From Paludibacteraceae bacterium (lineage in GTDB: Bacteria; Bacteroidota; Bacteroidia; Bacteroidales; Paludibacteraceae), in NCBI GenBank assembly GCA_024401555.1, contig JAKSKV010000009.1, positions 38,240 through 102,239 of the forward strand: a stretch of 64,000 bases of DNA, read 5' to 3'. The stretch's first letter is position 1; each line of letters begins with the position of its first letter. Below the pieces are notes generated by a model. It did no database searches and was not told the DNA's origin. It saw nothing but the letters and a program-made list of their open reading frames with translations. The position numbers and the translations under genes are program-made. Shown one piece after another: positions 1 to 64,000 of the stretch.

Positions 1-1076
1 GTCTCTATTTCAGGGCGTCTGCAAGGCTCCATGCGGTGTTCTGTGGCCAATGTCCAGAGTCGGTAGCAGCTGCCTGCACATAGACGTCCGGCACGTCCGC
101 TGCGTTGGGTCGCCATATCCAAAGAGATGCGTTGAGTCGCTAAGTGGCTCAATCCATTTCGTGGATCATAGACCAATGTGCGGCAAAATCCGCCGTCCAC
201 CACACATGTAACCCCTTCGATGGTGAGGGAGGTCTCTGCAATAGAGGTGGCCAATACCACCTTCCGTTCTCCTTCGGGAGATGGTTGGATCGCCCGTTGT
301 TGCTCTTGGGGGGAGAGTTGTCCGTAGAGTGGACAGATATGGGTGCCGCCTAAGGCATTGCTTAATAATTCTTGGCAACGTAGAATCTCCGCTTGTCCAG
401 GGAGAAAAGCTAAAATATCGCCTTCCTGCTCTTTATGGGCTTTGCGGATGGTATGTGCCACAGCCTCCGCAATTTGGGTGGGTTGGGCATCCTCCTCCGA
501 ATGGAGGATTTGTACGGGGAACATTCTGCCTTCGCAATCTACCACAGGGGCTTGCAGCGCATCGCCTATGGCGGTGGCGTCGATGGTGGCGGACATGATG
601 ACGATGCGTAGGTCTGGACGGACCAATTGTTGTATCTCACGAGCTAAGGCCAATGCCACATCGGAGTGAAGGCTTCGTTCATGGAATTCATCAAAGATGA
701 TGGTGGATACCCCTTCGAGCATCGGGTCGTTTATCAACATACGGGTGAGGATACCCTCTGTCAGCACCTCTATGCGTGTTTGTTCTGAAACTCTTTTGTC
801 GAAGCGAACCCTATAACCTACCGTTTCCCCCGATTTTTCTCCTATAAGGTGGCTCATTCTTTCCGCAATCTGTTTGGTGGCCAGACGGCGAGGCTCCAGC
901 AGCAGTATCTTCTCCTCGTCAGCCAGTCCTTGAAAGATGGTGAGCGGAAGTAGGGTGGATTTTCCCGCTCCCGGCGCAGCGGTGATGATGAGACGGTTCT
1001 TCTCCCTGAGCAGTTGGTTCACACGCTCTGATATTGCGTAAGCGGGTAGTTGGAGAGCTTCGGGGTGGATGGTCAT
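1..1076 (-). CDS. hrpB: ATP-dependent RNA helicase HrpB (5' part, runs off the left edge)
   Basis: DExH-box helicase of the HrpB family. About 358 codons are visible and the frame stays open to base 1, so only the N-terminal part is here. Visible motifs are Walker A APGAGKST (residues about 34-41), DEFH (129-132), a SAT motif (VIMSATID), a TSIAETSLTIEGV segment and the motif VI-like ATQRSGRAGR near the edge. These are the two RecA-like lobes. The family's C-terminal domain lies outside the window. The ATG at 1076 sits just downstream of a minus-strand -7 box at 1095-1102. HrpB's physiological RNA substrate is not well defined in the family. The identification is firm. Confidence 0.93.
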   Translation of the reverse strand, partial: MTIHPEALQLPAYAISERVNQLLREKNRLIITAAPGAGKSTLLPLTIFQGLADEEKILLLEPRRLATKQIAERMSHLIGEKSGETVGYRVRFDKRVSEQTRIEVLTEGILTRMLINDPMLEGVSTIIFDEFHERSLHSDVALALAREIQQLVRPDLRIVIMSATIDATAIGDALQAPVVDCEGRMFPVQILHSEEDAQPTQIAEAVAHTIRKAHKEQEGDILAFLPGQAEILRCQELLSNALGGTHICPLYGQLSPQEQQRAIQPSPEGERKVVLATSIAETSLTIEGVTCVVDGGFCRTLVYDPRNGLSHLATQRISLDMATQRSGRAGRLCAGSCYRLWTLATEHRMEPCRRPEIE

Positions 1077-1094
1077 GTGCTTTATACTTTTTTG

Positions 1095-1102
1095 CAAAGA
1101 TA
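1095..1102 (-). promoter_or_regulatory. Bacteroidota -7 box of hrpB
   Basis: TATCTTTG on the minus strand fits the Bacteroidota consensus TAnnTTTG and lies 18 bases upstream of the hrpB ATG. No clean TTTG -33 element is seen, only an A-rich stretch at the expected distance. Confidence 0.55.
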
Positions 1103-1171
1103 GTTTGAAAAAGCGAAAAAGAAAAAGGAGATCCTCAATGCATTCTCGCAAATGTACTCGTGTGAAAACGA

Positions 1172-1199
1172 CAAGGGGAGACATCGCTGCCTCCCCTTG
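1172..1199 (-). terminator. Hairpin downstream of the GH74 gene
   Basis: Perfect 9-bp inverted repeat (CAAGGGGAG / CTCCCCTTG) with a 10-base loop, placed after the GH74 stop codon. The T-tract on the minus strand is short, so termination may be weak. Confidence 0.55.
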
Positions 1200-1231
1200 C
1201 CAGAATCATGATAGTGTTTGTTTTCTAGAGT

Positions 1232-4159
1232 TTATTTCTTCATTATTTTTGTCGCTATTCCATTTGTCTTCAATACATAGAGACCGCTCTTCCAAGCCTC
1301 TCCAAGGGTAGTGGTTCCGTAGGCCTCGCCTCTTTCGATGATTTGGCCCATTGTATTGATCACTTCGTATTCTCCCTCTGCGGTGAAGGAGAAGCTCTCT
1401 TCGAATGGGTTAGGGTAGAGGGCGATCGTAGATGCTTCCACCTCCTCAGTAGCTGTTCCCTCGATCTTACAATCTGTATTGTCCACAAAACATTTCCATG
1501 TGCTTGAAGTGGCGTTCTCGGCTCTCTCTCCGTAGATGATACCCAATCCGACAGTACTCATATAGAATCGTCCGTAAGTGTTCCAGTCTCCGATGACGAA
1601 TTGTCCGTTACCAGGACCACCGAATTGATGTTCTTCGTCGTTGATTCTTAACCATTTCTTTCCGTAATCGTCAGAGATGTAAAGACCTGTTCCGTCATTG
1701 TTGGCGGCACCCCAGATATAGATGGCGTAGTCGCTATCTTTGCCTTTGCCGACGCCCACTGCGGTACAGCTGTTGACGCCCGCTACCTTTGAGAAACTCT
1801 CGCCGTGGTTGTCCGAGACGAACAAACCATTTCCGCTACCAGGAGCGTAGATCAAGCCCTCTTTGCCCGCAACGATGGCGATACGGCCGAAATCTCCGTT
1901 GCTGAGAGCTTGTGACTTGAAGGATACACCGTAGTCCGTACTTCTGTAGAAGGTGCCCTTACCGCCTGCATAGACGTATGCGTCGTTCTCTGGATCCACT
2001 TGGATGTGGGTAGCCTTGTCTGTACCGCTGATCTTGGTCCATGCGGAACCGTTGTTGTCAGAGTAGTAGATGCCAGACTCGCCTGGGCCAGGGATGATGA
2101 AGAATCTGTACTTGCCATTCACCTTGGCAATGGCGCACTTTCCTTCGTTGGATGGCAATAGACCACATTCATTGCAGTATGGATTGCGGTAGCTGTAGTC
2201 GGTACCGCCACTACATTTTTTCCATCCGTCGTGGCCACTCAAGGTGTAGTAGAAACCTGTATTGGCCATACGCATCATCACCTTAGGGTCCTTGCTGTAA
2301 TAGTTGATACCGCCGGAGGTTCCAGGCGCTGGGTTATGGATAGGAGCGAACTCGTGGATATCCTTGTGGATGAATCCGGTGTAGTCACCGATGACAGACA
2401 TGAGATCACCGCCAGGTACGCTGACCAAATCCAAGGCTACCGTCTCCTCCAATCCGTTCACATCAAAGTAGAAGGTTGGCTTGCCTTTGCACCAGATGTT
2501 GTTGCAGGTGAAGATACCGTTTCCGGAGGTTGTGGAGACTTTGTTGTCATCCGTTGGATCGAAACAGAGGCTGCCGCTCCAGTGGATCGCGTAACCAGGG
2601 ATCCATGTTACTCCATTGTTGGTGAGGGTCATATTGCTTTTCAAACAACGCCAGTTCTTTCCTCCATCTTCAGAGGTCCAGTAGATGTCTCCGTTGGCGC
2701 TGGAACCGTTATCCCATGCTTGCGGAATCCATGTGTTGTTGGTGGAAACCACCAATTTATTGGCATCCTTGGGAGAAACAGCCACGTCGCCTAATCCGTA
2801 TTGCTCACTTGGAGAGATGTTCTCCGCACTCTTGGTATTAGGATTGTATCGGTAAACGGCACCACTTGCTCCACCTACGCATGCGCTAGAGTAGGCGATG
2901 AGCAAATTTCCATCTGGATCCATCTTCATTCGGCATGGAACATATTTGGTCGGTAGTTGGGCGACCGCGTTCCAACTTGAACCTCCATCTTCCGACACAT
3001 ATACGTTGCTTGATCCTGTACGGGATATGCCGACGAATATTCTTTGCGTCTTGCCACCTGATTTTTTACTTCCGTCGAAAACGATGGCGGTAGTTCCGTT
3101 TTGGTCTGGTGTCGAGGCGTATTGTTTGTTTTCCCAACTAGGCCAATTGACACTGGAAGTATACACGCCTTTTAACGAAGAGACGGCGCTCCAGCTTTTT
3201 CCTCCGTTTTCACTCTTGATGAGTGGGTTGTTGGCACGGCCTCCGCAGTAGATGATGTCGCTATTGTTAGGATCCACAGCGATTCTCTCTCCACAGTTAC
3301 GTCCTTGGCCGTTTCCGTGCGCGAAGATTAGGGAGGTCACATCGGATGTGTTGAAAGTCTTTCCTCCATCCTTGGAGTACATGACCGCTGTCTTTTGTGC
3401 ACTGAAATATTGGCAACCGCCCAACATATAGATGTTGTTCTCGTTTTGTGGGTCGATGGCCAAGGCTTCGATACTCAACAGACCTTTGTCATCTTCCGAG
3501 ATAAAGTTGGTGATGGGTTTCCAAGAACAGTCAGCGTCGTTCCATTTGTAAGCGCCGCCCACATCAGTACGTGCGTATTTGGATTTGCCAGAGGCGATGA
3601 TGCCTGATACGAATCCACCACCACCGATGGCCAAATTGCCGTAAGAGTAAGGAATGTAGGAGGATGGATCTTTCGGCATGGAGGTGTTGCACTCCACTGC
3701 GTCATTTTTGTCGGATACGAAGCGGATGTTGTCGATATACATCATACCACTCTCGCCGCCCAAAGCGATCAAGACCTCGTCTTGACTTAGGTTTTGGTCT
3801 GTGAAGTCGTAATAGAGGGTTGTCCAAACGCGGGCTTTGGCGGTTTGGTAAAGATTTACTTTGGAATTGTTGGAGTAAGCTTTTACGGTAATGTCTGCGG
3901 GAGAGAGTACATCCACAGCCAAGAGTTGCGTGGCAATTTCAGATCCGCAGGCGAACGATGCGCCGCCGTAATTGGTGATCTCCATTTTTAGGCAATGCTC
4001 ACTGGTGTTTCCACATTGGTGTGGATTCTCAATGATACTTTTCTCCGTTCCCCATCCACCGGTAGGAAACTTGCCGTCTTCGAAATCGTACAGTGTCTTT
4101 GCGTTCGCACCAACTTGCGAGAGGGCGAGAAAGGCAATGATTGCATTTGTTTTTCTCAT
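1232..4159 (-). CDS. Secreted GH74 family xyloglucanase with T9SS sorting domain
   Basis: About 975 aa. Layout: signal peptide (residues 1-20, ending GANA), an N-terminal region starting LYDFEDGKFPTGGWG that resembles a carbohydrate-binding beta-sandwich, a GH74 double beta-propeller from about residue 170, and a C-terminal type A T9SS sorting domain beginning ALYPNPFEESF. GH74 hallmarks are IGGGGFVSGI, YARTDVGGAY (its Asp aligns with a family catalytic acid) and repeated BNR-like turns such as SEDGGSSW and SKDGGKTF. GH74 enzymes cleave xyloglucan endo or at the reducing end. I chose the ATG at 4159, not the longer frame from 4285, because a signal peptide follows at once and a -7 box lies at 4203-4210. 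The gene stands alone, with no SusCD pair nearby. Confidence 0.88.
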   Translation of the reverse strand: MRKTNAIIAFLALSQVGANAKTLYDFEDGKFPTGGWGTEKSIIENPHQCGNTSEHCLKMEITNYGGASFACGSEIATQLLAVDVLSPADITVKAYSNNSKVNLYQTAKARVWTTLYYDFTDQNLSQDEVLIALGGESGMMYIDNIRFVSDKNDAVECNTSMPKDPSSYIPYSYGNLAIGGGGFVSGIIASGKSKYARTDVGGAYKWNDADCSWKPITNFISEDDKGLLSIEALAIDPQNENNIYMLGGCQYFSAQKTAVMYSKDGGKTFNTSDVTSLIFAHGNGQGRNCGERIAVDPNNSDIIYCGGRANNPLIKSENGGKSWSAVSSLKGVYTSSVNWPSWENKQYASTPDQNGTTAIVFDGSKKSGGKTQRIFVGISRTGSSNVYVSEDGGSSWNAVAQLPTKYVPCRMKMDPDGNLLIAYSSACVGGASGAVYRYNPNTKSAENISPSEQYGLGDVAVSPKDANKLVVSTNNTWIPQAWDNGSSANGDIYWTSEDGGKNWRCLKSNMTLTNNGVTWIPGYAIHWSGSLCFDPTDDNKVSTTSGNGIFTCNNIWCKGKPTFYFDVNGLEETVALDLVSVPGGDLMSVIGDYTGFIHKDIHEFAPIHNPAPGTSGGINYYSKDPKVMMRMANTGFYYTLSGHDGWKKCSGGTDYSYRNPYCNECGLLPSNEGKCAIAKVNGKYRFFIIPGPGESGIYYSDNNGSAWTKISGTDKATHIQVDPENDAYVYAGGKGTFYRSTDYGVSFKSQALSNGDFGRIAIVAGKEGLIYAPGSGNGLFVSDNHGESFSKVAGVNSCTAVGVGKGKDSDYAIYIWGAANNDGTGLYISDDYGKKWLRINDEEHQFGGPGNGQFVIGDWNTYGRFYMSTVGLGIIYGERAENATSSTWKCFVDNTDCKIEGTATEEVEASTIALYPNPFEESFSFTAEGEYEVINTMGQIIERGEAYGTTTLGEAWKSGLYVLKTNGIATKIMKK

Positions 4160-4202
4160 GATAATATGGTTTATGCTTGACAATCGTTTTCTATTCACGA
4201 TG

Positions 4203-4210
4203 CAAATATA
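4203..4210 (-). promoter_or_regulatory. -7 box of the GH74 gene
   Basis: TATATTTG on the minus strand, 44 bases upstream of the ATG at 4159. It supports that start and makes the longer in-frame extension to 4285 unlikely. Confidence 0.5.
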
Positions 4211-4295
4211 TTCGAAATGTTCATAGATGTTGCAGCTGTTATGCCGATTGGAACAAAAGTGTTGCCTTTTGGAATAAAAAGACAAATTACTTTGC

Positions 4296-4303
4296 TATAT
4301 TTG
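4296..4303 (+). promoter_or_regulatory. -7 box of the HD-domain gene
   Basis: TATATTTG on the plus strand, about 50 bases upstream of the ATG at 4352. A TTTG at 4268-4271 is a possible -33 element, with slightly long spacing. Confidence 0.5.
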
Positions 4304-4351
4304 CTCGTGCAACTACATAATTTCGATAAGTGAATATTAAGAATAAATCAA

Positions 4352-4990
4352 ATGGGCAATCAAATGGATAAGGCAAAGAATAGAATTGAATTTGAAGAGC
4401 TGCTCCGTTCGACGCAGCGTGATGGCGTGGAAGATATGTTGGCATGGTTGAACGAGAATAATTTTTTTGAGGCGCCTGCCTCTTCCAATCACCATTTAAA
4501 TGTGGAGGGAGGTTTGGTGCAACACTCATTGAATACGTGTCATGCGGCATTGACCGTGTGGGAGGGAATGCAAAAGTTGGAACCATCGTTGGCCAACGAG
4601 GTGAGCCGTGACAATGTGATCATCGCCAGCTTGCTGCATGATGTATGTAAGACGGACATCTATTTCCGCTCCGTGAAGAAGAAAAAGAATGCCATAGGTG
4701 TCTGGGAAGATGTGGAGGGATATAAGGTTTCTTACAAAAATTTCCCTATGGGACATGGCGAAAAGTCTGTGATTCAGATTCTTTGCGCCGGTTTGGAATT
4801 GACGGAGGATGAGATGCTTGCCATTCGCTGGCACATGGGCGCTTGGGGCATCAATATGAATAGTTTTGAGGATGAGCGTTGTTACGATACCTCGCGTAAA
4901 CTCTATCCGTTGGTCTCTATCATTCAGGTGGCGGATGGTTTGGCTGCCTCTATTTTGGAACGTAGTAACACCGATTTGGATGAGTTGTAG
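4352..4990 (+). CDS. HD-domain phosphohydrolase-like protein
   Basis: 212 aa (208 if the second Met is used). A soluble HD-superfamily protein. Metal-binding positions are suggested by NHHLNVEGGLVQHS near residue 50, SLLHDVCKTD near residue 92 (the HD doublet) and MGHGEKS and IRWHMGAW further on. The C-terminal half is helical and the last residues repeat a DGLAASI pattern common in HD proteins. Such proteins hydrolyse nucleotides or related phosphoesters, but the substrate cannot be read from sequence. It is transcribed divergently from the GH74 gene and faces the convergent GSCFA gene. Confidence 0.75.
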   Translation: MGNQMDKAKNRIEFEELLRSTQRDGVEDMLAWLNENNFFEAPASSNHHLNVEGGLVQHSLNTCHAALTVWEGMQKLEPSLANEVSRDNVIIASLLHDVCKTDIYFRSVKKKKNAIGVWEDVEGYKVSYKNFPMGHGEKSVIQILCAGLELTEDEMLAIRWHMGAWGINMNSFEDERCYDTSRKLYPLVSIIQVADGLAASILERSNTDLDEL

Positions 4991-5003
4991 ATCGCTTATG
5001 ATG

Positions 5004-5978
5004 TCATAGTTGGGCGGATAACGCCTCTCTTTCAGCCTCGAAATCGATCCAAGGCATCGCCTGGGCTATGGTTTCGAGGTTTTCTTTTGTCTTTTGGATA
5101 AAACGTTTGTGGCTATCGCAATCAGGATTGAATGGGCGGTGGCCAACAGCCTCTCTTAATTTTTGGATCGTGGCCATTTGCTCAATAGCCTCAGAAGTCA
5201 TTCTGCACGCTGTGAATTTCTCCCAAATGTATTGAATGGCCGACTCGTTGGGGTGGAGCATGTCGCTGGCGTAGAATCGGTAATCCCTCAATTCATCCAT
5301 CATAATCTCGTAGGCGGGGAAATATTGGATATCCCTGTTCTTCTCTTGGACGATGCCTATCGCGAGCAGTAGGGTGGATTTGCTCAATTGGTTCTCGTGC
5401 GCGCCATCCTTCCAGTGTCGGATAGGACTCACGGTGAAGGTGATTTTTGCGGTTGGGTTGAGGCTACGGATCAGTTGGATGGTCCCGTTCAGGCTCTCCA
5501 CACATTCCGTCATATCGATTCTCCTTCTGGAGAAACGCTCTTGGGGTTCTTTGTGGCAATTGGCCACCACGCCGCCATCCGCCAATTCATAGATCCATGC
5601 GGTGCCTAAGGTGATGAATATATGAGAGGCCTCACGCATAAAGCGGTGTGCGCTCTCTAACGCTTGGTTGGCGTTCAAGAGGAAATCCTCCTCGCTCAGT
5701 CTGGCGAATTTGCTGTGGAGGCGGAAACTGTTCCACACGCCCTCTTTGCAGAAGAGATCCGTATGGTCGAATTGTTTGAATGAGACGATCCTTTTGATGC
5801 TCTCTTGAATGGAGCATGGGTTGAAGAGTATGCCGAGCGGATTGTTGGAAACGCTGAATTTCAACGCATCCAGCCTGTTTCCGATATGCTCGGAAAAACA
5901 AGAGCCGAACATCATGATCTTACTCTTGTAAGTGATGTCCGCCTCTTGGTTTATATGGATCGGTGTGCTGAACTGCAT
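5004..5978 (-). CDS. GSCFA domain-containing protein
   Basis: 324 aa, cytosolic (no signal peptide). The N-terminal FGSCFSEHIG gives the family its name. This family is related to SGNH/GDSL-type hydrolases, where the Ser in the GSCF motif would be the nucleophile. Other conserved-looking blocks are ITLGTAWIYE near residue 122 and SDMLHPNESAIQYIWEKF near residue 239, which could supply the Asp/His pair (D-x-x-H). The substrate is unknown. It ends a few bases after the convergent HD gene, and its start lies 3 bp from the stop of the OmpA-like lipoprotein gene, so those two are probably one transcript. Confidence 0.8.
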   Translation of the reverse strand: MQFSTPIHINQEADITYKSKIMMFGSCFSEHIGNRLDALKFSVSNNPLGILFNPCSIQESIKRIVSFKQFDHTDLFCKEGVWNSFRLHSKFARLSEEDFLLNANQALESAHRFMREASHIFITLGTAWIYELADGGVVANCHKEPQERFSRRRIDMTECVESLNGTIQLIRSLNPTAKITFTVSPIRHWKDGAHENQLSKSTLLLAIGIVQEKNRDIQYFPAYEIMMDELRDYRFYASDMLHPNESAIQYIWEKFTACRMTSEAIEQMATIQKLREAVGHRPFNPDCDSHKRFIQKTKENLETIAQAMPWIDFEAEREALSAQL

Positions 5979-5981
5979 GGT

Positions 5982-6938
5982 TTACTCTCCTGACATTGCC
6001 TTGAGCAACTCATCCATGTTAGGGCTGAGGATGATCTCGGTACGTCTGTTTTTCGCGCGAGCCTCTGGCGTCTTCGCAGGATCAACAGGAACGAACTCCG
6101 CACGGCCGCTGGCTGAGATTTGTGAAGGGTTCACGTTTTTGTTGGCGATGAGGATACGGACAATCGCGGTGGCGCGTTTAGCGCTCAAATCCCAGTTGTC
6201 CTCCACGCTGGCGTTGGGTTTCAATGGAACGTCGTCTGTGTGACCCTCGATCACGATGTTGATATCCTTGTTCTCCGCAATGAAGTTGGAGAGTTTGTTG
6301 AGCGCATTGGCACCTTTGGCGTCCACATCCCACTTTCCAGACTTGAAGAGTAGTTTCTCGTCGAGCGATACATAGACCTTGCCATTCTTGTTCACAACCT
6401 CGATTCCGTTGCCTTCATATCCTTTCAAAGCTGCGGAAACACGGTTCTTCAACCCCTTCATCATGCTATCTTGCTTGTCAACGAGGCTTTGCAACTCGGC
6501 CAAGTTCTTCTCTTTCTCTTTGAGCACTTTCTCCGATTTCGTCAAGGCGTCCTCGCGGGCTTGCAGTTTCTCTTGTGATTTTTGAAGGTCAGCCAAAAGC
6601 GATTTGATCTCCTTGTCGCTGGATGCGCTATTCTTGGTGAGACGATCGGAAAGTTGGTTGTTGAGTGCTTTGAGGTCTTTGTTCTCCAAATTCATTTGAT
6701 GCAAAGCTTTTGATCTTGCGACAGAGTCCTCCGCCATTTGATTGATCTTTTTGTGGGAAGCGGTGGAGTCGCGCAATAGGGAGGCCAAATGTTTGTTTGC
6801 CAAGTCTAATTTCTCCGCATACTCCTTGTTGCTCTTCTGACTGGCTGTCAAGTCATTCAAAGTTTGGTTCAAGGTCTTTTTAGAGGCGCATGACGCGAAC
6901 ATCGCACCCATGAACATGAATAAGAATATTTTTTTCAT
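5982..6938 (-). CDS. OmpA-family lipoprotein with long coiled coil
   Basis: 318 aa from the ATG at 6938. The signal peptide ends in a lipobox (MFASC, Cys about residue 17), so the protein is probably lipid-anchored in the outer membrane. Residues about 25-180 form a Lys/Glu/Leu-rich coiled coil. The C-terminal OmpA-like peptidoglycan-binding domain (about 200-310) carries IVIEGHTDDVPL and NWDLSAKRATAIVRIL. The likely role is tethering or spacing between outer membrane and peptidoglycan. The 16-residue N-terminal extension of the longer frame is rejected because it would bury the signal peptide. A minus-strand -7 box (TAAATTTG, 6995-7002) lies upstream. Confidence 0.85.
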   Translation of the reverse strand: MKKIFLFMFMGAMFASCASKKTLNQTLNDLTASQKSNKEYAEKLDLANKHLASLLRDSTASHKKINQMAEDSVARSKALHQMNLENKDLKALNNQLSDRLTKNSASSDKEIKSLLADLQKSQEKLQAREDALTKSEKVLKEKEKNLAELQSLVDKQDSMMKGLKNRVSAALKGYEGNGIEVVNKNGKVYVSLDEKLLFKSGKWDVDAKGANALNKLSNFIAENKDINIVIEGHTDDVPLKPNASVEDNWDLSAKRATAIVRILIANKNVNPSQISASGRAEFVPVDPAKTPEARAKNRRTEIILSPNMDELLKAMSGE

Positions 6939-6989
6939 ATTGTTTTTTATTAGTGTTCCATTTTTTGTCTTCTTTTTCCGAGGCATCTC

Positions 6990-7019
6990 TTTGGCAAATT
7001 TAAAAAATTTTTAATTTTG
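6990..7019 (+). promoter_or_regulatory. Promoter of ispF
   Basis: TTTG at 6990-6993, an 18-base gap, then TAATTTTG at 7012-7019. This fits the Bacteroidota -33/-7 arrangement and lies 25 bases upstream of the ispF ATG. The divergent OmpA-like gene's -7 box (6995-7002, minus) overlaps it. Confidence 0.6.
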
Positions 7020-7043
7020 TGAAAACGATAAAACGATTTAATT

Positions 7044-7523
7044 ATGAATATTCGTGTAGGACAAGGTTATGATGTCCATCAATTCGCGGATAATCGTGAA
7101 TTGTGGCTGGGAGGTATATTGATTCCGAGTGAGAAGGGGCTGTTGGGCCATTCCGATGCGGACGTGTTAATCCATGCGATCTGTGACGCTTTGTTGGGCG
7201 CCGCGCACATGCGTGATATCGGCTATCATTTTCCTGATACATCCGATACGTATGAAAATATCGATAGCAAAATCCTTTTGAAAAAGGTGGTGGCGATGTT
7301 GGCGGAGAAGAACTATTCCATTGTCAATGTGGACTCTATTATCTGTGCGCAGGCTCCTAAACTGAGCCCGTACATCGATCAGATGTCTGAGTGTTTGGCG
7401 CAGGTGATGGGGGTAGAGGCCGAGTGTGTCTCCGTGAAGGCCACCACGACCGAACATTTGGGATTCGTGGGACGCAAGGAGGGAATCGCGGCTTATGCGA
7501 CGGTCCTTGTTGAAAAGCTTTGA
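7044..7523 (+). CDS. ispF: 2-C-methyl-D-erythritol 2,4-cyclodiphosphate synthase
   Basis: 159 aa, the usual length for IspF. It converts CDP-ME 2-phosphate to ME-cPP with release of CMP in the MEP isoprenoid pathway. Signature elements are RVGQGYDVHQF at the N-terminus (metal-binding D-x-H), HSDADVLIHAICDALLGA near residue 34, DTSDTYENIDS, and the C-terminal TTTEHLGFVGRKEGIA. It works as a cytosolic homotrimer. No other MEP gene is adjacent. Confidence 0.95.
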   Translation: MNIRVGQGYDVHQFADNRELWLGGILIPSEKGLLGHSDADVLIHAICDALLGAAHMRDIGYHFPDTSDTYENIDSKILLKKVVAMLAEKNYSIVNVDSIICAQAPKLSPYIDQMSECLAQVMGVEAECVSVKATTTEHLGFVGRKEGIAAYATVLVEKL

Positions 7524-7562
7524 GGAAACCCTTTGAGAATGCGGCAATAGGTAGAAGTCCCT

Positions 7563-10052
7563 CTATTTGTTGTAACTCTTACGAATTCTTTTCGCTTCGC
7601 TGATGGTTTGGGCGATAGCGTTCCGCAAGGTATTGAACTCTTTGTTCGATACCTTTTCTTTGTATTGTTCGTCGCGTTCCAAGATGGTGAGTTTCTCTAT
7701 GATCTCCTTTTGTTGCAGGGTGCGGAAGAGTGGCAACATCTTGTGGGCGTAGTGTTTGATATCCTCTGTTTTGTTTGTCTTCCATGCCTTAAAGAGATGG
7801 TCCACGTTCATGGTGCTCTCCTGAATAAAGGAGTCGAGGATCATTGCCTCCGATTCCTTGTCTCCGCAGGCGTAGCCAAGAAGACCACTGAATGGCTCCT
7901 CCTCCGTTTGCGACTCCGTGGAGACTTCGGAAGATTCTTCCTTTTCGTCTTGTCTCTCGCCTATGGCGTGCAGACGGACGCTCTCCCTTAGTTGCTGTGC
8001 ACTGAATGGTTTGCAGATGAATCCATTGAAACCTTGCTCTTTGATGTTCTCCTCAGAGATGTCGGCTCTTGCGGAAAGGGCGAGGATAGGCAGTGTGCCT
8101 GAGTTTTTGATGTGTGGTGATTGCCTGATCAACTTCACGAATTCGAAACCGTTGATGCTTGGCATTTGGATATCGGTCAATATGATGTTGATCTCCTCCC
8201 GCTCCATGGTCTTCAACGCCTCCATTGGATCCTTTTGGGTGAAGACGGTGATGTTCGGTTCGTGGCTTAATACCTCGGAAACGAGCGTCAATTGTGTGTC
8301 GTCGTCGTCCAAAACCAAAACGTTGATTGGTGTGGAGGCCTGGTCGAATGGTCTCTGCTCCTCTTCAGTTCCCTTTTCCAATGGGAGGGTAACGACGAAG
8401 GTGGTGCCCTTCTCCAATTCACTCTCCACTTGGATGTCGCCTCCGTGAAGGGAGACTAGTTTGTGGACAATGCTGAGTCCTAAACCAGATCCTTCTTGTT
8501 GGGTATGGCCTTCGCGGACGATACGCTCGTACTCCTCGAATATCTGATCCTTGTTTTCCTCGCTGATACCGATACCAGTGTCGGCTACCTTAATGGTGAG
8601 GTTGTAAATATTGTCGCTCTCCTCCACATCTGCGGCGATGGAAACTTCGCCCAACTCCGTGAACTTGATGGCGTTGGATACCAAATTGTTGCAAATCTGT
8701 TGGATGCGGATGACGTCTCCTTTGATCTTGTCAGGGGTTCCGCTCACGCTATGATTCAACTTCAGCCCCTTCTTCTCGGCGATGGGTTTGAAACTCATAT
8801 AGGTCTCTTCGATCATCTCCTTGACAGAGAATAGGGTAGGTTGTAAGACGATTTTTGAGTATTCCAACTTGTTGAAATCCAATATATTGGTAATGAGTTG
8901 GAGCGTTTGGTTGGAAGATTTTCGGATGCTGGACATGTAGTATTGTTGCTTCTCCGAAAGGGAGGTGTTGTCCATCAACTCCATGTAACCTATGGCCGAA
9001 CCCAACGGAGCCTTCATGTCATGGGTTAGGCTGATCATCATCTTCTCCTGTTGCCTGTTTTTCTCCTCTAACAATCGTCTTAACTCCCTGCTTTTGCTGA
9101 TGTCGTTGAATAAAATCCAGCAGAAAAGGAGGATAAGCACAATCGCCAATACGGTGAAGTAACGAAGCGTCTCAGCGGTTTGCGCCAAGGTGAGGTTCTT
9201 GCGCATCTTCGCCTGTTGCATGGTGACCCGGTTGTCGAATTCTATCTTGCCGAGGATGGACTTTGTCTGTTTGGTGATGTTGTTGTTGTTCTCCCGAAGC
9301 GTGTTGATTTGCGCCTGGATCGCCTTGTCCGTGCGGTACTTCTCGTTACGGATTTTTACCTTGATATCGTCCAAAATGCTTTGTGCGCTATCGGTCGGAT
9401 TGTAGTAGTAGGCCAGTGAATCAAGCCATTTTTGCTCCAATCCCAAGGCGGTGATGGTCGTGTCTATTGGCCCTGTTCCGTTGCGGGAGAAGGCCTCTGC
9501 GAGACGTTGGAAAAAATTGCCTCTTTTGGCATGTCTCTTTTGTATGAGCGTGTCCAACTTTTGGGAGGTGAGGTTCTTCTTGTTGGCGTAGTTCTTCATA
9601 TCGTCTCCAGCCAACAATGTTTTGATGTTCGCCTTATAGAGTTTTTCCAGGTTGTCGCGGTTGGTCAATTTTGTTAGCTCGACCAGGTTCTCCTCCTTCT
9701 GTTTCAGAAGGCCTGTCACACTGTCCAAGGATTGGATCTGGAATGAGTCGGTAAGGACGGTCTTCAAGGTGTCCATCAAACTCTCCGCCACCTCCACCTT
9801 CTCTTTGTAGAGGTTGAAGTCGTTCGTATCCACCAACATCGGACCGATGTGGTTCTCCGCGTGAAGCAGCTCCGTAAGGATGCTGTTGACCAGTTCCTCC
9901 TGTTGTTGGTAGGTGGTCTGTTCGCCTATTTCGTCGGTAATGGATTTTGTGTTCTTATAGACGAAATAGATACTTCCCGCACCGATGGCGACAAGAATCA
10001 GGTAACTGATGGCTACCTTTAAAACGGTTGATTTGTCCTTATCCCTCACCAT
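7563..10052 (-). CDS. Hybrid sensor histidine kinase with receiver and C-terminal Hpt-like domain
   Basis: 829 aa. Order: TM1 (about 13-31), a long periplasmic helical sensor region rich in Leu/Lys/Gln (about 32-290), TM2 (about 296-316), HisKA with SLTHDMKAPLGSAIG (His near 343), HATPase with NLVSNAIKF, VADTGIGIS and GSGLGLSIV, a receiver with VLVLDDDD and the phosphoacceptor Asp in LTDIQMP, and a helical tail with HYAHKMLPLFRTL that resembles an Hpt domain. A full His-Asp-His relay could therefore sit on one chain. It starts 5 bp after the regulator's stop on the same strand, so both are co-transcribed, and the regulator is the obvious output partner. The signal is unknown. Confidence 0.9.
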   Translation of the reverse strand: MVRDKDKSTVLKVAISYLILVAIGAGSIYFVYKNTKSITDEIGEQTTYQQQEELVNSILTELLHAENHIGPMLVDTNDFNLYKEKVEVAESLMDTLKTVLTDSFQIQSLDSVTGLLKQKEENLVELTKLTNRDNLEKLYKANIKTLLAGDDMKNYANKKNLTSQKLDTLIQKRHAKRGNFFQRLAEAFSRNGTGPIDTTITALGLEQKWLDSLAYYYNPTDSAQSILDDIKVKIRNEKYRTDKAIQAQINTLRENNNNITKQTKSILGKIEFDNRVTMQQAKMRKNLTLAQTAETLRYFTVLAIVLILLFCWILFNDISKSRELRRLLEEKNRQQEKMMISLTHDMKAPLGSAIGYMELMDNTSLSEKQQYYMSSIRKSSNQTLQLITNILDFNKLEYSKIVLQPTLFSVKEMIEETYMSFKPIAEKKGLKLNHSVSGTPDKIKGDVIRIQQICNNLVSNAIKFTELGEVSIAADVEESDNIYNLTIKVADTGIGISEENKDQIFEEYERIVREGHTQQEGSGLGLSIVHKLVSLHGGDIQVESELEKGTTFVVTLPLEKGTEEEQRPFDQASTPINVLVLDDDDTQLTLVSEVLSHEPNITVFTQKDPMEALKTMEREEINIILTDIQMPSINGFEFVKLIRQSPHIKNSGTLPILALSARADISEENIKEQGFNGFICKPFSAQQLRESVRLHAIGERQDEKEESSEVSTESQTEEEPFSGLLGYACGDKESEAMILDSFIQESTMNVDHLFKAWKTNKTEDIKHYAHKMLPLFRTLQQKEIIEKLTILERDEQYKEKVSNKEFNTLRNAIAQTISEAKRIRKSYNK

Positions 10053-10057
10053 GAGAT

Positions 10058-11359
10058 TTACTCCATGTTGTAGTGTTTCATCTTATTGTAGAGCGTTTTG
10101 CGGTCGATTTTGAGCATGAGGGCCGCCTTGCTTTTGTTGTTGTTGCACATCTCAAGCGCCTTTATGATCTTGCGTTTCTCGTACTCCTCGTTGTGAAGGG
10201 CCGCATTGTCGCTCATATTGCCTGTTTCGCTGATGATTTCGTCTGGCAAGTGGTTGGTCTTGATGTATTTCTCCTCGCATAACATGGCGGCGCGTTTGAT
10301 GACGCTCTTCATCTGACGGAGGTTTCCCGACCATTGGCACTTCTTCAATGTGACGATACAGTCATCGTCGAAGCCGATGATTTTCTTCTCCAATTCATCG
10401 TTCGCCTCCTCAAGGAAGTTCTCCGCGAAGAGGATGATGTCCTCGTCACGCTCCCGTAGGCTTGGCACTTGGAGTGATACCTCGTTGAGGAAACGGTGAA
10501 ACTCCTCGCTGAATTTATTCTCGCGGATGAGTTTGTATAGATTCTCGCTGGAAGAGGCGATTACTCGGACATTGACCTCCTTTTCGGTCATGCTGCCGAT
10601 GGGTTTCACCCTCTTGATCTTGAATGCGAGCATCAATTGCTCTTGGATATTAACAGGAAGGGCATCCACATCCTCTAAGAAGAGAACACCTCCTATGGCG
10701 TCGGACAACAAGCCGAGCTCCTCTTTTTGTGCGGTGACGGTGCCGAAGAGTCTCTTCGGAAGGTCTGCCTCTGGAATCTCCTTGCAGTGGACGGTGATGA
10801 ACGGACGATCCTTGCGCGCGCACTTCTCGTGGATCAGTTTGGCGACATGCTTTTTGCCGGTGCCCGTCTCGCCTGTGATGAGGGTGCTCATCTCGGTGGA
10901 GGCGACCCTGTTGATCACCTCAATGAGTCGTTTGGATGCCAAACTGTTTCCAGTAATGTAAACCGCACCCTTCTTGGCGCTCTTGGAACTCTCCGCCTCT
11001 TGTTCCTTCATGACTGCGGTCATCTTCTCGAATAGGATCTCCGGTTTGATAGGTTTCGGAATGTAATCCTTCGCACCGATCTTCATGCACTCCACTGCGC
11101 TTTGGATCTCGGCGTAGCCTGTCAGAATGATGAATGGTGTGTCGATTTTCCGCTCTTTGGCCCATTTCAGCAAACTCATACCGTCCTCATCCGGTAAGCG
11201 AAGGTCGGATAATATGATGTCATATTTTGTTGCGGCCATTTTTACCTTGGCGTCACCAACGGTAGGGGCACTCTCCACGGCGAATCCTTGCTTCCCAAGC
11301 CAAGTTCTTAGCATGAGGCAGAATGTTAAGTCGTCTTCTACAATTAATATTTTTTTCAT
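10058..11359 (-). CDS. NtrC-type response regulator with degenerate sigma-54 loop
   Basis: 433 aa from the ATG at 11359, just after a -7 box. Receiver domain: VEDD at 7-10, phosphoacceptor Asp52 in LSDLRLP, conserved Lys102. AAA+ domain: Walker A GETGTGKK (163-170) and Walker B-like GVLFLEDVDAL. A Fis-type HTH is at the C-terminus (KSKAALMLKIDRKTLYNKM). In bona fide enhancer-binding proteins GAFTGA follows the ELFG motif. Here LFGTVTAQKEELGLL runs straight on and the motif is missing, so contact with sigma-54 is doubtful. The C-terminal arginine-finger block reads SGNLRQMKS. It probably binds DNA and hydrolyses ATP, but may regulate without activating sigma-54. The hybrid kinase follows 5 bp downstream. 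Confidence 0.88.
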   Translation of the reverse strand: MKKILIVEDDLTFCLMLRTWLGKQGFAVESAPTVGDAKVKMAATKYDIILSDLRLPDEDGMSLLKWAKERKIDTPFIILTGYAEIQSAVECMKIGAKDYIPKPIKPEILFEKMTAVMKEQEAESSKSAKKGAVYITGNSLASKRLIEVINRVASTEMSTLITGETGTGKKHVAKLIHEKCARKDRPFITVHCKEIPEADLPKRLFGTVTAQKEELGLLSDAIGGVLFLEDVDALPVNIQEQLMLAFKIKRVKPIGSMTEKEVNVRVIASSSENLYKLIRENKFSEEFHRFLNEVSLQVPSLRERDEDIILFAENFLEEANDELEKKIIGFDDDCIVTLKKCQWSGNLRQMKSVIKRAAMLCEEKYIKTNHLPDEIISETGNMSDNAALHNEEYEKRKIIKALEMCNNNKSKAALMLKIDRKTLYNKMKHYNME

Positions 11360-11387
11360 ATTAGTTACGAATTTCTGATAAAGCATG

Positions 11388-11395
11388 CAAATGTA
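11388..11395 (-). promoter_or_regulatory. -7 box of the regulator-kinase operon
   Basis: TACATTTG on the minus strand, 29 bases upstream of the ATG at 11359. It supports that start over the in-frame codon at 11386. Confidence 0.5.
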
Positions 11396-11450
11396 ATCAT
11401 ATTTATGAATTCTTTTGGTTTATTTTTAAAAAATATAGATATTTGCAGTT

Positions 11451-12122
11451 ATGATTTCGATGATATTAAAAGGTTTGTTAATTGGTGTCATCGTCTCCGC
11501 TCCAGTGGGTCCGATTGGAATTCTTTGCATACAACGAACGCTGAATGGAGGTAAGGGACATGGCATTTCTACGGCATTAGGAGCGACAGCGTCGGATTTG
11601 CTGTATGCGATCATTGCCGCCTTTAGTATGTCGATGGTGGTGGATTTTATTGATTCTCATCGTTTTATACTTAAAATCATTGGAACTATCTTCGTCTTTT
11701 TCTTTGGCGTTTATACCTATGCCACCAACCCTGTCTCTAAGTTGAAGAAGATGCGTGGCGGCAATCAAAATTACATCCAGGATTTTGTCTCTTCGTTCTT
11801 GTTGACGGTAACCAATCCTTTGGTGATTTTCCTGTTTATCGCCCTCTTCACCAAATACTCCTATTTGACAGGCGAAACCTCCTTTGCGGAGACTATCTTA
11901 GGAATTCTTTTCATCTTAATGGGCGCTTGCTTTTGGTGGACGGCTGTGGTGGGAACGGTCAGCCATTTCAGGGATCGTTTCAATATGCGAGGACTTTATG
12001 TCGTCAATAAGGGTACCGGAATTTTGCTGATGTGCATTGCTGTCATCAGCATCATATATTTTATCATCGATCAGTACTGCCCGTTTGTTTTAGATCATTT
12101 TTCTATACCGTCATCTACGTAG
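11451..12122 (+). CDS. LysE/RhtB family transporter
   Basis: 223 aa integral inner-membrane protein with about six hydrophobic segments. The N-terminal GLLIGVIVSAPVGPIGILCIQRTLNGG is the LysE-superfamily signature: the APVGP turn followed by the R/G-rich loop. Family members export amino acids or other small metabolites by proton exchange. The substrate cannot be assigned. A second Met three codons in is an equally plausible start. The engB operon begins about 50 bp downstream. Confidence 0.82.
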   Translation: MISMILKGLLIGVIVSAPVGPIGILCIQRTLNGGKGHGISTALGATASDLLYAIIAAFSMSMVVDFIDSHRFILKIIGTIFVFFFGVYTYATNPVSKLKKMRGGNQNYIQDFVSSFLLTVTNPLVIFLFIALFTKYSYLTGETSFAETILGILFILMGACFWWTAVVGTVSHFRDRFNMRGLYVVNKGTGILLMCIAVISIIYFIIDQYCPFVLDHFSIPSST

Positions 12123-12175
12123 GTAGATTGTGCTTATAACGTGCCTATTAATTGGGCCTATAAAATTGGATGATT

Positions 12176-12781
12176 ATGGAAATTAAGAAAGCGATATATC
12201 TTGAGAGTAATTCGGACTGGAGAAAATGTCCGAAACACAATAAGCCGGAGTTTGCCTTCATTGGTCGTTCCAATGTGGGAAAATCCTCTTTGATCAATCG
12301 TCTGGCGAACCATAAGGATCTTGCGAAAACATCTTCCAAGCCTGGAAAAACGTTATGTATCAACCACTTCTTTATGAACGAAAGTTGGTATTTGGTGGAT
12401 TTGCCGGGTTATGGCTTCGCGAAAATCAGCAAGGATGGACGCGACAAGTTGGATAAGATGATCAAGAGTTATGTGCTTCAACGGGAGGAGTTGGTGAACC
12501 TTTTCGTCTTGGTGGATTCTCGTTTGGATCCCCAGCAGATAGACCTTGACTTTCTGGAATTCTTGGGTGTGAACGGGGTCCCTTTTTCATTGGTGTTCAC
12601 CAAGGCGGACAAGTTGTCGAAGGGAAAATTGGCCGACAACATACAGGCCTACAAGACCAAATTGGAGGAGCAATGGGAGGAGTTGCCTCCTATCTTCATC
12701 ACCTCTTCGGAGACAGGTCAGGGAAAAGAGGAGTTGTTGGATTATATAGATTCTATTAATCAATCATTAGCGGAGCAATGA
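12176..12781 (+). CDS. engB: Ribosome biogenesis GTPase EngB (YihA/YsxC)
   Basis: 201 aa, usual family length. TRAFAC-class GTPase needed for 50S subunit maturation. Motifs: G1 GRSNVGKS near residue 30, G2 region with SSKPGKT, G3 DLPGYGFA near 79, G4 TKAD near 144 and G5-like TSSETGQG near 177. The start MEIKKAIYL matches the family's typical N-terminus; an in-frame ATG two codons upstream is possible. Its stop overlaps the start of the next gene (ATGA), so it is translationally coupled to the acyltransferase. Confidence 0.95.
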
Positions 12782-13659
12782 TAGTTATATATTATCTTTT
12801 TTACGCATTTGTTTGGCTGATTTCATTTTTGCCTTTGCAGGTCTTGTACCTCTTTTCGTATGGCATCTATGGGTTGTCCTACTATGTGGTGAGGTATCGC
12901 CGCAAGGTGGTGCGTCAAAATTTGCTCAACTCCTTCCCCGAGAAGTCGTTGGAGGAGATTGTGAAGATAGAGAAGGGGTATTATCTCCATTTCGCTGATG
13001 TGGCGGTGGAGACGATCAAATTGATGCATATCTCGGACGATGAAATCGCACGTCGTATGGTATTTACCAATCCGGAGGTGATCAACCAATTCTGCGACAA
13101 TGGAAAGAGTGCGGTTCTGCTCCTCGGCCACTATGGCAACTGGGAGTGGATTCCTTCTTTGTATCTCAACTACGATGGCCTTATCGGTGGCGAATTGTAC
13201 CGTCCGTTGAAAAATAAGTTCTTTGATGGTTTCTTCCTTAAGTTGCGTTCCAGATTCGGAACCGTCAATATTCCTAAGAATGATGCGCTCCGTACTATTG
13301 TGGGATACCGTAGGGAGAACAAGGTGTTCGCCTTGGGTTTCATCGCCGACCAGACGCCTTCGAAGAATAATCTCCATTATTGGCATACTTTCCTCAACCA
13401 GGACACGCCGTTCCTGACGGGACCGGAGCGTATCGCCCGTTCTGGTGGTTACGCGGTGATCTACTTCGATGTCAAGAAATTGTCGAGAGGTTATTACTCC
13501 TGTGATATGATTGTCCTCACCGACGACGCGAAGAAGACAGCCGAGAACGAAATCACGGATAAATATGTGGAGCTGTTCGAGCAAACCATTCGAAGAAACC
13601 CTTCTTACTGGTTGTGGTCTCACAAAAGATGGAAACATAAAAGGGTAGAGCAGGCATGA
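12778..13659 (+). CDS. LpxL/HtrB-like lipid A acyltransferase
   Basis: 293 aa. One N-terminal membrane helix (residues about 3-28) anchors a cytoplasmic acyltransferase domain. The catalytic HxxxxE motif is HYGNWEW near residue 118, and a second block DQTPSKN follows near residue 193. Members add a secondary acyl chain to lipid A using acyl-ACP. Overlaps of 4 bp at both ends (ATGA with engB and with the GT2 gene) place it in a coupled operon with envelope genes. Confidence 0.88.
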
Positions 13660-14678
13660 AAAAGATAGCGGTCGTTATTTTGAATTGGAATGGAAGGGCT
13701 ATGTTGGAGAAATTCCTTCCTTCCGTTTGTGGCTTTACCCACGGAGAAGAGGTGGTCGTGGTGGTGGCTGATAATGGCTCCACCGACGATTCGATCGCTT
13801 TCGTGAAAGAACATTATCCGGAGGTGCAGCTGGTTGTCTTGGACAAAAATTATGGCTTTGCCGAAGGGTATAACCGAGCGTTGTCTCAGTTAGATGCTGA
13901 ATATTTCCTTTTGCTCAACTCCGATGTGGAGGTGACGGAGAATTGGTTGGATCCGATGCTTGCCTATATGGAGGCGCATCCGGATGTGGCTGCGTGTCAA
14001 CCTAAAATCAAGGCTTTCCATCAAAAAGAATCTTTTGAACATGCTGGTGCATGTGGTGGTTTCTTGGATAAGTACGCTTTCCCTTTCTGCCGTGGCCGAA
14101 TATTCTCCCATGTGGAGGAGGATAGGGGACAGTACGATTCGGTAGCGGATATCTTTTGGGCTACGGGCGCCGCGATGATGATCCGATCGGATCTCTATTG
14201 GTGGGTAGGCGGCTTGGATGGTAAGTTTTTCGCACACATGGAGGAGATTGACTTGTGCTGGAGATTACGCAGCCGTGGACGGCGTATCGTCTGTGTCCCC
14301 GACAGTGTTGTCTATCATGTGGGCGGTGGTACCTTGAATGTGGAGAATCCTCGAAAGACCTTCCTGAATTTTAGGAATAATCTCTTGATGATCTATAAGA
14401 ATGTGCCGGAGAAGTACCTCCGAAAGGTGATGACGGCACGATTCTTTTTTGACCATGTCGCCGCATTGCAATATGTTTTGAAGGGTGACTTCTCCAATGC
14501 GAAGGCGATTTTGCGCGCAAGACGGGAGTTCCGTAAGCTTCGACCTCTCTATGAGGAGGTGCGAAAGGAGAATCTCGAAGCCCAAACGGTGGTGGATATC
14601 CCAGAGGTGTTGAACCGTAGTTTGGTGTTTGCCTCCTTCTTGAAAGGGGTGAAGAAATTTTCCGACTTGCGTTTTTAG
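13656..14678 (+). CDS. Family 2 glycosyltransferase
   Basis: 340 aa inverting GT-A enzyme. N-terminal VILNWNGRAML and VVADNGSTDDS bind the nucleotide sugar. LLLNSDVEV supplies the DxD-like metal site. FWATGAAMM with GGLDGKFFAHMEEIDLCWRL supplies the acceptor/catalytic ED block. The arrangement resembles rhamnosyltransferases that build surface polysaccharide, but donor and acceptor are not defined by sequence. The C-terminal part is basic and amphipathic, suggesting membrane association. It overlaps the acyltransferase by 4 bp and is followed 3 bp later by the DUF3108 gene. Confidence 0.88.
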   Translation: MKKIAVVILNWNGRAMLEKFLPSVCGFTHGEEVVVVVADNGSTDDSIAFVKEHYPEVQLVVLDKNYGFAEGYNRALSQLDAEYFLLLNSDVEVTENWLDPMLAYMEAHPDVAACQPKIKAFHQKESFEHAGACGGFLDKYAFPFCRGRIFSHVEEDRGQYDSVADIFWATGAAMMIRSDLYWWVGGLDGKFFAHMEEIDLCWRLRSRGRRIVCVPDSVVYHVGGGTLNVENPRKTFLNFRNNLLMIYKNVPEKYLRKVMTARFFFDHVAALQYVLKGDFSNAKAILRARREFRKLRPLYEEVRKENLEAQTVVDIPEVLNRSLVFASFLKGVKKFSDLRF

Positions 14679-14681
14679 TAT

Positions 14682-15464
14682 ATGAAAGCTCTCCTTTTCG
14701 GTATTTTTTTGACGCTTCTTCAGTTGCCTCTTTTTTCGCAGAAAATAGAGGTGAACCGGGCCTTTAAACCTGGTGAGGTGATGGAGTACGACGCCTATTT
14801 CAATTTAGGTCTTATTTGGATCAAGTTGGGTTATGCGAAGTTTACGGTTGAGCAGGACAGTGCGGGGTACAAGTTCACGGTGGCTGCCCGTAATTTGCCC
14901 AAGTGGGACAAGGTCTATTCTCTTCATACCGTTCATACCGCAACTGCGGGATGGAACATGGAACCAACTGGCTACCGTGCTGTCACGACGGAGAATGGTG
15001 TCCATTCTGAAGTGGAGTATATCTATCACAATGAAGATCTGTACGTGGAGCGCATGAAGGTGTCTGATAAGATTCCGGAGGGCTCCTACCATCTTTTTCA
15101 CCGGGAACCCTATTCGCAAGATATCATTAACTCCATTTATGTGGCCCGGAATGTGGACCTCACGCAAAACGATGGCAAGGATATCCCCTTTTATCCGCTC
15201 TATGATGATAAGGTTTTCCCCGTTTATGGAACGGTCTTAGGCAGAGAGAAGATCAAGACGCGCGAAGGGGATAGCTACGATTGTATCAAATGTATGACCA
15301 TACCGCCGGAGGGAACGCTCTTTGATGCCAAGGAGCCCGTCTATATTTGGATTTCGGATGATGAGAGGGAGATCCCCGTCTTGGTGGAGGCGAAGATTAT
15401 GATTGGTCGTGTGAAAGTCTTTATCAACAGCTACCATGAAGGTGGCAAGGTTCAGAAGGAATAG
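14682..15464 (+). CDS. DUF3108 domain-containing exported protein
   Basis: 260 aa. A signal peptide (1-20, ending LFSQ) is followed by a beta-rich domain starting FKPGEVMEYDAYFNLGLIW, the characteristic opening of DUF3108. Later blocks are ITEYSTYHNEDLY-like strands and IWISDDEREIPVLVEAKIMIGRVK at the end. DUF3108 proteins are periplasmic and of unknown function, often encoded near lipid or envelope genes. Here it is the last member of the engB-acyltransferase-GT2 operon. No catalytic residues are evident. Confidence 0.82.
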   Translation: MKALLFGIFLTLLQLPLFSQKIEVNRAFKPGEVMEYDAYFNLGLIWIKLGYAKFTVEQDSAGYKFTVAARNLPKWDKVYSLHTVHTATAGWNMEPTGYRAVTTENGVHSEVEYIYHNEDLYVERMKVSDKIPEGSYHLFHREPYSQDIINSIYVARNVDLTQNDGKDIPFYPLYDDKVFPVYGTVLGREKIKTREGDSYDCIKCMTIPPEGTLFDAKEPVYIWISDDEREIPVLVEAKIMIGRVKVFINSYHEGGKVQKE

Positions 15465-15501
15465 AAAATAGAATTATTAACTCATAAATTAAAGTAAGTG
15501 T

Positions 15502-16419
15502 ATGAATGAAAATGAATTGGCGTCGGTGACACCAGACAGTTCTGTGGTGGACTCCGTAGTGGCGAATGTGTTGAATCCAGAAGCCGTGGCGAATGGAACC
15601 GCACAAGAGTTTATTAATGCAGCGTGTGCGAAGGGTGCGGATCTTGCGATGAATTTGGGATCCAGAATCCTTTTGGCGCTTGTTATCTTCTTCGTCGGAA
15701 AGTGGATCGTGAATAAGTTGAACAACCTTTTCGGAAAGATGATGGAAAAGAAGGAGGTTGAGGTCTCCTTGGCTTCGTTCTTGAAGAGTTTGGTGAAGAT
15801 TGTCTTGAACTTTATCTTGATCATCACGATCATTGGGGTATTGGGTATCGAGACCTCCTCTTTCGTGGCATTGTTCGCATCTGCTGGTGTTGCCATCGGT
15901 ATGGCATTGAGTGGTACTTTGCAGAACTTCGCGGGTGGTGTGATGATTCTCTTGTTCAAGCCTTTCAAGGTGGGTGATTTCGTTGAGGCGCAAGGCATTA
16001 TCGGTACGGTAAAAGAAATTCAGATTTTCTGCACCGTATTCAATACATTGGATAATAAGACTGTTATTGTTCCAAATGGTGGTTTGTCAACGGGTATCGT
16101 GACCAACTACTCCAAGGAGGAGAATCGTCGTGTCGATTGGGTTTTCAGCGTAGCATACGGTGACGATTACGATAAGGCTAAATCTGTGATTGAGGAGTTG
16201 TTGGCTGCTGATAAGCGTGTGTTGAAGGATCCAGAGCCATTCATCGCGTTGAATGCCTTGAATTGCAGTTCTGTGGATTTGGTAGTCCGTGCTTGGGTGA
16301 AGTCAGCCGATTATTGGGGTGTCTTCTTCGACATGAACGAGCAGGTTTATAAGAGCTTCTCAAAGCATGGCCTAAACATCCCATTCCCACAAATGGATGT
16401 CCATGTGATGAATCATTAA
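15502..16419 (+). CDS. Small-conductance mechanosensitive channel (MscS family)
   Basis: 305 aa, near the usual MscS length. After a Ser/Val-rich N-terminus come TM segments at about 48-70 and 90-115. The pore-lining TM3 (about 125-155) has the Ala/Gly pattern ASAGVAIGMALSGTLQNFAGG. The cytoplasmic beta domain opens with PFKVGDFVEAQGIIGTVKEI and has TVIVPNGGLSTGIVTNYS. It releases solutes on hypo-osmotic shock. A rho-independent terminator follows directly. Confidence 0.92.
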   Translation: MNENELASVTPDSSVVDSVVANVLNPEAVANGTAQEFINAACAKGADLAMNLGSRILLALVIFFVGKWIVNKLNNLFGKMMEKKEVEVSLASFLKSLVKIVLNFILIITIIGVLGIETSSFVALFASAGVAIGMALSGTLQNFAGGVMILLFKPFKVGDFVEAQGIIGTVKEIQIFCTVFNTLDNKTVIVPNGGLSTGIVTNYSKEENRRVDWVFSVAYGDDYDKAKSVIEELLAADKRVLKDPEPFIALNALNCSSVDLVVRAWVKSADYWGVFFDMNEQVYKSFSKHGLNIPFPQMDVHVMNH

Positions 16420-16441
16420 GAAACTGTTGATAAGACATTTG

Positions 16442-16475
16442 AAAGGCGTGGCAGGTTTGTCACGCCTTTTTTCTA
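16442..16475 (+). terminator. Rho-independent terminator after mscS
   Basis: AAAGGCGTG / CACGCCTTTT stem with a short loop followed by a T-run, 22 bases past the mscS stop. It separates mscS from the J-domain gene pair. Confidence 0.85.
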
Positions 16476-16481
16476 CCTTTG
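16474..16481 (+). promoter_or_regulatory. -7 box of the tandem J-domain genes
   Basis: TACCTTTG, 31 bases upstream of the ATG at 16513 and directly after the mscS terminator. No well-spaced -33 TTTG is seen. Confidence 0.5.
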
Positions 16482-16512
16482 TATTATTGTTTCAAGAACC
16501 ATATAGTGTGTC

Positions 16513-18501
16513 ATGATGAACAAACTATTACAGACGATTATATCTATTTCCATATTGCTCTGCTATATGGGTTGCTACGCTGCAACGGAAAAGTTGTATG
16601 GTGTCACCTACGATAACAACGGAAATGTATTGGAAAATGTCTCCATCGCGGTGAATGGTGAATGGGTGGATAAGAGCGATGAGAAGGGAGCCTATTCCTT
16701 GCCCTTTAATTTCATAAACCGTTCCGCTGACCCTGATCTTGATAACCATTTTTACACGGTTGTCACTTATGGGAAAAAAGGATATATCGACTTTTATAAG
16801 TCCGTTAGATATCCTTTCCCCGATGAATGTAATGTCTCTCTTGTCTCGGAATCCATGTGTGAGCCCATTCCTAGTTTTGATGCCTCTCAAGGTTTCCATT
16901 ACGAATCTGAGCGGAGTGGGGTTCGGATAACCATTCCTGATTATTCTTTCGACTATCAGGAGGAGGGGCGATTCTATACGGGGCGGGTGAACGCCAAGGT
17001 GTATGTGGCCAAAACATTAGCTCCATTCACCAATATTATTCCTTATGGTAATGTGTATCGTGATTTTGGAGGAAAGTGTGGTAATTACATTGGGGTGTTT
17101 TATGTCCGATTCTATGCGGAGGATTCAAAGGAACTACTGCTTAGAAAAGAGATATACGTTACGCTTCCTTCCGAGAGGAGTGGTTATGCAGTCCTCTCGC
17201 ACTTTGACAAGGATCTGATGACGTGGCGATACAAAGGACCTGTGGAGTATGACCATGTAGACTTCTCGTATGATATGAGATTGAAGCAAACAGGTCTATA
17301 TAGTTGCAACCGATATAAAGGGGAGGTTTTTCGAGAATATGCCTATTATTTGAATGGTCAGGATAACAAACCATTGTCGCATGGTGTGCTGAAGGTGCAA
17401 TATAATAATGCTACCGCTTATTCCTATGCGAACAAGGATGGGAAAGGCATGTTTTATCTTCCTTTTGGTTATAACACCTCCCCAAGTTCATTCAATGTTG
17501 AGTTCGCCGGTATTCAATTTGAACAGTTAGATTCGCATGAAAAAAAATCCATAGAATGCTTTGTGCATCCTGCCGAATTGGAGAGGGTGATCCGTCGTTA
17601 TGGAGAGGTAAAGTTTTATGAGACACGATTGGACGGCTATTTGCCTCCAGAGGGGTCTGTTTGTCGTCTTGTGGTGAAATATTCCCTTGACTCTTTGTTG
17701 ATTGCGTGCTCACAGTTCGAGCGAAAACAGTTGGGGTGGATGATTCTTAATGGAGTGCTTGTTGTACTGCTCCTATGTGCATTGGTGTTGATTAGTCGTG
17801 ATAAATACAAAGAGTATGTGAGCAGTAAATATCGGTCTAGTGGGGGATTCGACAATGAACTCCGGTTGATTGCCCAGGTGTTGAAATTGAGTCCCGGATT
17901 CTCTGATAGGCAGAAAGAGTTGATCGTTAAATATAGGGAGCTGCGGTGCCCATGTTGGTTTAAATGGGGAGAGAAAGAATTGAATGCTAGAACTATTGAG
18001 ATTGTCGATAAGTATAGATGGGTTATTATATCGGTATCGGATAGGAATGACTTGATTAGTCATCTGAATAAGACCCTCACTGGCAATGCTCCCCTTAACT
18101 TGGTCCATCTGCTCTTCAAATTGGCGATAGAGGATGATGGCATTAAGCGTGAAGAATGGGACGTGTTGAACCGAATCATGGTTGACTTGAAGCTTAGTCA
18201 GAAGAATGTGGATTTCATGAAACGCTATTATGGTCCGCTTCGTACCGAATTTGAGGAGTCCGAAAAACGTGATCAGTCAAGTGAAAAACGAGCTGTGCCA
18301 TCGGAGGATGTAACGCTTACGGCGGAATACACCTTGCTGGGCATCCCTGTCGGATCCTCCAAAGAGGAGATAAAGCGTGCCTACCGTCAATTGGCTTTGG
18401 AGTACCATCCAGATCTTCCGAAAAACGCCACTCGCCATACGGAGTGTGTGCGTAAGATGGCGGAGATCAATTTGGCGTATGATCGTTTGATGAAGGGGTA
18501 G
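16513..18501 (+). CDS. Transmembrane J-domain protein A (exported region, TM, helical domain, J domain)
   Basis: 662 aa. Residues 1-24 are a signal peptide. About 27-110 looks like a carboxypeptidase-regulatory or CNA-B-like beta-sandwich (YDNNGNVLENVSIAVNG, then KSDEKGAYSLPF). About 110-400 is further exported beta-rich sequence. One membrane helix lies at about 407-428, followed by a basic RDKYKEY. About 440-590 is helical with FKLAIEDDGIKREEWDVLNRIM, reminiscent of the acidic repeat of TerB/DjlA. The last 58 residues (from about 604) are a J domain with HPD near 631-633. The predicted topology puts the J domain in the cytoplasm, where it could stimulate DnaK. This resembles DjlA with a large periplasmic domain added. 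A paralogue follows 12 bp downstream. The domain chain is not a family I can name. Confidence 0.8.
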   Translation: MMNKLLQTIISISILLCYMGCYAATEKLYGVTYDNNGNVLENVSIAVNGEWVDKSDEKGAYSLPFNFINRSADPDLDNHFYTVVTYGKKGYIDFYKSVRYPFPDECNVSLVSESMCEPIPSFDASQGFHYESERSGVRITIPDYSFDYQEEGRFYTGRVNAKVYVAKTLAPFTNIIPYGNVYRDFGGKCGNYIGVFYVRFYAEDSKELLLRKEIYVTLPSERSGYAVLSHFDKDLMTWRYKGPVEYDHVDFSYDMRLKQTGLYSCNRYKGEVFREYAYYLNGQDNKPLSHGVLKVQYNNATAYSYANKDGKGMFYLPFGYNTSPSSFNVEFAGIQFEQLDSHEKKSIECFVHPAELERVIRRYGEVKFYETRLDGYLPPEGSVCRLVVKYSLDSLLIACSQFERKQLGWMILNGVLVVLLLCALVLISRDKYKEYVSSKYRSSGGFDNELRLIAQVLKLSPGFSDRQKELIVKYRELRCPCWFKWGEKELNARTIEIVDKYRWVIISVSDRNDLISHLNKTLTGNAPLNLVHLLFKLAIEDDGIKREEWDVLNRIMVDLKLSQKNVDFMKRYYGPLRTEFEESEKRDQSSEKRAVPSEDVTLTAEYTLLGIPVGSSKEEIKRAYRQLALEYHPDLPKNATRHTECVRKMAEINLAYDRLMKG

Positions 18502-18513
18502 GAGATTTATTGT

Positions 18514-20472
18514 ATGAGAAAGTATATATTATCCATATTGTTGTTGTTCGTGGCACTTGGCCAAGGTTTTGCGAAAGAGGTACCTTTTACAGTGGTTTGT
18601 GGCTCTGTTTTATCTGGATGCTACGCCGTACAATCCGCAAGGGTTGAGTTCCAGGGATTTGAACCTTGTGAGACAGATAAGGATGGCCGATTCTGTACAA
18701 TGACTACCTCTGCTAACGGTGGCAAGGTGCGTGTGTCTAACCCAGACTATTGGACCTATTATTATTCTTCGGATGAGGAAATACACAATATTCATCTCGC
18801 CGGAGTAGATTGTGGTTATTATTATGATGATGGTTCTCCCTCTCCTAAATGTCCTGTAAGAGCCTACGAGTATGCATTTTCCGCAGAGGTAGGACTGATG
18901 GCGAATCGGGAGGGTATTAAGATTGAAATTCCTGCTGATGTGAATAGGTCTGGGGAAAGTAAAAAGGATCGTTTAATTGTGAGGATCGCTTCCCCTACAC
19001 GCTTTACCAATGTGCCCCCTGGTGGTTGGGAATATGAGGCTATGGGGGGTGAGAGCGTAGGTACTATAATGGCGTTCAATATAGTTCTCTACTCAGATGA
19101 TGAGTCTGATCGGAAAATACATCTAAGTATCGCAAGTGGTTTGGAAAGCGATTTGCCGGCAACGATTATGCGGTTTGATGAGAATGCTTTTAATTGGGAT
19201 CTTGTTACGTCTGCTGGTTCAAGGAATCGTCGTTATGATTTTGAATTAAGTGAACGGAATTTTAAAAAGTCTGCCTGGTATTGTTGTCATATATTCAAAG
19301 AACCGATCCGAAAAGTGAATCTATGTGTTAAGGATAAGTCTGGTTATGGAGTTCCAAATTCAAGATTTCGGATGAAGGGCATACGTCCAGCTACGATTTT
19401 GACTGATGAGAAGGGAAAAATCTTTTTCTACTTACCTCTTTCTTGTGAAGAATTGAATTTGGATTTTGAAGGTTGTTACTACTCATACATACTAGGTTCA
19501 ACAATAAATATTGTGAATTGGGTGATTGATCCTGATAGTGTGTGCTCTACTTCTCTTGGTTTCCTCAATTCTGAAAATAACGAAGATGCGTGGTTTGATA
19601 TATCCATCCCTGATCTTACTGTGAGACCTGATCTTACGGTGGGAGGAGAGCGTTCTTCTCAAATTTTAGATGATTTTGAAGAGGAGTCAGCGTCAACAAG
19701 TGAAAAGCTTCAAAACAAGGAGGATGAATCTCAACCGGAAATACATCCCTATATAGGCTCGAAACAATCTTGTCTAATTGCATTGGTATTGGTATCGGTT
19801 TTCGGTATTATAGTGCTTCGCTATTATGCAACTAAATTGCTCACCCCCAATACAAAAGGAATTCCATCTCTAATAGTTAGTGTATTGTCTCTCCATCCCA
19901 TTTTTTCTGAACGACAACAGGAATTGGTGAAAAATTATTTTGCCCAGAGTTCGTTGAAGAGTACAGGAAAATATCTTCAAACTATTAGAAATCTTATGGG
20001 AGAGAAGATAGATTTGGCGTCTGCTTTTGAGACTGTCAATAGAGATCTTAGTTTTACAGAGCGTCGTGTGTTCTTGCAGTTGCTGTTTAAATTGGCGGCA
20101 GATGACGATGGCATCAAAAATGATGAGTGGCAGTTGCTCAACGAAATCATGGTGGGCTTGAAGATGAACAAAGCAAACATAGATTACCTAATGCGCCGCT
20201 ATGCACCGCTACGAACTGAATTCGAAGATTTTGAACAGAGCAGTTATTCATCTAATTACAAAGAAACCTCTACCTACTCGTATGCCTCTTCTTCCGATTA
20301 TGAGTTGTTGGGAATTTCTGTTAGTTCTTCTCATGAAGAGGTTCAACGTGCCTACCACCGATTAGCCAAAGAATACCATCCAGACCTTCCTAAGAATGCG
20401 AATCGTCATGCGGAGTGTGTACGGAAGATGGCGGAGATCAATTTGGCGTATGATCGTTTGATGAAGGGGTAG
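18514..20472 (+). CDS. Transmembrane J-domain protein B (paralogue of the preceding gene)
   Basis: 652 aa with the same plan as its neighbour. Signal peptide 1-20. Exported beta-rich region with several Cys residues (CGSVLSGCYAVQSARVEFQG, DKDGRFCTM). An acidic Ser/Glu-rich linker at about 385-410, absent in A. TM at about 419-438. Helical domain with FKLAADDDGIKNDEWQLLNEIMVGLKM. J domain from about 594 with YHPDLPKNA. The exported halves are strongly diverged between the two proteins, while the cytoplasmic parts are clearly homologous and the last 48 nt are identical. The 12-bp spacing implies one transcript. Inference: two receptors with different external parts feed the same chaperone-recruiting output. 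Confidence 0.8.
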   Translation: MRKYILSILLLFVALGQGFAKEVPFTVVCGSVLSGCYAVQSARVEFQGFEPCETDKDGRFCTMTTSANGGKVRVSNPDYWTYYYSSDEEIHNIHLAGVDCGYYYDDGSPSPKCPVRAYEYAFSAEVGLMANREGIKIEIPADVNRSGESKKDRLIVRIASPTRFTNVPPGGWEYEAMGGESVGTIMAFNIVLYSDDESDRKIHLSIASGLESDLPATIMRFDENAFNWDLVTSAGSRNRRYDFELSERNFKKSAWYCCHIFKEPIRKVNLCVKDKSGYGVPNSRFRMKGIRPATILTDEKGKIFFYLPLSCEELNLDFEGCYYSYILGSTINIVNWVIDPDSVCSTSLGFLNSENNEDAWFDISIPDLTVRPDLTVGGERSSQILDDFEEESASTSEKLQNKEDESQPEIHPYIGSKQSCLIALVLVSVFGIIVLRYYATKLLTPNTKGIPSLIVSVLSLHPIFSERQQELVKNYFAQSSLKSTGKYLQTIRNLMGEKIDLASAFETVNRDLSFTERRVFLQLLFKLAADDDGIKNDEWQLLNEIMVGLKMNKANIDYLMRRYAPLRTEFEDFEQSSYSSNYKETSTYSYASSSDYELLGISVSSSHEEVQRAYHRLAKEYHPDLPKNANRHAECVRKMAEINLAYDRLMKG

Positions 20473-20975
20473 AGGGCTAGAAGCGTCCGTAGGACGCCAC
20501 TTCGCATAACCCCGTACATCGTAGCGAAGCGGGATGTGCGGGGCAGATGTGGTGTGATCTCTATCCGTAAGGCATAGTCACACTGTGTATCAGCTATACA
20601 TGAGCACGTGCGGGGGGCAGACAACATAGAGATACCCCATACTGCCGTCCGTAGGACGTTACATACATAACCCCGTACATCGGAGCGCAGCGGGATGTGC
20701 GGGGATTTGACATAAGGATGTATAGCGTGCTGCATACAGTATCTCCCCAAGCGTATCCACCTATTGATCTCCTATCTCCTCACGGTCCGTGGAAGTGTTT
20801 GCCCCACGCACGTCTCCGCAGCGTGCTATGTTGACTATGCGAGGTTATTGAGTTATGCTGATACTATCTCATAAGGTGTGTGTCTGTTTTGTCACCCACG
20901 CACGTCTTCGCTAACGCTACGACGTACATGGTTATGAAAATATCGTCCTTCGGACGTTATGTAGAGGGCAGCAAA
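20473..20975. repeat. Cluster of extragenic palindromic repeats
   Basis: A gene-free stretch. Copy 1 (20484-20543) and copy 2 (20646-20704) share CGTCCGTAGGACG, then ATAACCCCGTACATCG, a short variable loop, and AGCGGGATGTGCGGGG. The CCCCGTACATC and GATGTGCGGGG arms can pair into a hairpin. A third, partial palindrome, CGTCCTTCGGACG, lies at 20944-20956. CCCACGCACGTCT occurs at about 20803 and 20895. No ORF, transposase or tRNA is present. The pattern is that of a REP-like family which would be expected elsewhere in the genome. Confidence 0.7.
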
Positions 20976-20979
20976 CAAA

Positions 20980-21007
20980 AAGGGCATGCCATCAATGACA
21001 TGCCCTT
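20980..21007 (-). terminator. Rho-independent terminator of the C1 peptidase gene
   Basis: AAGGGCATG / CATGCCCTT 9-bp stem with a 10-base loop, followed on the minus strand by a T-run, 22 bases past the stop of the protease gene. Confidence 0.8.
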
Positions 21008-21028
21008 CCTTGTATACGAAGAAATCAA

Positions 21029-22459
21029 TTATCTTTTGTTCTTCATTCTGATCAATGAACGGGTTACCTCGCTGTTGCGGTAAGCGTTCGCGTGTTTGCT
21101 GTCAACGATGGTGTTGACAATGGATGTACCGTTGCTGTTCAATCTGCCTGCAGCCACATAGAGAGGAGCGAGGTCTTGACCTGCCAAGTAGCTGAAGTTG
21201 TCAGCTGGCTTGTCGTCGCCTACTGTCTCGTATGGATCGGCGATCAAAGCGGTGTAGTAGTTGCCTGCTGTAGCGTCGGCAGGAATTTGGTAAGTAGCCT
21301 TGAGGGTTACGGTCTCACCAGGATTTACGTTCTTAGCCGTCTTGTTCTCCATCACGATGAACTTCTCAGACAAGTCTCTTGATTTGAAGAGCAAATAGAT
21401 GATGTCGTAATCTGAAGTGGAAACGACTGATGTGCCTTTGTTGGTGAAGGTGTACTCAACACTTCTGTTACCATCTGCCAACTCCTTGTCAGCGATAATC
21501 TTCACAGCCACATCATTTCCAGTAGCGCTTCTTGGTGCGGCGTTGACCTTCGCTGCGTTGGTCGCACCCCAAACACCGAAGCAGAATTGGGTGGTGAAGA
21601 AGGTGTAATCCACCCAGATATAACCATTGTCACCCCAATCGGTGGCACCCCAAGAGTTTTGAAGGCGGAACGCTTTCTTGGAATCGTCGTAACCGACCAA
21701 CATCATCGCATGGTAAGCGTGTTGTCCTTTGTAGGTCTTGGTGTCCGATTTGATGACATTGCTGCTGTTCCAAGCCATGAAGTTATCTCCTAATTTCGCA
21801 CCGATTACAAGCGGACCCTCTTGCAAGTGAGCCTTGATGTTTTCCGCAGTCATACCATATGCGGTGCCGTTGCTGCTCATCTCCGCACTATATGCGATGG
21901 TACGGTAGCTTGTGATCTTGTTGTTGCTTAATCCCTTACCTGCCACATTGTCGCAGGTCATCTTCATGTTGGTGAAAGGAACGGTGGCCATCGTAGCGAC
22001 GCCTTTGGATTGGATCGCCTTGAAGGCAGGGTCGAAGCTGGAACCGCCACATCCGCTGCTCACCTCGCTGCTGTAACCCGAACGCATGGAGTGCCATACA
22101 TCCACTGGACTACATTGGTAAGCAGGTTGGTTTTTGAGTGCGTGGTCCCATGTTCCATCCTTCATGTTGAGGGTGGTCTTGAGTCCGTAGGCGGTTGCCC
22201 ATGCTACACAGGTGCCATATTGACCTTGGTTTCCTACTGGAGGACAATATCTCTCCCAGCTAACGTTGGTGTTGCTGACGTCATTGCCGTCAAGCACCTC
22301 GTCTTTGTCTTCCCAGTTCTCTTGGGATGGGTCGTAACCCAACATCTCTACGAAGATGCTGAGGATTTCGTTCAGCATCTCTTCGTCACACGATGTCATG
22401 AAGAGCGCCGCGCACATCATTGTTGCGATGGCGAATTTTTTTCTGAAAAATTTGAACAT
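21029..22459 (-). CDS. Papain-like (C1 family) cysteine protease lipoprotein
   Basis: 476 aa. The N-terminal signal ends in a lipobox (LFMTSC, Cys at about 24), so it is predicted to be surface or periplasm anchored. The papain fold spans about residues 65-310: VGNQGQYGTCVAWATAYG holds the oxyanion Gln and catalytic Cys, HAYHAMMLVGYDD the catalytic His, and RLQNSWGATDWGDNGY the catalytic Asn. The C-terminal 150 residues form a beta-rich domain of adhesion or inhibitor-like character (VEYTFTNKGTSVVS...). No T9SS domain is present. It could process dietary or host protein, but the substrate is unknown. Confidence 0.88.
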   Translation of the reverse strand: MFKFFRKKFAIATMMCAALFMTSCDEEMLNEILSIFVEMLGYDPSQENWEDKDEVLDGNDVSNTNVSWERYCPPVGNQGQYGTCVAWATAYGLKTTLNMKDGTWDHALKNQPAYQCSPVDVWHSMRSGYSSEVSSGCGGSSFDPAFKAIQSKGVATMATVPFTNMKMTCDNVAGKGLSNNKITSYRTIAYSAEMSSNGTAYGMTAENIKAHLQEGPLVIGAKLGDNFMAWNSSNVIKSDTKTYKGQHAYHAMMLVGYDDSKKAFRLQNSWGATDWGDNGYIWVDYTFFTTQFCFGVWGATNAAKVNAAPRSATGNDVAVKIIADKELADGNRSVEYTFTNKGTSVVSTSDYDIIYLLFKSRDLSEKFIVMENKTAKNVNPGETVTLKATYQIPADATAGNYYTALIADPYETVGDDKPADNFSYLAGQDLAPLYVAAGRLNSNGTSIVNTIVDSKHANAYRNSEVTRSLIRMKNKR

Positions 22460-22496
22460 AATGCTAAAGTTTTATGGGGGATTCCCCTCGTTTTTG

Positions 22497-23399
22497 TTAT
22501 TTGCTATTTTCTATGTTGTAAGTTCCGATGAAGGTGGCGCCTGTTGTTTGGCATCCTCCCGCAATTTGAGAGTCGTTGGTTTTTACATTGCCTCGGAACT
22601 GGGATGCGCCCATGTCGCATTTCCCTTGCACGGATGCTCCGATGAAATCGAAGCGGCTGTCGAACCTGCCGTTGGAGAGGTTAACTTCGCCAGCGCATTT
22701 CGCGTAGTTGAAAAGCATCTCTCCTTTCACCTTTGCGTTGGAGAAGTCAAAATCGCCTTCCGACTTCAAGTTGCTGAGTTGGAAATTCTCTACGGTGAGG
22801 TTCTGTAGTGTGGCGCCTTGTTTGAAATTGGCGTCCATCATATTCAAGTCGCCGCGGAAGATGGTACCGCACATCATAAAAATGGAGTCGGCGCTGATTT
22901 CCCACCACTGGTTTTGTTTGCCCATGCAGAGCATGTTGTTGAATTCCGTATTTCCTCTGAATACGGAGTTGTTGAAGTTGACCGTGCGCTCGAACTCCGA
23001 TTCGCTGAAATCGACATCTTTCCTGAAATCGCAGTCGATGAAGTTCACATCCTTGGCGAAGTGGCTTTTGACAGGAACCTTCCTACCGTTCACCTCCTTG
23101 ACCCCTTCGCTTTTCACGGAGCCCAGAAATACGCAGCTTTGAAAGTATATGCTACCTTGGATATTAGCGGTGAATTGTCCTGGTGTGGAGAGTTCCACAT
23201 CGTTGATCTCCGTGAAGATGAGGTCGTCTTTGATGATCGCGTTGGCGACCAACAGAGCCTCCCCTTTGTTTAATTTTTTGATGATCGTTTTCGCAGCATA
23301 CTCCTTGGTCTGGTTTTTGCCGTCACTCTGAGCATTGCCGCATGAGGCAGTGAAAAGTCCCATGGTCAAAAGAACGATTACTTTCTTTAAGTTATTCAT
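22497..23399 (-). CDS. Pentapeptide-repeat-like lipoprotein
   Basis: 300 aa from the ATG at 23399 (the longer frame starts with GTG). The lipobox is LFTASC. Residues about 75-295 are built from repeats in which every fifth residue is Phe/Leu with small neighbours, such as FIDCDFRKDVDFSESEF, VNFNNSVFRGNTEF, FDFSNAKVKGEMLF and CDMGASQFRGNV. This fits a right-handed quadrilateral beta-helix. Such proteins are usually cytoplasmic or structural; here the lipid anchor puts it in the envelope. Function unknown. It is on the same strand as, and 37 bp upstream of, the C1 protease gene, so the two may be co-transcribed. Confidence 0.75.
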   Translation of the reverse strand: MNNLKKVIVLLTMGLFTASCGNAQSDGKNQTKEYAAKTIIKKLNKGEALLVANAIIKDDLIFTEINDVELSTPGQFTANIQGSIYFQSCVFLGSVKSEGVKEVNGRKVPVKSHFAKDVNFIDCDFRKDVDFSESEFERTVNFNNSVFRGNTEFNNMLCMGKQNQWWEISADSIFMMCGTIFRGDLNMMDANFKQGATLQNLTVENFQLSNLKSEGDFDFSNAKVKGEMLFNYAKCAGEVNLSNGRFDSRFDFIGASVQGKCDMGASQFRGNVKTNDSQIAGGCQTTGATFIGTYNIENSK

Positions 23400-23442
23400 A
23401 AGCACACATCCTTATACTATCGCGAATTTAAATTTTTTTCCC

Positions 23443-23450
23443 TACATTTG
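23443..23450 (+). promoter_or_regulatory. -7 box in front of two tiny ORFs
   Basis: TACATTTG on the plus strand, 26 bases upstream of the ATG at 23477. No TTTG at the expected -33 distance. Confidence 0.4.
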
Positions 23451-23476
23451 GAAATGTAACGACTGATTTTTGAAAG

Positions 23477-23599
23477 ATGATAAAGGAAGTAGAAAAGAGA
23501 CTAAACGTTATGAAAGGAAAGCTAAATGTGCTATTATGGATATTGCCGGTAATGGCGATGTTTGCCCTGCCGTCGTATGGAAGCGAAGAGGCTAAATAA
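23477..23599 (+). CDS. Small putative exported peptide (40 aa)
   Basis: ATG at 23477 gives a 40-aa ORF. Its second half (LNVLLWILPVMAMFALPSYG) looks like a signal peptide or single membrane helix and is followed by SEEAK. An internal Met at codon 12 would give a 29-aa version with a classical signal start MKGK. A -7 promoter box lies upstream. The stop overlaps the ATG of the next small ORF by one base (TAATG), a layout typical of coupled translation. It may be a real small peptide or the remains of a longer gene. No homologue is recognised. Confidence 0.4.
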   Translation: MIKEVEKRLNVMKGKLNVLLWILPVMAMFALPSYGSEEAK

Positions 23600-23766
23600 T
23601 GTACAAGTTGACTGAGAACGGTAAGGAGAATGGCTACGAGGGCGGTAACGGCTATTGGTCTAGTTCGCTTAATGTCGGCCGCCCGTTCTTCGCCTACGGC
23701 AACGACTTCGGTTCGCACCACCCACAAACATCAGCGGGGAAGGCTGTACCTCCCGTACTATCATAG
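23599..23766 (+). CDS. Small putative peptide (55 aa), coupled to the previous ORF
   Basis: Starts in the TAATG overlap at 23599 and encodes 55 aa rich in Gly, Asn, Tyr and Ser (ENGKENGYEGGNGYWSSS), then FFAYGNDFGSHHP and a Pro/Ala-rich end. No signal peptide, no known motif. Together with the 40-aa ORF it could be a two-peptide unit, or one gene broken by a frameshift. Conservation in relatives would decide. Confidence 0.35.
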   Translation: MYKLTENGKENGYEGGNGYWSSSLNVGRPFFAYGNDFGSHHPQTSAGKAVPPVLS

Positions 23767-23776
23767 ACTAAGAAAG

Positions 23777-23817
23777 AAAGCGAAGGCGCTCGCACACGAT
23801 GCGAACGCCATCGCTTT
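23777..23817. terminator. Long imperfect hairpin between convergent genes
   Basis: AAAGCGAAGGCG...TCGCA pairs with TGCGA...CGCC.TCGCTTT across about 41 bases, with few mismatches. It can end transcription of the plus-strand small ORFs and of the minus-strand Rpn remnant. Confidence 0.65.
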
Positions 23818-23831
23818 GGTTTAATACGTTT

Positions 23832-24263
23832 CTATATTTTTGCGATCTCTTCCAATGGAATCTTGGTGATTTCTGCGATCTTTTCGTTGGAAAGTCCCGC
23901 TTGGCGCAGGTTGGAGATGATCAGTTGGCGTTCTTCGGCCTTGCCTTGGACAACACCTTCTGACAAACCTTCTGCTTTCCCTTGTGCGATACCCTTTTCA
24001 ATACCATCCTTCACCCCACGCTTGTACCCATGCTCCTCCATGTCGATCTCGTCTTCGAGCAACTTCATGCTGGCGTCGTAGAGCTTTTGCTCCTCTTCCG
24101 AGAGGGCGGCGACCTTGGCCTTGTCGATCAAACGGAGCAATCCCTCGTCGGCACGCTCATATACAGATGGGTCTATATTTTCCATATTGCCTAAGTTTTT
24201 AAAGGTTTCGAGCCAAAGATTCTTTAGGTTGTTGTTGTTGCAATCCCATTGGAATTTAGGCAA
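23832..24263 (-). pseudogene. Truncated Rpn-family (recombination-promoting nuclease) C-terminal remnant
   Basis: An open frame of 143 codons. It resembles the tail of Rpn/PD-(D/E)XK 'transposase' proteins: FKNLGNMENIDP, then KVAALSEEEQKLYDASMKLLEDEIDMEEHGYKRGVKDG, a run of EKGIAQGKAEGL-type repeats, and LRQAGLSNEKIAEITKIPLEEIAKI. The N-terminal nuclease domain (about 200 aa in the family) is missing. The frame opens with TTG inside a TATCTTTG -7-like box (24261-24268), so if anything is made it would start at the ATG at 24185 (about 116 aa). Most likely a decayed copy. Confidence 0.65.
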
Positions 24264-24356
24264 AGATACAAAATATTTTCGTTGTCGATCCCAAAATTCT
24301 TTGCAGTTCCGTCAGCGGGGAGTGGTTGGACCGTTGGTGGATGAGGGCTGTGATAA

Positions 24357-24390
24357 AATTCAAAATTCAAAATTTAAAATTCAGAATTAA
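24357..24390. repeat. Short AAAATTCA-type direct repeats
   Basis: Four tandem, slightly degenerate copies of CAAAATT/TAAAATT within 34 bases. Simple AT-rich repeat of a kind common between Bacteroidota genes. Confidence 0.5.
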
Positions 24391-24433
24391 TTTTAGTATC
24401 TTTACGCGTCAAAAAGTTTTTATCGTATTGCAG

Positions 24434-25006
24434 ATGGAAAGGAAGAGACATTTTGTATTGCTTATGGTCGTTTGGGTGATGGCTGTTTTACCGGTCTTTT
24501 CCCAAAAGGATTTCTTTGGATTCAATGAAATTGAGGTGGCCGGAGAAACTTATCAGCTCAAATGGTCCGCAAAGATGAAGAACGGAAGAATCCTGGAGGA
24601 GTTCGTCCGTGCCAAAGATGATCTGGGCAAATACGAAAAGAAGGTGGTCTTCGAGAAGTCCTCTGTCGGTAAAAGTGTGGCGGATGAGGTGAATAGCGAT
24701 ATGGCGAAGCTTGCCTTGATGAAGGAGCAGAGCATCGTGTTCAACTTCAACCAATTGGAGAGCGACCAGCCTGATGAGGTATGGTTGGAATATACACAAG
24801 GCAATGTGCAGGGCGGTACGCCGTTCTTGTTGGAGTGGAACTTCTGCCGCTATAAGAATGTGGATGGATGCGTGGTGTTGTTCAGATACAGACAGCGTGT
24901 CTATGATACCAAAGAGGAGTCGTTCACCAAGAAGGTGGAGAAGGGGCGTGAAGCGTGGTTAAGCAAACTTACCTCTTTCCCGTTCCCTGATTTAAAGGAG
25001 AAATAA
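24434..25006 (+). CDS. Exported protein of unknown function
   Basis: 190 aa from the ATG at 24434, preceded by a near -7 box (TATCTTTA, 24397-24404). The signal peptide is residues 1-24 (VLPVFSQ). The mature part is mixed alpha/beta and charged, with WSAKMKNGRILEEFVRAKDD and WLEYTQGNVQGGTPFLLEW. No motif is recognised. The upstream in-frame extension is rejected because it reads through AT-rich repeat sequence. It sits 25 bp upstream of ffh and may share its transcript, though a functional link is not evident. Confidence 0.6.
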   Translation: MERKRHFVLLMVVWVMAVLPVFSQKDFFGFNEIEVAGETYQLKWSAKMKNGRILEEFVRAKDDLGKYEKKVVFEKSSVGKSVADEVNSDMAKLALMKEQSIVFNFNQLESDQPDEVWLEYTQGNVQGGTPFLLEWNFCRYKNVDGCVVLFRYRQRVYDTKEESFTKKVEKGREAWLSKLTSFPFPDLKEK

Positions 25007-25031
25007 TTATAAAATAGATAGATAATCGATT

Positions 25032-26348
25032 ATGTTCGAAAGTTTAGGCGAAAGATTAGAGCGTTCCTTCAAGATTTTGAAGGGTGAAGGTAAGATTACT
25101 GAGGTTAATGTGGCCGAGACGTTGAAGGATGTGCGTAAAGCGCTTCTCAACGCCGATGTGAATTATAAGGTGGCTAAGACATTCACCGATACGGTGAAGG
25201 AGAAGGCGATGGGCCAGAATGTGCTCACCTCCGTTAAGCCAAGCCAATTGATGGTGAAGATTGTTCACGATGAGTTGGCCCAATTGATGGGTGGAACCTC
25301 CGTGGATATTAATTTGACCGGTGCCCCTTCCATTATTTTGATGTCAGGTTTGCAAGGTTCCGGTAAGACTACTTTCTCTGGAAAGTTGGCCAATATGCTC
25401 AAGACAAAGAAGAGCAAAAGGCCTCTTTTGGTTGCTTGTGACGTTTACCGTCCAGCCGCTATTGATCAATTGAAGGTATTGGGTGAGCAAATCGGTGTTC
25501 CGGTTTTCTCCGACATAGATAGCAAGGATCCTGTAGCCATCGCTTTGAAGGCTATTCAAGAGGCAAAGGCCAATGGCAATGATGTGGTGATCATCGATAC
25601 CGCCGGTCGTTTGGCCGTAGATGAGCAGATGATGAACGAGATCGCTGCGGTCAAGACTGCGGTCAATCCAAATGAAATCCTTTTCGTCGTAGACTCCATG
25701 ACCGGTCAGGATGCGGTGAACACTGCCAAAGAGTTCAACGAACGTTTGGATTTCGATGGTGTCGTTTTGACCAAGTTGGATGGTGATACCCGTGGTGGTG
25801 CCGCCCTCTCTATCCGTACGGTTGTCAATAAGCCAATCAAGTTCATTGGTACGGGTGAGAAGATGGAGGCGATTGATGTCTTCCACCCAGAGCGTATGGC
25901 TGACCGTATCCTCGGAATGGGTGATATCGTCTCTTTGGTGGAGCGTGCTCAAGCGCAATACGATGAGGAGGAGGCGCGTCGCCTTCAGAAGAAGATCTCC
26001 AAGAACCAATTCGATTTCAACGATTTCTTGGCGCAGATCCAACAAGTGAAAAAGATGGGTAACTTGAAGGATTTGGCCTCTATGATCCCAGGTGTGGGCA
26101 AGGCTCTGAAGAACGTGGAGATCGATGATAACGCATTCAAGGGCATCGAGGCGATCATCTACTCTATGACGCCGCGTGAGCGTAGCAATCCATCCATTTT
26201 GGATAGTTCACGCCGCATGAGAATCGCAAAGGGTAGTGGCACCAATTTGCAGGATGTAAACCGCTTGATCAAGCAGTTTGACGAGACCCGTAAGTTGATG
26301 CGTACCATCACACAAAATCAGGGAAAGTTTAAATTAGGTCGTAGATAA
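25032..26348 (+). CDS. ffh: Signal recognition particle GTPase Ffh
   Basis: 438 aa. N domain (1-90), G domain with G1 GLQGSGKTT near residue 107, [10 protein letters not shown] near 190, [13 protein letters not shown] near 247, and the C-terminal M domain (about 300-438). The M domain includes [10 protein letters not shown] and the RNA-binding [13 protein letters not shown] block. With 4.5S RNA (not in this window) it targets membrane proteins to FtsY and SecYEG. The M domain is less Met-rich than in enterobacteria. Confidence 0.97.
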
Positions 26349-26365
26349 TTAAATTCAAACATAAT

Positions 26366-27247
26366 ATGCAGTTAATAGACGGAAAGGCGATTGCGGATCA
26401 AATCAAGCAAGAGATCGCGCAAGAGGTGGCTGAGATTAAGGCCAGAGGAGAGAAGACTCCTCATTTGGCTGTGATCATCGTAGGTCACGATGGAGGAAGT
26501 GAGACTTATGTGGCTCACAAGGTAAAGTCATGTGAGCAAGTTGGATTCAAATCTACCAAGATTTGTTTCGAGGCTGATATCACAGAGGAGCAGTTGCTCG
26601 CTCAAATCGATATTCTGAACAAGGATGAGGATGTGGACGGTTTCATCGTGCAACTTCCTTTGCCAAAGCATATTTCAGAGCAAAAGGTGATCGAGGCGAT
26701 CGACTATCGTAAGGATGTGGATGGATTCCACCCAATCAACGTAGGTCGTACCTCTATCGGTTTGCCATCGTTTGTTTCCGCTACACCTGCGGGAATCCTT
26801 GAGTTGTTGAAGCGTTATGACATCGATACCAAAGGTAAGCACTGCGTGGTGATCGGACGTAGTAACATCGTAGGTAAGCCAGTTGCCTCTTTGATGATGC
26901 AAAAGGCATATCCTGGTGATGCGACTGTGACCATTTGCCACAGTAGAACTGCTAATTTGAAGGAGATTACCTTGCAAGCGGATATCTTGATCGCCGCATT
27001 GGGTAGCCCTAAGTTCTTGAAGGCGGATATGGTAAAGGATGGCGCTGTGATCATCGACGTGGGTACTACCCGTGTCCCTTGCGAGACCAGCAAGACTGGC
27101 TTCAAGTTGACCGGTGACGTGGACTTCGAGAATGTCGCTCCTAAGTGTAGCTACATCACCCCAGTTCCTGGCGGTGTAGGTCCAATGACCATCTGTTCTT
27201 TGTTGAAGAACACCTTGTTGGCTGGTAAGAAGGCTATTTACAAGTAA
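26366..27247 (+). CDS. folD: Bifunctional methylenetetrahydrofolate dehydrogenase/cyclohydrolase
   Basis: 293 aa. FolD interconverts 5,10-methylene-THF and 10-formyl-THF in one-carbon metabolism. Family motifs: [13 protein letters not shown] (catalytic Lys near residue 56), [12 protein letters not shown] near 92, [14 protein letters not shown] (Rossmann loop, about 165), and [15 protein letters not shown] near the C-terminus. It is 17 bp downstream of ffh and so probably in the same transcript. purU, a 10-formyl-THF hydrolase, lies elsewhere in this window (about 49 kb). Confidence 0.97.
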
Positions 27248-27267
27248 ATAAATTTCGACAAATCATT

Positions 27268-27296
27268 ATGGGGACGCATCATAGGTGTGTCCCCAT
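27268..27296 (+). terminator. Hairpin after folD
   Basis: ATGGGGAC / GTCCCCAT, an 8-bp perfect stem, 20 bases past the stop. The T-tract is poor (TCATTTA), so it may be a partial terminator before rsmE. Confidence 0.55.
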
Positions 27297-27323
27297 TCAT
27301 TTATAGCATCGCTATTTAAGACT

Positions 27324-28028
27324 ATGTTATTTTACGTTCCCAATATAGATCAATCGAATTTTTTGCCCGATGAGGAGTCTCACCATGCCGTGAAAGTGTT
27401 GCGTCTGGTGGAGGGCGATCCCGTGGAATTGGTGGATGGACGCGGTAATTACTACACCGCTGAGATCTCGTTCGCTCACCATAAAAAGTGTGAGGTGCGG
27501 ATCTTGGAGAAGATCGAGAATTACAATCCATTGCCTTGCCATATCCATATTGCCATCGCACCTACCAAGAATATGGACCGCATCGAGTGGTTCGCCGAGA
27601 AGGTGACCGAGATTGGCGTGGGGGAGATTACGCCTTTGCTATGTGACCATTCGGAACGTAAAGTGATTAAGATAGATCGTTTGGAGAAGATCGTGGTCTC
27701 TGCGATGAAGCAATCCAAGAAGGCCACTATGCCTACTTTGAATGAGATGTGCTCCTTTAAACAATTTTTGAAGCAATACAAGGATTTTGCGGGCAAGAAA
27801 TACATCGCCCACTGCTACGAGCAGGATAAGAAATCTTTGGTGAAGGATTATGTGAAGGGGAATGACGCGATCGTGTTGATCGGTCCTGAGGGCGATTTCA
27901 GCGAAGAGGAGGTGCGATTGGCGATAGAGAATGGCTTCGTACCCGTTACCCTTGGAGAGAGCCGCCTACGCACTGAAACAGCTGGTATAGCGGCTTGCCA
28001 CACGATTCATGTGGTGAATGAGATGTAG
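27324..28028 (+). CDS. rsmE: 16S rRNA (uracil1498-N3)-methyltransferase RsmE
   Basis: 234 aa from the ATG at 27324. SPOUT-class enzyme with an N-terminal PUA-like domain (FLPDEESHHAVKVLRL) and a C-terminal knotted SAM-binding domain with LIGPEGDFSEEEV and VTLGESRLRTETAGI. The 13-residue extension of the longer frame lacks conservation with the family start and overlaps the folD hairpin region, so it is not used. Confidence 0.94.
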   Translation: MLFYVPNIDQSNFLPDEESHHAVKVLRLVEGDPVELVDGRGNYYTAEISFAHHKKCEVRILEKIENYNPLPCHIHIAIAPTKNMDRIEWFAEKVTEIGVGEITPLLCDHSERKVIKIDRLEKIVVSAMKQSKKATMPTLNEMCSFKQFLKQYKDFAGKKYIAHCYEQDKKSLVKDYVKGNDAIVLIGPEGDFSEEEVRLAIENGFVPVTLGESRLRTETAGIAACHTIHVVNEM

Positions 28029-28047
28029 TTTTGAACAATATGATACA

Positions 28048-28086
28048 AACAAGGGCGGATTTCTTTTGATGAAATCCGCCCTTGTT
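28048..28086. terminator. Bidirectional terminator between rsmE and the GH3 gene
   Basis: 16-bp perfect stem (AACAAGGGCGGATTTC and its complement) with a 7-base loop between convergent genes. Confidence 0.85.
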
Positions 28087-28101
28087 CCGTTATTAGGTAT
28101 C

Positions 28102-30435
28102 TTACTTCGCAAAGAACACCTTCCTGTTGGAGATTGATCTTTTCTCTCCCTTTAAAGTAATATCTCCGCTCAAACGGATGTCTTGGGAAGAGGCGCCGAT
28201 TTTAACGGTAAAGCTCTCTGGAGCCACTTGCCAGCCGTTCTCATAGTAACCAAATTGGTCGATAGCAAGTTCGAAGGCGATTTTTTGACTTTCGCCTGGA
28301 GCCAACGAAACACGCTTGAATCCTTGCATTTGGATAGCTCTCACCTTGGAGGAGTCGGCCTTCGGTGAGATGTAAAGTTGGGCGATTTCGTCCGCTTTGA
28401 ACTTTCCTGTGTTTTTGATTTCACAGCTGACTGTGATCTTCTCCGCATCGACTGCGGCAACGGAATCCATCGTTAAATTGTCGTACTCGAAAGTGGTGTA
28501 GGAGAGGCCGTAACCGAATGGGTAGGCGATTCTCTTATCCTCTTTGCCGTAGCTATAACAGATTGGTTCGTGGATTTCCTCGGCAGGGTAGCTGACGCTC
28601 AACTTGCCGGAAGGGCTAACGTTTCCGTAGAGAATATCCGCCAAAGCGTTTCCTCCCTCTTCGCCTGGGTACCAAGCTTGGATCACCGCTGCGCACTTGT
28701 CCGCTATCTTTGAGATTACTTGCGCTCTACCGCCGAACACTACTAAGACTACTGGCTTGCCCGTTGCGATCAGTTTCTCCACAAATGCCTCTTGATTTCC
28801 TGGAAGGCGTAGGGTGGTGCGGTCGCGGTTTTCTCCGCATAACATCACGTTCTCACCCATTGCCGCGATGATGATGTCGCTCTTGGACGCCTTGTCGAGG
28901 GCTGCTTGTTCATTGGCCGTTTCACCGCTGTTGATCATACGGTTTTGGATGGATTTCATATAGGCGGCACGTGCGTCACCTCCCTCTTCGATGACGGTCT
29001 CCACCTTCTCCGTCCAGTCGCATCCTCTGCTGTAGATCAGGTTGCAATCGTTAGGTTTCTTGGCTTCCATTCCCTCTTTCAAGCTAATGATGCGAGGGTG
29101 GATATTGTCTTCGATATGCTCTTGCCAAAAGAATCGCATGGATTGGTAGGTGTAGTCACCCAACATCGCCCACATGCTGTTTGCGTTAGGTCCTGTGAGG
29201 GTAATTGTCTTCGCATCGCGGATAGGAAGTATGCCGTTGTTGCGGAGCATCACCACGGATTGGGTGGCGAGTTCGTAGGCCACTTGGCGCTCCTCTGGCG
29301 AATCTATGTTTAGATCACCCTCCTCATAGAGGTTCGGATTCTTCTCCAACAATCCCAATTCCGCCTTCACGCGCAAAACACGCTTGACTGCAGCTTCGAT
29401 ATCCTCCATTTTCACCAAACCCTTCTCCACAGCCTCAGGGAGATACTTGTAGCAATCTCCGTTAGGGAAATCCACATCGTTGCCTGCGTTGAATGCCGCC
29501 GCCGCCAAATGAAGCGTGTCCATGCTTTCGTCGGCTTGGTCGATAGCCCAATAGTCACTTACGGTGATGCCTTTGAATTGTAGATATTCTCTGATGATAC
29601 CCTTTTGAAGGTCTGGATTAATGACACATTTCTTACCTCTGAACGGATGGTAACCGGTCATGATAGAGCGGCTGCCAGCCTCCTTGATGATCGCCTCGTG
29701 TGGTAGGAGGATATCCTCCATCAACTCTTTTTCGGGAGCGTCACATCCGCCTCCGTAGCCCAAGAAGTGCTTGCTGCACGCAACCACGCCATCCCTTAAA
29801 TCACTGCCTTGTAAACCTTTCGCAAAGGCGGTTCCCATCGCCGCGGATAGGTAACCGTCCTCTCCGTAGGACTCCTCCAATCGGTTGAACGATGGGTTTC
29901 TTACCACATCGACCATAGGTGAGAGTGCCATTCTACCTCCGATTTTTCGGAGGGATGCGGCTGTCAGTTGCGTCTTCTTTTCCGCTAATTCAGGGTTGAA
30001 GGAGCAAGCCAAACCGATTTGTTGAGGATAAACGGTCGCATCATAAGTGGCGATACCTGTCAATACCTCTTCGTGGAAGATGGCAGGGATGCCATTGGGG
30101 GTATTCTTCATCAACCAATTCTGCATCTGCTTCACCATATCCCTCAATTCTTCAGGCCTTTTTCTTTGGCTGACCGCATATTGAGAGAAGTGACCTACAC
30201 CGTCTGGAATCATCTGGGCGCACTTGGCGCTATCGATTGTTCCATCTTCGTTGAAGAACTGCTCGACGTGTAGAATTCCGTATAACTGGGCGAAACGTTC
30301 GCCGTTGGTCATTTTCTCGTAAAGTTGATCGACTTGGTCGTCAATGGATATTGACTCCTGTGCGTTATTGGCGCAAGAAGCGAGCATTGTTGCCATAGCT
30401 ATAGTTGCTGCTTGTTTGAATAATTTCTTCATCAT
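28102..30435 (-). CDS. Glycoside hydrolase family 3 lipoprotein (beta-glucosidase/xylosidase type)
   Basis: 777 aa (a second ATG one codon later is equally good). The lipobox LASC follows a short signal, so the enzyme is membrane-anchored outside the cytoplasm. The GH3 N-terminal TIM barrel spans about 30-360: VDVVRNPSFNRLEESYGED, KHFLGYGG, and GITVSDYWAI with the nucleophile Asp. The alpha/beta sandwich is at about 385-620, with FGGRAQV and WYPGEEGGNALADILYGNVSPSGKLSVSYP. A fibronectin III-like domain is at about 670-765. It removes non-reducing beta-linked sugars. The exact substrate is not readable, but it would complement the GH74 xyloglucanase. A promoter lies at 30460-30490. Confidence 0.93.
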   Translation of the reverse strand: MMKKLFKQAATIAMATMLASCANNAQESISIDDQVDQLYEKMTNGERFAQLYGILHVEQFFNEDGTIDSAKCAQMIPDGVGHFSQYAVSQRKRPEELRDMVKQMQNWLMKNTPNGIPAIFHEEVLTGIATYDATVYPQQIGLACSFNPELAEKKTQLTAASLRKIGGRMALSPMVDVVRNPSFNRLEESYGEDGYLSAAMGTAFAKGLQGSDLRDGVVACSKHFLGYGGGCDAPEKELMEDILLPHEAIIKEAGSRSIMTGYHPFRGKKCVINPDLQKGIIREYLQFKGITVSDYWAIDQADESMDTLHLAAAAFNAGNDVDFPNGDCYKYLPEAVEKGLVKMEDIEAAVKRVLRVKAELGLLEKNPNLYEEGDLNIDSPEERQVAYELATQSVVMLRNNGILPIRDAKTITLTGPNANSMWAMLGDYTYQSMRFFWQEHIEDNIHPRIISLKEGMEAKKPNDCNLIYSRGCDWTEKVETVIEEGGDARAAYMKSIQNRMINSGETANEQAALDKASKSDIIIAAMGENVMLCGENRDRTTLRLPGNQEAFVEKLIATGKPVVLVVFGGRAQVISKIADKCAAVIQAWYPGEEGGNALADILYGNVSPSGKLSVSYPAEEIHEPICYSYGKEDKRIAYPFGYGLSYTTFEYDNLTMDSVAAVDAEKITVSCEIKNTGKFKADEIAQLYISPKADSSKVRAIQMQGFKRVSLAPGESQKIAFELAIDQFGYYENGWQVAPESFTVKIGASSQDIRLSGDITLKGEKRSISNRKVFFAK

Positions 30436-30459
30436 TTACTGGACTAAAATTCCTTTACT

Positions 30460-30490
30460 CAAAGGTAGTAAAAATAGGGTGATATACAAA
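30460..30490 (-). promoter_or_regulatory. Promoter of the GH3 gene
   Basis: Minus-strand TACCTTTG (30460-30467) and TTTG (30487-30490) are separated by 19 bases, a good match to the Bacteroidota promoter. 25-28 bases upstream of the start codons. Confidence 0.65.
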
Positions 30491-30561
30491 TTAAGTGTTA
30501 AGAATTATGTTTTTTTATCTCCTTTTGAATCTCTTGTGGTCGTGGCTAAGAAAATCCTGTT

Positions 30562-30569
30562 TATCTTTG
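30562..30569 (+). promoter_or_regulatory. -7 box of the metallophosphoesterase gene
   Basis: TATCTTTG, 24 bases upstream of the ATG at 30593. It favours that ATG over the TTG at 30584. Confidence 0.55.
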
Positions 30570-30592
30570 GACTTTAAATTTTATTGAATTAT

Positions 30593-31588
30593 ATGCCTAT
30601 TAAATTAATTATTGCGGGACCCATTATTTTGGCGCTCCTATGGATTGTTTCCGTCCATTTCGTTTGGTTGATTGTATGGTTGTTAGGAAAGTATTTTCAG
30701 TGGCATCTTACCTATGCGCCTTGGAAATGGGTGACCATCGGATTGGTGTTGACTACGTGGGCTATGTTTGCCTACGGTTATTTCGTTGGTAGATTTAAAT
30801 TGGATGTGAATCATCTGAAGTTCCCTCACCAAGAGGTGGCAGCCTCTTTTGACGGTTATCGCATTGTCCATATTTCAGACTTCCATCTCTCCACATTCCA
30901 AGATAGTCCGAAGCAGTTGCAACGCTTTGTGGACAGCGTCAATGCGCAGAATCCTGATTTGATCTGTTTTACGGGTGATCTGGTCTCTTTGGGAATCGGT
31001 GAGGCGGCGCCTTGTACCGAGACGTTGAAACAGTTGAGGGCGAAGGATGGCGTCTGTTCCGTGTTGGGTAACCACGACTTCTTTATTTATAGCAGAGAGT
31101 TAAAAGATTGGAAGGCTCGAGAGGAACGGGTAGAGGAGTTGGCCAACTACCAGCGAAATGTGTTGGGATGGCACCTGTTGCGCAACGAAAATCTCTTGAT
31201 CACAAGGGGTGACGACACACTTTCTGTACTGGGTGTCGATAATCAGTCGTGCAAGGAACAAGGATTCAAAACAGTGGCTTTTGGGGTGCTGTCCAAAGCA
31301 ATGTACGAGAGTAGTGGTTTTAGGGTGTTATTGAGCCACGATCCCTCTCATTGGCGATGTGAGGTGGTAGGGCAGGAGGATATCCCGCTGACGTTAAGTG
31401 GCCACACCCACGACGCACAGCTCAATTTCTTCGGATGGTCGCCAGCTTCGTTGATGTTCAAGGAGCATGCGGGATTATATACCATCGGCGATCAATCACT
31501 CTATGTGAATGTGGGATTGGGTTGCACCTTCCCAATCCGTATCGGCGCAAATGCGGAGATTACGGTAATTGAGTTGGTGCGGAAGTGA
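30593..31588 (+). CDS. Membrane-anchored metallophosphoesterase
   Basis: 331 aa. Two N-terminal membrane helices (about 3-30 and 45-65) precede a calcineurin-like phosphoesterase domain. The metal ligands are in HISDFHLSTF, CFTGDLVSLG, VLGNHDFF, LLSHDPSHW and LSGHTHDAQL. It resembles YkuE/YaeI-type enzymes acting on phospholipid or UDP-lipid substrates at the membrane, but the substrate is not certain. Its 3' end overlaps the convergent OmpA-family gene by 29 bp. Confidence 0.88.
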   Translation: MPIKLIIAGPIILALLWIVSVHFVWLIVWLLGKYFQWHLTYAPWKWVTIGLVLTTWAMFAYGYFVGRFKLDVNHLKFPHQEVAASFDGYRIVHISDFHLSTFQDSPKQLQRFVDSVNAQNPDLICFTGDLVSLGIGEAAPCTETLKQLRAKDGVCSVLGNHDFFIYSRELKDWKAREERVEELANYQRNVLGWHLLRNENLLITRGDDTLSVLGVDNQSCKEQGFKTVAFGVLSKAMYESSGFRVLLSHDPSHWRCEVVGQEDIPLTLSGHTHDAQLNFFGWSPASLMFKEHAGLYTIGDQSLYVNVGLGCTFPIRIGANAEITVIELVRK

Positions 31589-33092
31589 TTTGATCTACAA
31601 TATCCAAATCCACTCTACAGTTCTTGAGACGTCCCTCTTCCGTATCGTTATCTGCGATAGGTTCGGTCTCACCCTTGCTTACGCATCCGATTCGGTCGCT
31701 TGGAATATTCTTCTTCACAAGAGCTGTCTTGAATGCCTCGGCCCTATGTTGACCATTGATGATGTTCTTGGCGGGTGTGCCGGAATTGTCTGTATGGCCC
31801 GTGATGATGATTTTCGCATCTGAGTTGGACTCCAAGTATTTTCTCAAGGTGAGGAAGTGTTCGTCCACTGTCGCAGGGAAGAATGGTGTGCCATTGGCGT
31901 TCGCGTATTTGGCGGATGCCTTGATGACCGCCAAAGCCTCGTTTGCCTCTTGCCTAGAAGCCTCTCGTATGCCTTGAAGTTCCTTTCTGATGCGCTCTTG
32001 CTTAAGTCTTTCCAGTTCCGCTTTTTGATTCTTCTCCGCCTCTTTCGCCGCACGTTCAGCGGCTGCCTCATCCGCATATTGTCGCTGGATATCCACGTGG
32101 TCGGATAGAATCTTATTAGCTTCGCTTACCTCTCGTTCAACATCGTGGAAAGAGAAATAAAGTCCCAGTTTCACACCAGCCTCCAAAGGCGTCACTTTCG
32201 AGACGATATTGCTGGCCAATATACTCTGATAGTTGAATCCGTCGAATACCACCTCATCACTCTTTTTGCATGCGTTTAGGATGCCGTACTGTCCGTATAG
32301 GCCTATGTAGAAACCAGCTTCGTCTGTGACGTTGTGGACAAGTCCCAAATCTACGATGGCGCTTACTTGAGGAAGTGCGTATTTGAGTTCACTCTTAGGA
32401 AAATTATCGCTGTAGGTTATACCCACGCCATGGTCTTTCAATTCGTCATACTCCACTTTGGTTTGTTCAAAATAGGCCTTGGTGGTGATTGTTCCATTGG
32501 AAGTTTGGTACCTGCCAGAGAAAGGAATGGATAGGGAGGCGCCTAAACCAGCGATGAAGTTCCATGGTTTTTCTGTGCCTGACGCAAACAATATTTGCAC
32601 AGGAATATCCGCACACCACATGCTCTCTTTCTCTTTCCATCCATCGAATTGGGTGGTGAGGGTACATGGTTGTTTGTTGTCTTTGTGGATGATATCGTTT
32701 GTGTAGAGGTTGTCAAGTGAAGTGTAGGCTCTTCGTAGCGAAATCTTGGCACCTATACTGAGACCGACATGTTTGGGTAGAATTTGGTATTTCGCCTCGA
32801 ATAAACCATCAAAACCGATTCCACTCTTTATGTCGGATGGGTCGATCAGCATGGTGTGGATTCCGCCACCGATGTTCAGATTGAAATGGTGCGGTTTCAT
32901 AAACTTAATCTGCGACTTCTGTTTCAGTAGAAGATTGTCGTTTATCATCTTGGTGGTGCTATCGTTGGATAGCGTGTCTCCCGTAATGGTGGCGACACTA
33001 TCGATGACAACCAAACTCTCCTCGCTCTGTGCCTGAAGGGTTAGTACCGAAGTTAGGATGAAACCTGCGATGATGAATATCGTCCTTTTCAT
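31560..33092 (-). CDS. Outer-membrane protein with OmpA-like C-terminal domain
   Basis: 510 aa. Signal peptide 1-21 (TLQAQ). Residues about 60-330 look like a beta-barrel with alternating aromatic strands (FNLNIGGGIHTML, GLFEAKYQILPKHVGLSIG, FYIGLYGQYGIL). A charged helical linker rich in Ala/Glu/Lys (335-390) leads to an OmpA peptidoglycan-binding domain (395-505) with IIITGHTDNSGTPAKNIINGQHRAEAFK and RLKNCRVDLDI. The role is outer-membrane integrity or a pore. The Cys/His-repeat gene lies 25 bp upstream on the same strand, so the pair may be co-transcribed. Confidence 0.85.
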   Translation of the reverse strand: MKRTIFIIAGFILTSVLTLQAQSEESLVVIDSVATITGDTLSNDSTTKMINDNLLLKQKSQIKFMKPHHFNLNIGGGIHTMLIDPSDIKSGIGFDGLFEAKYQILPKHVGLSIGAKISLRRAYTSLDNLYTNDIIHKDNKQPCTLTTQFDGWKEKESMWCADIPVQILFASGTEKPWNFIAGLGASLSIPFSGRYQTSNGTITTKAYFEQTKVEYDELKDHGVGITYSDNFPKSELKYALPQVSAIVDLGLVHNVTDEAGFYIGLYGQYGILNACKKSDEVVFDGFNYQSILASNIVSKVTPLEAGVKLGLYFSFHDVEREVSEANKILSDHVDIQRQYADEAAAERAAKEAEKNQKAELERLKQERIRKELQGIREASRQEANEALAVIKASAKYANANGTPFFPATVDEHFLTLRKYLESNSDAKIIITGHTDNSGTPAKNIINGQHRAEAFKTALVKKNIPSDRIGCVSKGETEPIADNDTEEGRLKNCRVDLDIVDQITSAPTQLP

Positions 33093-33117
33093 ATATTCGT
33101 TCTACTATTTTCAAAGA

Positions 33118-36100
33118 TTATTGCTTAATCATTTTGGCGGTTACACCGTCCACTTCTATCATGTATTGTCCTCCGACCAATTGTCCGGTTGGCAGTTGGA
33201 TCTCATCCCCCTCGAATTTTGTCTCGTAGAGCTTGCTGCCGTATTCGTTATGGATGGAAAGCGAGTGTTCGCCCTCCGCAAAATTGTGCAGTTTGAGGTG
33301 AGTGGATTCAGGGGCGGGATTCGGGTAGATCGTGATTACCCTTGTTTGGTTGAGCGGATTGTGCCAGTCGTCGCGTGCGCAAGTCCTGAATTCATCCGCT
33401 GTGCCTTCGTTCACAACCACAAAGTAGCTACCTGTCAAACCGCCGACCTCTTGGTAGTAAGGTAGGGTAGCCTCTTCCAACTTCTCTCCGTTATGGTACC
33501 ATTGGAAGGTGTTGTAATTTCTCTGATCCTCTTTGATGATACTTACTACGTCGGAGAAGATTGCGACGGTAAGGTTCTGACTGATGTTGACAGTAAATTC
33601 AATCGCGATGGCTGGCGACTCGATGGAGTCCGCATTACGGAAGGTGATATAAGCGTTGTATTTGCCATCCGCACAGTTATCTGGAATGGACAAAAGAATC
33701 CGCTCATCCGTCGGTGTGACGCTCCAATCTGCGTTTTGGAATCCCTGCTTGATTGCGTCCTCGGAGAAGTTGACTTTAAACTCATAAGGCGTTCCAGCGT
33801 CGGCGTTGGTAGCATAACTTACCATCTCTTCCTCTCCATGACAATAACCTTCCGCTTTGATGTCGAAGAATTTTCCCTCTTCATTCGGAAGCAACACCAC
33901 CAGCCTTTCCATGGTGATGGAGTCGAGTGAGGCGCATCCTGTATGGAGGCATCCTCTGACTTTGTAACCCTCGGTTGTATCGGTAGGGAGTAGTGCGATT
34001 TGCGCAATGTCCCATGCGTGTCCGATGGCGGCGATGGCTTGTTCGTCTGTCGTGGCTTCGCATCGTTCGCAGTGTTTGGTCATAACACCCTCTGTTTCAC
34101 AAGTCGGTTCTTGGTCAACTGTGTATGTTTCGTTGAATTTGTGTCCCAAAGGTGCCGTGGTATGCTCTATCTGTTTCGCGCAGATTTCGCAGGTCTTGGA
34201 TGAGATGCCGCTCTCTTCGCAGGTTGGAGCCTTCACTATCGTGACGGCCTCGGACAACAAGTGGCCGAAGGCTGGGATGGTGACAATATCTTTTTGCTCC
34301 TCGCATCGTTGGCAAATCTTGCATGATTTACCCTCTGACTCGCAAGATGGTTGGGCTACAACTACATTGTTTGGTGTGAAATCATGACCAAGAGGCTCCA
34401 TGGATGCGAGGCCTGTATGGCCGCATATCTCGCAGGTGGAGAGGATTTCGCCCTTCTCTGTACAAGTAGGGACCTTGGTGGTATCGTCTATCATTTGGTG
34501 TCCCAACGCTGGGATATCGGTCACCTCTGCTCTGTAATCGCAACGATGGCAATGCTTGGAACCTCTACCCATGGTGGTACAGGTTGGAGCCACATCGACA
34601 TTCAAGTTGCCGAAGTCGTGGCCTAAAGCCTTTTGTACGGTCGTTTGGGTGAACATACAAATCTTGCAGGTCTTGGCCAATACACCATTTTCTGTGCAGT
34701 TTGGCTCCTTGGTCTCTATGGTTTCGTTCCATGTGTGTCCGGTGGAGTCAACCGTCATGGTCTCTCGGTTAAGTTCTGTCTTGCATATTGTACAATATTG
34801 GGCAAGGTCGTATGAGCCTACTGTGGTACATTTCGGATCAACGATGTTTTCCTTCACAGGATCGCCGGCAGTGTGTGCCACCATAGGGATGATGGAATCG
34901 TGCTCGTGGATATCGCAACGCTTACAGTGCTTGGAGATTTGACCCTCCTTGGTACATGTTGCTTGGATATCGACTGTGAATGTGTCGGTATAGTCGTGTC
35001 CTAATGGAGCCAAGTCTTTGATCTCGACCACGCCACATGCGGTGCAAATAAAGGTGTTCTTTCCGCCTTCGGTACATGTTGGCGCAACGTTGACAGTTCC
35101 TTCGTCCCATTGGTGTCCCGTCGCTGGATCACCCTCTTGGGTGGTCTCCTCTAAATAGGTGCCGCATAATTGACAAGCGATCACCTCCTTGAAACTTCCG
35201 TTTTCCGTACAGGTGGCAGGATGGATATCCGCTACTTCGAGGACGCCAGGTACATGGGCGATCAGAGGCAAGTATTCGATTTCGCTTCTCTCCTCGCATC
35301 GGCTACAATGTTTGGATTTTTCTCCCGTTTTGAGACAGGTTGATTCAAAGTCCAATATGAGATCTTTCGAGAAGTCGTGACCCAATGAGTCAAGTTCAAT
35401 TTCTTGTGCGATTTCGCATCGTTCGCAGTGCTTGGTGAGTATTCCGGAAGCAGTGCAAGTCGGTTCGGTGGTGATGGATCCTTTGTCCCAATTGTGTCCC
35501 AAAGCGTCGATGCTCTTGCTGTCGGTTTTCGAATCACATCTGGAACAGTGTCTGGATTCAACGCCCAACTCCGTACAGGTCGCCTTTTTGTCGATGGTAA
35601 AATTCTCAGCGTAATCGTGTCCCAAAGCGGCAACGGTCTCTGTCTTCACATCGCCACAGTGGATGCATGTACTGTGAAGAAGTCCTTCCGATTCGCATTC
35701 TGGCTTTCTAAGATATTCTCTCGACTTTTCGTATTGGTGGCCGATCGGTTCAATGCTCTTTTCAACCTTGCTTATTACCTTGTCGCATCGTTCGCAGTAA
35801 ACGACGTCATTGTAATGACCAGGGTCCGTACAAGTGGCCTCTACGATATTTTCACGTTTGCTTCTTCCTTCGGTATGTCCGAGCGCAGGAATAAACGAGG
35901 TTTGTATCTTACTGCTGCATCGGCTGCAATGTTTGGATTTGCTACCGATCTTTTCACAAGTCGCCTCCACATCAACCGTGAACGCCTCCTCGTAGTCGTG
36001 TCCCAACATATCGACGGAAAACTCCTCTATTGTGCCGCAAGCGGAACATTTGTGACTGCTCTTTCCCTCAGTTGTGCAGGCAGGTGCTTTGACCACCTCT

Positions 36101-37362
36101 TCTTCCCCCCAAACGTGAGCCTCTTGCTCGATTACCCGCTCATCGATAGTCTCCTCGCAATTTTTGTGGGTGCAGTGTCTTGATTCCAATCCACTCTCCA
36201 GACAAGTCGCCTTTTTGTCGATGGTGTACTCTAAAGAAAAGTCGTGTCCCGTCGGTTCGATGGTTCTGGTCTCTGAAGAGGTACATCTGGTACAGCCGAA
36301 AATCTCTTCACCGGTCAAAGTGCAAGTTGGTTTTACCTTGATGGATTGGCTCACCATGTCGTGGCCCAGCGCCGCAATTGGCGTCACCTCTCTCTTCTCT
36401 GTACATCCCTCGTGCTGGCAATGCTTGGATTTTTGTCCGGAAGCGATGCACTTGGGTTCAGCATCTATGGTGAACTCCTCTTCGAAATCGTGGCCAATGG
36501 CGGCAATCACCTCTGTTCTTGTTACCTGACAAACCGTGCAGGTGTATCTCTCCGAACCATCCATGGTACAGGTTGGCGCGGCGACCATTTCGCTTTCGCC
36601 GTATTGGTGGCCAGGTGTCGGAATTGGCGTGATATCCGTTCTTTCTGCACATCCCTCTCTCTTACAGTGGTGGGATTGTTCCCCCTCTTGGGTGCATGTC
36701 ATCTCTACATCGATGGTGAATTGAGTGTCGAAATCGTGGCCTAACTGGTCTATGGCGCTTGTTTGGGTAGCGTCACATCTTCCGCAGGTGAATAGTCGAA
36801 TTCCCTCTTCTGTGCAGGTCGGAGCGGTTTGGATGACGCCTTCGTCCCATGTGTGGCCCAATGCAGGGATGATAACTTCGCTGTCTTCCTTTTTGATGGA
36901 ACAATTTACGCATCGAATTGACTTTTCGCCATCTTCTGTGCAGGTAGCCTCTTTGTCGATGGTATATTCATCCGCCTCAAAAATGTGGCCGGTTGCGGAT
37001 GTTACCGTCTCTTGGATGTTTCCGCATACGCTGCATACCCTTTGGCTTAGCCCGTTTTCGGTACATGATTGCGCTTGGATAATGTTCGTCTGTCCATAGC
37101 TGTGATCTCCACTGGCAGGAATCTCTTCTTCTTCGTCATAGACGTCGCAGCCCTCTACAAGGCACATCTTCGCTTGTAATCCTGCCTCGCCGCAAGTGGC
37201 CTCCTTGATGACCGTGAATGTTTCGCTGAATTGATGGGTGTGAACCTCTTCTATAGGATTTCCCTCTCCCTCCGTATTCTCTTCGGTCTGGGAAAATGAT
37301 GACGGTGTATAAAGACACAAGCCAGCAACTATTAAGGCTGAAATATTGAACAGTCTTTTCAT
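33118..37362 (-). CDS. Giant T9SS-secreted Cys/His tandem-repeat protein
   Basis: 1414 aa from the ATG at 37362. The signal peptide ends near SSFSQ. About 27 tandem units of about 41 aa fill residues 43 to about 1150. Each opens at a His (HDF, HTW, HQY), has ATC or PTC, then Gly, then a C-x-x-C pair (usually HCxRC or TCxxC), and ends in ALG or PLG before the next His. Two subtypes often alternate: HDF...FTIDxxATC...SKHCSRC and HxWxEGxxxxAPTCTEEG...TCxxC. An Ig-like region (about 1150-1330) and a type A T9SS sorting domain (from ITIYPNPAPES) follow. The Cys/His spacing suggests metal or disulfide cross-bracing. Function unknown; adhesin or spacer is plausible. A -7 box at 37407-37414 supports this start. 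Confidence 0.8.
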   Translation of the reverse strand: MKRLFNISALIVAGLCLYTPSSFSQTEENTEGEGNPIEEVHTHQFSETFTVIKEATCGEAGLQAKMCLVEGCDVYDEEEEIPASGDHSYGQTNIIQAQSCTENGLSQRVCSVCGNIQETVTSATGHIFEADEYTIDKEATCTEDGEKSIRCVNCSIKKEDSEVIIPALGHTWDEGVIQTAPTCTEEGIRLFTCGRCDATQTSAIDQLGHDFDTQFTIDVEMTCTQEGEQSHHCKREGCAERTDITPIPTPGHQYGESEMVAAPTCTMDGSERYTCTVCQVTRTEVIAAIGHDFEEEFTIDAEPKCIASGQKSKHCQHEGCTEKREVTPIAALGHDMVSQSIKVKPTCTLTGEEIFGCTRCTSSETRTIEPTGHDFSLEYTIDKKATCLESGLESRHCTHKNCEETIDERVIEQEAHVWGEEEVVKAPACTTEGKSSHKCSACGTIEEFSVDMLGHDYEEAFTVDVEATCEKIGSKSKHCSRCSSKIQTSFIPALGHTEGRSKRENIVEATCTDPGHYNDVVYCERCDKVISKVEKSIEPIGHQYEKSREYLRKPECESEGLLHSTCIHCGDVKTETVAALGHDYAENFTIDKKATCTELGVESRHCSRCDSKTDSKSIDALGHNWDKGSITTEPTCTASGILTKHCERCEIAQEIELDSLGHDFSKDLILDFESTCLKTGEKSKHCSRCEERSEIEYLPLIAHVPGVLEVADIHPATCTENGSFKEVIACQLCGTYLEETTQEGDPATGHQWDEGTVNVAPTCTEGGKNTFICTACGVVEIKDLAPLGHDYTDTFTVDIQATCTKEGQISKHCKRCDIHEHDSIIPMVAHTAGDPVKENIVDPKCTTVGSYDLAQYCTICKTELNRETMTVDSTGHTWNETIETKEPNCTENGVLAKTCKICMFTQTTVQKALGHDFGNLNVDVAPTCTTMGRGSKHCHRCDYRAEVTDIPALGHQMIDDTTKVPTCTEKGEILSTCEICGHTGLASMEPLGHDFTPNNVVVAQPSCESEGKSCKICQRCEEQKDIVTIPAFGHLLSEAVTIVKAPTCEESGISSKTCEICAKQIEHTTAPLGHKFNETYTVDQEPTCETEGVMTKHCERCEATTDEQAIAAIGHAWDIAQIALLPTDTTEGYKVRGCLHTGCASLDSITMERLVVLLPNEEGKFFDIKAEGYCHGEEEMVSYATNADAGTPYEFKVNFSEDAIKQGFQNADWSVTPTDERILLSIPDNCADGKYNAYITFRNADSIESPAIAIEFTVNISQNLTVAIFSDVVSIIKEDQRNYNTFQWYHNGEKLEEATLPYYQEVGGLTGSYFVVVNEGTADEFRTCARDDWHNPLNQTRVITIYPNPAPESTHLKLHNFAEGEHSLSIHNEYGSKLYETKFEGDEIQLPTGQLVGGQYMIEVDGVTAKMIKQ
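33910..37236 (-). repeat. About 27 tandem units of roughly 123 nt coding Cys/His modules
   Basis: Protein-level period of about 41 residues. At DNA level units are diverged, so this is an old expansion. The last unit (around HAWDIAQ) is degenerate and has lost the first Cys (TDTTEG in place of TCTEEG). Confidence 0.8.
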
Positions 37363-37406
37363 AAATGTCTCACATTCTAAAGTACAACTTTCTATCCATA
37401 CGGTTG

Positions 37407-37414
37407 CAAAATTA
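37407..37414 (-). promoter_or_regulatory. -7 box of the Cys/His-repeat gene
   Basis: TAATTTTG on the minus strand, 45 bases upstream of the ATG at 37362. Confidence 0.45.
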
Positions 37415-37525
37415 CTCAATTTCCGTTATAAATATGTGGTTTTTCTCTATGAAAGTGTGTATGAATGTGAATTATCTTAAAAAAAGTTTAGGATGTTGAG
37501 CGTCAAGGTGTTTATTTATGTAAAA

Positions 37526-37558
37526 AGCGGGGAAACAGATTGATTCCGTTTCCCCGCT
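37526..37558 (-). terminator. Rho-independent terminator of the carboxylase operon
   Basis: AGCGGGGAAAC / GTTTCCCCGCT 11-bp stem with an 11-base loop, followed on the minus strand by a T-run; 20 bases past the stop of the beta subunit gene. Confidence 0.88.
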
Positions 37559-37577
37559 CTATGATTATCAGCAACGA

Positions 37578-39095
37578 TTACAATGGAATGTTTCCGTGCT
37601 TCTTTGCTGGATTTGAACGAATTTTGGTGTGAGTCATATCCAATGCTTGAATCAACTTCTCTCTGGTTTGAGATGGAAGAATGATCTCATCCACATAACC
37701 CAACTCGGCTGCTCTGTAAGGGTTGGAGAACTTCTCCGCATATTCTGCCTTTACCTTAGCCTTCTCTTCGTCGCTCACCTTTCTGTAAAGGATATTTACA
37801 GCACCGTCAGCTCCCATTACGGCGATCTCCGCATTCGGGTAAGCGAAGTTAACATCGGCGCCAGTGTGCTTGCTGGACATAACGATGTATGCACCTCCGT
37901 ATGCCTTACGGGTAATGACCGTGATCTTAGGAACGGTAGCCTCCACGTATGCGTAAACGATCTTCGCACCGTGACGGATGATGCCGTTGTGCTCTTGTGT
38001 GCAACCTGGCAAGAAGCCTGGTACGTCAACGAATGATACGATAGGAATACTGAAGCAGTCGCAGAAACGGATGAATCTAGCTGCCTTGTCGGAAGCGTCG
38101 ATGTCCAAAACGCCAGCTTGGAACTCAGGTTGGTTAGCTACGATACCTACCACCTTGCCCTCGATTCTGGCGAAACCGATCAAAATATTGGGTGCGAATT
38201 GCTCTTGGATCTCAAAGAAATAATTGTTATCGACGATGTTCTCGATCAACTCCTTCATGTTGTAAGGCTTGCTTGGATCCTCTGGAATGAACTCATCCAA
38301 GTTTTTAGCCTCAGGCTCGCTGCCTGATGCCGCCATCGGTACATCATCCACATTGTTGGAAGGCAAGAAGGAGAGTAACTCACGCACCATGATGAGGGTT
38401 TGTTCCTCGTCCTCGCCCATAAAGTGAGCCACACCGCTGGTTCCGTTGTGAACTGCGGCACCACCCAATTGCTCTTTGTCCACATCCTCGTGGGTAACAG
38501 TCTTCACAACATCCGGACCTGTTACAAACATGTGGCTCTTCTCCTTTACCATGAAGATGAAGTCGGTCAAAGCAGGGGAGTAGCAAGCACCGCCTGCGCA
38601 AGGGCCGAGGATTACGGAGATTTGAGGAACCACGCCGGATGCGATGGTGTTTTGGTAGAAGATGTCGCCGTATCCCGCCAAACTTGAGATGCCCTCTTGA
38701 ATACGAGCTCCTCCTGAATCATTCAATGCGATGATTGGAGCACCCATCTTTAGGGCCAATTTTTGTAACTTGACGATCTTGTTGGCGTTGGTTCTACTAA
38801 GTGATCCACCGAAAGCGGTGAAGTCGTATGCATATACATAGACCAATCTACCGTCGATTTTACCGTAACCACCTACGATACCATCGCCAGGAATTTGTTG
38901 GTTCTCCAAACCGAAGTTGTGACACTGATGGATGACAAACTTGTCGATCTCCACGAAAGTTCCCTTGTCAAGCAAGGTTGCGATACGCTCTCTTGCGGTC
39001 ATCTTGCCAGCTTGGTGTTGCTTCTCGATACGCGCTGCGTTGCCAGCTTCAGCCAAGCGGTCTAATTCTTTAAATTTATCGTTAGCAGATGCCAT
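37578..39095 (-). CDS. Acyl-CoA carboxylase beta (carboxyltransferase) subunit, propionyl-CoA type
   Basis: 505 aa. Crotonase-fold carboxyltransferase with two halves. The N half has KMTARERIATLLDKGTF, GDGIVGGYGKIDGR, FGGSLSR, SGGARIQEGISSLAGYGD and GPCAGGACYSPAL. The C half has ILIGFARIEGKVVGIVANQ, VSFVDVPGFLPG, YGGAYIVM and AVMGADGAVNILYR. These fit the PccB/MmdA group. With its biotin carrier and biotin carboxylase neighbours it most likely carboxylates propionyl-CoA (or works with methylmalonyl-CoA in the propionate pathway). It is the last gene of a three-gene operon, 14 bp after the carrier gene. Confidence 0.92.
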   Translation of the reverse strand: MASANDKFKELDRLAEAGNAARIEKQHQAGKMTARERIATLLDKGTFVEIDKFVIHQCHNFGLENQQIPGDGIVGGYGKIDGRLVYVYAYDFTAFGGSLSRTNANKIVKLQKLALKMGAPIIALNDSGGARIQEGISSLAGYGDIFYQNTIASGVVPQISVILGPCAGGACYSPALTDFIFMVKEKSHMFVTGPDVVKTVTHEDVDKEQLGGAAVHNGTSGVAHFMGEDEEQTLIMVRELLSFLPSNNVDDVPMAASGSEPEAKNLDEFIPEDPSKPYNMKELIENIVDNNYFFEIQEQFAPNILIGFARIEGKVVGIVANQPEFQAGVLDIDASDKAARFIRFCDCFSIPIVSFVDVPGFLPGCTQEHNGIIRHGAKIVYAYVEATVPKITVITRKAYGGAYIVMSSKHTGADVNFAYPNAEIAVMGADGAVNILYRKVSDEEKAKVKAEYAEKFSNPYRAAELGYVDEIILPSQTREKLIQALDMTHTKIRSNPAKKHGNIPL

Positions 39096-39109
39096 TCTTA
39101 TCCTTTCTT

Positions 39110-39637
39110 TTATTTGTTATCTTCTGCAGTCTCAGGCGCCTCTTCAAGCTCAATCAAAGATTGGTTGCCTGCGATGTTGTCGCCCTCGTTCACTAAAATC
39201 TTCTTTACGATGCAGTCGTCCTTCACCTTGTATTCGCTCTGCATTTTCATTGCTTCGATTACGATGACTGGTGCGCCTGCCGCTACGAAATCTCCCTCTT
39301 TTACCAAGATACGGATAACCTTTCCTGGCATTGGAGAGAAAATCTTGTCTTGCTTTTCGTTGGATTTAGCCTTCTTTCCTCCGTATTGATATGGACTGAT
39401 GATTTCCACAGGGAAAGTGTTGAAGGCTACACTGACAGTGTAATTCTGGTTGTTGTTGCTGGGCTTCAACTCGGCGTTGTAGGAGTGTCCATCTTCTGTG
39501 ATGATGGAGCAGAGTCCGTTCTCTGCCATTACAATGTCTAAGTTGTATGTTTTATCGTCCACCAAGATCTCCACCTTGTTATCCTCTTTCTTAACAAGCG
39601 AAATCTCTTTGATGTTGTTTCCGACTTTAACTTTCAT
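39110..39637 (-). CDS. Biotin carboxyl carrier protein of the acyl-CoA carboxylase
   Basis: 175 aa. The C-terminal biotinyl domain (about 95-168) carries the biotinylation site EAMKM (Lys near 131), flanked by PMPGKVIRILVKEGD and ILVNEGDNIAGNQSLIEL. The N-terminal 90 residues form a beta-rich region that probably contacts the other subunits. It carries the carboxybiotin between the biotin carboxylase and the carboxyltransferase. Middle gene of the operon. Confidence 0.92.
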   Translation of the reverse strand: MKVKVGNNIKEISLVKKEDNKVEILVDDKTYNLDIVMAENGLCSIITEDGHSYNAELKPSNNNQNYTVSVAFNTFPVEIISPYQYGGKKAKSNEKQDKIFSPMPGKVIRILVKEGDFVAAGAPVIVIEAMKMQSEYKVKDDCIVKKILVNEGDNIAGNQSLIELEEAPETAEDNK

Positions 39638-39670
39638 ACTATTTATGTTAGTTGTTGTTATTCTCTGGAA

Positions 39671-41194
39671 TTACCATCTCATGTTGTTACGCTTTCCGAA
39701 CTCTTTCCAACGGCTGATAGGACGGTTGTCGTTAGCGTTACCCGCATTTGGTCTCTCTTCGTTCAACAAGTAGTCGAAGTATGCGGCGATTGCCGCGATG
39801 TCCTCGGCTGCGTGTGTCTCTTCGAAATCTTCCTTCAAGGTAATCTTGGCCAATACATCCTTGTTCTCCTCCAAGAAGGCGGTGGTGTAGTGTCCCTTTA
39901 CGAAATCAGGTACCTCCAAAATCTTACGTAGGTAGGATAGGTTGGTCTTGGTACCGGTGATTTTGTACTCGTAAAGCACGCGGCGCATACGCTCGATCGC
40001 ATAGGTTCTGTTGGCTGCCCAAACGACCAATTTGCTCAACATAGAGTCGTAATAGATAGGAATTTCATAACCTTCATAGCAGAAGCTATCCACACGGACG
40101 CCGATACCGGAAGGCTCTGTCATCAATTTGATGATACCTGGAGTAGGGGTGAAGTTGTTTTCCGCATCTTCGGCGCAAATACGACACTCGATCGCGTGGC
40201 CTCTTTGGGAGAGGTCCTCTTGCTTGAAGCGGAGCGGTTCACCTGCCGCCACCTTGATTTGCTCCTTCACCAAGTCGATACCCAACACCTCTTCTGTAAT
40301 AGGGTGCTCCACTTGCAGACGTGTGTTCATCTCAAGGAAGTAGAAATTTTGGTCTTTGTCCACCATGAATTCGATGGTACCCGCACCTTCGTATTTTACG
40401 GCTGCTGCCGCACGAACCGCGATTTCTCCCATCGCCTTTCTGGTCTTTTCTGAAATGAATGGAGAAGGAGTCTCCTCAATTACCTTTTGGTGTTTTCTTT
40501 GGATGGAGCACTCTCTCTCGAACAAGTGTACCACATTTCCATGTTTGTCCGCCAAAATTTGGAACTCGATGTGATGTGGACGCTCGATCAATTTCTCCAT
40601 ATAGATGGTACCGTTCGCAAAGGAGGATATCGCCTCTGAAATGGCACTGTCATAAGCGTTCTTGAGTTCGCTCATCTCTCGGATGATACGGATTCCCTTA
40701 CCTCCACCACCTGCGGATGCCTTGATCATGACTGGCAAACCGATTTGCTTTGCGGTCTCGACTGCCTCGTCGTAGCTTTGAAGTGGTTGTTCTGTTCCAG
40801 GAACGACAGGGACACCAGCCGCAATCATCAACTTGCGGGCAGTGATTTTGTCACCCATGTCACAAATGGCTTTATATGGTGCACCAATGAAGATGATGCC
40901 CTCTTTTTCGCAACGTTTTGCGAAATCAGCGTTCTCTGATAGAAATCCGTAACCGGGATGAATGGCATCCGCCTTGGTGCGTTTTGCCGCTTCAATGATT
41001 TTATCCACGCACAAATAACTCTCCGCGGATGGTGCAGGTCCTATGCAGACAGCTTCGTCCGCAAAAAAGACATGTCTTGATGTTCTGTCGGCCTCAGAGT
41101 AAACTGCCACGGTTTTGATGGACATCTCCTTGCAGGAGCGCATCACTCTCATGGCGATCTCACCTCTGTTTGCCACTAGAATTTTTGTTATCAT
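39671..41194 (-). CDS. Biotin carboxylase subunit of acyl-CoA carboxylase
   Basis: 507 aa ATP-grasp enzyme that carboxylates biotin with bicarbonate and ATP. Family blocks: KILVANRGEIAMRVMRSC, HPGYGFLSENADFA, ASAGGGGKGIRI (glycine-rich ATP loop near 163), ERECSIQRKHQKVIEETPS, FLEMNTRLQVEHPITEEV and a catalytic region with RGHAIECRICAED. About 50 residues longer than E. coli AccC. First gene of the operon, with a -7 box at 41342-41349. Confidence 0.95.
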   Translation of the reverse strand: MITKILVANRGEIAMRVMRSCKEMSIKTVAVYSEADRTSRHVFFADEAVCIGPAPSAESYLCVDKIIEAAKRTKADAIHPGYGFLSENADFAKRCEKEGIIFIGAPYKAICDMGDKITARKLMIAAGVPVVPGTEQPLQSYDEAVETAKQIGLPVMIKASAGGGGKGIRIIREMSELKNAYDSAISEAISSFANGTIYMEKLIERPHHIEFQILADKHGNVVHLFERECSIQRKHQKVIEETPSPFISEKTRKAMGEIAVRAAAAVKYEGAGTIEFMVDKDQNFYFLEMNTRLQVEHPITEEVLGIDLVKEQIKVAAGEPLRFKQEDLSQRGHAIECRICAEDAENNFTPTPGIIKLMTEPSGIGVRVDSFCYEGYEIPIYYDSMLSKLVVWAANRTYAIERMRRVLYEYKITGTKTNLSYLRKILEVPDFVKGHYTTAFLEENKDVLAKITLKEDFEETHAAEDIAAIAAYFDYLLNEERPNAGNANDNRPISRWKEFGKRNNMRW

Positions 41195-41341
41195 AACTTC
41201 ACAAACATTTTGGACATTTCCGTTGCATAAACCGAAAACGGCGTAGTCCTATTGAAATTGGTTGGTTAAATTCTTATTTATATAATAAGGTATTCACCTC
41301 TGTGACTCCCTATGGTCTGGCCCTAATATACCAAATCCGTG

Positions 41342-41375
41342 CAAAGGTAGGCTTTTTTTTCTTATAAACTTCAAA
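41342..41375 (-). promoter_or_regulatory. Promoter of the carboxylase operon
   Basis: Minus-strand TACCTTTG (41342-41349) with TTTG at 41372-41375 (22-base gap). It leaves an untranslated leader of about 140 nt before the ATG at 41194. No known riboswitch was recognised in that leader. Confidence 0.55.
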
Positions 41376-41507
41376 AAAAATGGCAATCTATGGTACAAAA
41401 TGGTGGTTTTTATGTTAAATATTTCAGATTCATGTATGTAGAATATTGTTTTTGGTACTTGTTGAAAAAAAACTCTCATTTAAATTAAATTGTGGTTTGA
41501 ATTTTTA

Positions 41508-41515
41508 TACATTTG
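41508..41515 (+). promoter_or_regulatory. -7 box of the SLC13 carrier gene
   Basis: TATACATTTG contains TACATTTG, 77 bases upstream of the ATG at 41592. The gene-free stretch 41195-41591 otherwise holds only the divergent carboxylase promoter and AT-rich sequence. Confidence 0.5.
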
Positions 41516-41591
41516 CGGAGTTTTTTCGGCAGTGGTTAACGCTGTTTTATTGGAATATTAGTTTAATTAAGTTTTAATAAGATTTTTTTTT

Positions 41592-43115
41592 ATGGGTAGT
41601 TTGAAAATCGGTACTTCTTCTATGGATATGAAGAAGGTAATCGGATTGGCGGCCTCCGTCATTTTGACATTGCTGGTGTGGTTGATGCCAACTTCAGCTT
41701 TCGGCGTTCCTGGTTTGACCGTGGTGGAACAAAGAATTATCGCGATTTTTGTTTTGGCGGCAGTGATGTGGATCATGGAACCAATTCCAATCTGGGGTAC
41801 TTCCGTTGTGATTATGGTCTTGATGCTGCTTACTACATCGGATAGTATGTTGAGCTTTTTCCACGACTCTATCTCCGCTGATACAGCTAAAGAGTTGGGC
41901 AAGGGTGTTACGTTGATTGGTGGTGAGGTGACGCCTATTTTGAGCGCAAAATCCATTATGGCAGCCTTCGCGGATCCTACTGTGATGCTCTTTATGGGAG
42001 GATTTGTCTTGGCTATCGCCGCTACTAAATATAAATTGGACGCTACATTGGCGAGCGCGATTTTGAAACCATTCGGTACTAAACCTAAATTCGTCATGTT
42101 AGGTTTCATCGTGGTTACGGCACTTCTCTCCATGTTTATGAGTAATACCGCGACTGCTGCGATGATGATCGCGATCTTGACTCCGGTTTTGGCTACAATG
42201 CCTGAATCTGACAAGGGTCGTGTAGGTTTGGCGTTGTCTATTCCGGTTGCCGCTAACATTGGTGGTATCGGTTCTCCTATCGGTACTCCTCCAAATGTTG
42301 TGGCTGTAGGATGGTTGGAGAAGGCTGGTGTCAATATCAGTTTCGGAACTTGGATGATGGTCATGGTGCCAGTTGCTATGTTGATTCTTTGTTTCGCATG
42401 GTTGTTCTTGTGTAAGATTTTCCCTACGCAGAAAGATGAGATCAAGGTGAAATTGGAAGGTGAAGTGGATAAGAGCCCTAAAGCGATTGTCGTTTATGTC
42501 ACTTTCGCCCTCACAATTTTCTTGTGGGTGTTCGGAAAGGATTTGTTCGGTGTGAATGCGAATGTTGTCGCATTGATTCCATTCGCTGTGTTCTGTATCA
42601 CTGGCGTGTTCGAAAAGAAGGATCTTGGTAAGATCGACTGGGATGTGCTTTGGCTTGTGGCTGGAGGTTTCGCTCTCGGTGTCGGTTTGGAGGGTAAGCT
42701 TGGTCCAGACGGAATGACAATGTCTAAGCATATTGTTGGTTCAATTCCGTTTGATACATGGCCAACGCTTATGTTGATCATCGGTTCGGGAGTTTTGTGT
42801 TTGGTGATGTCAACCTTTATGTCCAACTCCGCGACTGCGGCGCTTTTGATCCCTATCTTCATCGCTTTGGCACAAGCTTCGGGAATGTCGGAGAAATTGG
42901 AGCCTTACGGAGGTGTTGTGACATTGATCATCGGTTTGGCGTTGTCCGCATCGTTCGCGATGTCTTTGCCTATCTCAACACCGCCAAATGCAATCGCCTA
43001 CTCAAAGGGATTCATCAAGCAAAAGGAGATGGTGATGGTCGGTGTCTTTGTCGGCATTGTCAGCTTGATTATTGGTTACTTCGTCCTCTTCAATTTTAGT
43101 GGAGTTTTGAAGTAA
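41592..43115 (+). CDS. SLC13/DASS family sodium:dicarboxylate symporter
   Basis: 507 aa, about 11-12 membrane segments. The two inverted-repeat signature motifs are MSNTATAAMM (near residue 182) and MSNSATAALL (near residue 413), each followed by a Pro-containing turn (ANIGGIGSPIGTPPN and MSLPISTPPNAIAY). Family members move succinate, fumarate or malate, and sometimes citrate or sulfate, with sodium. Direction and substrate are not fixed by sequence. Succinate is attractive given the propionyl-CoA-type carboxylase operon next door. The outer-membrane protein gene follows after a terminator-like hairpin. Confidence 0.9.
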   Translation: MGSLKIGTSSMDMKKVIGLAASVILTLLVWLMPTSAFGVPGLTVVEQRIIAIFVLAAVMWIMEPIPIWGTSVVIMVLMLLTTSDSMLSFFHDSISADTAKELGKGVTLIGGEVTPILSAKSIMAAFADPTVMLFMGGFVLAIAATKYKLDATLASAILKPFGTKPKFVMLGFIVVTALLSMFMSNTATAAMMIAILTPVLATMPESDKGRVGLALSIPVAANIGGIGSPIGTPPNVVAVGWLEKAGVNISFGTWMMVMVPVAMLILCFAWLFLCKIFPTQKDEIKVKLEGEVDKSPKAIVVYVTFALTIFLWVFGKDLFGVNANVVALIPFAVFCITGVFEKKDLGKIDWDVLWLVAGGFALGVGLEGKLGPDGMTMSKHIVGSIPFDTWPTLMLIIGSGVLCLVMSTFMSNSATAALLIPIFIALAQASGMSEKLEPYGGVVTLIIGLALSASFAMSLPISTPPNAIAYSKGFIKQKEMVMVGVFVGIVSLIIGYFVLFNFSGVLK

Positions 43116-43138
43116 TGTAATTTGTGAAAATACTAACG

Positions 43139-43180
43139 AACTGCGAGTGGCGGATTATTCCAATACTCGTAGTTTTTTTT
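43139..43180 (+). terminator. Terminator after the SLC13 gene
   Basis: ACTGCGAGT / ACTCGTAGT imperfect stem followed by a run of eight T. It lies in the 77-bp gap before the outer-membrane gene, so the latter may have reduced read-through or its own promoter. Confidence 0.65.
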
Positions 43181-43192
43181 AATAACTAATCA

Positions 43193-44524
43193 ATGAAACG
43201 TTTTTTCTTATTGGCAGCGACTTTGTTGTCGCTTAACGCAGTAGCCCAAGATACGATTGTGGCGAAGGTGGTATCGGAGGATATTATCAGTGACAAACCC
43301 AAGAGTGGGGGAAAACCGAATTTAAAGCCTTATGGATTTGTCCGTAACTACTTCTACTATGATTCACGTCAGAATTACAGTAGCAATATGGGACTCTTCG
43401 GCCAGATTCCGAAGGATGAGGTGTATGACAAGAGCAATCCTGACTATGATTTGAATAGTGAGTCGGAGATGAATTATTTGGCGATCACAACCCGTCTTGG
43501 TTTGAATGTTTCTGGCGTTCGTGCCTTGAACGCTGACTTGGCGGCTAAGATCGAGATGGACTTCTGCGGATTTTCTGGTAACAACTTCATGATCCGTTTG
43601 CGTCAAGCCTACTTCAACATGAAATGGAAGGAGGGAAAACATACGCTCTTAATGGGTCAGACGTGGCATCCAGTATCGGGCGATTTGCCTGATGTTTTGG
43701 GATTGGCTTCCGGTTCGCCATTCCATCCGTTTAACCGTTCTCCTCAAATCCGTTATGATTTCAAGACTGCTGGCTTGGATTTCACGGCCGCCGCTTTGTG
43801 GCAGTTCCAATACAAGTCTGTCGGACCAACTGGATATGATTCTAAGTTCAACAAGATCCCAGAGTGCTATTTGGGCGTGGATTATTCCAATAACGGATTC
43901 AAGATCGGTTATGGTGTGGACATCATCTCCATTGTTCCTCGTACCTCCGCTACGATCCAACAGCAAGTTGAGAAGACCAATGAAGCTGGAGAGACTGTGG
44001 TTGAAAAAGTTGATAAACTTGTGAAGGTGGATGAGCGATTGACTACTTGTTCTCCTGTTCTTTACCTCAGCTACACCAAGAAGGATTTCTCTTTGAAGGC
44101 AAAGGGTATCTTGGCGGAGAACACTCCTCACTTGAGTATGTTCAACGGTTATGGTGTTTCTGAAATCTATGAGGATGGATCTCAAGCCTATACGCCGATC
44201 CGTTCGTTGACAGGATATGTGAACATGTGTTACGGAAAGAAATTCAAGGGTAACCTCTTTGTTGGTTTCTCAAAGAACTTGGGTTCAAAGGAGGAGTTGG
44301 TTGACCTCTCCAAGGTTTATACCCGTAGCTCTGTGAAGAATATCGACTTCATGTGGCGTGTTTGTCCTGCCTTCTCTTATAATGTCAGCGGATTCACCAT
44401 CGGTTTGGAATATGAGTTGACCAATGTAGGATATGGCGATGAGGTAAATACTTGGGGTGACGTGAAGTCAGACCGCAATGTGATGAATAATCGTCTCTGC
44501 ATGATGCTGAAATACGCTTGGTAA
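43193..44524 (+). CDS. Outer-membrane beta-barrel protein (porin-like)
   Basis: 443 aa. Signal peptide 1-19 (LNAVAQ). The mature chain has repeated amphipathic strands ending in aromatic residues (KPYGFVRNYFYYDSRQN, LNADLAAKIEMDFCGFS, FMIRLRQAYFNMKW, FTIGLEYELTNVGYG) and ends LCMMLKYAW, a C-terminal aromatic typical of outer-membrane barrels. The sequence HTLLMGQTWHPVSGDLPD resembles Bacteroidota porins of the DcaP-like type. It probably lets small solutes across the outer membrane. Its position after the carrier hints at a shared substrate. Confidence 0.75.
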   Translation: MKRFFLLAATLLSLNAVAQDTIVAKVVSEDIISDKPKSGGKPNLKPYGFVRNYFYYDSRQNYSSNMGLFGQIPKDEVYDKSNPDYDLNSESEMNYLAITTRLGLNVSGVRALNADLAAKIEMDFCGFSGNNFMIRLRQAYFNMKWKEGKHTLLMGQTWHPVSGDLPDVLGLASGSPFHPFNRSPQIRYDFKTAGLDFTAAALWQFQYKSVGPTGYDSKFNKIPECYLGVDYSNNGFKIGYGVDIISIVPRTSATIQQQVEKTNEAGETVVEKVDKLVKVDERLTTCSPVLYLSYTKKDFSLKAKGILAENTPHLSMFNGYGVSEIYEDGSQAYTPIRSLTGYVNMCYGKKFKGNLFVGFSKNLGSKEELVDLSKVYTRSSVKNIDFMWRVCPAFSYNVSGFTIGLEYELTNVGYGDEVNTWGDVKSDRNVMNNRLCMMLKYAW

Positions 44525-44546
44525 ATTTAGCGAAACAGACAATTTT

Positions 44547-44585
44547 GAGGATCGGTTCACTAGGGTGGGCCGATCCTCTCTTTTT
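44547..44585 (+). terminator. Rho-independent terminator after the porin-like gene
   Basis: GAGGATCGG / CCGATCCTC 9-bp stem with a 14-base loop and a following T-run. Confidence 0.85.
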
Positions 44586-44700
44586 ATGCGTAAGTCTCTT
44601 GTTTTGTGTAACTTCTATGTGCGTTTGGATTTTCGTTTCGGGAAACTTTTGTTTGTTGTTTGGTGTGTGTGAATTAGTTAACACGCTGATTGATAAGTGT

Positions 44701-44721
44701 TTGAGAATTGATATTTCTCAA
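44701..44721. promoter_or_regulatory. Palindrome upstream of nrdDG (candidate operator)
   Basis: Perfect inverted repeat TTGAGAA-N7-TTCTCAA. Its inner part, TTGATATTTCTCAA, also resembles the FNR/CRP half-site pattern TTGAT-N4-ATCAA with one mismatch. It sits about 390 bp upstream of nrdD and 130 bp upstream of a -7 box. Confidence 0.4.
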
Positions 44722-44852
44722 TTATGGGAAAACTTTCGTTTGAAATCGTCCGTTTGTGTTGTCTGAAATCGTAAAACTAAGTGTTTATGGGAGTTGCAGA
44801 TATGTTAATAACTTTTTCTCTGATTTTGCTATTTATTTCTTTATTTATTGTC

Positions 44853-44860
44853 TAATTTTG
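44853..44860 (+). promoter_or_regulatory. Candidate -7 box for nrdDG
   Basis: TAATTTTG. A TTTG at 44825-44828 is a possible -33 element with a long gap of 24. If used, the leader is about 245 nt and includes the direct repeats at 44943-44984. Confidence 0.4.
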
Positions 44861-44942
44861 TTTCGCCGAAAGAGATAGTCGGTGGCACTATTTTGACTTA
44901 TTGAAGTGGGAAAAGCAAGCATACACTTTTGTTGTTTCGTAC

Positions 44943-44984
44943 AGTGTTAATTTCTCGCAGTGTTAATTTCATAGTGTTAATGTC
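44943..44984 (+). repeat. Three direct repeats AGTGTTAATTTC before nrdD
   Basis: AGTGTTAATTTC at 44943-44954 and 44959-44970, and AGTGTTAATGTC at 44973-44984, spaced 16 and 14 bases apart. A small hairpin (45017-45037) follows. The rest of 44586-45112 shows no gene. Confidence 0.55.
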
Positions 44985-45112
44985 TCAAGTGCGATAGAGG
45001 TATTCTATTGCGGGTTGTATGTCTCCTTCGGATATACGGTATGTTTGTTCTGTAATTAGAACCATAAAGCCCAGCGTGTGTATATAATTAAATAAAAAAT
45101 ATAAAACATAAA

Positions 45113-47200
45113 ATGAGCGGTAATATTTTCATCGTTAAGCGTGATGGCGCGGTTGAAGCGTTTTCCATCGACAAGATCAAGAATGCCATTGCTCGGGCGT
45201 TCCTTTCTGTAGGTAGTTTCGCTACACAAGAGATTCTTACCCAAATATTGAGCAGGGTGAGCATCCACAATGGTATGAGCGTGGAGGAGATCCAAAACCA
45301 GGTTGAGGTAGCATTGATGTCGGAAAAGTACTTTATGGTGGCTAAGTCTTACATCTTGTATCGTCAACAACACCTTGAGGATCGTGAGGTTCGTAACAAG
45401 TTGAAGTTCTTGATCGACTATTGTAATGCTACCAATTCCGCAACAGGAAGTAAGTACGATGCCAACGCAAACGTTGAGAACAAGAATATCGCCACTTTGA
45501 TCGGTGAGCTTCCGAAGTCAAACTTCATCCGTTTGAACCGTCGTCTTTTGACCGACCGTTTGAAGGAGATGTATGGCAAGGAGATTTCCGACAAGTATCT
45601 TAATTTGTTGAATACCCACTTCATCTACAAGAATGATGAGACCAGTTTGGCCAACTACTGCGCAAGTATCACCATGTATCCATGGTTGATCGGAGGTACG
45701 TTGTCAATTGGTGGTAACTCAAAGGCTCCTACCAATTTGAAGTCTTTCTGTGGTGGTTTCGTGAATATGGTATTCATGGTTTCCAGCATGTTGAGCGGTG
45801 CCTGCGCTACACCTGAGTTCTTGATGTATATGAACTACTTTATCGGTAAGGAGTATGGCCAAGACTATTACAAAGATGCGGATCGTGTGGTGGATCTCTC
45901 CGTACGTCAACGTTCGTTGGATAAGGTGATCACCGATTGCTTCGAGCAGATCGTTTATTCCATCAACCAACCAACCGGAGCTCGTAACTTCCAAGCTGTA
46001 TTCTGGAATATCTCTTACTACGATAAGTACTATTTCAATAGCTTGTTCGAGAACTTTGTATTCCCAGATGGTTCTCAACCGCATTGGGAGTCTCTCAGCT
46101 GGTTGCAGAAGCGTTTCATGAAGTGGTTCAACAAGGAGCGTACCAAGACTCCGTTGACCTTCCCTGTGGAGACCATGGCTTTGCTTACCGAGAATGGCGA
46201 GGTGAAGGACGAAGAGTGGGGTGATTTCACTGCGGAGATGTATGCCGAGGGACACTCATTCTTTACCTACATCAGCGACAACGCCGATTCGTTGAGTAGC
46301 TGCTGTCGTTTGAGAAACGAGATCCAAGACAATGGATTTAGCTACACATTGGGTGCGGGTGGTGTCTCTACCGGTTCCAAGAGTGTCTTGACCGTCAACT
46401 TGAACCGTTGTATCCAATATGCGGTGAAGAACGGTATGCCATACCTCTCTTATTTGGAGGAGGTGGTTGACCTCGTTCACAAGGTGCAACTCTCTTACAA
46501 CGAGAATTTGAAGGATTTCCAAAAACGTGGATTGCTTCCATTGTTCGATGCCGGTTACATCAATTTGGGCAGACAATACCTCACAATCGGTGTGAACGGT
46601 TTGGTCGAGGCAGCTGAGTTCTTGGGTATCGAGATCAAGGATAGTCCAGACTATGTGAAGTTCGTTCAAGATGTGTTGGGCTTGGTCGAGAAATATAATA
46701 AGAAGTACAGAACCAAAGAGGTGATGTTCAACTGTGAGATGATTCCTGCCGAGAATGTGGGCGTTAAGCACGCGAAGTGGGATCGTGAGGATGGTTATGT
46801 CGTTCCTCGTGACTGCTACAATAGCTACTTCTACATCGTGGAGGATACCTCTTTGAACGTGGCTGATAAGTTTAAGTTGCACGGTAAGAAGTACATCGAA
46901 CATTTGACAGGTGGTTCCGCTCTTCACTTGAACTTGGAGGAGCACTTGTCAAAGCAACAATACAGACAAATCTTGCGTATGGCTGCTGATGAGGGTTGTA
47001 ACTATTTCACCTTCAATATCCCTAACACCATCTGTAACGACTGTGGATGCATTGATAAGCGTTATTTGAAGGAGTGCCCTTCTTGCCATAGCACCAATAT
47101 CGATTATTTGACTCGTGTCATCGGATATATGAAGCGCGTCAGCAACTTCTCTGAACCTCGTCAAGAGGAGGCAGCACGTCGTTTCTACGCTAAGTTCTAA
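45113..47200 (+). CDS. nrdD: Anaerobic (class III) ribonucleoside-triphosphate reductase
   Basis: 695 aa. It reduces ribonucleotides to deoxyribonucleotides without oxygen, using a glycyl radical made by NrdG. An N-terminal ATP-cone (about 1-90, FIVKRDGAVEAFSIDKIKNAI) gives allosteric control. The C-terminus has the zinc site CNDCGC...CPSC (about 642-660) and the glycyl-radical segment RVIGYMKR with Gly near 671. nrdG follows 11 bp downstream. The long upstream region with palindrome and direct repeats suggests tight regulation. Confidence 0.95.
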   Translation: MSGNIFIVKRDGAVEAFSIDKIKNAIARAFLSVGSFATQEILTQILSRVSIHNGMSVEEIQNQVEVALMSEKYFMVAKSYILYRQQHLEDREVRNKLKFLIDYCNATNSATGSKYDANANVENKNIATLIGELPKSNFIRLNRRLLTDRLKEMYGKEISDKYLNLLNTHFIYKNDETSLANYCASITMYPWLIGGTLSIGGNSKAPTNLKSFCGGFVNMVFMVSSMLSGACATPEFLMYMNYFIGKEYGQDYYKDADRVVDLSVRQRSLDKVITDCFEQIVYSINQPTGARNFQAVFWNISYYDKYYFNSLFENFVFPDGSQPHWESLSWLQKRFMKWFNKERTKTPLTFPVETMALLTENGEVKDEEWGDFTAEMYAEGHSFFTYISDNADSLSSCCRLRNEIQDNGFSYTLGAGGVSTGSKSVLTVNLNRCIQYAVKNGMPYLSYLEEVVDLVHKVQLSYNENLKDFQKRGLLPLFDAGYINLGRQYLTIGVNGLVEAAEFLGIEIKDSPDYVKFVQDVLGLVEKYNKKYRTKEVMFNCEMIPAENVGVKHAKWDREDGYVVPRDCYNSYFYIVEDTSLNVADKFKLHGKKYIEHLTGGSALHLNLEEHLSKQQYRQILRMAADEGCNYFTFNIPNTICNDCGCIDKRYLKECPSCHSTNIDYLTRVIGYMKRVSNFSEPRQEEAARRFYAKF

Positions 47201-47211
47201 GAGTTGGTTGT

Positions 47212-47679
47212 ATGCTGAAGTACGCCGATTATGATATTGTCTTCCAGGAGATACCTGATGAGGTGACCTTGGCGATCAATATCTCCAATTGCCCCAACCA
47301 CTGTGTGGGGTGCCACAGTCCCTACCTGATGCAGGATGTGGGTGAGGTGTTGGATGAAGCGGCGATGGACTCCTTGCTGGAAAAATATGGCAGAAGCATT
47401 ACATGTGTCTGCTTTATGGGCGGGGATGCGGATCCTTTCGGTGTGGCAGCTTTGGCGAAATATTTGAAAAATCGAAACTCTCGCAAAATCAAAGTGGGCT
47501 GGTATTCAGGTAAGAATCAGTTGCCTGAATCCTTCCCTCTGGTAGATTTTGACTATGTGAAAATAGGCCGTTATATGGCGGAGTTTGGCCCGTTGAAATC
47601 CACAACCACCAATCAACGATTGTATCGAGTCGAAGGTGGAGAGATGGTGGATATCACGGATCGTTTCTGGAAAAAATAA
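47212..47679 (+). CDS. nrdG: Anaerobic ribonucleotide reductase activating protein (radical SAM)
   Basis: 155 aa. The radical SAM cluster motif is CPNHCVGC (residues about 27-34, CxxxCxxC). YADYDIVFQEIPDEVTLAINISNC is the family N-terminus, and FMGGDADPFG is the SAM-binding GGE-like block. It generates the glycyl radical on NrdD. Forms an operon with nrdD. Confidence 0.93.
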   Translation: MLKYADYDIVFQEIPDEVTLAINISNCPNHCVGCHSPYLMQDVGEVLDEAAMDSLLEKYGRSITCVCFMGGDADPFGVAALAKYLKNRNSRKIKVGWYSGKNQLPESFPLVDFDYVKIGRYMAEFGPLKSTTTNQRLYRVEGGEMVDITDRFWKK

Positions 47680-47699
47680 TAATTGATGTGTTTTGTAAA

Positions 47700-47745
47700 A
47701 AGAATCGGGCAGGGGAGACATTCCGCTGTCCGATTCTTCTTTTAT
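47700..47745 (+). terminator. Rho-independent terminator of nrdDG
   Basis: AGAATCGG-x-CAG / CTG-x-CCGATTCT stem, followed by a T-rich tract. It lies between convergent genes and may also serve the minus-strand methyltransferase gene. Confidence 0.75.
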
Positions 47746-47775
47746 TCTTCTGGCTTTGGGTTAAAGCGCATCGGC

Positions 47776-48957
47776 TTACTGATCCGCCTTTTCGCACTTC
47801 ACAATGATGTGGTTGTTTTGTAACGTGGTAGCGAACAGATAGGTGTCGCCTCCCTCTTTAATCTTCAACCTACTGCGTAATTCGTTGGCGCTTAATGGGA
47901 AATTTCTGACGGCGATGTTGGCCTTATCGATTCCTTTTAGATGTTCCTTGCACTCCTTTTTGTTTAGGGTGAATGGTGCGATCACGTGGAATGATCTGCC
48001 TGGAAAGTCGCTGATGTAGTTGTCTGATGTGTACAAATGGCTGCTTGTGTCCAGTTTCTTTAACCCCAACCGTTTGCAAAGGATTTTGTAGGCGCCCGCT
48101 TTGAGTAGAGAGCTATTGGGCTCGTAGAGGTATTGGCCTATTGAGGTGGCTAATGATGCGGGACAAATCTTCTCCTCCTCAGCCGTGAAAGTGAAGAGAC
48201 TATCCCCCTTTTTGCTTAGGTTCACGCAGGTGAATGGAATCTGCTCCATGGCGGTATTGCCTAAGAGGAAGAGTAGCTCTTTACACTCGTTCTCCACAGA
48301 GACGATGTGTACGGCTTGAACTCCCTTCAACTCCTTGATGGCCAACGAGATGTCTAACATAGGGGAGTATTTGACCAATACTTGCTTCCCCTTCTCCAAT
48401 AGCTGGTCGTTATAGTCCAATAGGTTAGGTTCACAATCCGCAATGGAGACGGTTTTTCTCCCTTGGCCGTCTCGCCGGGCGGGATCGATGAAGATCACAT
48501 CGACAGGCTCCATTTCTTGTAGATATGCCATGCCGTCGCCCTGCACCACTTGGGCTTGCGGAAGTGATAGAAGAGGCATATTATGTGTGGCGATGCGGCA
48601 GAGCTCTTCGTTTCGCTCCACCATGGTGGCGTCCTTGAATCGTGCGCCAATGAAGGAGAAGTCCACACCAAATCCTCCGGTAAGGTCGGTAAAGGAGTTG
48701 CCCTTTACCAATGAGGCTTTGTAGGTGGCGGTAGCCTCCGATGAACATTGTTCCATGGAGAGCTGGATAGGGTAGATGAGCCCCTCTATTTGGCTCCAAG
48801 TGGGGATTTTCGCCTTTGCCTTCTGCCATCCATTGATTTGGTTCAATACAAAAGGAGCCTCCTCTCCCAATTTCTTTTGGTCGCGGAGCGCCAACTTCTG
48901 TACATCTTCGTTGCGATGTGCTTGGATATAGGCGGAAAGTGCTGGGGTAAGTTCCAT
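47776..48957 (-). CDS. THUMP-like class I SAM-dependent methyltransferase
   Basis: 393 aa from the ATG at 48957. The N-terminal helical region is followed by a Rossmann methyltransferase: FTDLTGGFGVDFSFIG (motif I), TMVERNEELC, and DVIFIDPARRDGQGRK with the DPAR motif where RNA/DNA methyltransferases carry DPPY/NPPY. The C-terminal third (LCKRLGLKKLDTSSHLYTS, FHVIAPFTLNKKECKEHLKG) matches the THUMP-like domain found in Bacteroidota members. The substrate is likely RNA but unproven. The 11-residue extension to 48990 is rejected because the purU terminator lies across it. Confidence 0.78.
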   Translation of the reverse strand: MELTPALSAYIQAHRNEDVQKLALRDQKKLGEEAPFVLNQINGWQKAKAKIPTWSQIEGLIYPIQLSMEQCSSEATATYKASLVKGNSFTDLTGGFGVDFSFIGARFKDATMVERNEELCRIATHNMPLLSLPQAQVVQGDGMAYLQEMEPVDVIFIDPARRDGQGRKTVSIADCEPNLLDYNDQLLEKGKQVLVKYSPMLDISLAIKELKGVQAVHIVSVENECKELLFLLGNTAMEQIPFTCVNLSKKGDSLFTFTAEEEKICPASLATSIGQYLYEPNSSLLKAGAYKILCKRLGLKKLDTSSHLYTSDNYISDFPGRSFHVIAPFTLNKKECKEHLKGIDKANIAVRNFPLSANELRSRLKIKEGGDTYLFATTLQNNHIIVKCEKADQ

Positions 48958-48969
48958 AAGAAAAAAAGA

Positions 48970-48994
48970 AGAGATGGAAGGATGTTCCATCTCT
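48970..48994 (-). terminator. Rho-independent terminator of purU
   Basis: AGAGATGGAA / TTCCATCTCT stem with a short loop, followed on the minus strand by a long T-run. It lies 9 bases past the purU stop and 13 bases before the next ATG. Confidence 0.85.
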
Positions 48995-49002
48995 TGTGTG
49001 AT

Positions 49003-49866
49003 TTAACTGAATACCACGGTTCGATTTTTGTAGACTAACACCTTTCTGTCGATGTGCTTTTCAACCGCTCTTGACAAGACGATTTTCTCCAAATCTTGTC
49101 CCTTGTGGATGAAGGATTGAACGGTGTCCTTGTGTGTCACGCGCGCCACATCCTGTTCGATGATCGGACCTGCGTCCAATTCGGAGGTGACGTAGTGGCT
49201 GGTCGCTCCGATGATCTTCACACCGCGCTCATAGGCTGCATGGTAAGGCTTCGCGCCCACGAATGCGGGAAGGAATGAGTGGTGGATGTTGATGATCTTG
49301 TTCGGATATTCTTGGATCATCTCTTCGGAGATGATTTGCATATAACGTGCCAACACGATGAAATCCACATTGGAATCCTTCAAAAGTTGCATCTCTTTCG
49401 CCTCCTGCTCTGCCTTGTTCTCCTTGGTAATAGGGAAGACGTGGTAAGGAATGCCGAACTTCTCTCCAATCCATGCCAAGTCTGGGTGGTTGCTGATGAT
49501 GAACGGAATCTCCACATTCAAATCTCCATTGTAATATCTGGAAAGAATATCGAACAAACAGTGGGACATCTTAGAGACGAAGATCGCCATCTTTGGTTTC
49601 ACATCCGAGAAATAGAGCTTGAAATCCATTTCGTATTTGCTGGCGAAAAGGGTATGGAAATACTCTTCGATTTTATCTCTTGGAATGATGAAATTGGCAA
49701 GGTCGAACTCGATACGGGTGAAGAATGTGTTTTGCACATAGTCCACGTGTTGGTCCAAATATACGATGTTTCCTTTGTTGACATTGATGAAGTCGGTTAC
49801 CGCCGCCAAGATACCTTGCTTGTCGGGGCAGTGAACCAAAAGGATTGCAGTTTGTTTATTTTCCAT
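49003..49866 (-). CDS. purU: Formyltetrahydrofolate deformylase
   Basis: 287 aa from the ATG at 49866. An N-terminal ACT domain (ILLVHCPDKQGILAAVTDFI, about 5-80) is followed by a formyltransferase-fold hydrolase (about 90-285) with IINIHHSFLPAFVGAKPY and GATSHYVTSELDAGPIIEQD. It releases formate and THF from 10-formyl-THF, balancing the one-carbon pool; the ACT domain is the likely effector site. The longer frame (49920) is rejected because a -7 box (TAATTTTG, 49890-49897) lies inside it. Confidence 0.95.
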   Translation of the reverse strand: MENKQTAILLVHCPDKQGILAAVTDFINVNKGNIVYLDQHVDYVQNTFFTRIEFDLANFIIPRDKIEEYFHTLFASKYEMDFKLYFSDVKPKMAIFVSKMSHCLFDILSRYYNGDLNVEIPFIISNHPDLAWIGEKFGIPYHVFPITKENKAEQEAKEMQLLKDSNVDFIVLARYMQIISEEMIQEYPNKIINIHHSFLPAFVGAKPYHAAYERGVKIIGATSHYVTSELDAGPIIEQDVARVTHKDTVQSFIHKGQDLEKIVLSRAVEKHIDRKVLVYKNRTVVFS

Positions 49867-49945
49867 TTCTTTCTTAAAATACTTCACCGCAAAATTAGGC
49901 ATTTTGTTTGGTTTGACCAATAAAACGGAAGTGAAATGCCTATTT

Positions 49946-50419
49946 TTATACTATTTTAGTGACATAATAGTATAGGAAAATACAACATACTATCAGCTTG
50001 AAGCCTGTGGTGACGAGGAATCCGATGAAGGATCCCAACCCTGATTTGATCGCTCGATTCGCATCTTTGTCGTTGATGAGTTCTCCTCCTACCGCTCCGA
50101 GAAAAGGGCCGACGATGATACCTAACGGTCCAAAGAATAGACCTATGATCAATCCGATGATGCTGCCTACGACGCCCCATTTGCTGCCGCCGAACTTCTT
50201 GGTCATCAACGGTCCCATCACATAGTCGAGAACGATGGACGCAACCGTGGCAATGGCGAGTATGACCAATTCTTTCGTCTCGAATTCAACCCGTTGCGTC
50301 AGGTGCAACACGATGATGCCCGCATAACCGAGGATAGGGCCTGGCAAGGCGGGAAGCACGCATCCTACGATAGAGACGAGGATCAAAATGCCACTGACGA
50401 TTGATAAAAATATTTCCAT
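49946..50419 (-). CDS. DUF456 family membrane protein
   Basis: 157 aa with four to five hydrophobic segments and Gly-rich glycine-zipper-like stretches (VVGSIIGLIIGLFFGPLGIIVGPFLGA). The CVLPALPGPILGYAGI opening is the family signature. Function unknown in the family. The first 22 codons lie in a 78-bp direct repeat whose other copy is at 51313-51390, on the far side of the yhcG fragment. Its original upstream region has thus been displaced, and its start now follows yhcG remnant sequence. Confidence 0.8.
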   Translation of the reverse strand: MEIFLSIVSGILILVSIVGCVLPALPGPILGYAGIIVLHLTQRVEFETKELVILAIATVASIVLDYVMGPLMTKKFGGSKWGVVGSIIGLIIGLFFGPLGIIVGPFLGAVGGELINDKDANRAIKSGLGSFIGFLVTTGFKLIVCCIFLYYYVTKIV

Positions 50420-50430
50420 GACGCAAAGAT
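50353..50430. repeat. 78-bp direct repeat, copy A
   Basis: Starts GAAGCACGCATC and ends TTTCCATGACGCAAAGAT. Pairs with 51313-51390, 72 of 78 positions identical. It covers the first codons and 11 bases upstream of the DUF456 gene. Confidence 0.85.
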
Positions 50431-51279
50431 GATTCGTTTGCTTTTATTGCCTACCTTCACAGTATATTCGTCGTCTATATAGAGAAAATCTTTGCCTAGT
50501 TCCAACACGAACTGTTTCATTTGTTCCACAAGTTTGCTATGCATTTCCGGCTCGGTATGTTTCTCTTTCAGATTCAGAAAGTCGAGCAACACTCTGTCTT
50601 TCAACATGTATTCTGCTCCAGGATATTGCTCAAGAAGGGCTGTTGTCATTTGCTTGCCTCTCTTCATGAGTGCCTCAAACGTCTGGTTGACGATACAACG
50701 CCGAAGCTCTTCAACCTTCAAATGTTGGTGAGCAGTATAAAGTATATAAAATATTGACTCTTCGTAATCATTGCATCTGTTAAGAATCTCCAAGTGATGA
50801 GTGTAGGTTACTAGGTATAAGATGGGTGGAATAGCTGTTATTGGGAATTGTGCAATTCTCGATTGCACAATTTCAGTTTCCATATTTTGCGCTGATGGAA
50901 TCTGAACGATTGGGCATGCCTCAATTTGTGCAGTTTGTGATTGCACAAATTCCCTGAGTTTCAGTTTTTCAATGATGTTGGTAAAGCTTGATGTGGAATA
51001 TTTATCGAACAACCTTACCATGTTGTAAAGAGATCGTTTGCCATACCCTCTCCGTTTGGGATTATGGCGCTTTAGATAATCTGCTAATTCGCTCACTACA
51101 TGATCGCCCCATTGTGCGTTCTTCAAGCGATCTGAGATGTATGCACCTATTTCCCAATATGTCTGCAATGCCTCTGCGTTCACTTTGGCTATGGCAGTGT
51201 TGGTATGAGCTGTTATCAGCGAGTTAACATAAGCGAATTCTTGCTGATATTGTTGCATGTCATGCCTTTCTTTAATCAT
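50383..51279 (-). pseudogene. yhcG (DUF1016) fragment, truncated at the C-terminus
   Basis: About 298 codons from the ATG at 51279. The N-terminal DUF1016 domain is good: LITAHTNTAIAKVNAEALQTYWEIGAYISD, then KRRGYGKRSLYNMVRLFDKY. The C-terminal PDDEXK nuclease domain begins (YMLKDRVLLDFLNLKE, VLELGKDFLYIDDEYTVKV) but stops where the frame runs into the DUF456 repeat, giving a foreign tail FASWKYFYQSSVAF. The catalytic core (DLLFYH...IELK in the family) is absent. A linker with repeated VQSxxAQ elements lies at about 100-135. Full YhcG proteins are PD-(D/E)XK nucleases linked to defence and recombination. This copy should be inactive as a nuclease. Confidence 0.78.
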
Positions 51280-51312
51280 TGTTGTTTTGTTGTACGTCGT
51301 GGTTTCCAAATT

Positions 51313-51390
51313 GAAGCACGCATCTCACAATAGAGACGAGGATCAAAACATCACTGACGATTGATAAAAATATTTCCATGACGCAAAGAT
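51313..51390. repeat. 78-bp direct repeat, copy B
   Basis: Second copy of the repeat at 50353-50430, offset by exactly 960 bp. On the minus strand it still reads MEIFLSIVS, then diverges, and stops matching at the yhcG boundary. A TATCTTTG box (51384-51391) overlaps its outer edge; in copy A the same position reads CATCTTTG. Confidence 0.85.
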
Positions 51391-51768
51391 ATGTGTTTTG
51401 GCGGAATTTTGGAGTGGGGAAGGAACTGTGATTTTTTATTTACATTGAAATGGGGGATTGATAATATCGATGGAGGATTGCTCGATCGTTTCTGCGGTGT
51501 GGAACGTCCATCATCATTTTATTGCCAGGGTGTTGCCATGGACTGTGGTAAAATGCCCTTTCAGGGCGAGGCGGAACTGGTAAGATTGTTTTTTTAGAAG
51601 TTAAATCCTCATTCTACGCCACGGGCTGAAAGTCCAATAGCATTTAGCCTAGGGCAACGTCATAGGAAAATGTATGTTAGGATAGACCATACGCCCTGAA
51701 GGGGCAAAAGCGTTTATCCAAACAAGAGATATGGGCAGAAATGTTCGTTTGTAGACATTAGACAAGAT
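51391..51768. repeat. Gene-free stretch with GCCCT hairpin repeats
   Basis: Contains GCCCTTTCAGGGC (51555-51567) and, in opposite sense, GCCCTGAAGGGGC followed by AAAAGCG (51693-51711). Between them are CACGGGCTGAAAGTCC and AGCCTAGGGCAACGTC. These look like degenerate copies of an intergenic repeat of the GCCCTGAAAGGGC type that I associate with Bacteroidales genomes. A 68-codon ORF here has no protein-like features. It separates the defence genes from the yhcG fragment. Confidence 0.5.
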
Positions 51769-52839
51769 TTACTCAGAAGTTTCATCCTCCTTCTTCGTTT
51801 TTATTATTTTAAACTCCGTCATACTATACAACCATGATAAATGGTTATCAGTCAATTTGTTCAAATTTCGTTTTATGTCTATCTCTGAATTTTCATCATA
51901 AGTATAGATTACTATTTTCTTTTTTTTGTGATCAAATGAGCTAATCATCCGTTGAAAAAATGGTTGAAAGTATTGACTATCACAATCACCGAGAGAATGT
52001 CCAAAAATCACCACTTCATCAGCTTCCATCATATCCATTAAAAGTGGAGGTGGATTGAACTGTGAGTCAAATGATTTTTGCACAAAATCATAGTCCTCAT
52101 AATTTCCATCTTTTGCGCCAACAATCACATGTCCTTTGATTACTGAACCATGAACATAAAGGATGCTATCATCGTACTCAGATGCTTGTGCAGCCTTATC
52201 AGTCAGTAAATTACCAACGGGGGTATAATTAAACGAATAGACCTTTGAACAAACTGGATTCTCTAAATAGTGCTTTAATGTATGGATTATAAAATGGTTT
52301 GATTCTACTGCACTCATAGCGTTTAAATAATTCATCAAACCTCTTTCAATCAATTCCAATGCTTTCTTTTCCCTCTCCATCATTGACAATTCGACATCCT
52401 CTCTATATGGGATTTCGTAGTACGGGAATCCTGCATTTTCCACATACATCATATAACCTTTCTCTAAAAGTTTTTTTATATTCGAAGAGTATTTCTTGTC
52501 ATTATTAGGTAACGACATCCTGTAATAGGGAATTTTATAAAACTTCAAAACGTAAATGTCATCTTGCATCAGACAATCTTGTTTGATTAAAAGACTCGCA
52601 TATTCTTGCAATGCAGTTTCTAAATCCAACCATCTGACGCCATCTAACTTGTCTCCTAACTTTTGATTCAGGAAATCTATCAAAGGCGCAGGATAAAACT
52701 TCGGACAATACATACTATCATAGAAATCCTTATACGAAGTCTTTCTACCAACAGCTAAATCAAAGCCATTGCCAAGCACCAATACTCGCTTGAGAGGGGC
52801 GACTGCTTGGCATACTCCTTTTATCAAATCTTCAGACAT
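51769..52839 (-). CDS. AbiH family abortive-infection protein
   Basis: 356 aa from the ATG at 52839 (a GTG one codon upstream is possible). Family features: VLVLGNGFDLAVGRKTSYKDFY at the N-terminus, YSFNYTPVGNLL near residue 214, ILYVHGSVIKGHVIVGAKDG near 236, and VVIFGHSLGDCDSQYFQPFF near 283. These are the AbiH blocks known from lactococcal phage exclusion. The mechanism in the family is not settled. It is coupled to hsdS (TAGTGATG: the hsdS stop abuts its start), so it is the last gene of the restriction-modification operon. Confidence 0.82.
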   Translation of the reverse strand: MSEDLIKGVCQAVAPLKRVLVLGNGFDLAVGRKTSYKDFYDSMYCPKFYPAPLIDFLNQKLGDKLDGVRWLDLETALQEYASLLIKQDCLMQDDIYVLKFYKIPYYRMSLPNNDKKYSSNIKKLLEKGYMMYVENAGFPYYEIPYREDVELSMMEREKKALELIERGLMNYLNAMSAVESNHFIIHTLKHYLENPVCSKVYSFNYTPVGNLLTDKAAQASEYDDSILYVHGSVIKGHVIVGAKDGNYEDYDFVQKSFDSQFNPPPLLMDMMEADEVVIFGHSLGDCDSQYFQPFFQRMISSFDHKKKKIVIYTYDENSEIDIKRNLNKLTDNHLSWLYSMTEFKIIKTKKEDETSE

Positions 52840-52841
52840 CA

Positions 52842-54350
52842 CTAAAAAACTATTTTACCTAAAATCTCATTCAACTTCTCCACAATCCTTTTCTGCTCAG
52901 CAAGTGGAGGAAGAGGGAATACAAAACCTAGTATCTTCTCCTGTGAAAATGTGGGGATAGATGTGCCAATTGCATACTCTATAAATTTTTTCTGTGCATA
53001 AGGAGAAAGCAACATATAACATAAAAATTCCTTATCTATGCTGATTTCTTTTAACAACGCAATTTGAGGATTTATAGTAGATATCCAAGGCAAATTTTTT
53101 ATCAATGCCACTTTCCCTACTGACGCAGTTTTCACTAATAATACATCTCCATTTTCGACCATAATTTCGGGAGACTCTTCATACTTTTTTCTTGTAATGT
53201 AAGTACAATTAGTCAAATCAAGAGCACCTTTCTTCATATTTGAAGGACTAATTGAAATTGCTCCTAACTCTTTCCTACTTACAATATCTTCTTTCGTATA
53301 TCCTCTAAATCCAATACGACCAAATACTCTGCAAACATCATTGATACAACACCACTGCCAACTTTCAGGAATCACAAAATCATCTGGAATCGGTTCCATC
53401 ACATATGATTTTTCGGGTTTAGTAAGTTTGATTTGTTTTGTGTCAATTTTGATTTTTCTTTCTCTTCTCAATCTTTCCAACAACTCATCAGCCGTACCCT
53501 CCTTTGGATCCTGTGGCACTAACTTTCCCATGATGGCTTCTTGCAAAACACTTTTCTTTAGTTTCTCTGGCAACTCTTTGTTTAAGACATTCAAACGCTC
53601 TTGTGCTTTGCCGTATTCCTCCACCAAAGGCATCAACTCTTCGATCTTTGACACAATTCGTTTTTGCTCGGATAGAGGCGGAAGGGGAAATAAAAAATTT
53701 ACGATATCAGACATGTTTACATGACCGACACTAGTAGTCCCTTCTCTATTTAATTTAACCGCTTGAGAATAGCCAAATGGAGATATTATAGCTTTATGTA
53801 TATATTCTGTTATTGATCTTAATGCCATTCTTAACATCATAGTTCTTTGCCCAAGGCAAAATTCATGAGTGCTAGGAAGTATTACAGCATCTCCATAAAC
53901 GCCTTCTCTTGCATAAACAATATCTCCTTCTTGTGGTTTAAGCCTTGAAATCCTTAATTTATAATTTGCTTCATCTAAATATTGCATTGAATCCCATACT
54001 ATAACACCTCCCTTTATTTCTGAGGTACGAATACATGGATGATTTGTAATGCACGATGATTTTTGAGGAGTGCTATGAGGACAATCTACTACAAATGATG
54101 CTAATTCCCCCAATCTACACCATCTCCATCCCTCCGGAATTTCAAAAGGAATTTCATCCTCCTCAATCGGCTTTACCTCCAAATCTTTCTTTTTCAGTTT
54201 ACCTTCCTTGACGAGTTTTTCTTTCTCGGCACGAATCTCCTTCAGAAGATCCTCTGCCGTTCCTTCTGACTCAATCTGGGGAACTAATTTTCCTTGTATA
54301 GCCCACTGGAGTATGCTGTTCTTTAATTGCTGTCCTGTCATGCCGATCAT
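52842..54350 (-). CDS. hsdS: Type I restriction-modification specificity subunit HsdS
   Basis: 502 aa. Two target-recognition domains joined by conserved regions, with internal repetition. LKNSILQWAIQGKLVPQ...GTAEDLL (about 8-40) mirrors LKKSVLQEAIMGKLVPQ...GTADELL (about 258-290). IPEGWRWCRLGEL mirrors IPESWQWCCINDV. FPLPPLSEQKRIVSKIEEL mirrors FPLPPLAEQKRIVEKLNEI. Each TRD reads half of a bipartite site. The site cannot be predicted. The start overlaps the hsdM stop (ATGA), so they are translationally coupled. Confidence 0.93.
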   Translation of the reverse strand: MIGMTGQQLKNSILQWAIQGKLVPQIESEGTAEDLLKEIRAEKEKLVKEGKLKKKDLEVKPIEEDEIPFEIPEGWRWCRLGELASFVVDCPHSTPQKSSCITNHPCIRTSEIKGGVIVWDSMQYLDEANYKLRISRLKPQEGDIVYAREGVYGDAVILPSTHEFCLGQRTMMLRMALRSITEYIHKAIISPFGYSQAVKLNREGTTSVGHVNMSDIVNFLFPLPPLSEQKRIVSKIEELMPLVEEYGKAQERLNVLNKELPEKLKKSVLQEAIMGKLVPQDPKEGTADELLERLRRERKIKIDTKQIKLTKPEKSYVMEPIPDDFVIPESWQWCCINDVCRVFGRIGFRGYTKEDIVSRKELGAISISPSNMKKGALDLTNCTYITRKKYEESPEIMVENGDVLLVKTASVGKVALIKNLPWISTINPQIALLKEISIDKEFLCYMLLSPYAQKKFIEYAIGTSIPTFSQEKILGFVFPLPPLAEQKRIVEKLNEILGKIVF

Positions 54351-55900
54351 TCTTTGTCAATGGAAATACCCAATATGTCTTGAATCTTTGATAGCGTATT
54401 ATCTATCTTGGCATCAAGCGCATTTCTCTTCTCATGATACTGTCGCAACAATTCTGCAGGCGGAAGCACCTCTTCCTCATCCTTCGGAAATTTACACTGA
54501 TCAAAATTGCAATCCAAATCAAGAAGTTGTTGTGCCGTGAACACTCTCGACTTCTCCCCCAATTCATCACTCACAATCTCTTTGCGGTCTGCCCACCAAT
54601 CCTGAATAGGTTGGGTGTGTTCCAACTTCATCGGTTTGGTCTTGCTGAAATGCTTGTAACCTTCTGGCATATCCATACGATAGAACCATGTCTCCTTTGT
54701 ATTGAAACCCTCCTCCGCACCTTCAGCCTTCTCGTTGTTAAAGAACAAGATATTGGTATTGATGCTTGTGTATGGAGAGAAAATAGAGCCTGGCAGACGA
54801 ATGATAGTATGGAGGTTGAACTTGCGAAGCAAACTCTCTTTGATAGCCTTCTTTGCACCATCCGTTCCGAATAGGAAACCATCAGGGATAATGACACCAC
54901 ATCTACCACCAGCCTTCAATCTATACATGATGAGTGCGATAAAGAGATCCGCAGTCTCGCTTGATCGGTAAGCACTTGGGAAATTGCTCTGAACCGATGT
55001 GCCTGTACTACCTCCATAGGGTGGATTCATGCCAATCACATCGACCTTATCACTCTCTTTGAAATCGCTCACGTTCACACCCAAAGAGTCGCAGTGGCGA
55101 ATGTTAGGAGATTCTATATCGTGCAACAACAAGTTCGTAATGCTCAAAAGGTAGGGCAATGGTTTCCACTCTTGTCCGACAACCGCTTTTTGGAACTTAT
55201 CATTGTCGGCAGCTGATTTAACTTGTGGAGCCAGATGGTTGAGCGCAGAGGTAAGGAAACCTCCCGTACCAGAGGTGAAATCGCCAAATGTCTCTCCCAA
55301 TTTAGGATCAATCATCTTGACAATAAAATCGGTCAATGCTCTTGGCGTGTAGAACTCACCCGCATTACCCGCTGACTGCAAGTCTTTCAAGATGCCTTCG
55401 TAGATGTCTCCGAATGTATGCCTATCTTCCGCATCATCAAACTCAATTTCGTTGATGATATTCACTACCTGTCTCAAGAGTGTACCATCCTTCATATATT
55501 GGTTCAAATCTGCAAATGTCTCCACCACAACTGATTTAGAGCGTGGCGTAGTGGCATCCACAAAAATTCCCTTCAAAGTATCCCCTTCGTAATCGACATC
55601 ACTTCCCTTCAAGACAGGGAATAGCGTGTTATTGACAAAGTTCAGAAGAGTATCACCCGTCATAGCCTTGCCATCCTTCTCGTCAATGGCCCAATTACGC
55701 CAACGTAGTGGCTCTGGGATAATGGAAACATACTCGCTCTTGTCCTTACTAGCCTTGTATTCCCACTGCTCTTCCTGTGTGTCGTACACTTTTAAGAAGA
55801 ACATCCAAGTCATTTGCTCAATACGCTGTGCATCACCGTTGATACCTGCGTCAGAACGCATAATGTTTTGTATGCGTTTTATGATGTTGTTTACTGCCAT
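54347..55900 (-). CDS. hsdM: Type I restriction-modification methyltransferase HsdM
   Basis: 517 aa N6-adenine methyltransferase. An N-terminal helical domain (NIIKRIQNIMRSDAGINGDAQRIEQMTWMFFLKVYD) precedes the SAM-binding FGDFTSGTGGFLTSALNHL (about 205-222) and the catalytic NPPYGG (about 291). The IIPDGFLFGTDGAKKAIKESLL block and the C-terminal coiled region contact HsdS. It protects host DNA and forms the core of the R2M2S complex. Its ATG is 3 bp after the stop of the leucine-rich repeat gene. Confidence 0.95.
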   Translation of the reverse strand: MAVNNIIKRIQNIMRSDAGINGDAQRIEQMTWMFFLKVYDTQEEQWEYKASKDKSEYVSIIPEPLRWRNWAIDEKDGKAMTGDTLLNFVNNTLFPVLKGSDVDYEGDTLKGIFVDATTPRSKSVVVETFADLNQYMKDGTLLRQVVNIINEIEFDDAEDRHTFGDIYEGILKDLQSAGNAGEFYTPRALTDFIVKMIDPKLGETFGDFTSGTGGFLTSALNHLAPQVKSAADNDKFQKAVVGQEWKPLPYLLSITNLLLHDIESPNIRHCDSLGVNVSDFKESDKVDVIGMNPPYGGSTGTSVQSNFPSAYRSSETADLFIALIMYRLKAGGRCGVIIPDGFLFGTDGAKKAIKESLLRKFNLHTIIRLPGSIFSPYTSINTNILFFNNEKAEGAEEGFNTKETWFYRMDMPEGYKHFSKTKPMKLEHTQPIQDWWADRKEIVSDELGEKSRVFTAQQLLDLDCNFDQCKFPKDEEEVLPPAELLRQYHEKRNALDAKIDNTLSKIQDILGISIDKE

Positions 55901-55903
55901 CGA

Positions 55904-57088
55904 TTATTTTACTTTTTCTATTATCACTTCTTTAAATTCTTTGAAACGCTCATCGTGACGATAGGCATAACCAGTTCCGATAGGAACATAGAGGGTGCAT
56001 TTTATTAATTCACTGAAGGGGGAAGTATAAGAATCAATAGCAATATCAATACCTTCTGGTTTTTCGTTTTGAAGATGAAATTCTTCGAGGAAATCGCAAT
56101 CACCAAATGCTTGATTGCCAATTTGTTTCACTTGCTTCCCAATAACAATGGATTTGAGTTTAGAGCCACGGAACGCATGAGCTTCTATAACCGAAGTTTC
56201 AGAGGGTAATTCATATCTATCTTCCCTACCACAAGGAAACCCAAGTAAATGTTTCATGGTTTTATCAAATAACACTCCGTTTTCACTAGTAAAATATTGT
56301 GATTCAGGTTCAACCATGATACTTTTCAGTCCCCAACAATACGCAAAGAGACATTCTCCCAAATGACACACGCTTTGGGGGATCTCGACATAGGTTAGGC
56401 TGTCACATTCATTGAATGCCCAACTTCCAATGAATGTCACACTATTAGGAATCTCAATGGAGGTTAGACTACTACAGCCCCCAAAGGCTCCGTTCCCAAT
56501 ACTCGTCACACTATTGGGAATCTCGATAGAGACAAGACTTGTGCAACCTGAAAAGGCATCGTCCCCAATGCTTGTCACACTATTGGGAATTTCGATGGAG
56601 GTTAGACTACTACAGCCCCCAAAGGCTCCTTCCCCAATGCTTGTCACACTATTGGGAATCTTGATGGAGGTTAGACTTGTGCAACCAAAAAAGGCCGCGT
56701 CTCCAATGCTCGTCACACTATTAGGTATCTCGATGGAGGTTAGACTACTACAGTCCCCAAAGGCTCCTTCCCCAATGCTCGTCACACTATTAGGAATCTC
56801 AATAGAGACAAGACTTGAGCAACCAGAAAAGGCACGGTCTCCAATTCTCATCACACTATTGGGAATCTCGATGGAGGGTAGACTTGAGCAATCAGAAAAG
56901 GCACCCTCTTCAATGTACTTCACACTATTGGGAATCTCAATGGAAGTAAGCTTTGTATGATGTTTAAAAGCATCGGCTCCAATATATCTCACATAAAAAG
57001 GTATCGTCACTGACACCAAATTAGGGTTACAGCCAACCACACCCTTTCCGTCATAACTTAAAACAATGTTGACAGAGTTTATTGCCAT
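55904..57088 (-). CDS. BspA-type leucine-rich repeat protein inside the hsd operon
   Basis: 394 aa. No signal peptide, lipobox or sorting domain, so it is predicted to be cytoplasmic. About ten consecutive 23-residue repeats of the form LTSIEIPNSVTSIGEGAFGGCSS fill residues 24-253, followed by two or three diverged units and a cap ending in YVPIGTGYAYRHDERFKEFKEVII, typical of BspA/TpLRR proteins. Relatives are usually surface adhesins. Here the gene sits 4 bp after hsdR and 3 bp before hsdM, so it is translated with the restriction-modification subunits. It could bind a protein partner (complex subunit, inhibitor or sensor), but this is inference. The near-identical repeats invite copy-number change. 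Confidence 0.85.
   Translation of the reverse strand: MAINSVNIVLSYDGKGVVGCNPNLVSVTIPFYVRYIGADAFKHHTKLTSIEIPNSVKYIEEGAFSDCSSLPSIEIPNSVMRIGDRAFSGCSSLVSIEIPNSVTSIGEGAFGDCSSLTSIEIPNSVTSIGDAAFFGCTSLTSIKIPNSVTSIGEGAFGGCSSLTSIEIPNSVTSIGDDAFSGCTSLVSIEIPNSVTSIGNGAFGGCSSLTSIEIPNSVTFIGSWAFNECDSLTYVEIPQSVCHLGECLFAYCWGLKSIMVEPESQYFTSENGVLFDKTMKHLLGFPCGREDRYELPSETSVIEAHAFRGSKLKSIVIGKQVKQIGNQAFGDCDFLEEFHLQNEKPEGIDIAIDSYTSPFSELIKCTLYVPIGTGYAYRHDERFKEFKEVIIEKVK
56330..57019 (-). repeat. About ten 69-bp tandem repeats coding leucine-rich units
   Basis: The repeated core reads CACACTATTGGGAATCTC on the plus strand, with period 69. Several neighbouring units differ at only a few positions, which points to recent expansion or ongoing homogenisation. 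Confidence 0.85.
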
Positions 57089-57092
57089 AGTA

Positions 57093-59414
57093 TTATGCAG
57101 TTGTATATATTTGTTCCTCTAATTCCTTGACAGCTTGGTCGAATCCATCCATACCTCCAAAAAGTTTGATGATCTTGGTAGGTTTGCCTATCTCATTGAA
57201 CGGAGGAATCTCCAAAATGTCTGCTCTCTCAAAGTCAAGAATACCATTTTGAGCATACTTGTCGAGAAGAGCTTCAAGCACCTCTCTTGCCTTTCCCTCA
57301 TACTTGCCGAAATAGTTTCTCTTCTTCACATTATTGGCTCTCTCCTTACGAGTAAGAGGCTTTTGGTCAAATGCCACATGGCAAATGATGTCAAAAATAT
57401 CCGCATCCTTCAATGCATCGTTTTTCTCGCGAACCGCATCTATAAGGATGGCATACTCCTTCAACTCATCAAGAATTGCTTGTTTACGCTCTGCCTCTGA
57501 CCAACTTTTTAAGAAATCATCCAAGTTCTCAAATCGCAGTCTTATTTTGTTTCGTGCGAATGTCCGTACCGATTCGGTTTTCATGGTCTTTCCATCCTCG
57601 CCAAGAACGCTAACAATTTCATGCTCAATCTTTATTTCGCTTCCTTCGATAAGATATTTTGGATGCGACTCTTTCACCAATGTAGAATCGGAACTCTTGT
57701 TCTGTTTAGAATATGATTTATCCTTGCCTGTTTTTGCAGGAGGCTCTGGATCACCATCAAAATTTGGATCCTTAAACTTCGCCGTAGCATTACGAAAGTC
57801 AAGGATCTCCAAATGCCACTTGTCCTTATCTTTTCTAAGGCGTGTGCCTCGACCTATTATCTGCTTAAACTCGGTCATTGAGCCAATCTCCTTATCAATA
57901 ACGATAAGTCCGCAAGTTTTACAATCCACTCCTGTGGATAGCATATCGGAGGTAGTCACAATGGTAGGATACGGTTCATCCACGCTGATGAAGTTATCCA
58001 GTTGTTTCTTCCCCTCTTTATCCTCTCCTACGATACGAGTTACATAATACGGATTCTTCTTACACATATCCGCATTCATACTAACCAACAATGACCGCAT
58101 CTCCGCAGCCTCTTCTATATCAGAGCAGAACACAATCGTTTTAGTCATACGACCTATGTCATGCAACATTTTTGTGATGCGCTTGGCAACGACTTCACGT
58201 CTCAACTTTATGGCTATATCGCGTCCAATGTTTTGTCGTTGGTAAAGTTTCGGTTCGATATATTGTCCCAATAGATCCAATTCATCCTCTTCTGGCGACC
58301 AACCTTGCAAATCGATATTGATGAAGTCTGCCGTAACCCTGTAAGGAGCCAAGAATCCATCATTGATGCCTTGCAGAAGCGAATAGGTATAAACTGGTTC
58401 TCCGAAATATTCAAGGTTATTTGCCTCGTTATCCACCTTCGGGGTAGCGGTTAAACCAATTTGTGTCGCACCTTTGAAATATTCAAGAATCTTTCTCCAT
58501 GCGGAATCCTCCTTGGCACTTCCCCTATGACACTCATCTACCACTATGAGATCAAAGAAATCCTCCTTTACCTCAAGGAACGGATCTGGCTCACCTTCCT
58601 TTCCTACCAATTGGTGGTAAAGAGCCATATAAATCTCATAGGATGAATCTATCTTGTCTTGCCCTTCGGCAACACTCTTCACCTTCGTCATGACCTTTTT
58701 GAATGGCTTGAAATCCTGAGACATCGTCTGGTCAATGAGAATGTTCCTATCGGCAAGATATAGTATCTTCTTCTTGGCGCCACTTTGACGTAATCTATGA
58801 ATAATCTGGAAAGCAGTGAAGGTCTTACCTGTTCCTGTTGCCATCACGACTAGGACTCGCTGTTGACCTTTCGCTATCGCCTCTATGGTGCGATCTATGG
58901 CTATTCGCTGATAGTATCTTGGCTCGTGGCTGTACGCATCATAATAGAACGGCGTTTCAACAATCTTTTGTTCCTCTGGAGTATATTGTTTATGGGCGAG
59001 GTATCGATCATATAACTCTTTCTCCGTAGGAAACTCATCCATCTTCAGTTCCCTTTCTGAACCAGTTGTAAAGTCATGTTCCAAAAATGCATCTCCATTG
59101 GTAGAGTATGCGAATTTCAAATCAAGAATAAGCGCATAATCAATGGCTTGTTGGATTCCACCTCCAACTGGATGTTTGTTATCTTTCGCTTCAATAACAG
59201 CGATGGGCTTATTGTTATGATATAACAAATAGTCCGCCTTTTTGCCTTCGGCAGTTGAATGTTGATTTCCAACGATGACCACACGGCCATCGGTAAAATA
59301 ATATTCCTCCCTCATATTTTTCAAAACTTCCCATCCCTTCGCTTTTAAGGCAGGAGTAATGAAGAGCGTTCGGATTTCTTGTTCCTTGAGATTCTTTTTG
59401 TCTGTTTCCAACAT
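57093..59414 (-). CDS. hsdR: Type I restriction enzyme endonuclease subunit HsdR
   Basis: 773 aa. The N-terminal PD-(D/E)xK nuclease has KKADYLLYHN and AVIEAKD (about 71-77). The SF2 translocase has Walker A MATGTGKT near 190, VVDECHRGS near 291, LTATP, TSDMLSTGVDC and QIIGRGTRLR. The C-terminal EcoEI-type helical domain (about 640-760) binds HsdM. It translocates and cleaves unmethylated DNA. First gene of the operon. A -7 box lies at 59511-59518. No sign of truncation. Confidence 0.94.
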   Translation of the reverse strand: MLETDKKNLKEQEIRTLFITPALKAKGWEVLKNMREEYYFTDGRVVIVGNQHSTAEGKKADYLLYHNNKPIAVIEAKDNKHPVGGGIQQAIDYALILDLKFAYSTNGDAFLEHDFTTGSERELKMDEFPTEKELYDRYLAHKQYTPEEQKIVETPFYYDAYSHEPRYYQRIAIDRTIEAIAKGQQRVLVVMATGTGKTFTAFQIIHRLRQSGAKKKILYLADRNILIDQTMSQDFKPFKKVMTKVKSVAEGQDKIDSSYEIYMALYHQLVGKEGEPDPFLEVKEDFFDLIVVDECHRGSAKEDSAWRKILEYFKGATQIGLTATPKVDNEANNLEYFGEPVYTYSLLQGINDGFLAPYRVTADFINIDLQGWSPEEDELDLLGQYIEPKLYQRQNIGRDIAIKLRREVVAKRITKMLHDIGRMTKTIVFCSDIEEAAEMRSLLVSMNADMCKKNPYYVTRIVGEDKEGKKQLDNFISVDEPYPTIVTTSDMLSTGVDCKTCGLIVIDKEIGSMTEFKQIIGRGTRLRKDKDKWHLEILDFRNATAKFKDPNFDGDPEPPAKTGKDKSYSKQNKSSDSTLVKESHPKYLIEGSEIKIEHEIVSVLGEDGKTMKTESVRTFARNKIRLRFENLDDFLKSWSEAERKQAILDELKEYAILIDAVREKNDALKDADIFDIICHVAFDQKPLTRKERANNVKKRNYFGKYEGKAREVLEALLDKYAQNGILDFERADILEIPPFNEIGKPTKIIKLFGGMDGFDQAVKELEEQIYTTA

Positions 59415-59510
59415 ATTCTACTATGGATTGAGTATGCGCATACCAAAATGGGGCTATCATGTCTACAACACCTTACAACCTACAAATTCATGTAACACCA
59501 CTTACGAAAG

Positions 59511-59518
59511 CAAATTTA
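59511..59518 (-). promoter_or_regulatory. -7 box of the hsd operon
   Basis: TAAATTTG on the minus strand, 97 bases upstream of the hsdR ATG. No convincing -33 element. Confidence 0.45.
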
Positions 59519-59677
59519 GCAAAACAAATGAGTATTAAAAATATGTTTGTTGAGAAATCGCATAAATTATTCGTCTCTGGAATAAAATCCTAAACCGAAT
59601 GATCCATCCTCCCTTCTCCCAAAAAAAATCCCCTTCCAAACCCTTTCCGTTCCTTATACCTGATAACTATAACAATT

Positions 59678-60220
59678 ATGAGTATGGAAGTTAACGTGCG
59701 TAAAAAAGTCTATGGATTCTTCTTGGATCGTGATGCCAATCTTTACGAGTGTGCCTACCTGAATAATCGAAACAAACTGTGTACAAGTACCGGGGAAAGA
59801 TTGAAGGACAAGACGAGGCTGGTGGAAAAGAGTGCGGCGAAAATGCCCGATGGCCGATATGTCATTTGTGACCAAGGTCATAAGGGGAGTGGTCTCTATC
59901 TTCTCTCCGAGATGCCTATCTCATTGGCCAGCATGAAACTGATGTATGGCAATGCCTTGTGTGGTGCGATCCGTAAAAGTGTATATAAGAATAGAGGAGG
60001 GGAATGCGTTTGGGAATTCTGCGAAGCGGAGGAGGCCTCTCATTTCTTATTGCGTGAGAAATGGTGCTCGAACGATGATGCTTTGGCAAAAGAACGAATC
60101 GTGGCCAAGTACAACGCAAAGGCATGTTACCTGCACGAGGCAAACAGTAAATCAGGGAATACAGGAATCGTATGGGTGATTTTGGATAAGCGGGATGTCG
60201 TTGCAGACCTTCTGTTTTAG
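59678..60220 (+). CDS. Hypothetical protein at the edge of the defence island
   Basis: 180 aa (178 from the second Met). No signal peptide or membrane helix. Six Cys residues are spread along the chain, and it opens with VRKKVYGFFLDRDANLYECAYLNNRNKLCTSTGE, a strand-rich start. The C-terminal part is mixed (CVWEFCEAEEASHFLLREKWCSNDDALAKERI) and ends IVWVILDKRDVVADLLF. I do not recognise a family. It is divergent from hsdR, 263 bp away, and marks the right border of the island. Confidence 0.55.
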   Translation: MSMEVNVRKKVYGFFLDRDANLYECAYLNNRNKLCTSTGERLKDKTRLVEKSAAKMPDGRYVICDQGHKGSGLYLLSEMPISLASMKLMYGNALCGAIRKSVYKNRGGECVWEFCEAEEASHFLLREKWCSNDDALAKERIVAKYNAKACYLHEANSKSGNTGIVWVILDKRDVVADLLF

Positions 60221-60269
60221 GGAATGCCTACCCATTTGAACCCATTCCTCACATTTCCCTAAAAATTAT

Positions 60270-60301
60270 TTTGTCTCCTTGTAAATGTTTTGTTACATTT
60301 G
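60270..60301 (+). promoter_or_regulatory. Promoter of the DUF349 gene
   Basis: TTTG at 60270-60273 and TACATTTG at 60294-60301 with a 20-base gap, a strong match to the Bacteroidota consensus. The leader of about 95 nt holds two short G/C hairpins (around 60342 and 60375). Confidence 0.65.
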
Positions 60302-60402
60302 CGTATGTGCTGTTTTTCGCGACACAGTAGTGAATAATAGCCTCCCGTAGTGGGGGCGAATAAAAGTTTAATCGGGGAGTATATTCCCTTAAATTGGTAG
60401 CC

Positions 60403-62244
60403 ATGGATGTAAAGGAACAAAACGTGCAAAACGTTACTGAAAGCGTAGCTTCAATGGAGGAGGTTTCATTGGAAGCTATTGAGACTGCGGATGTTGTAGA
60501 GACTCCTGAATACGAGGATTTCGGAAATATGACAGAGGGTGAATTGGTGGAGAAAGCCAAGGATTTGATGAAGAGCAATCCCGAATCGTACACCTCGTTA
60601 AGGGGGAAAATGGATGCCATCAAGTATAACTTTTATAAGAAATTAAGAGCGAAAAACGATGAGTTGAAGCAGCGTTTTGTGGATGAAGGCGGACTTCCTG
60701 AGGATTTCAAGCCAGCAGAAAATCCATTGGATACCGAATTGAAGGCCATCCTCCAAAATTACAAGGAGAAGCGCGCCGCCGAGTTCCAACGCGCCGAAGC
60801 CGAAAAGTTGAATAATTTGGGCGAGAAGAAGCGTATCTTAGAGGATTTGAAAGGTTTGCTGGAGAATACCGAAGAGGATTTCGGAAAGAAAGTTCCTCAA
60901 TTCCAGAAACTACAACAAGAGTGGAAATCCGTCGGTGCCGTGCCTCAAAGCGAGGTGAACGCTTTGTGGAGCGCATATCAGCTTTGTGTGGAGAATTTCT
61001 ATGATAACTTGAAGATCAATAATGAACTTCGGGACTATGATTTCCGCAAAAACTTGGAGCAAAAGGTGGCATTGTGTGAGCAAGCCGAGGCTTTGGCTGA
61101 TGAGAAGGATGTAATCGCCGCATTCCGTAAATTGCAGGTGTTGCATGAGGAGTGGAGAGAGATTGGCCCTGTGTCAAGGGAGAATCGTGAATCCATCTGG
61201 AATAGATTTAAGGAGGTGAGCACCGTTATCAATAAGCGCCACCACGATTTCTTCGATAAATTGCGTTCCAACGAGTTGGAGAATCTTCAGAAGAAGAGTG
61301 CGCTCTGCGAGAAAATCGAGGCGATCGATTTTTCGGCTATCCACTCGTTCAAGGAGTGGCAGGAGCAATCCGCCAATATCTTGGCAATTCAAGAGGAGTG
61401 GAAAAAGATCGGTTTCGCGCCTAAAAAGGATAATGTGGCCATTTATGAGCGTTTTCGCGCCACTTGCGATAAGTTCTTTAAGACCAAAAATGAATATTTC
61501 CGCAGCGTGAAGGATCAGTTGTCCGAGAATTTGGCGAAGAAGATCGAATTGTGCGAGAAGGCCGAGGCCAATATGGACAGTACCGATTGGAAAGCCACTT
61601 CCGATCTTTTCGTCAAGTTGCAGCAAGATTGGAAAAAGATTGGTGCTGTTCCTAAAAAGCAATCTGATGTGGTCTGGAAACGATTCCTTGCCGCGTGCGA
61701 CCATTTCTTCGCGAAGAAGGGCGAACAGTTCAAATCACAACGCCAAGAGCAGGACGAGAATCTAAAGCAGAAGAAGGCGCTTGTCGAGAAGATCAAGAGT
61801 TTGGTGATCGGTGAAGACCATGAAGCCTCATTCAACGAACTAAAGTCGTTGATCGCGGAGTGGAATGCGGTAGGTCATGTGCCATTTAAAGATAAGGATA
61901 AGGTTTACAACGCATACAAGGCGGCAATCGACGAGAAGTTCGAAAAACTGAACGTGGATAAGTCCAACCGTCGAATGGATGTTTTCAAAGCCAGTGTGCA
62001 AGATATGGCCCAAAAGGGAGAGCAGAAGTTGAGCGCGGAGAGAAAGAAATTGGTTCGCCAATACGAGGCTTTGTGCGCGGACATCACCAATTACGAGAAC
62101 AATATCGGATTTTTCTCAGCCTCTTCCAAGAGTGCGGAGAGTTTGATTAAGGATATGGCCAATAAGATCCAGAAGTTGAAGAAGGAGAGGGATATGATCG
62201 TCGAGAAGGTGAAACTTTTGGACAATGCGGCAAAGAAGGAATAA
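60403..62244 (+). CDS. DUF349 domain-containing protein
   Basis: 613 aa from the ATG at 60403. The N-terminal 45 residues are acidic and Val-rich, and the rest is charged alpha-helix. At least five DUF349 repeats are visible through their cores: QQEWKSVGAVPQSEVNALW, HEEWREIGPVSRENRESIW, QEEWKKIGFAPKKDNVAIY, QQDWKKIGAVPKKQSDVVW and IAEWNAVGHVPFKDKDKVY. Cytosolic; no enzyme motif. The family is of poorly known function, and its repeats may form a helical scaffold. A good promoter precedes it. Confidence 0.88.
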   Translation: MDVKEQNVQNVTESVASMEEVSLEAIETADVVETPEYEDFGNMTEGELVEKAKDLMKSNPESYTSLRGKMDAIKYNFYKKLRAKNDELKQRFVDEGGLPEDFKPAENPLDTELKAILQNYKEKRAAEFQRAEAEKLNNLGEKKRILEDLKGLLENTEEDFGKKVPQFQKLQQEWKSVGAVPQSEVNALWSAYQLCVENFYDNLKINNELRDYDFRKNLEQKVALCEQAEALADEKDVIAAFRKLQVLHEEWREIGPVSRENRESIWNRFKEVSTVINKRHHDFFDKLRSNELENLQKKSALCEKIEAIDFSAIHSFKEWQEQSANILAIQEEWKKIGFAPKKDNVAIYERFRATCDKFFKTKNEYFRSVKDQLSENLAKKIELCEKAEANMDSTDWKATSDLFVKLQQDWKKIGAVPKKQSDVVWKRFLAACDHFFAKKGEQFKSQRQEQDENLKQKKALVEKIKSLVIGEDHEASFNELKSLIAEWNAVGHVPFKDKDKVYNAYKAAIDEKFEKLNVDKSNRRMDVFKASVQDMAQKGEQKLSAERKKLVRQYEALCADITNYENNIGFFSASSKSAESLIKDMANKIQKLKKERDMIVEKVKLLDNAAKKE

Positions 62245-62438
62245 TGGATTTTGCATTGGATGCTCGCTGATAATGACGCAGAAACTCTATTTTGTCTGAA
62301 AAATGGCGGATTTCGTCGATATTATTTTATGAGCATGTCTGTAGGCGATATCTTTGCCATGTAATCGATGACGGAATGGTTCTGTCATCGGTTTGAATGA
62401 GTACAAAATAGGTTTTACAATTAATGTTATTTAATTAA

Positions 62439-63272
62439 ATGAAGAGATTATTTTTATCCGTAATTGCCGCTATGGCAATGTGTGGCGCAACTTGGGCGCA
62501 AGAGGTGGATCCAACTGCTGGAGAGGACAATAGCCAAGAAGAGACAATGGAAAAGAAGTTGGCCAGAGAAAGAGTGGTAAAGGGATATGTGATCAACCTA
62601 AAAGGAGATACATTGAAGGGCTATATGCGTAAGATGTATATGCCAACCATGAAGTCGATGGGCTTCACACCAGAGGATAAGCATGTATGTACCAGACCTG
62701 ATGTTCAATTCGGTGATGAGGTTAAGTTTATTCCAGAGGCTGAATTCCTCGCAAAGAAACATGTCCATGAAAATGACTATACAAAGGTGAGACCTAGCAA
62801 GTATAAGGGATATGTTTATGATCCAGAGGAGTTGAATATGCGTTTTGAGTCCATGAAGGTGAAGAACGGTTATTCGAAGGCTGACATGTATTTCGTGCAA
62901 GTTGTGGGCGAGTTGGCAACTGGTGAGCAAATCATCGAGTTCTACATGCCTATTCCACCTAATAACCCGGTAATTGGACCTGTCACAGAGGAGCAAGCTC
63001 CTGACTACCTCCAAACTCACCCAGCGGTATTTGTGAAGGAGAAGGGATATGCGATGTTGGCGCGTGACCTCAAGGAGGATTATTACAAGACAAGATGCCC
63101 AGAGGTTTACAAGAAGTGGAAAAACAACGACTACACGGATGTTTCCGAGAAGAAGGGCGGTTTTATGAACAAGCTTTCTAAATTCACTGCCGCTGTCGAT
63201 GATTCAGTGGGTGACAAAGTTCGTTTGAGAGCGTTTAACGATTATTTGGAGACTTGCGCTTACAAAAAATAA
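62439..63272 (+). CDS. Exported protein of unknown function
   Basis: 277 aa. The signal peptide is residues 1-20 (MCGATWAQ). The mature protein opens with an acidic stretch, then RVVKGYVINLKGDTLKGYMRKMYMPTMKSMGF, an opening seen in Bacteroidota hypothetical proteins ('GYV...GDTLKG'), and ends in a charged helical region with YLETCAYKK. No enzyme motif or sorting domain. Stands alone with its own terminator. Confidence 0.6.
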   Translation: MKRLFLSVIAAMAMCGATWAQEVDPTAGEDNSQEETMEKKLARERVVKGYVINLKGDTLKGYMRKMYMPTMKSMGFTPEDKHVCTRPDVQFGDEVKFIPEAEFLAKKHVHENDYTKVRPSKYKGYVYDPEELNMRFESMKVKNGYSKADMYFVQVVGELATGEQIIEFYMPIPPNNPVIGPVTEEQAPDYLQTHPAVFVKEKGYAMLARDLKEDYYKTRCPEVYKKWKNNDYTDVSEKKGGFMNKLSKFTAAVDDSVGDKVRLRAFNDYLETCAYKK

Positions 63273-63290
63273 AACATATAGTTAATCAAG

Positions 63291-63324
63291 AAAGGCGGTT
63301 CTTTGATGAATCGCCTTTTTTTTC
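63291..63324 (+). terminator. Rho-independent terminator
   Basis: AAAGGCG / CGCCTTT stem with a 14-base loop and a run of T, 19 bases past the stop at 63272. Confidence 0.8.
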
Positions 63325-63345
63325 GTTTTGAATTTGTCCTGTTCG

Positions 63346-63377
63346 TTTGCGATTAATTCAAAATCTTTCTATCTTTG
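63346..63377 (+). promoter_or_regulatory. Promoter of metK
   Basis: TTTG at 63346-63349, a 20-base gap, and TATCTTTG at 63370-63377. Transcription would begin just ahead of the riboswitch at 63391. Confidence 0.65.
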
Positions 63378-63390
63378 CGGCATATAATTC

Positions 63391-63440
63391 GGTGGATAGA
63401 TTTGACTGCTTGCAACCACAGTAAAAAATGCTAAAAACAC
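63391..63440 (+). promoter_or_regulatory. SAM-II-like riboswitch in the metK leader
   Basis: Layout matches the SAM-II H-type pseudoknot: P1 arm GGTGG (63391-63395) pairs with CCAC (63416-63419). The loop ATTTGACTGCTTGCAA lies between them, close to the family's ATTTAACCGTATTGCAA. Downstream comes an A-rich spacer and TGCTAAAAA, the conserved pseudoknot strand. Known SAM-II elements control methionine/SAM genes by SAM binding, often by hiding the ribosome-binding site. About 70 nt remain to the ATG, longer than usual. Confidence 0.72.
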
Positions 63441-63508
63441 TATGTCGGTGTGTGCTATCTGTCAAATCCCCCGTGAGTTTTGAATTCGTTATTAATTAAC
63501 TATAAGTA

Positions 63509-64000
63509 ATGGGATACTTTTTTTCATCGGAATCCGTTTCCGAAGGACATCCAGACAAAGTAGCGGATCAAATATCTGACGCTATTCTGGACAACATTTT
63601 GGCTCAAGATCCAGAGTCAAAGGTTGCTTGCGAAACATTGGTTACGACCGGTCAGGTCATTTTGGCCGGTGAGTTAAAAACTTCCGCATCGATTAACGAA
63701 CAAGACATTGCCCGTCGTGTGATCAAGAAGATCGGTTACACCAAGAGCGATTACAAGTTCGATAGTGAGTCTTGCGGTATTTTGAATGCGTTGCATGGAC
63801 AATCCCCCGATATCAATCGTGGTGTGGAGCGCTCTAATCCCTATGATCAGGGTGCGGGTGACCAAGGTATGATGTTCGGTTATGCCTGCAATGAGACAAA
63901 GAGTCTGATGCCTATCTCTTTGGATATGTCGCATAATTTGCTCTTGGAGTTGGCGGAAATCCGTCGTGAGGGAAAACAAATGACTTATTTGCGTCCAGAC
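63509..64000 (+). CDS. metK: S-adenosylmethionine synthetase (5' part, runs off the right edge)
   Basis: 164 codons visible. It makes SAM from methionine and ATP. Family motifs: [24 protein letters not shown] at the N-terminus (ATP-binding His in GHPDK), [16 protein letters not shown], and the loop [16 protein letters not shown] near residue 115. The frame is open to base 64000. A SAM-II-like element in its leader indicates feedback control. Confidence 0.95.

Follow-up and report, generated by a model that had tools for sequence, protein, structure and literature searches.

Two adjacent genes, W1 and W2, in the window (the whole 64,000-nt stretch of a Paludibacteraceae genome that was analysed) encode membrane J-proteins that, by sequence comparison, belong to the exported type within a large, lineage-restricted family of membrane proteins resembling DjlA. 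A J-protein with the order helix, TerB, J domain is known, while the large exported modules on this DjlA-type build appear to be new. No published description of the architecture was found in a literature search; surveys of TerB or J-proteins may list one.

Architecture of the tandem pair

W1 and W2 lie on the same (+) strand, are separated by 12 nt and probably constitute one two-gene unit. In line with the initial annotation, each gene specifies a signal peptide, an exported part (about 390 residues), a single membrane helix, a DDGIK-containing region and, at the C-terminus, a J domain bearing HPD. Open reading frames, Pfam matches and hydropathy agree on this order of parts, which is well supported. 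The features are as follows.

16441..16470, + strand: 13-pair hairpin plus T run, a probable terminator separating the MscS-like gene from W1 (from folding; absent from the automatic scan list)
16513..18501, + strand: W1, gene for a 662-aa membrane J-protein (intact ORF; DnaJ 4.6e-13)
16585..17739, + strand: W1 predicted exported part, residues ~25-409 (kin to the W2 exported part and, via the family profile, to J-less proteins)
16513..16584, + strand: W1 signal peptide, residues ~1-24, end approximate (hydrophobic segment 5-23)
17740..17796, + strand: W1 membrane helix, residues 410-428 (mean hydropathy 2.84; K/R after the helix)
17863..18252, + strand: W1 TerB-like region, residues ~451-580 (Pfam TerB 14.1 bits, under the cut-off of 24.4; family profile 96.8% to DjlA-type TerB)
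18133-18147, + strand: W1 DDGIK motif, inside the TerB-like region
18328..18492, + strand: W1 J domain, residues 606-660 (Pfam DnaJ 49.5 bits)
18406-18414, + strand: W1 HPD, residues 632-634
18454..18501, + strand: W1 3' end, 48 nt including the stop, identical to the W2 3' end
18514..20472, + strand: W2, gene for a 652-aa membrane J-protein (intact ORF; DnaJ 9.8e-12)
18514..18573, + strand: W2 signal peptide, residues ~1-20, end approximate (hydrophobic segment 5-23)
18574..19767, + strand: W2 predicted exported part, residues ~21-418 (matches only itself and W1 in 200 genomes of the taxonomic family)
19768..19824, + strand: W2 membrane helix, residues 419-437 (mean hydropathy 2.36)
19870..20238, + strand: W2 TerB-like region, residues ~453-575 (Pfam TerB 19.7 bits, under the cut-off of 24.4; profile comparison)
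20104-20118, + strand: W2 DDGIK motif, inside the TerB-like region
20299..20463, + strand: W2 J domain, residues 596-650 (Pfam DnaJ 45.2 bits)
20377-20385, + strand: W2 HPD, residues 622-624
20425..20472, + strand: W2 3' end, 48 nt, identical to the W1 3' end

Besides the N-terminal hydrophobic segment (residues 5-23 in both proteins), hydropathy reveals one strong internal helix each, at residues 410-428 of W1 and 419-437 of W2, close to the positions 407-428 and 419-438 on which the initial annotation had staked its reading. Basic residues outnumber acidic ones in the 15 residues directly after each helix (K/R versus D/E: 5 versus 2 in W1, 2 versus 0 in W2), as would fit a J end on the inside. 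Hydropathy and charge are thus in keeping with type I inner-membrane proteins whose C-terminus is predicted to lie inside.

The J domains clear the Pfam cut-off for DnaJ (PF00226, 27.8 bits) in both proteins, and HPD was counted in 91 of 97 family members, a tally by segments that overlooks some cases. The other Pfam families expected initially fared less well, with TerB (PF05099) below its cut-off in W1 and W2 and CarboxypepD_reg (PF13620, cut-off 32.3 bits) without any match in their exported parts, for which no other Pfam family was found either. Indeed, J domain aside, no family model exceeded its cut-off in Pfam, NCBIfam and PADLOC scans of W1 and W2. Profile-profile comparison nevertheless indicates that the region between helix and J domain is a divergent TerB-like one: the family profile aligns to TerB regions of the usual DjlA type from the same genus with an hhalign probability of 96.8% (E 2.3e-10), compared to 0.05% for the negative control. 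D-G-I and E-W are invariant in alignments of 8 and 11 rows, and a PDB profile search with the TerB-like region matched no TerB structure.

Identity between W1 and W2 rises from 21% in the exported part to 47% past the helix and 74% for the J domain, so that the exported halves have indeed diverged while the J ends remained similar, as had been noted at the outset. The two exported parts are still related to each other (E ~1e-8). CarboxypepD_reg comes close to its cut-off in one relative (L221, 30.2 bits), reaches 23.7 bits in another (L044), and exceeds it in two scanned J-less relatives (51.3 and 64.2 bits). Through its family profile, the exported module proves homologous to lipoprotein-like proteins of the genus that have no J domain (hhalign 98.1%). 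The case for a beta-rich fold of the W1 and W2 exported parts is indirect and comes from their kinship with proteins that bear CarboxypepD_reg. Several exported-type members carry a lipobox-like motif at their start. Among solved structures, the only match to the exported module was carboxypeptidase M (E 0.46); a histidyl-tRNA synthetase matched by the J-less module (E 0.48) was judged a chance hit.

A lineage-restricted family with similar J ends

Matches at E 1e-18 occur in 30 of 200 genomes of the taxonomic family. Strong ones (best E < 1e-35) were obtained in 18 genomes, every one of which falls within three genera, and samples of the order and phylum gave no match outside the own genome. 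The host is a gut bacterium, and the W1/W2 family was seen here only in few related genera. Eight complete family members, W1 and W2 among them, are encoded in the own genome. The survey for tandem copies uncovered a second exported-type pair there, on contig C105, and members of the family form arrays. The statement that no named system has this build stands insofar as no family model beyond the J domain scores above its cut-off, but the same build exists in other genera and the pair is not unique. Most family members are short, lack the exported half and have one to three helices near the N-terminus. The exported-type members group together in a tree built with a quick method on 142 columns (3 changes versus a shuffled mean of 9.8).

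The likeness of the J ends extends to silent sites. Within arrays, silent-site identity climbs towards the J end (0.62, 0.67, 0.83), whereas between genomes it is flat (0.48, 0.46, 0.48). In W1 and W2, the final 48 nt are identical through the stop, and silent sites farther upstream have drifted. The initial annotation had attributed the similar J ends to one shared output. Such constraint may well account for part of the likeness but not as its sole cause, since the silent-site pattern points to recombination as an additional factor within arrays. On contig C88, two insertions bounded by J ends and missing from a relative are found beside a paralogous gene. Lone J ends are not a general feature: scanning the loci for J-only pieces (starting after model position 60, E < 1e-6) returned solely the C88 pair and pieces at stretch ends, and the 92-nt block preceding the C88 lone J ends was not matched anywhere else in 16 genomes of the genus. 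The localised silent-site likeness cautions against taking conserved J ends as a sign of function alone and marks out the gene 3' end as a site of recombination.

Beside the window pair lie one gene for an MscS-like channel and one unrelated gene of protease-like type. An operon with the MscS-like gene is thought unlikely because of the terminator-like hairpin in between; the whole 118-nt stretch holding this hairpin has a z of only -1.11. At the sampled loci, no recurrent neighbour gene naming a client was found. A phage or mobile origin was rejected, as phage records yielded a single weak match, which covered just the J part, and viral contigs nine weak matches, eight of them again confined to the J part.

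Proposed function and its alternatives

We lean towards a reading in which W1 and W2 are co-chaperones of the DjlA type that recruit DnaK to the inner membrane, with a beta-rich module in the periplasm placing or gating them. Signal peptide and single helix would leave about 390 residues outside, with the TerB-like region and J domain inside. By analogy with known biology, the HPD-bearing J domain may engage the single full-length DnaK of the genome near a membrane client, and the TerB-like region could serve as a spacer or client adaptor. Binding of a periplasmic partner by the exported module might then set where or when DnaK comes to the membrane, with W1 and W2 probably having different outside partners and DnaK in common. 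Growth of the family in few related genera could have occurred through tandem duplication, together with recombination that keeps adjacent J ends alike. As to DnaK itself, a full-length match is present in 15 of 16 genus genomes and single in 14; G012, which is 88% complete, lacks a full one, and in G009 an additional, partial match (837 aa) occurs. A second Hsp70 partner was discarded, the only other HSP70-family match of the own genome being short and weak.

Quite conceivably, albeit with less confidence on our part, the exported module serves as a fixed anchor for the co-chaperone at one envelope site and does no sensing. Related modules in J-less lipoprotein-like proteins and the lipobox-like starts agree with this, as does the action of DjlA, which, according to PMC11709261, consists in positioning DnaK at the membrane; yet the W1 and W2 exported halves differ strongly and are hardly found elsewhere, which goes beyond the need of a common anchor. 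The 'sensor' or 'receptor' role given to the exported halves by the initial annotation is an inference. That the proteins are true receptors, in which an outside ligand changes how far the inner J domain reaches or how active it is, to give transmembrane switches signalling via DnaK, appears rather unlikely: the exported halves have diverged atop similar inside halves, many J-proteins face one full-length DnaK and the own genome holds two exported-type tandem pairs, but no conserved sensor fold is evident, the J-end likeness is partly due to recombination and most relatives have no exported half. Bolder and more doubtful still is a whole receptor family signalling via Hsp70, with many exported inputs and one TerB-J output on the only DnaK, in which J-encoding 3' ends would act as recombination joints placing new inputs, even unrelated genes, beside the output, an idea suggested by the two C88 insertions.

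The arrays are restricted and variable, and some members adjoin an Abi_2 gene, a DpnII system or a YhcG-type nuclease gene, as would befit diversifying defence or anti-phage genes acting via DnaK. This is improbable in our view, given that PADLOC returned no family for four proteins at E up to 0.1 and that the genes beside the window pair are not known defence genes, few loci having been sampled. Least probable is a chance fusion, in which a functionless exported half is retained or drifting. J-less relatives of the module do exist in the genus and conservation across the exported halves is poor, but several genomes have the build with a recognisable core, the exported-type members form one tree cluster and both frames are intact.

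Comparison with DjlA and other relatives

In E. coli, one membrane J-protein works with DnaK and has next to nothing outside. A lineage in which many membrane J-proteins face a single DnaK, and some of them carry large exported modules, offers a natural test of whether Hsp70 can be steered from outside the inner membrane, and also of the role of the TerB region between helix and J domain.

DjlA, the E. coli class C J-protein, has a helix, a TerB-type region and a C-terminal J domain, with a short periplasmic end; its activity requires the J domain, the membrane anchor, DnaK and GrpE, and it acts by placing DnaK at the membrane, as described in PMC11709261. W1 and W2 have the same order, TerB being recognised here via profile comparison only, and the DjlA model NF006948 is their best NCBIfam match bar general J models, covering the second half of TerB and the J domain. 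The scores (48.6 bits for W1, 53.1 for W2) remain under the equivalog cut-off of 162, and the first acidic motif of the compared TerB regions is, by eye, not evident in W1 and W2. The J-less proteins L135-L137 of the genus contain a homologous exported module, but in all three, read over their full length and unlike in W1 and W2, it is not followed by a helix, a TerB-like region or a J domain. Conversely, the short TerB-J membrane proteins with two helices, found in tandem arrays, are in most rows 42-54% identical to W2 in the TerB-J end but lack the exported half. Ordinary DjlA proteins are ruled out for W1 and W2 by the NF006948 score and by the exported half, whose absence from DjlA had been correctly recognised by the initial annotation: about 390 exported residues precede the helix in W1 and W2, compared to the short periplasmic end given for DjlA in PMC11709261.

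Architecture and setting of the window pair

W1 and W2, two adjacent genes for DjlA-like membrane J-proteins with an exported part, are spaced by 12 nt and lie downstream of a gene for an MscS-like channel:

15502-16419, MscS-like channel gene (best NCBIfam model MscS, 219 bits against a cut-off of 321)
16441-16470, hairpin with a T run between the channel gene and W1, found by folding
16474-16481, TACCTTTG, between hairpin and W1, read from the sequence
16513-18501, + strand, W1, 662 aa
18514-20472, + strand, W2, 652 aa

We take TACCTTTG to resemble a Bacteroides -7 box. Since the hairpin and this box-like sequence separate them from the channel gene, W1 and W2 probably form a two-gene unit of their own. 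Against this reading speak the absence of the hairpin from the list of the automatic scan and the weak fold of the whole 118-nt stretch, which is only slightly better than that of shuffles (z -1.11; 30/200 shuffles equally good). Downstream of W2, a 35-nt direct repeat with two mismatches (20505-20539 and 20666-20700) has no further copy within the window.

Hydropathy places an N-terminal hydrophobic segment at residues 5-23 of both proteins and a single internal helix at 410-428 in W1 (mean hydropathy 2.84) and 419-437 in W2 (2.36). In the 15 residues past the helix, K/R outnumber D/E by 5 to 2 and 2 to 0, respectively, and both J domains exceed the Pfam cut-off and carry HPD. The build described in the initial annotation, i. 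e. a signal peptide, an exported part, one helix, a DDGIK-bearing region and a J domain with HPD, is confirmed, with topology judged by hydropathy and charge. The TerB-like region between helix and J domain scores 14.1 (W1) and 19.7 bits (W2), both below the Pfam cut-off of 24.4. A profile of 11 members of the family of TerB-J membrane proteins to which W1 and W2 belong nevertheless aligns with a profile built from the TerB regions of six ordinary DjlA-type proteins of the genus (hhalign 96.8%, E 2.3e-10), against 0.05% for an unrelated profile as negative control. A PDB search with the TerB-region profile returned designed TIM barrels only (E 0.06 to 3.2), which counts against an easy TerB label. 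Within the DDGIKxxEW motif, D-G-I and E-W do not vary in either of two alignments, of 8 and 11 rows.

A lineage-restricted family

W1 has 14 matches in its own genome, around which eight complete family members were found, W1 and W2 among them, in addition to two ordinary DjlA-like proteins and DnaJ. Contig C105 carries a second exported-type tandem pair (421 and 934 aa), C77 a tandem pair of short two-helix members, and C88 and C57 one member each. W1 and W2 are not an isolated pair but belong to a larger family. W1 matches occur in 16/16 genus genomes, and number 2 to 27 per genome when ordinary J-proteins are counted in. With the family profile, 30 of 200 genomes of the taxonomic family and 5/33 genera match at E 1e-18, a threshold that also admits single weaker relatives, such as an ordinary DjlA-like gene in the own genome; the best E falls below 1e-35 in 18 of the 30, all confined to three genera. 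In wider samples, 295 genomes from the order searched at E 1e-18 and 296 from the phylum searched at E 1e-15, the own genome was the sole match. Per-genome counts reach at least 16, a lower bound because up to 16 candidates per genome were scored. A scan of genome contigs yielded 257 relatives, the best 80 of which represent 77 loci, all labelled Bacteroidales or Paludibacteraceae MAGs, several named for horse faeces, buffalo reticulum or goat omasum.

From 125 members, 119 of them complete, 97 non-redundant complete ones were drawn. Judged by hydropathy alone, 59 of these have two helices near the N-terminus, 17 one and seven three; seven combine signal peptide, exported part and helix, in five the N-terminus is long and the helix late (C105b and the split L045, both in this group, are also exported-type), and two show no helix. 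DGI[KRHY] is present in 87/97 and HPD in 91/97, where in at least some of the six misses the examined segment ends ahead of the J domain; one of the six, re-read as a whole protein, has HPD. L132, L133, L134 and L139 represent a TerB-J subfamily that is more distant; its proteins, of about 400-470 aa, carry helices close to the N-terminus, and its genes stand in arrays of 7 to 10 in four further genomes of the genus. Defence-type genes adjoin some family members (L126:1455-2465, L069:5936-8627, L138:1607-2704), including Abi_2 inside a broken family array, a Dam-type methylase with DpnII past an array of five genes, and a YhcG-type nuclease.

A tree of 173 TerB-J domains was made by a quick method from few columns. 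On it the ten exported-type rows require 3 changes, where shuffled labels require 9.8 on average (0/500 shuffles as low). This type may have one origin. W1, W2, L049 and L051 group together (support 96), and the C105 pair separately (90); L221, a further exported member of 880 aa with a lipobox-like start, is absent from the tree. Among the loci seen, exported-type tandem pairs occur in the own genome only; such genes read elsewhere are all single, and no recurrent neighbour was found in those loci.

Divergent exported halves and alike J ends

Identity between W1 and W2 is 21% over 371 aligned exported residues, rises to 47% past the helix and reaches 74% for the J domain. Their exported halves are still homologous (E about 1e-8; W1 132-336 with W2 130-323), and neither matched a Pfam family; the relatives L221 and L044 come nearer to CarboxypepD_reg (30.2 and 23.7 bits). 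Proteins matching the W1 half occur in a further five genomes of the genus (E 1.4e-6 to 6.2e-4), i. e. 6/200 genomes of the taxonomic family with its own included. Among the 200, the W2 half found itself and W1 only. Three relatives of the W1 module read whole all lack a J domain and have a lipobox-like start, and both of those scanned exceed the CarboxypepD_reg cut-off of 32.3 (51.3 and 64.2 bits). Profiles of nine J-fused modules and of these three J-less ones align at 98.1% (E 1.1e-13). By eye, an exported segment just before the helix, of a pattern like V-x-D-x-Y-G ... L-x-x-E-F-x-G, is common to L221, L044, L049, L051 and both C105 genes, whereas W1 and W2 have it weakly or not at all.

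The likeness of the J ends, initially taken as a mark of one output, is real, but within arrays it extends to silent sites. In 28 of 29 adjacent tandem pairs, similarity is higher in the C-terminal part; the exception is a truncated gene. The pairs are not all independent, as near strains contributed some of the loci. Identities by region are listed below, the last three rows being drawn from 61 proteins:

Table. Identity before TerB, in TerB and in J
Amino acids, 28 tandem pairs: 0.39, 0.60, 0.83
Codons at unchanged residues, 28 tandem pairs: 0.60, 0.64, 0.80 (0.38 expected from codon usage; J above N-terminal part in 24/28)
Codons, between genomes (400 sampled pairs): 0.48, 0.46, 0.48
Codons, same genome, other locus (153 pairs): 0.48, 0.49, 0.49
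Codons, same array (27 pairs): 0.62, 0.67, 0.83

Because same-array J ends reach 0.83 against 0.48 and 0.49 elsewhere, their likeness at silent sites is beyond what selection on the protein explains; exchange at the 3' ends, by gene conversion or by unequal crossing-over, would account for it. The last 48 nt of W1 and W2, stop included, are identical, with a terminal run of 13 identical degenerate codons where 51/96 are identical overall (shuffling P 0.005).

On C88, the last 103-113 nt of the TerB-J gene recur twice as lone direct repeats that share its orientation (J-end copies at L011:2536-2648, 3778-3890 and 4857-4969). Each bounds an unrelated gene, one for a radical SAM protein, the other for a membrane protein of 251 aa. 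Since the homologous locus L059 of a relative shows one J end only, with the two flanks present (83% and 78% identity) and the inserts missing (empty site, L059:7948-8063), two insertions are the simplest reading. The intact C88 gene ends differently from that of L059, and the lone copies end nearly as L059 does, a pattern as would be seen after integration into the gene's 3' end. This pattern was seen at C88 alone, since further lone J ends turned up at the ends of stretches only, and the block preceding the lone ends of C88 has no other occurrence in 16 genomes.

Possible role and relation to DjlA

J domains with HPD stimulate the Hsp70 ATPase. A full-length DnaK match is present in 15/16 genus genomes, single in 14 of those. 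In G007, dnaK lies about 8 kb past a TerB-J array (contig C49; L069 with L171); the stretches read around dnaK in G000, G004 and G015 gave no call of a family gene. W1 and W2 may recruit DnaK to clients at the inner membrane, for which the exported module could provide the address or the trigger, placement being likelier than true gating. The observation behind the proposal of receptors with different inputs and one DnaK output is sound, whereas the interpretation is borne out in part only. No description of this architecture was found in a literature search outside of which the key TerB and bacterial J-protein surveys lay. For DjlA, Rcs induction is reported to require the J domain, a membrane anchor, DnaK and GrpE, and the protein is described as without a specific client-binding domain (PMC11709261). 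W1 and W2 are of the DjlA kind, yet score below the DjlA equivalog cut-off, and are a new variant of this kind inside a lineage-restricted expansion.
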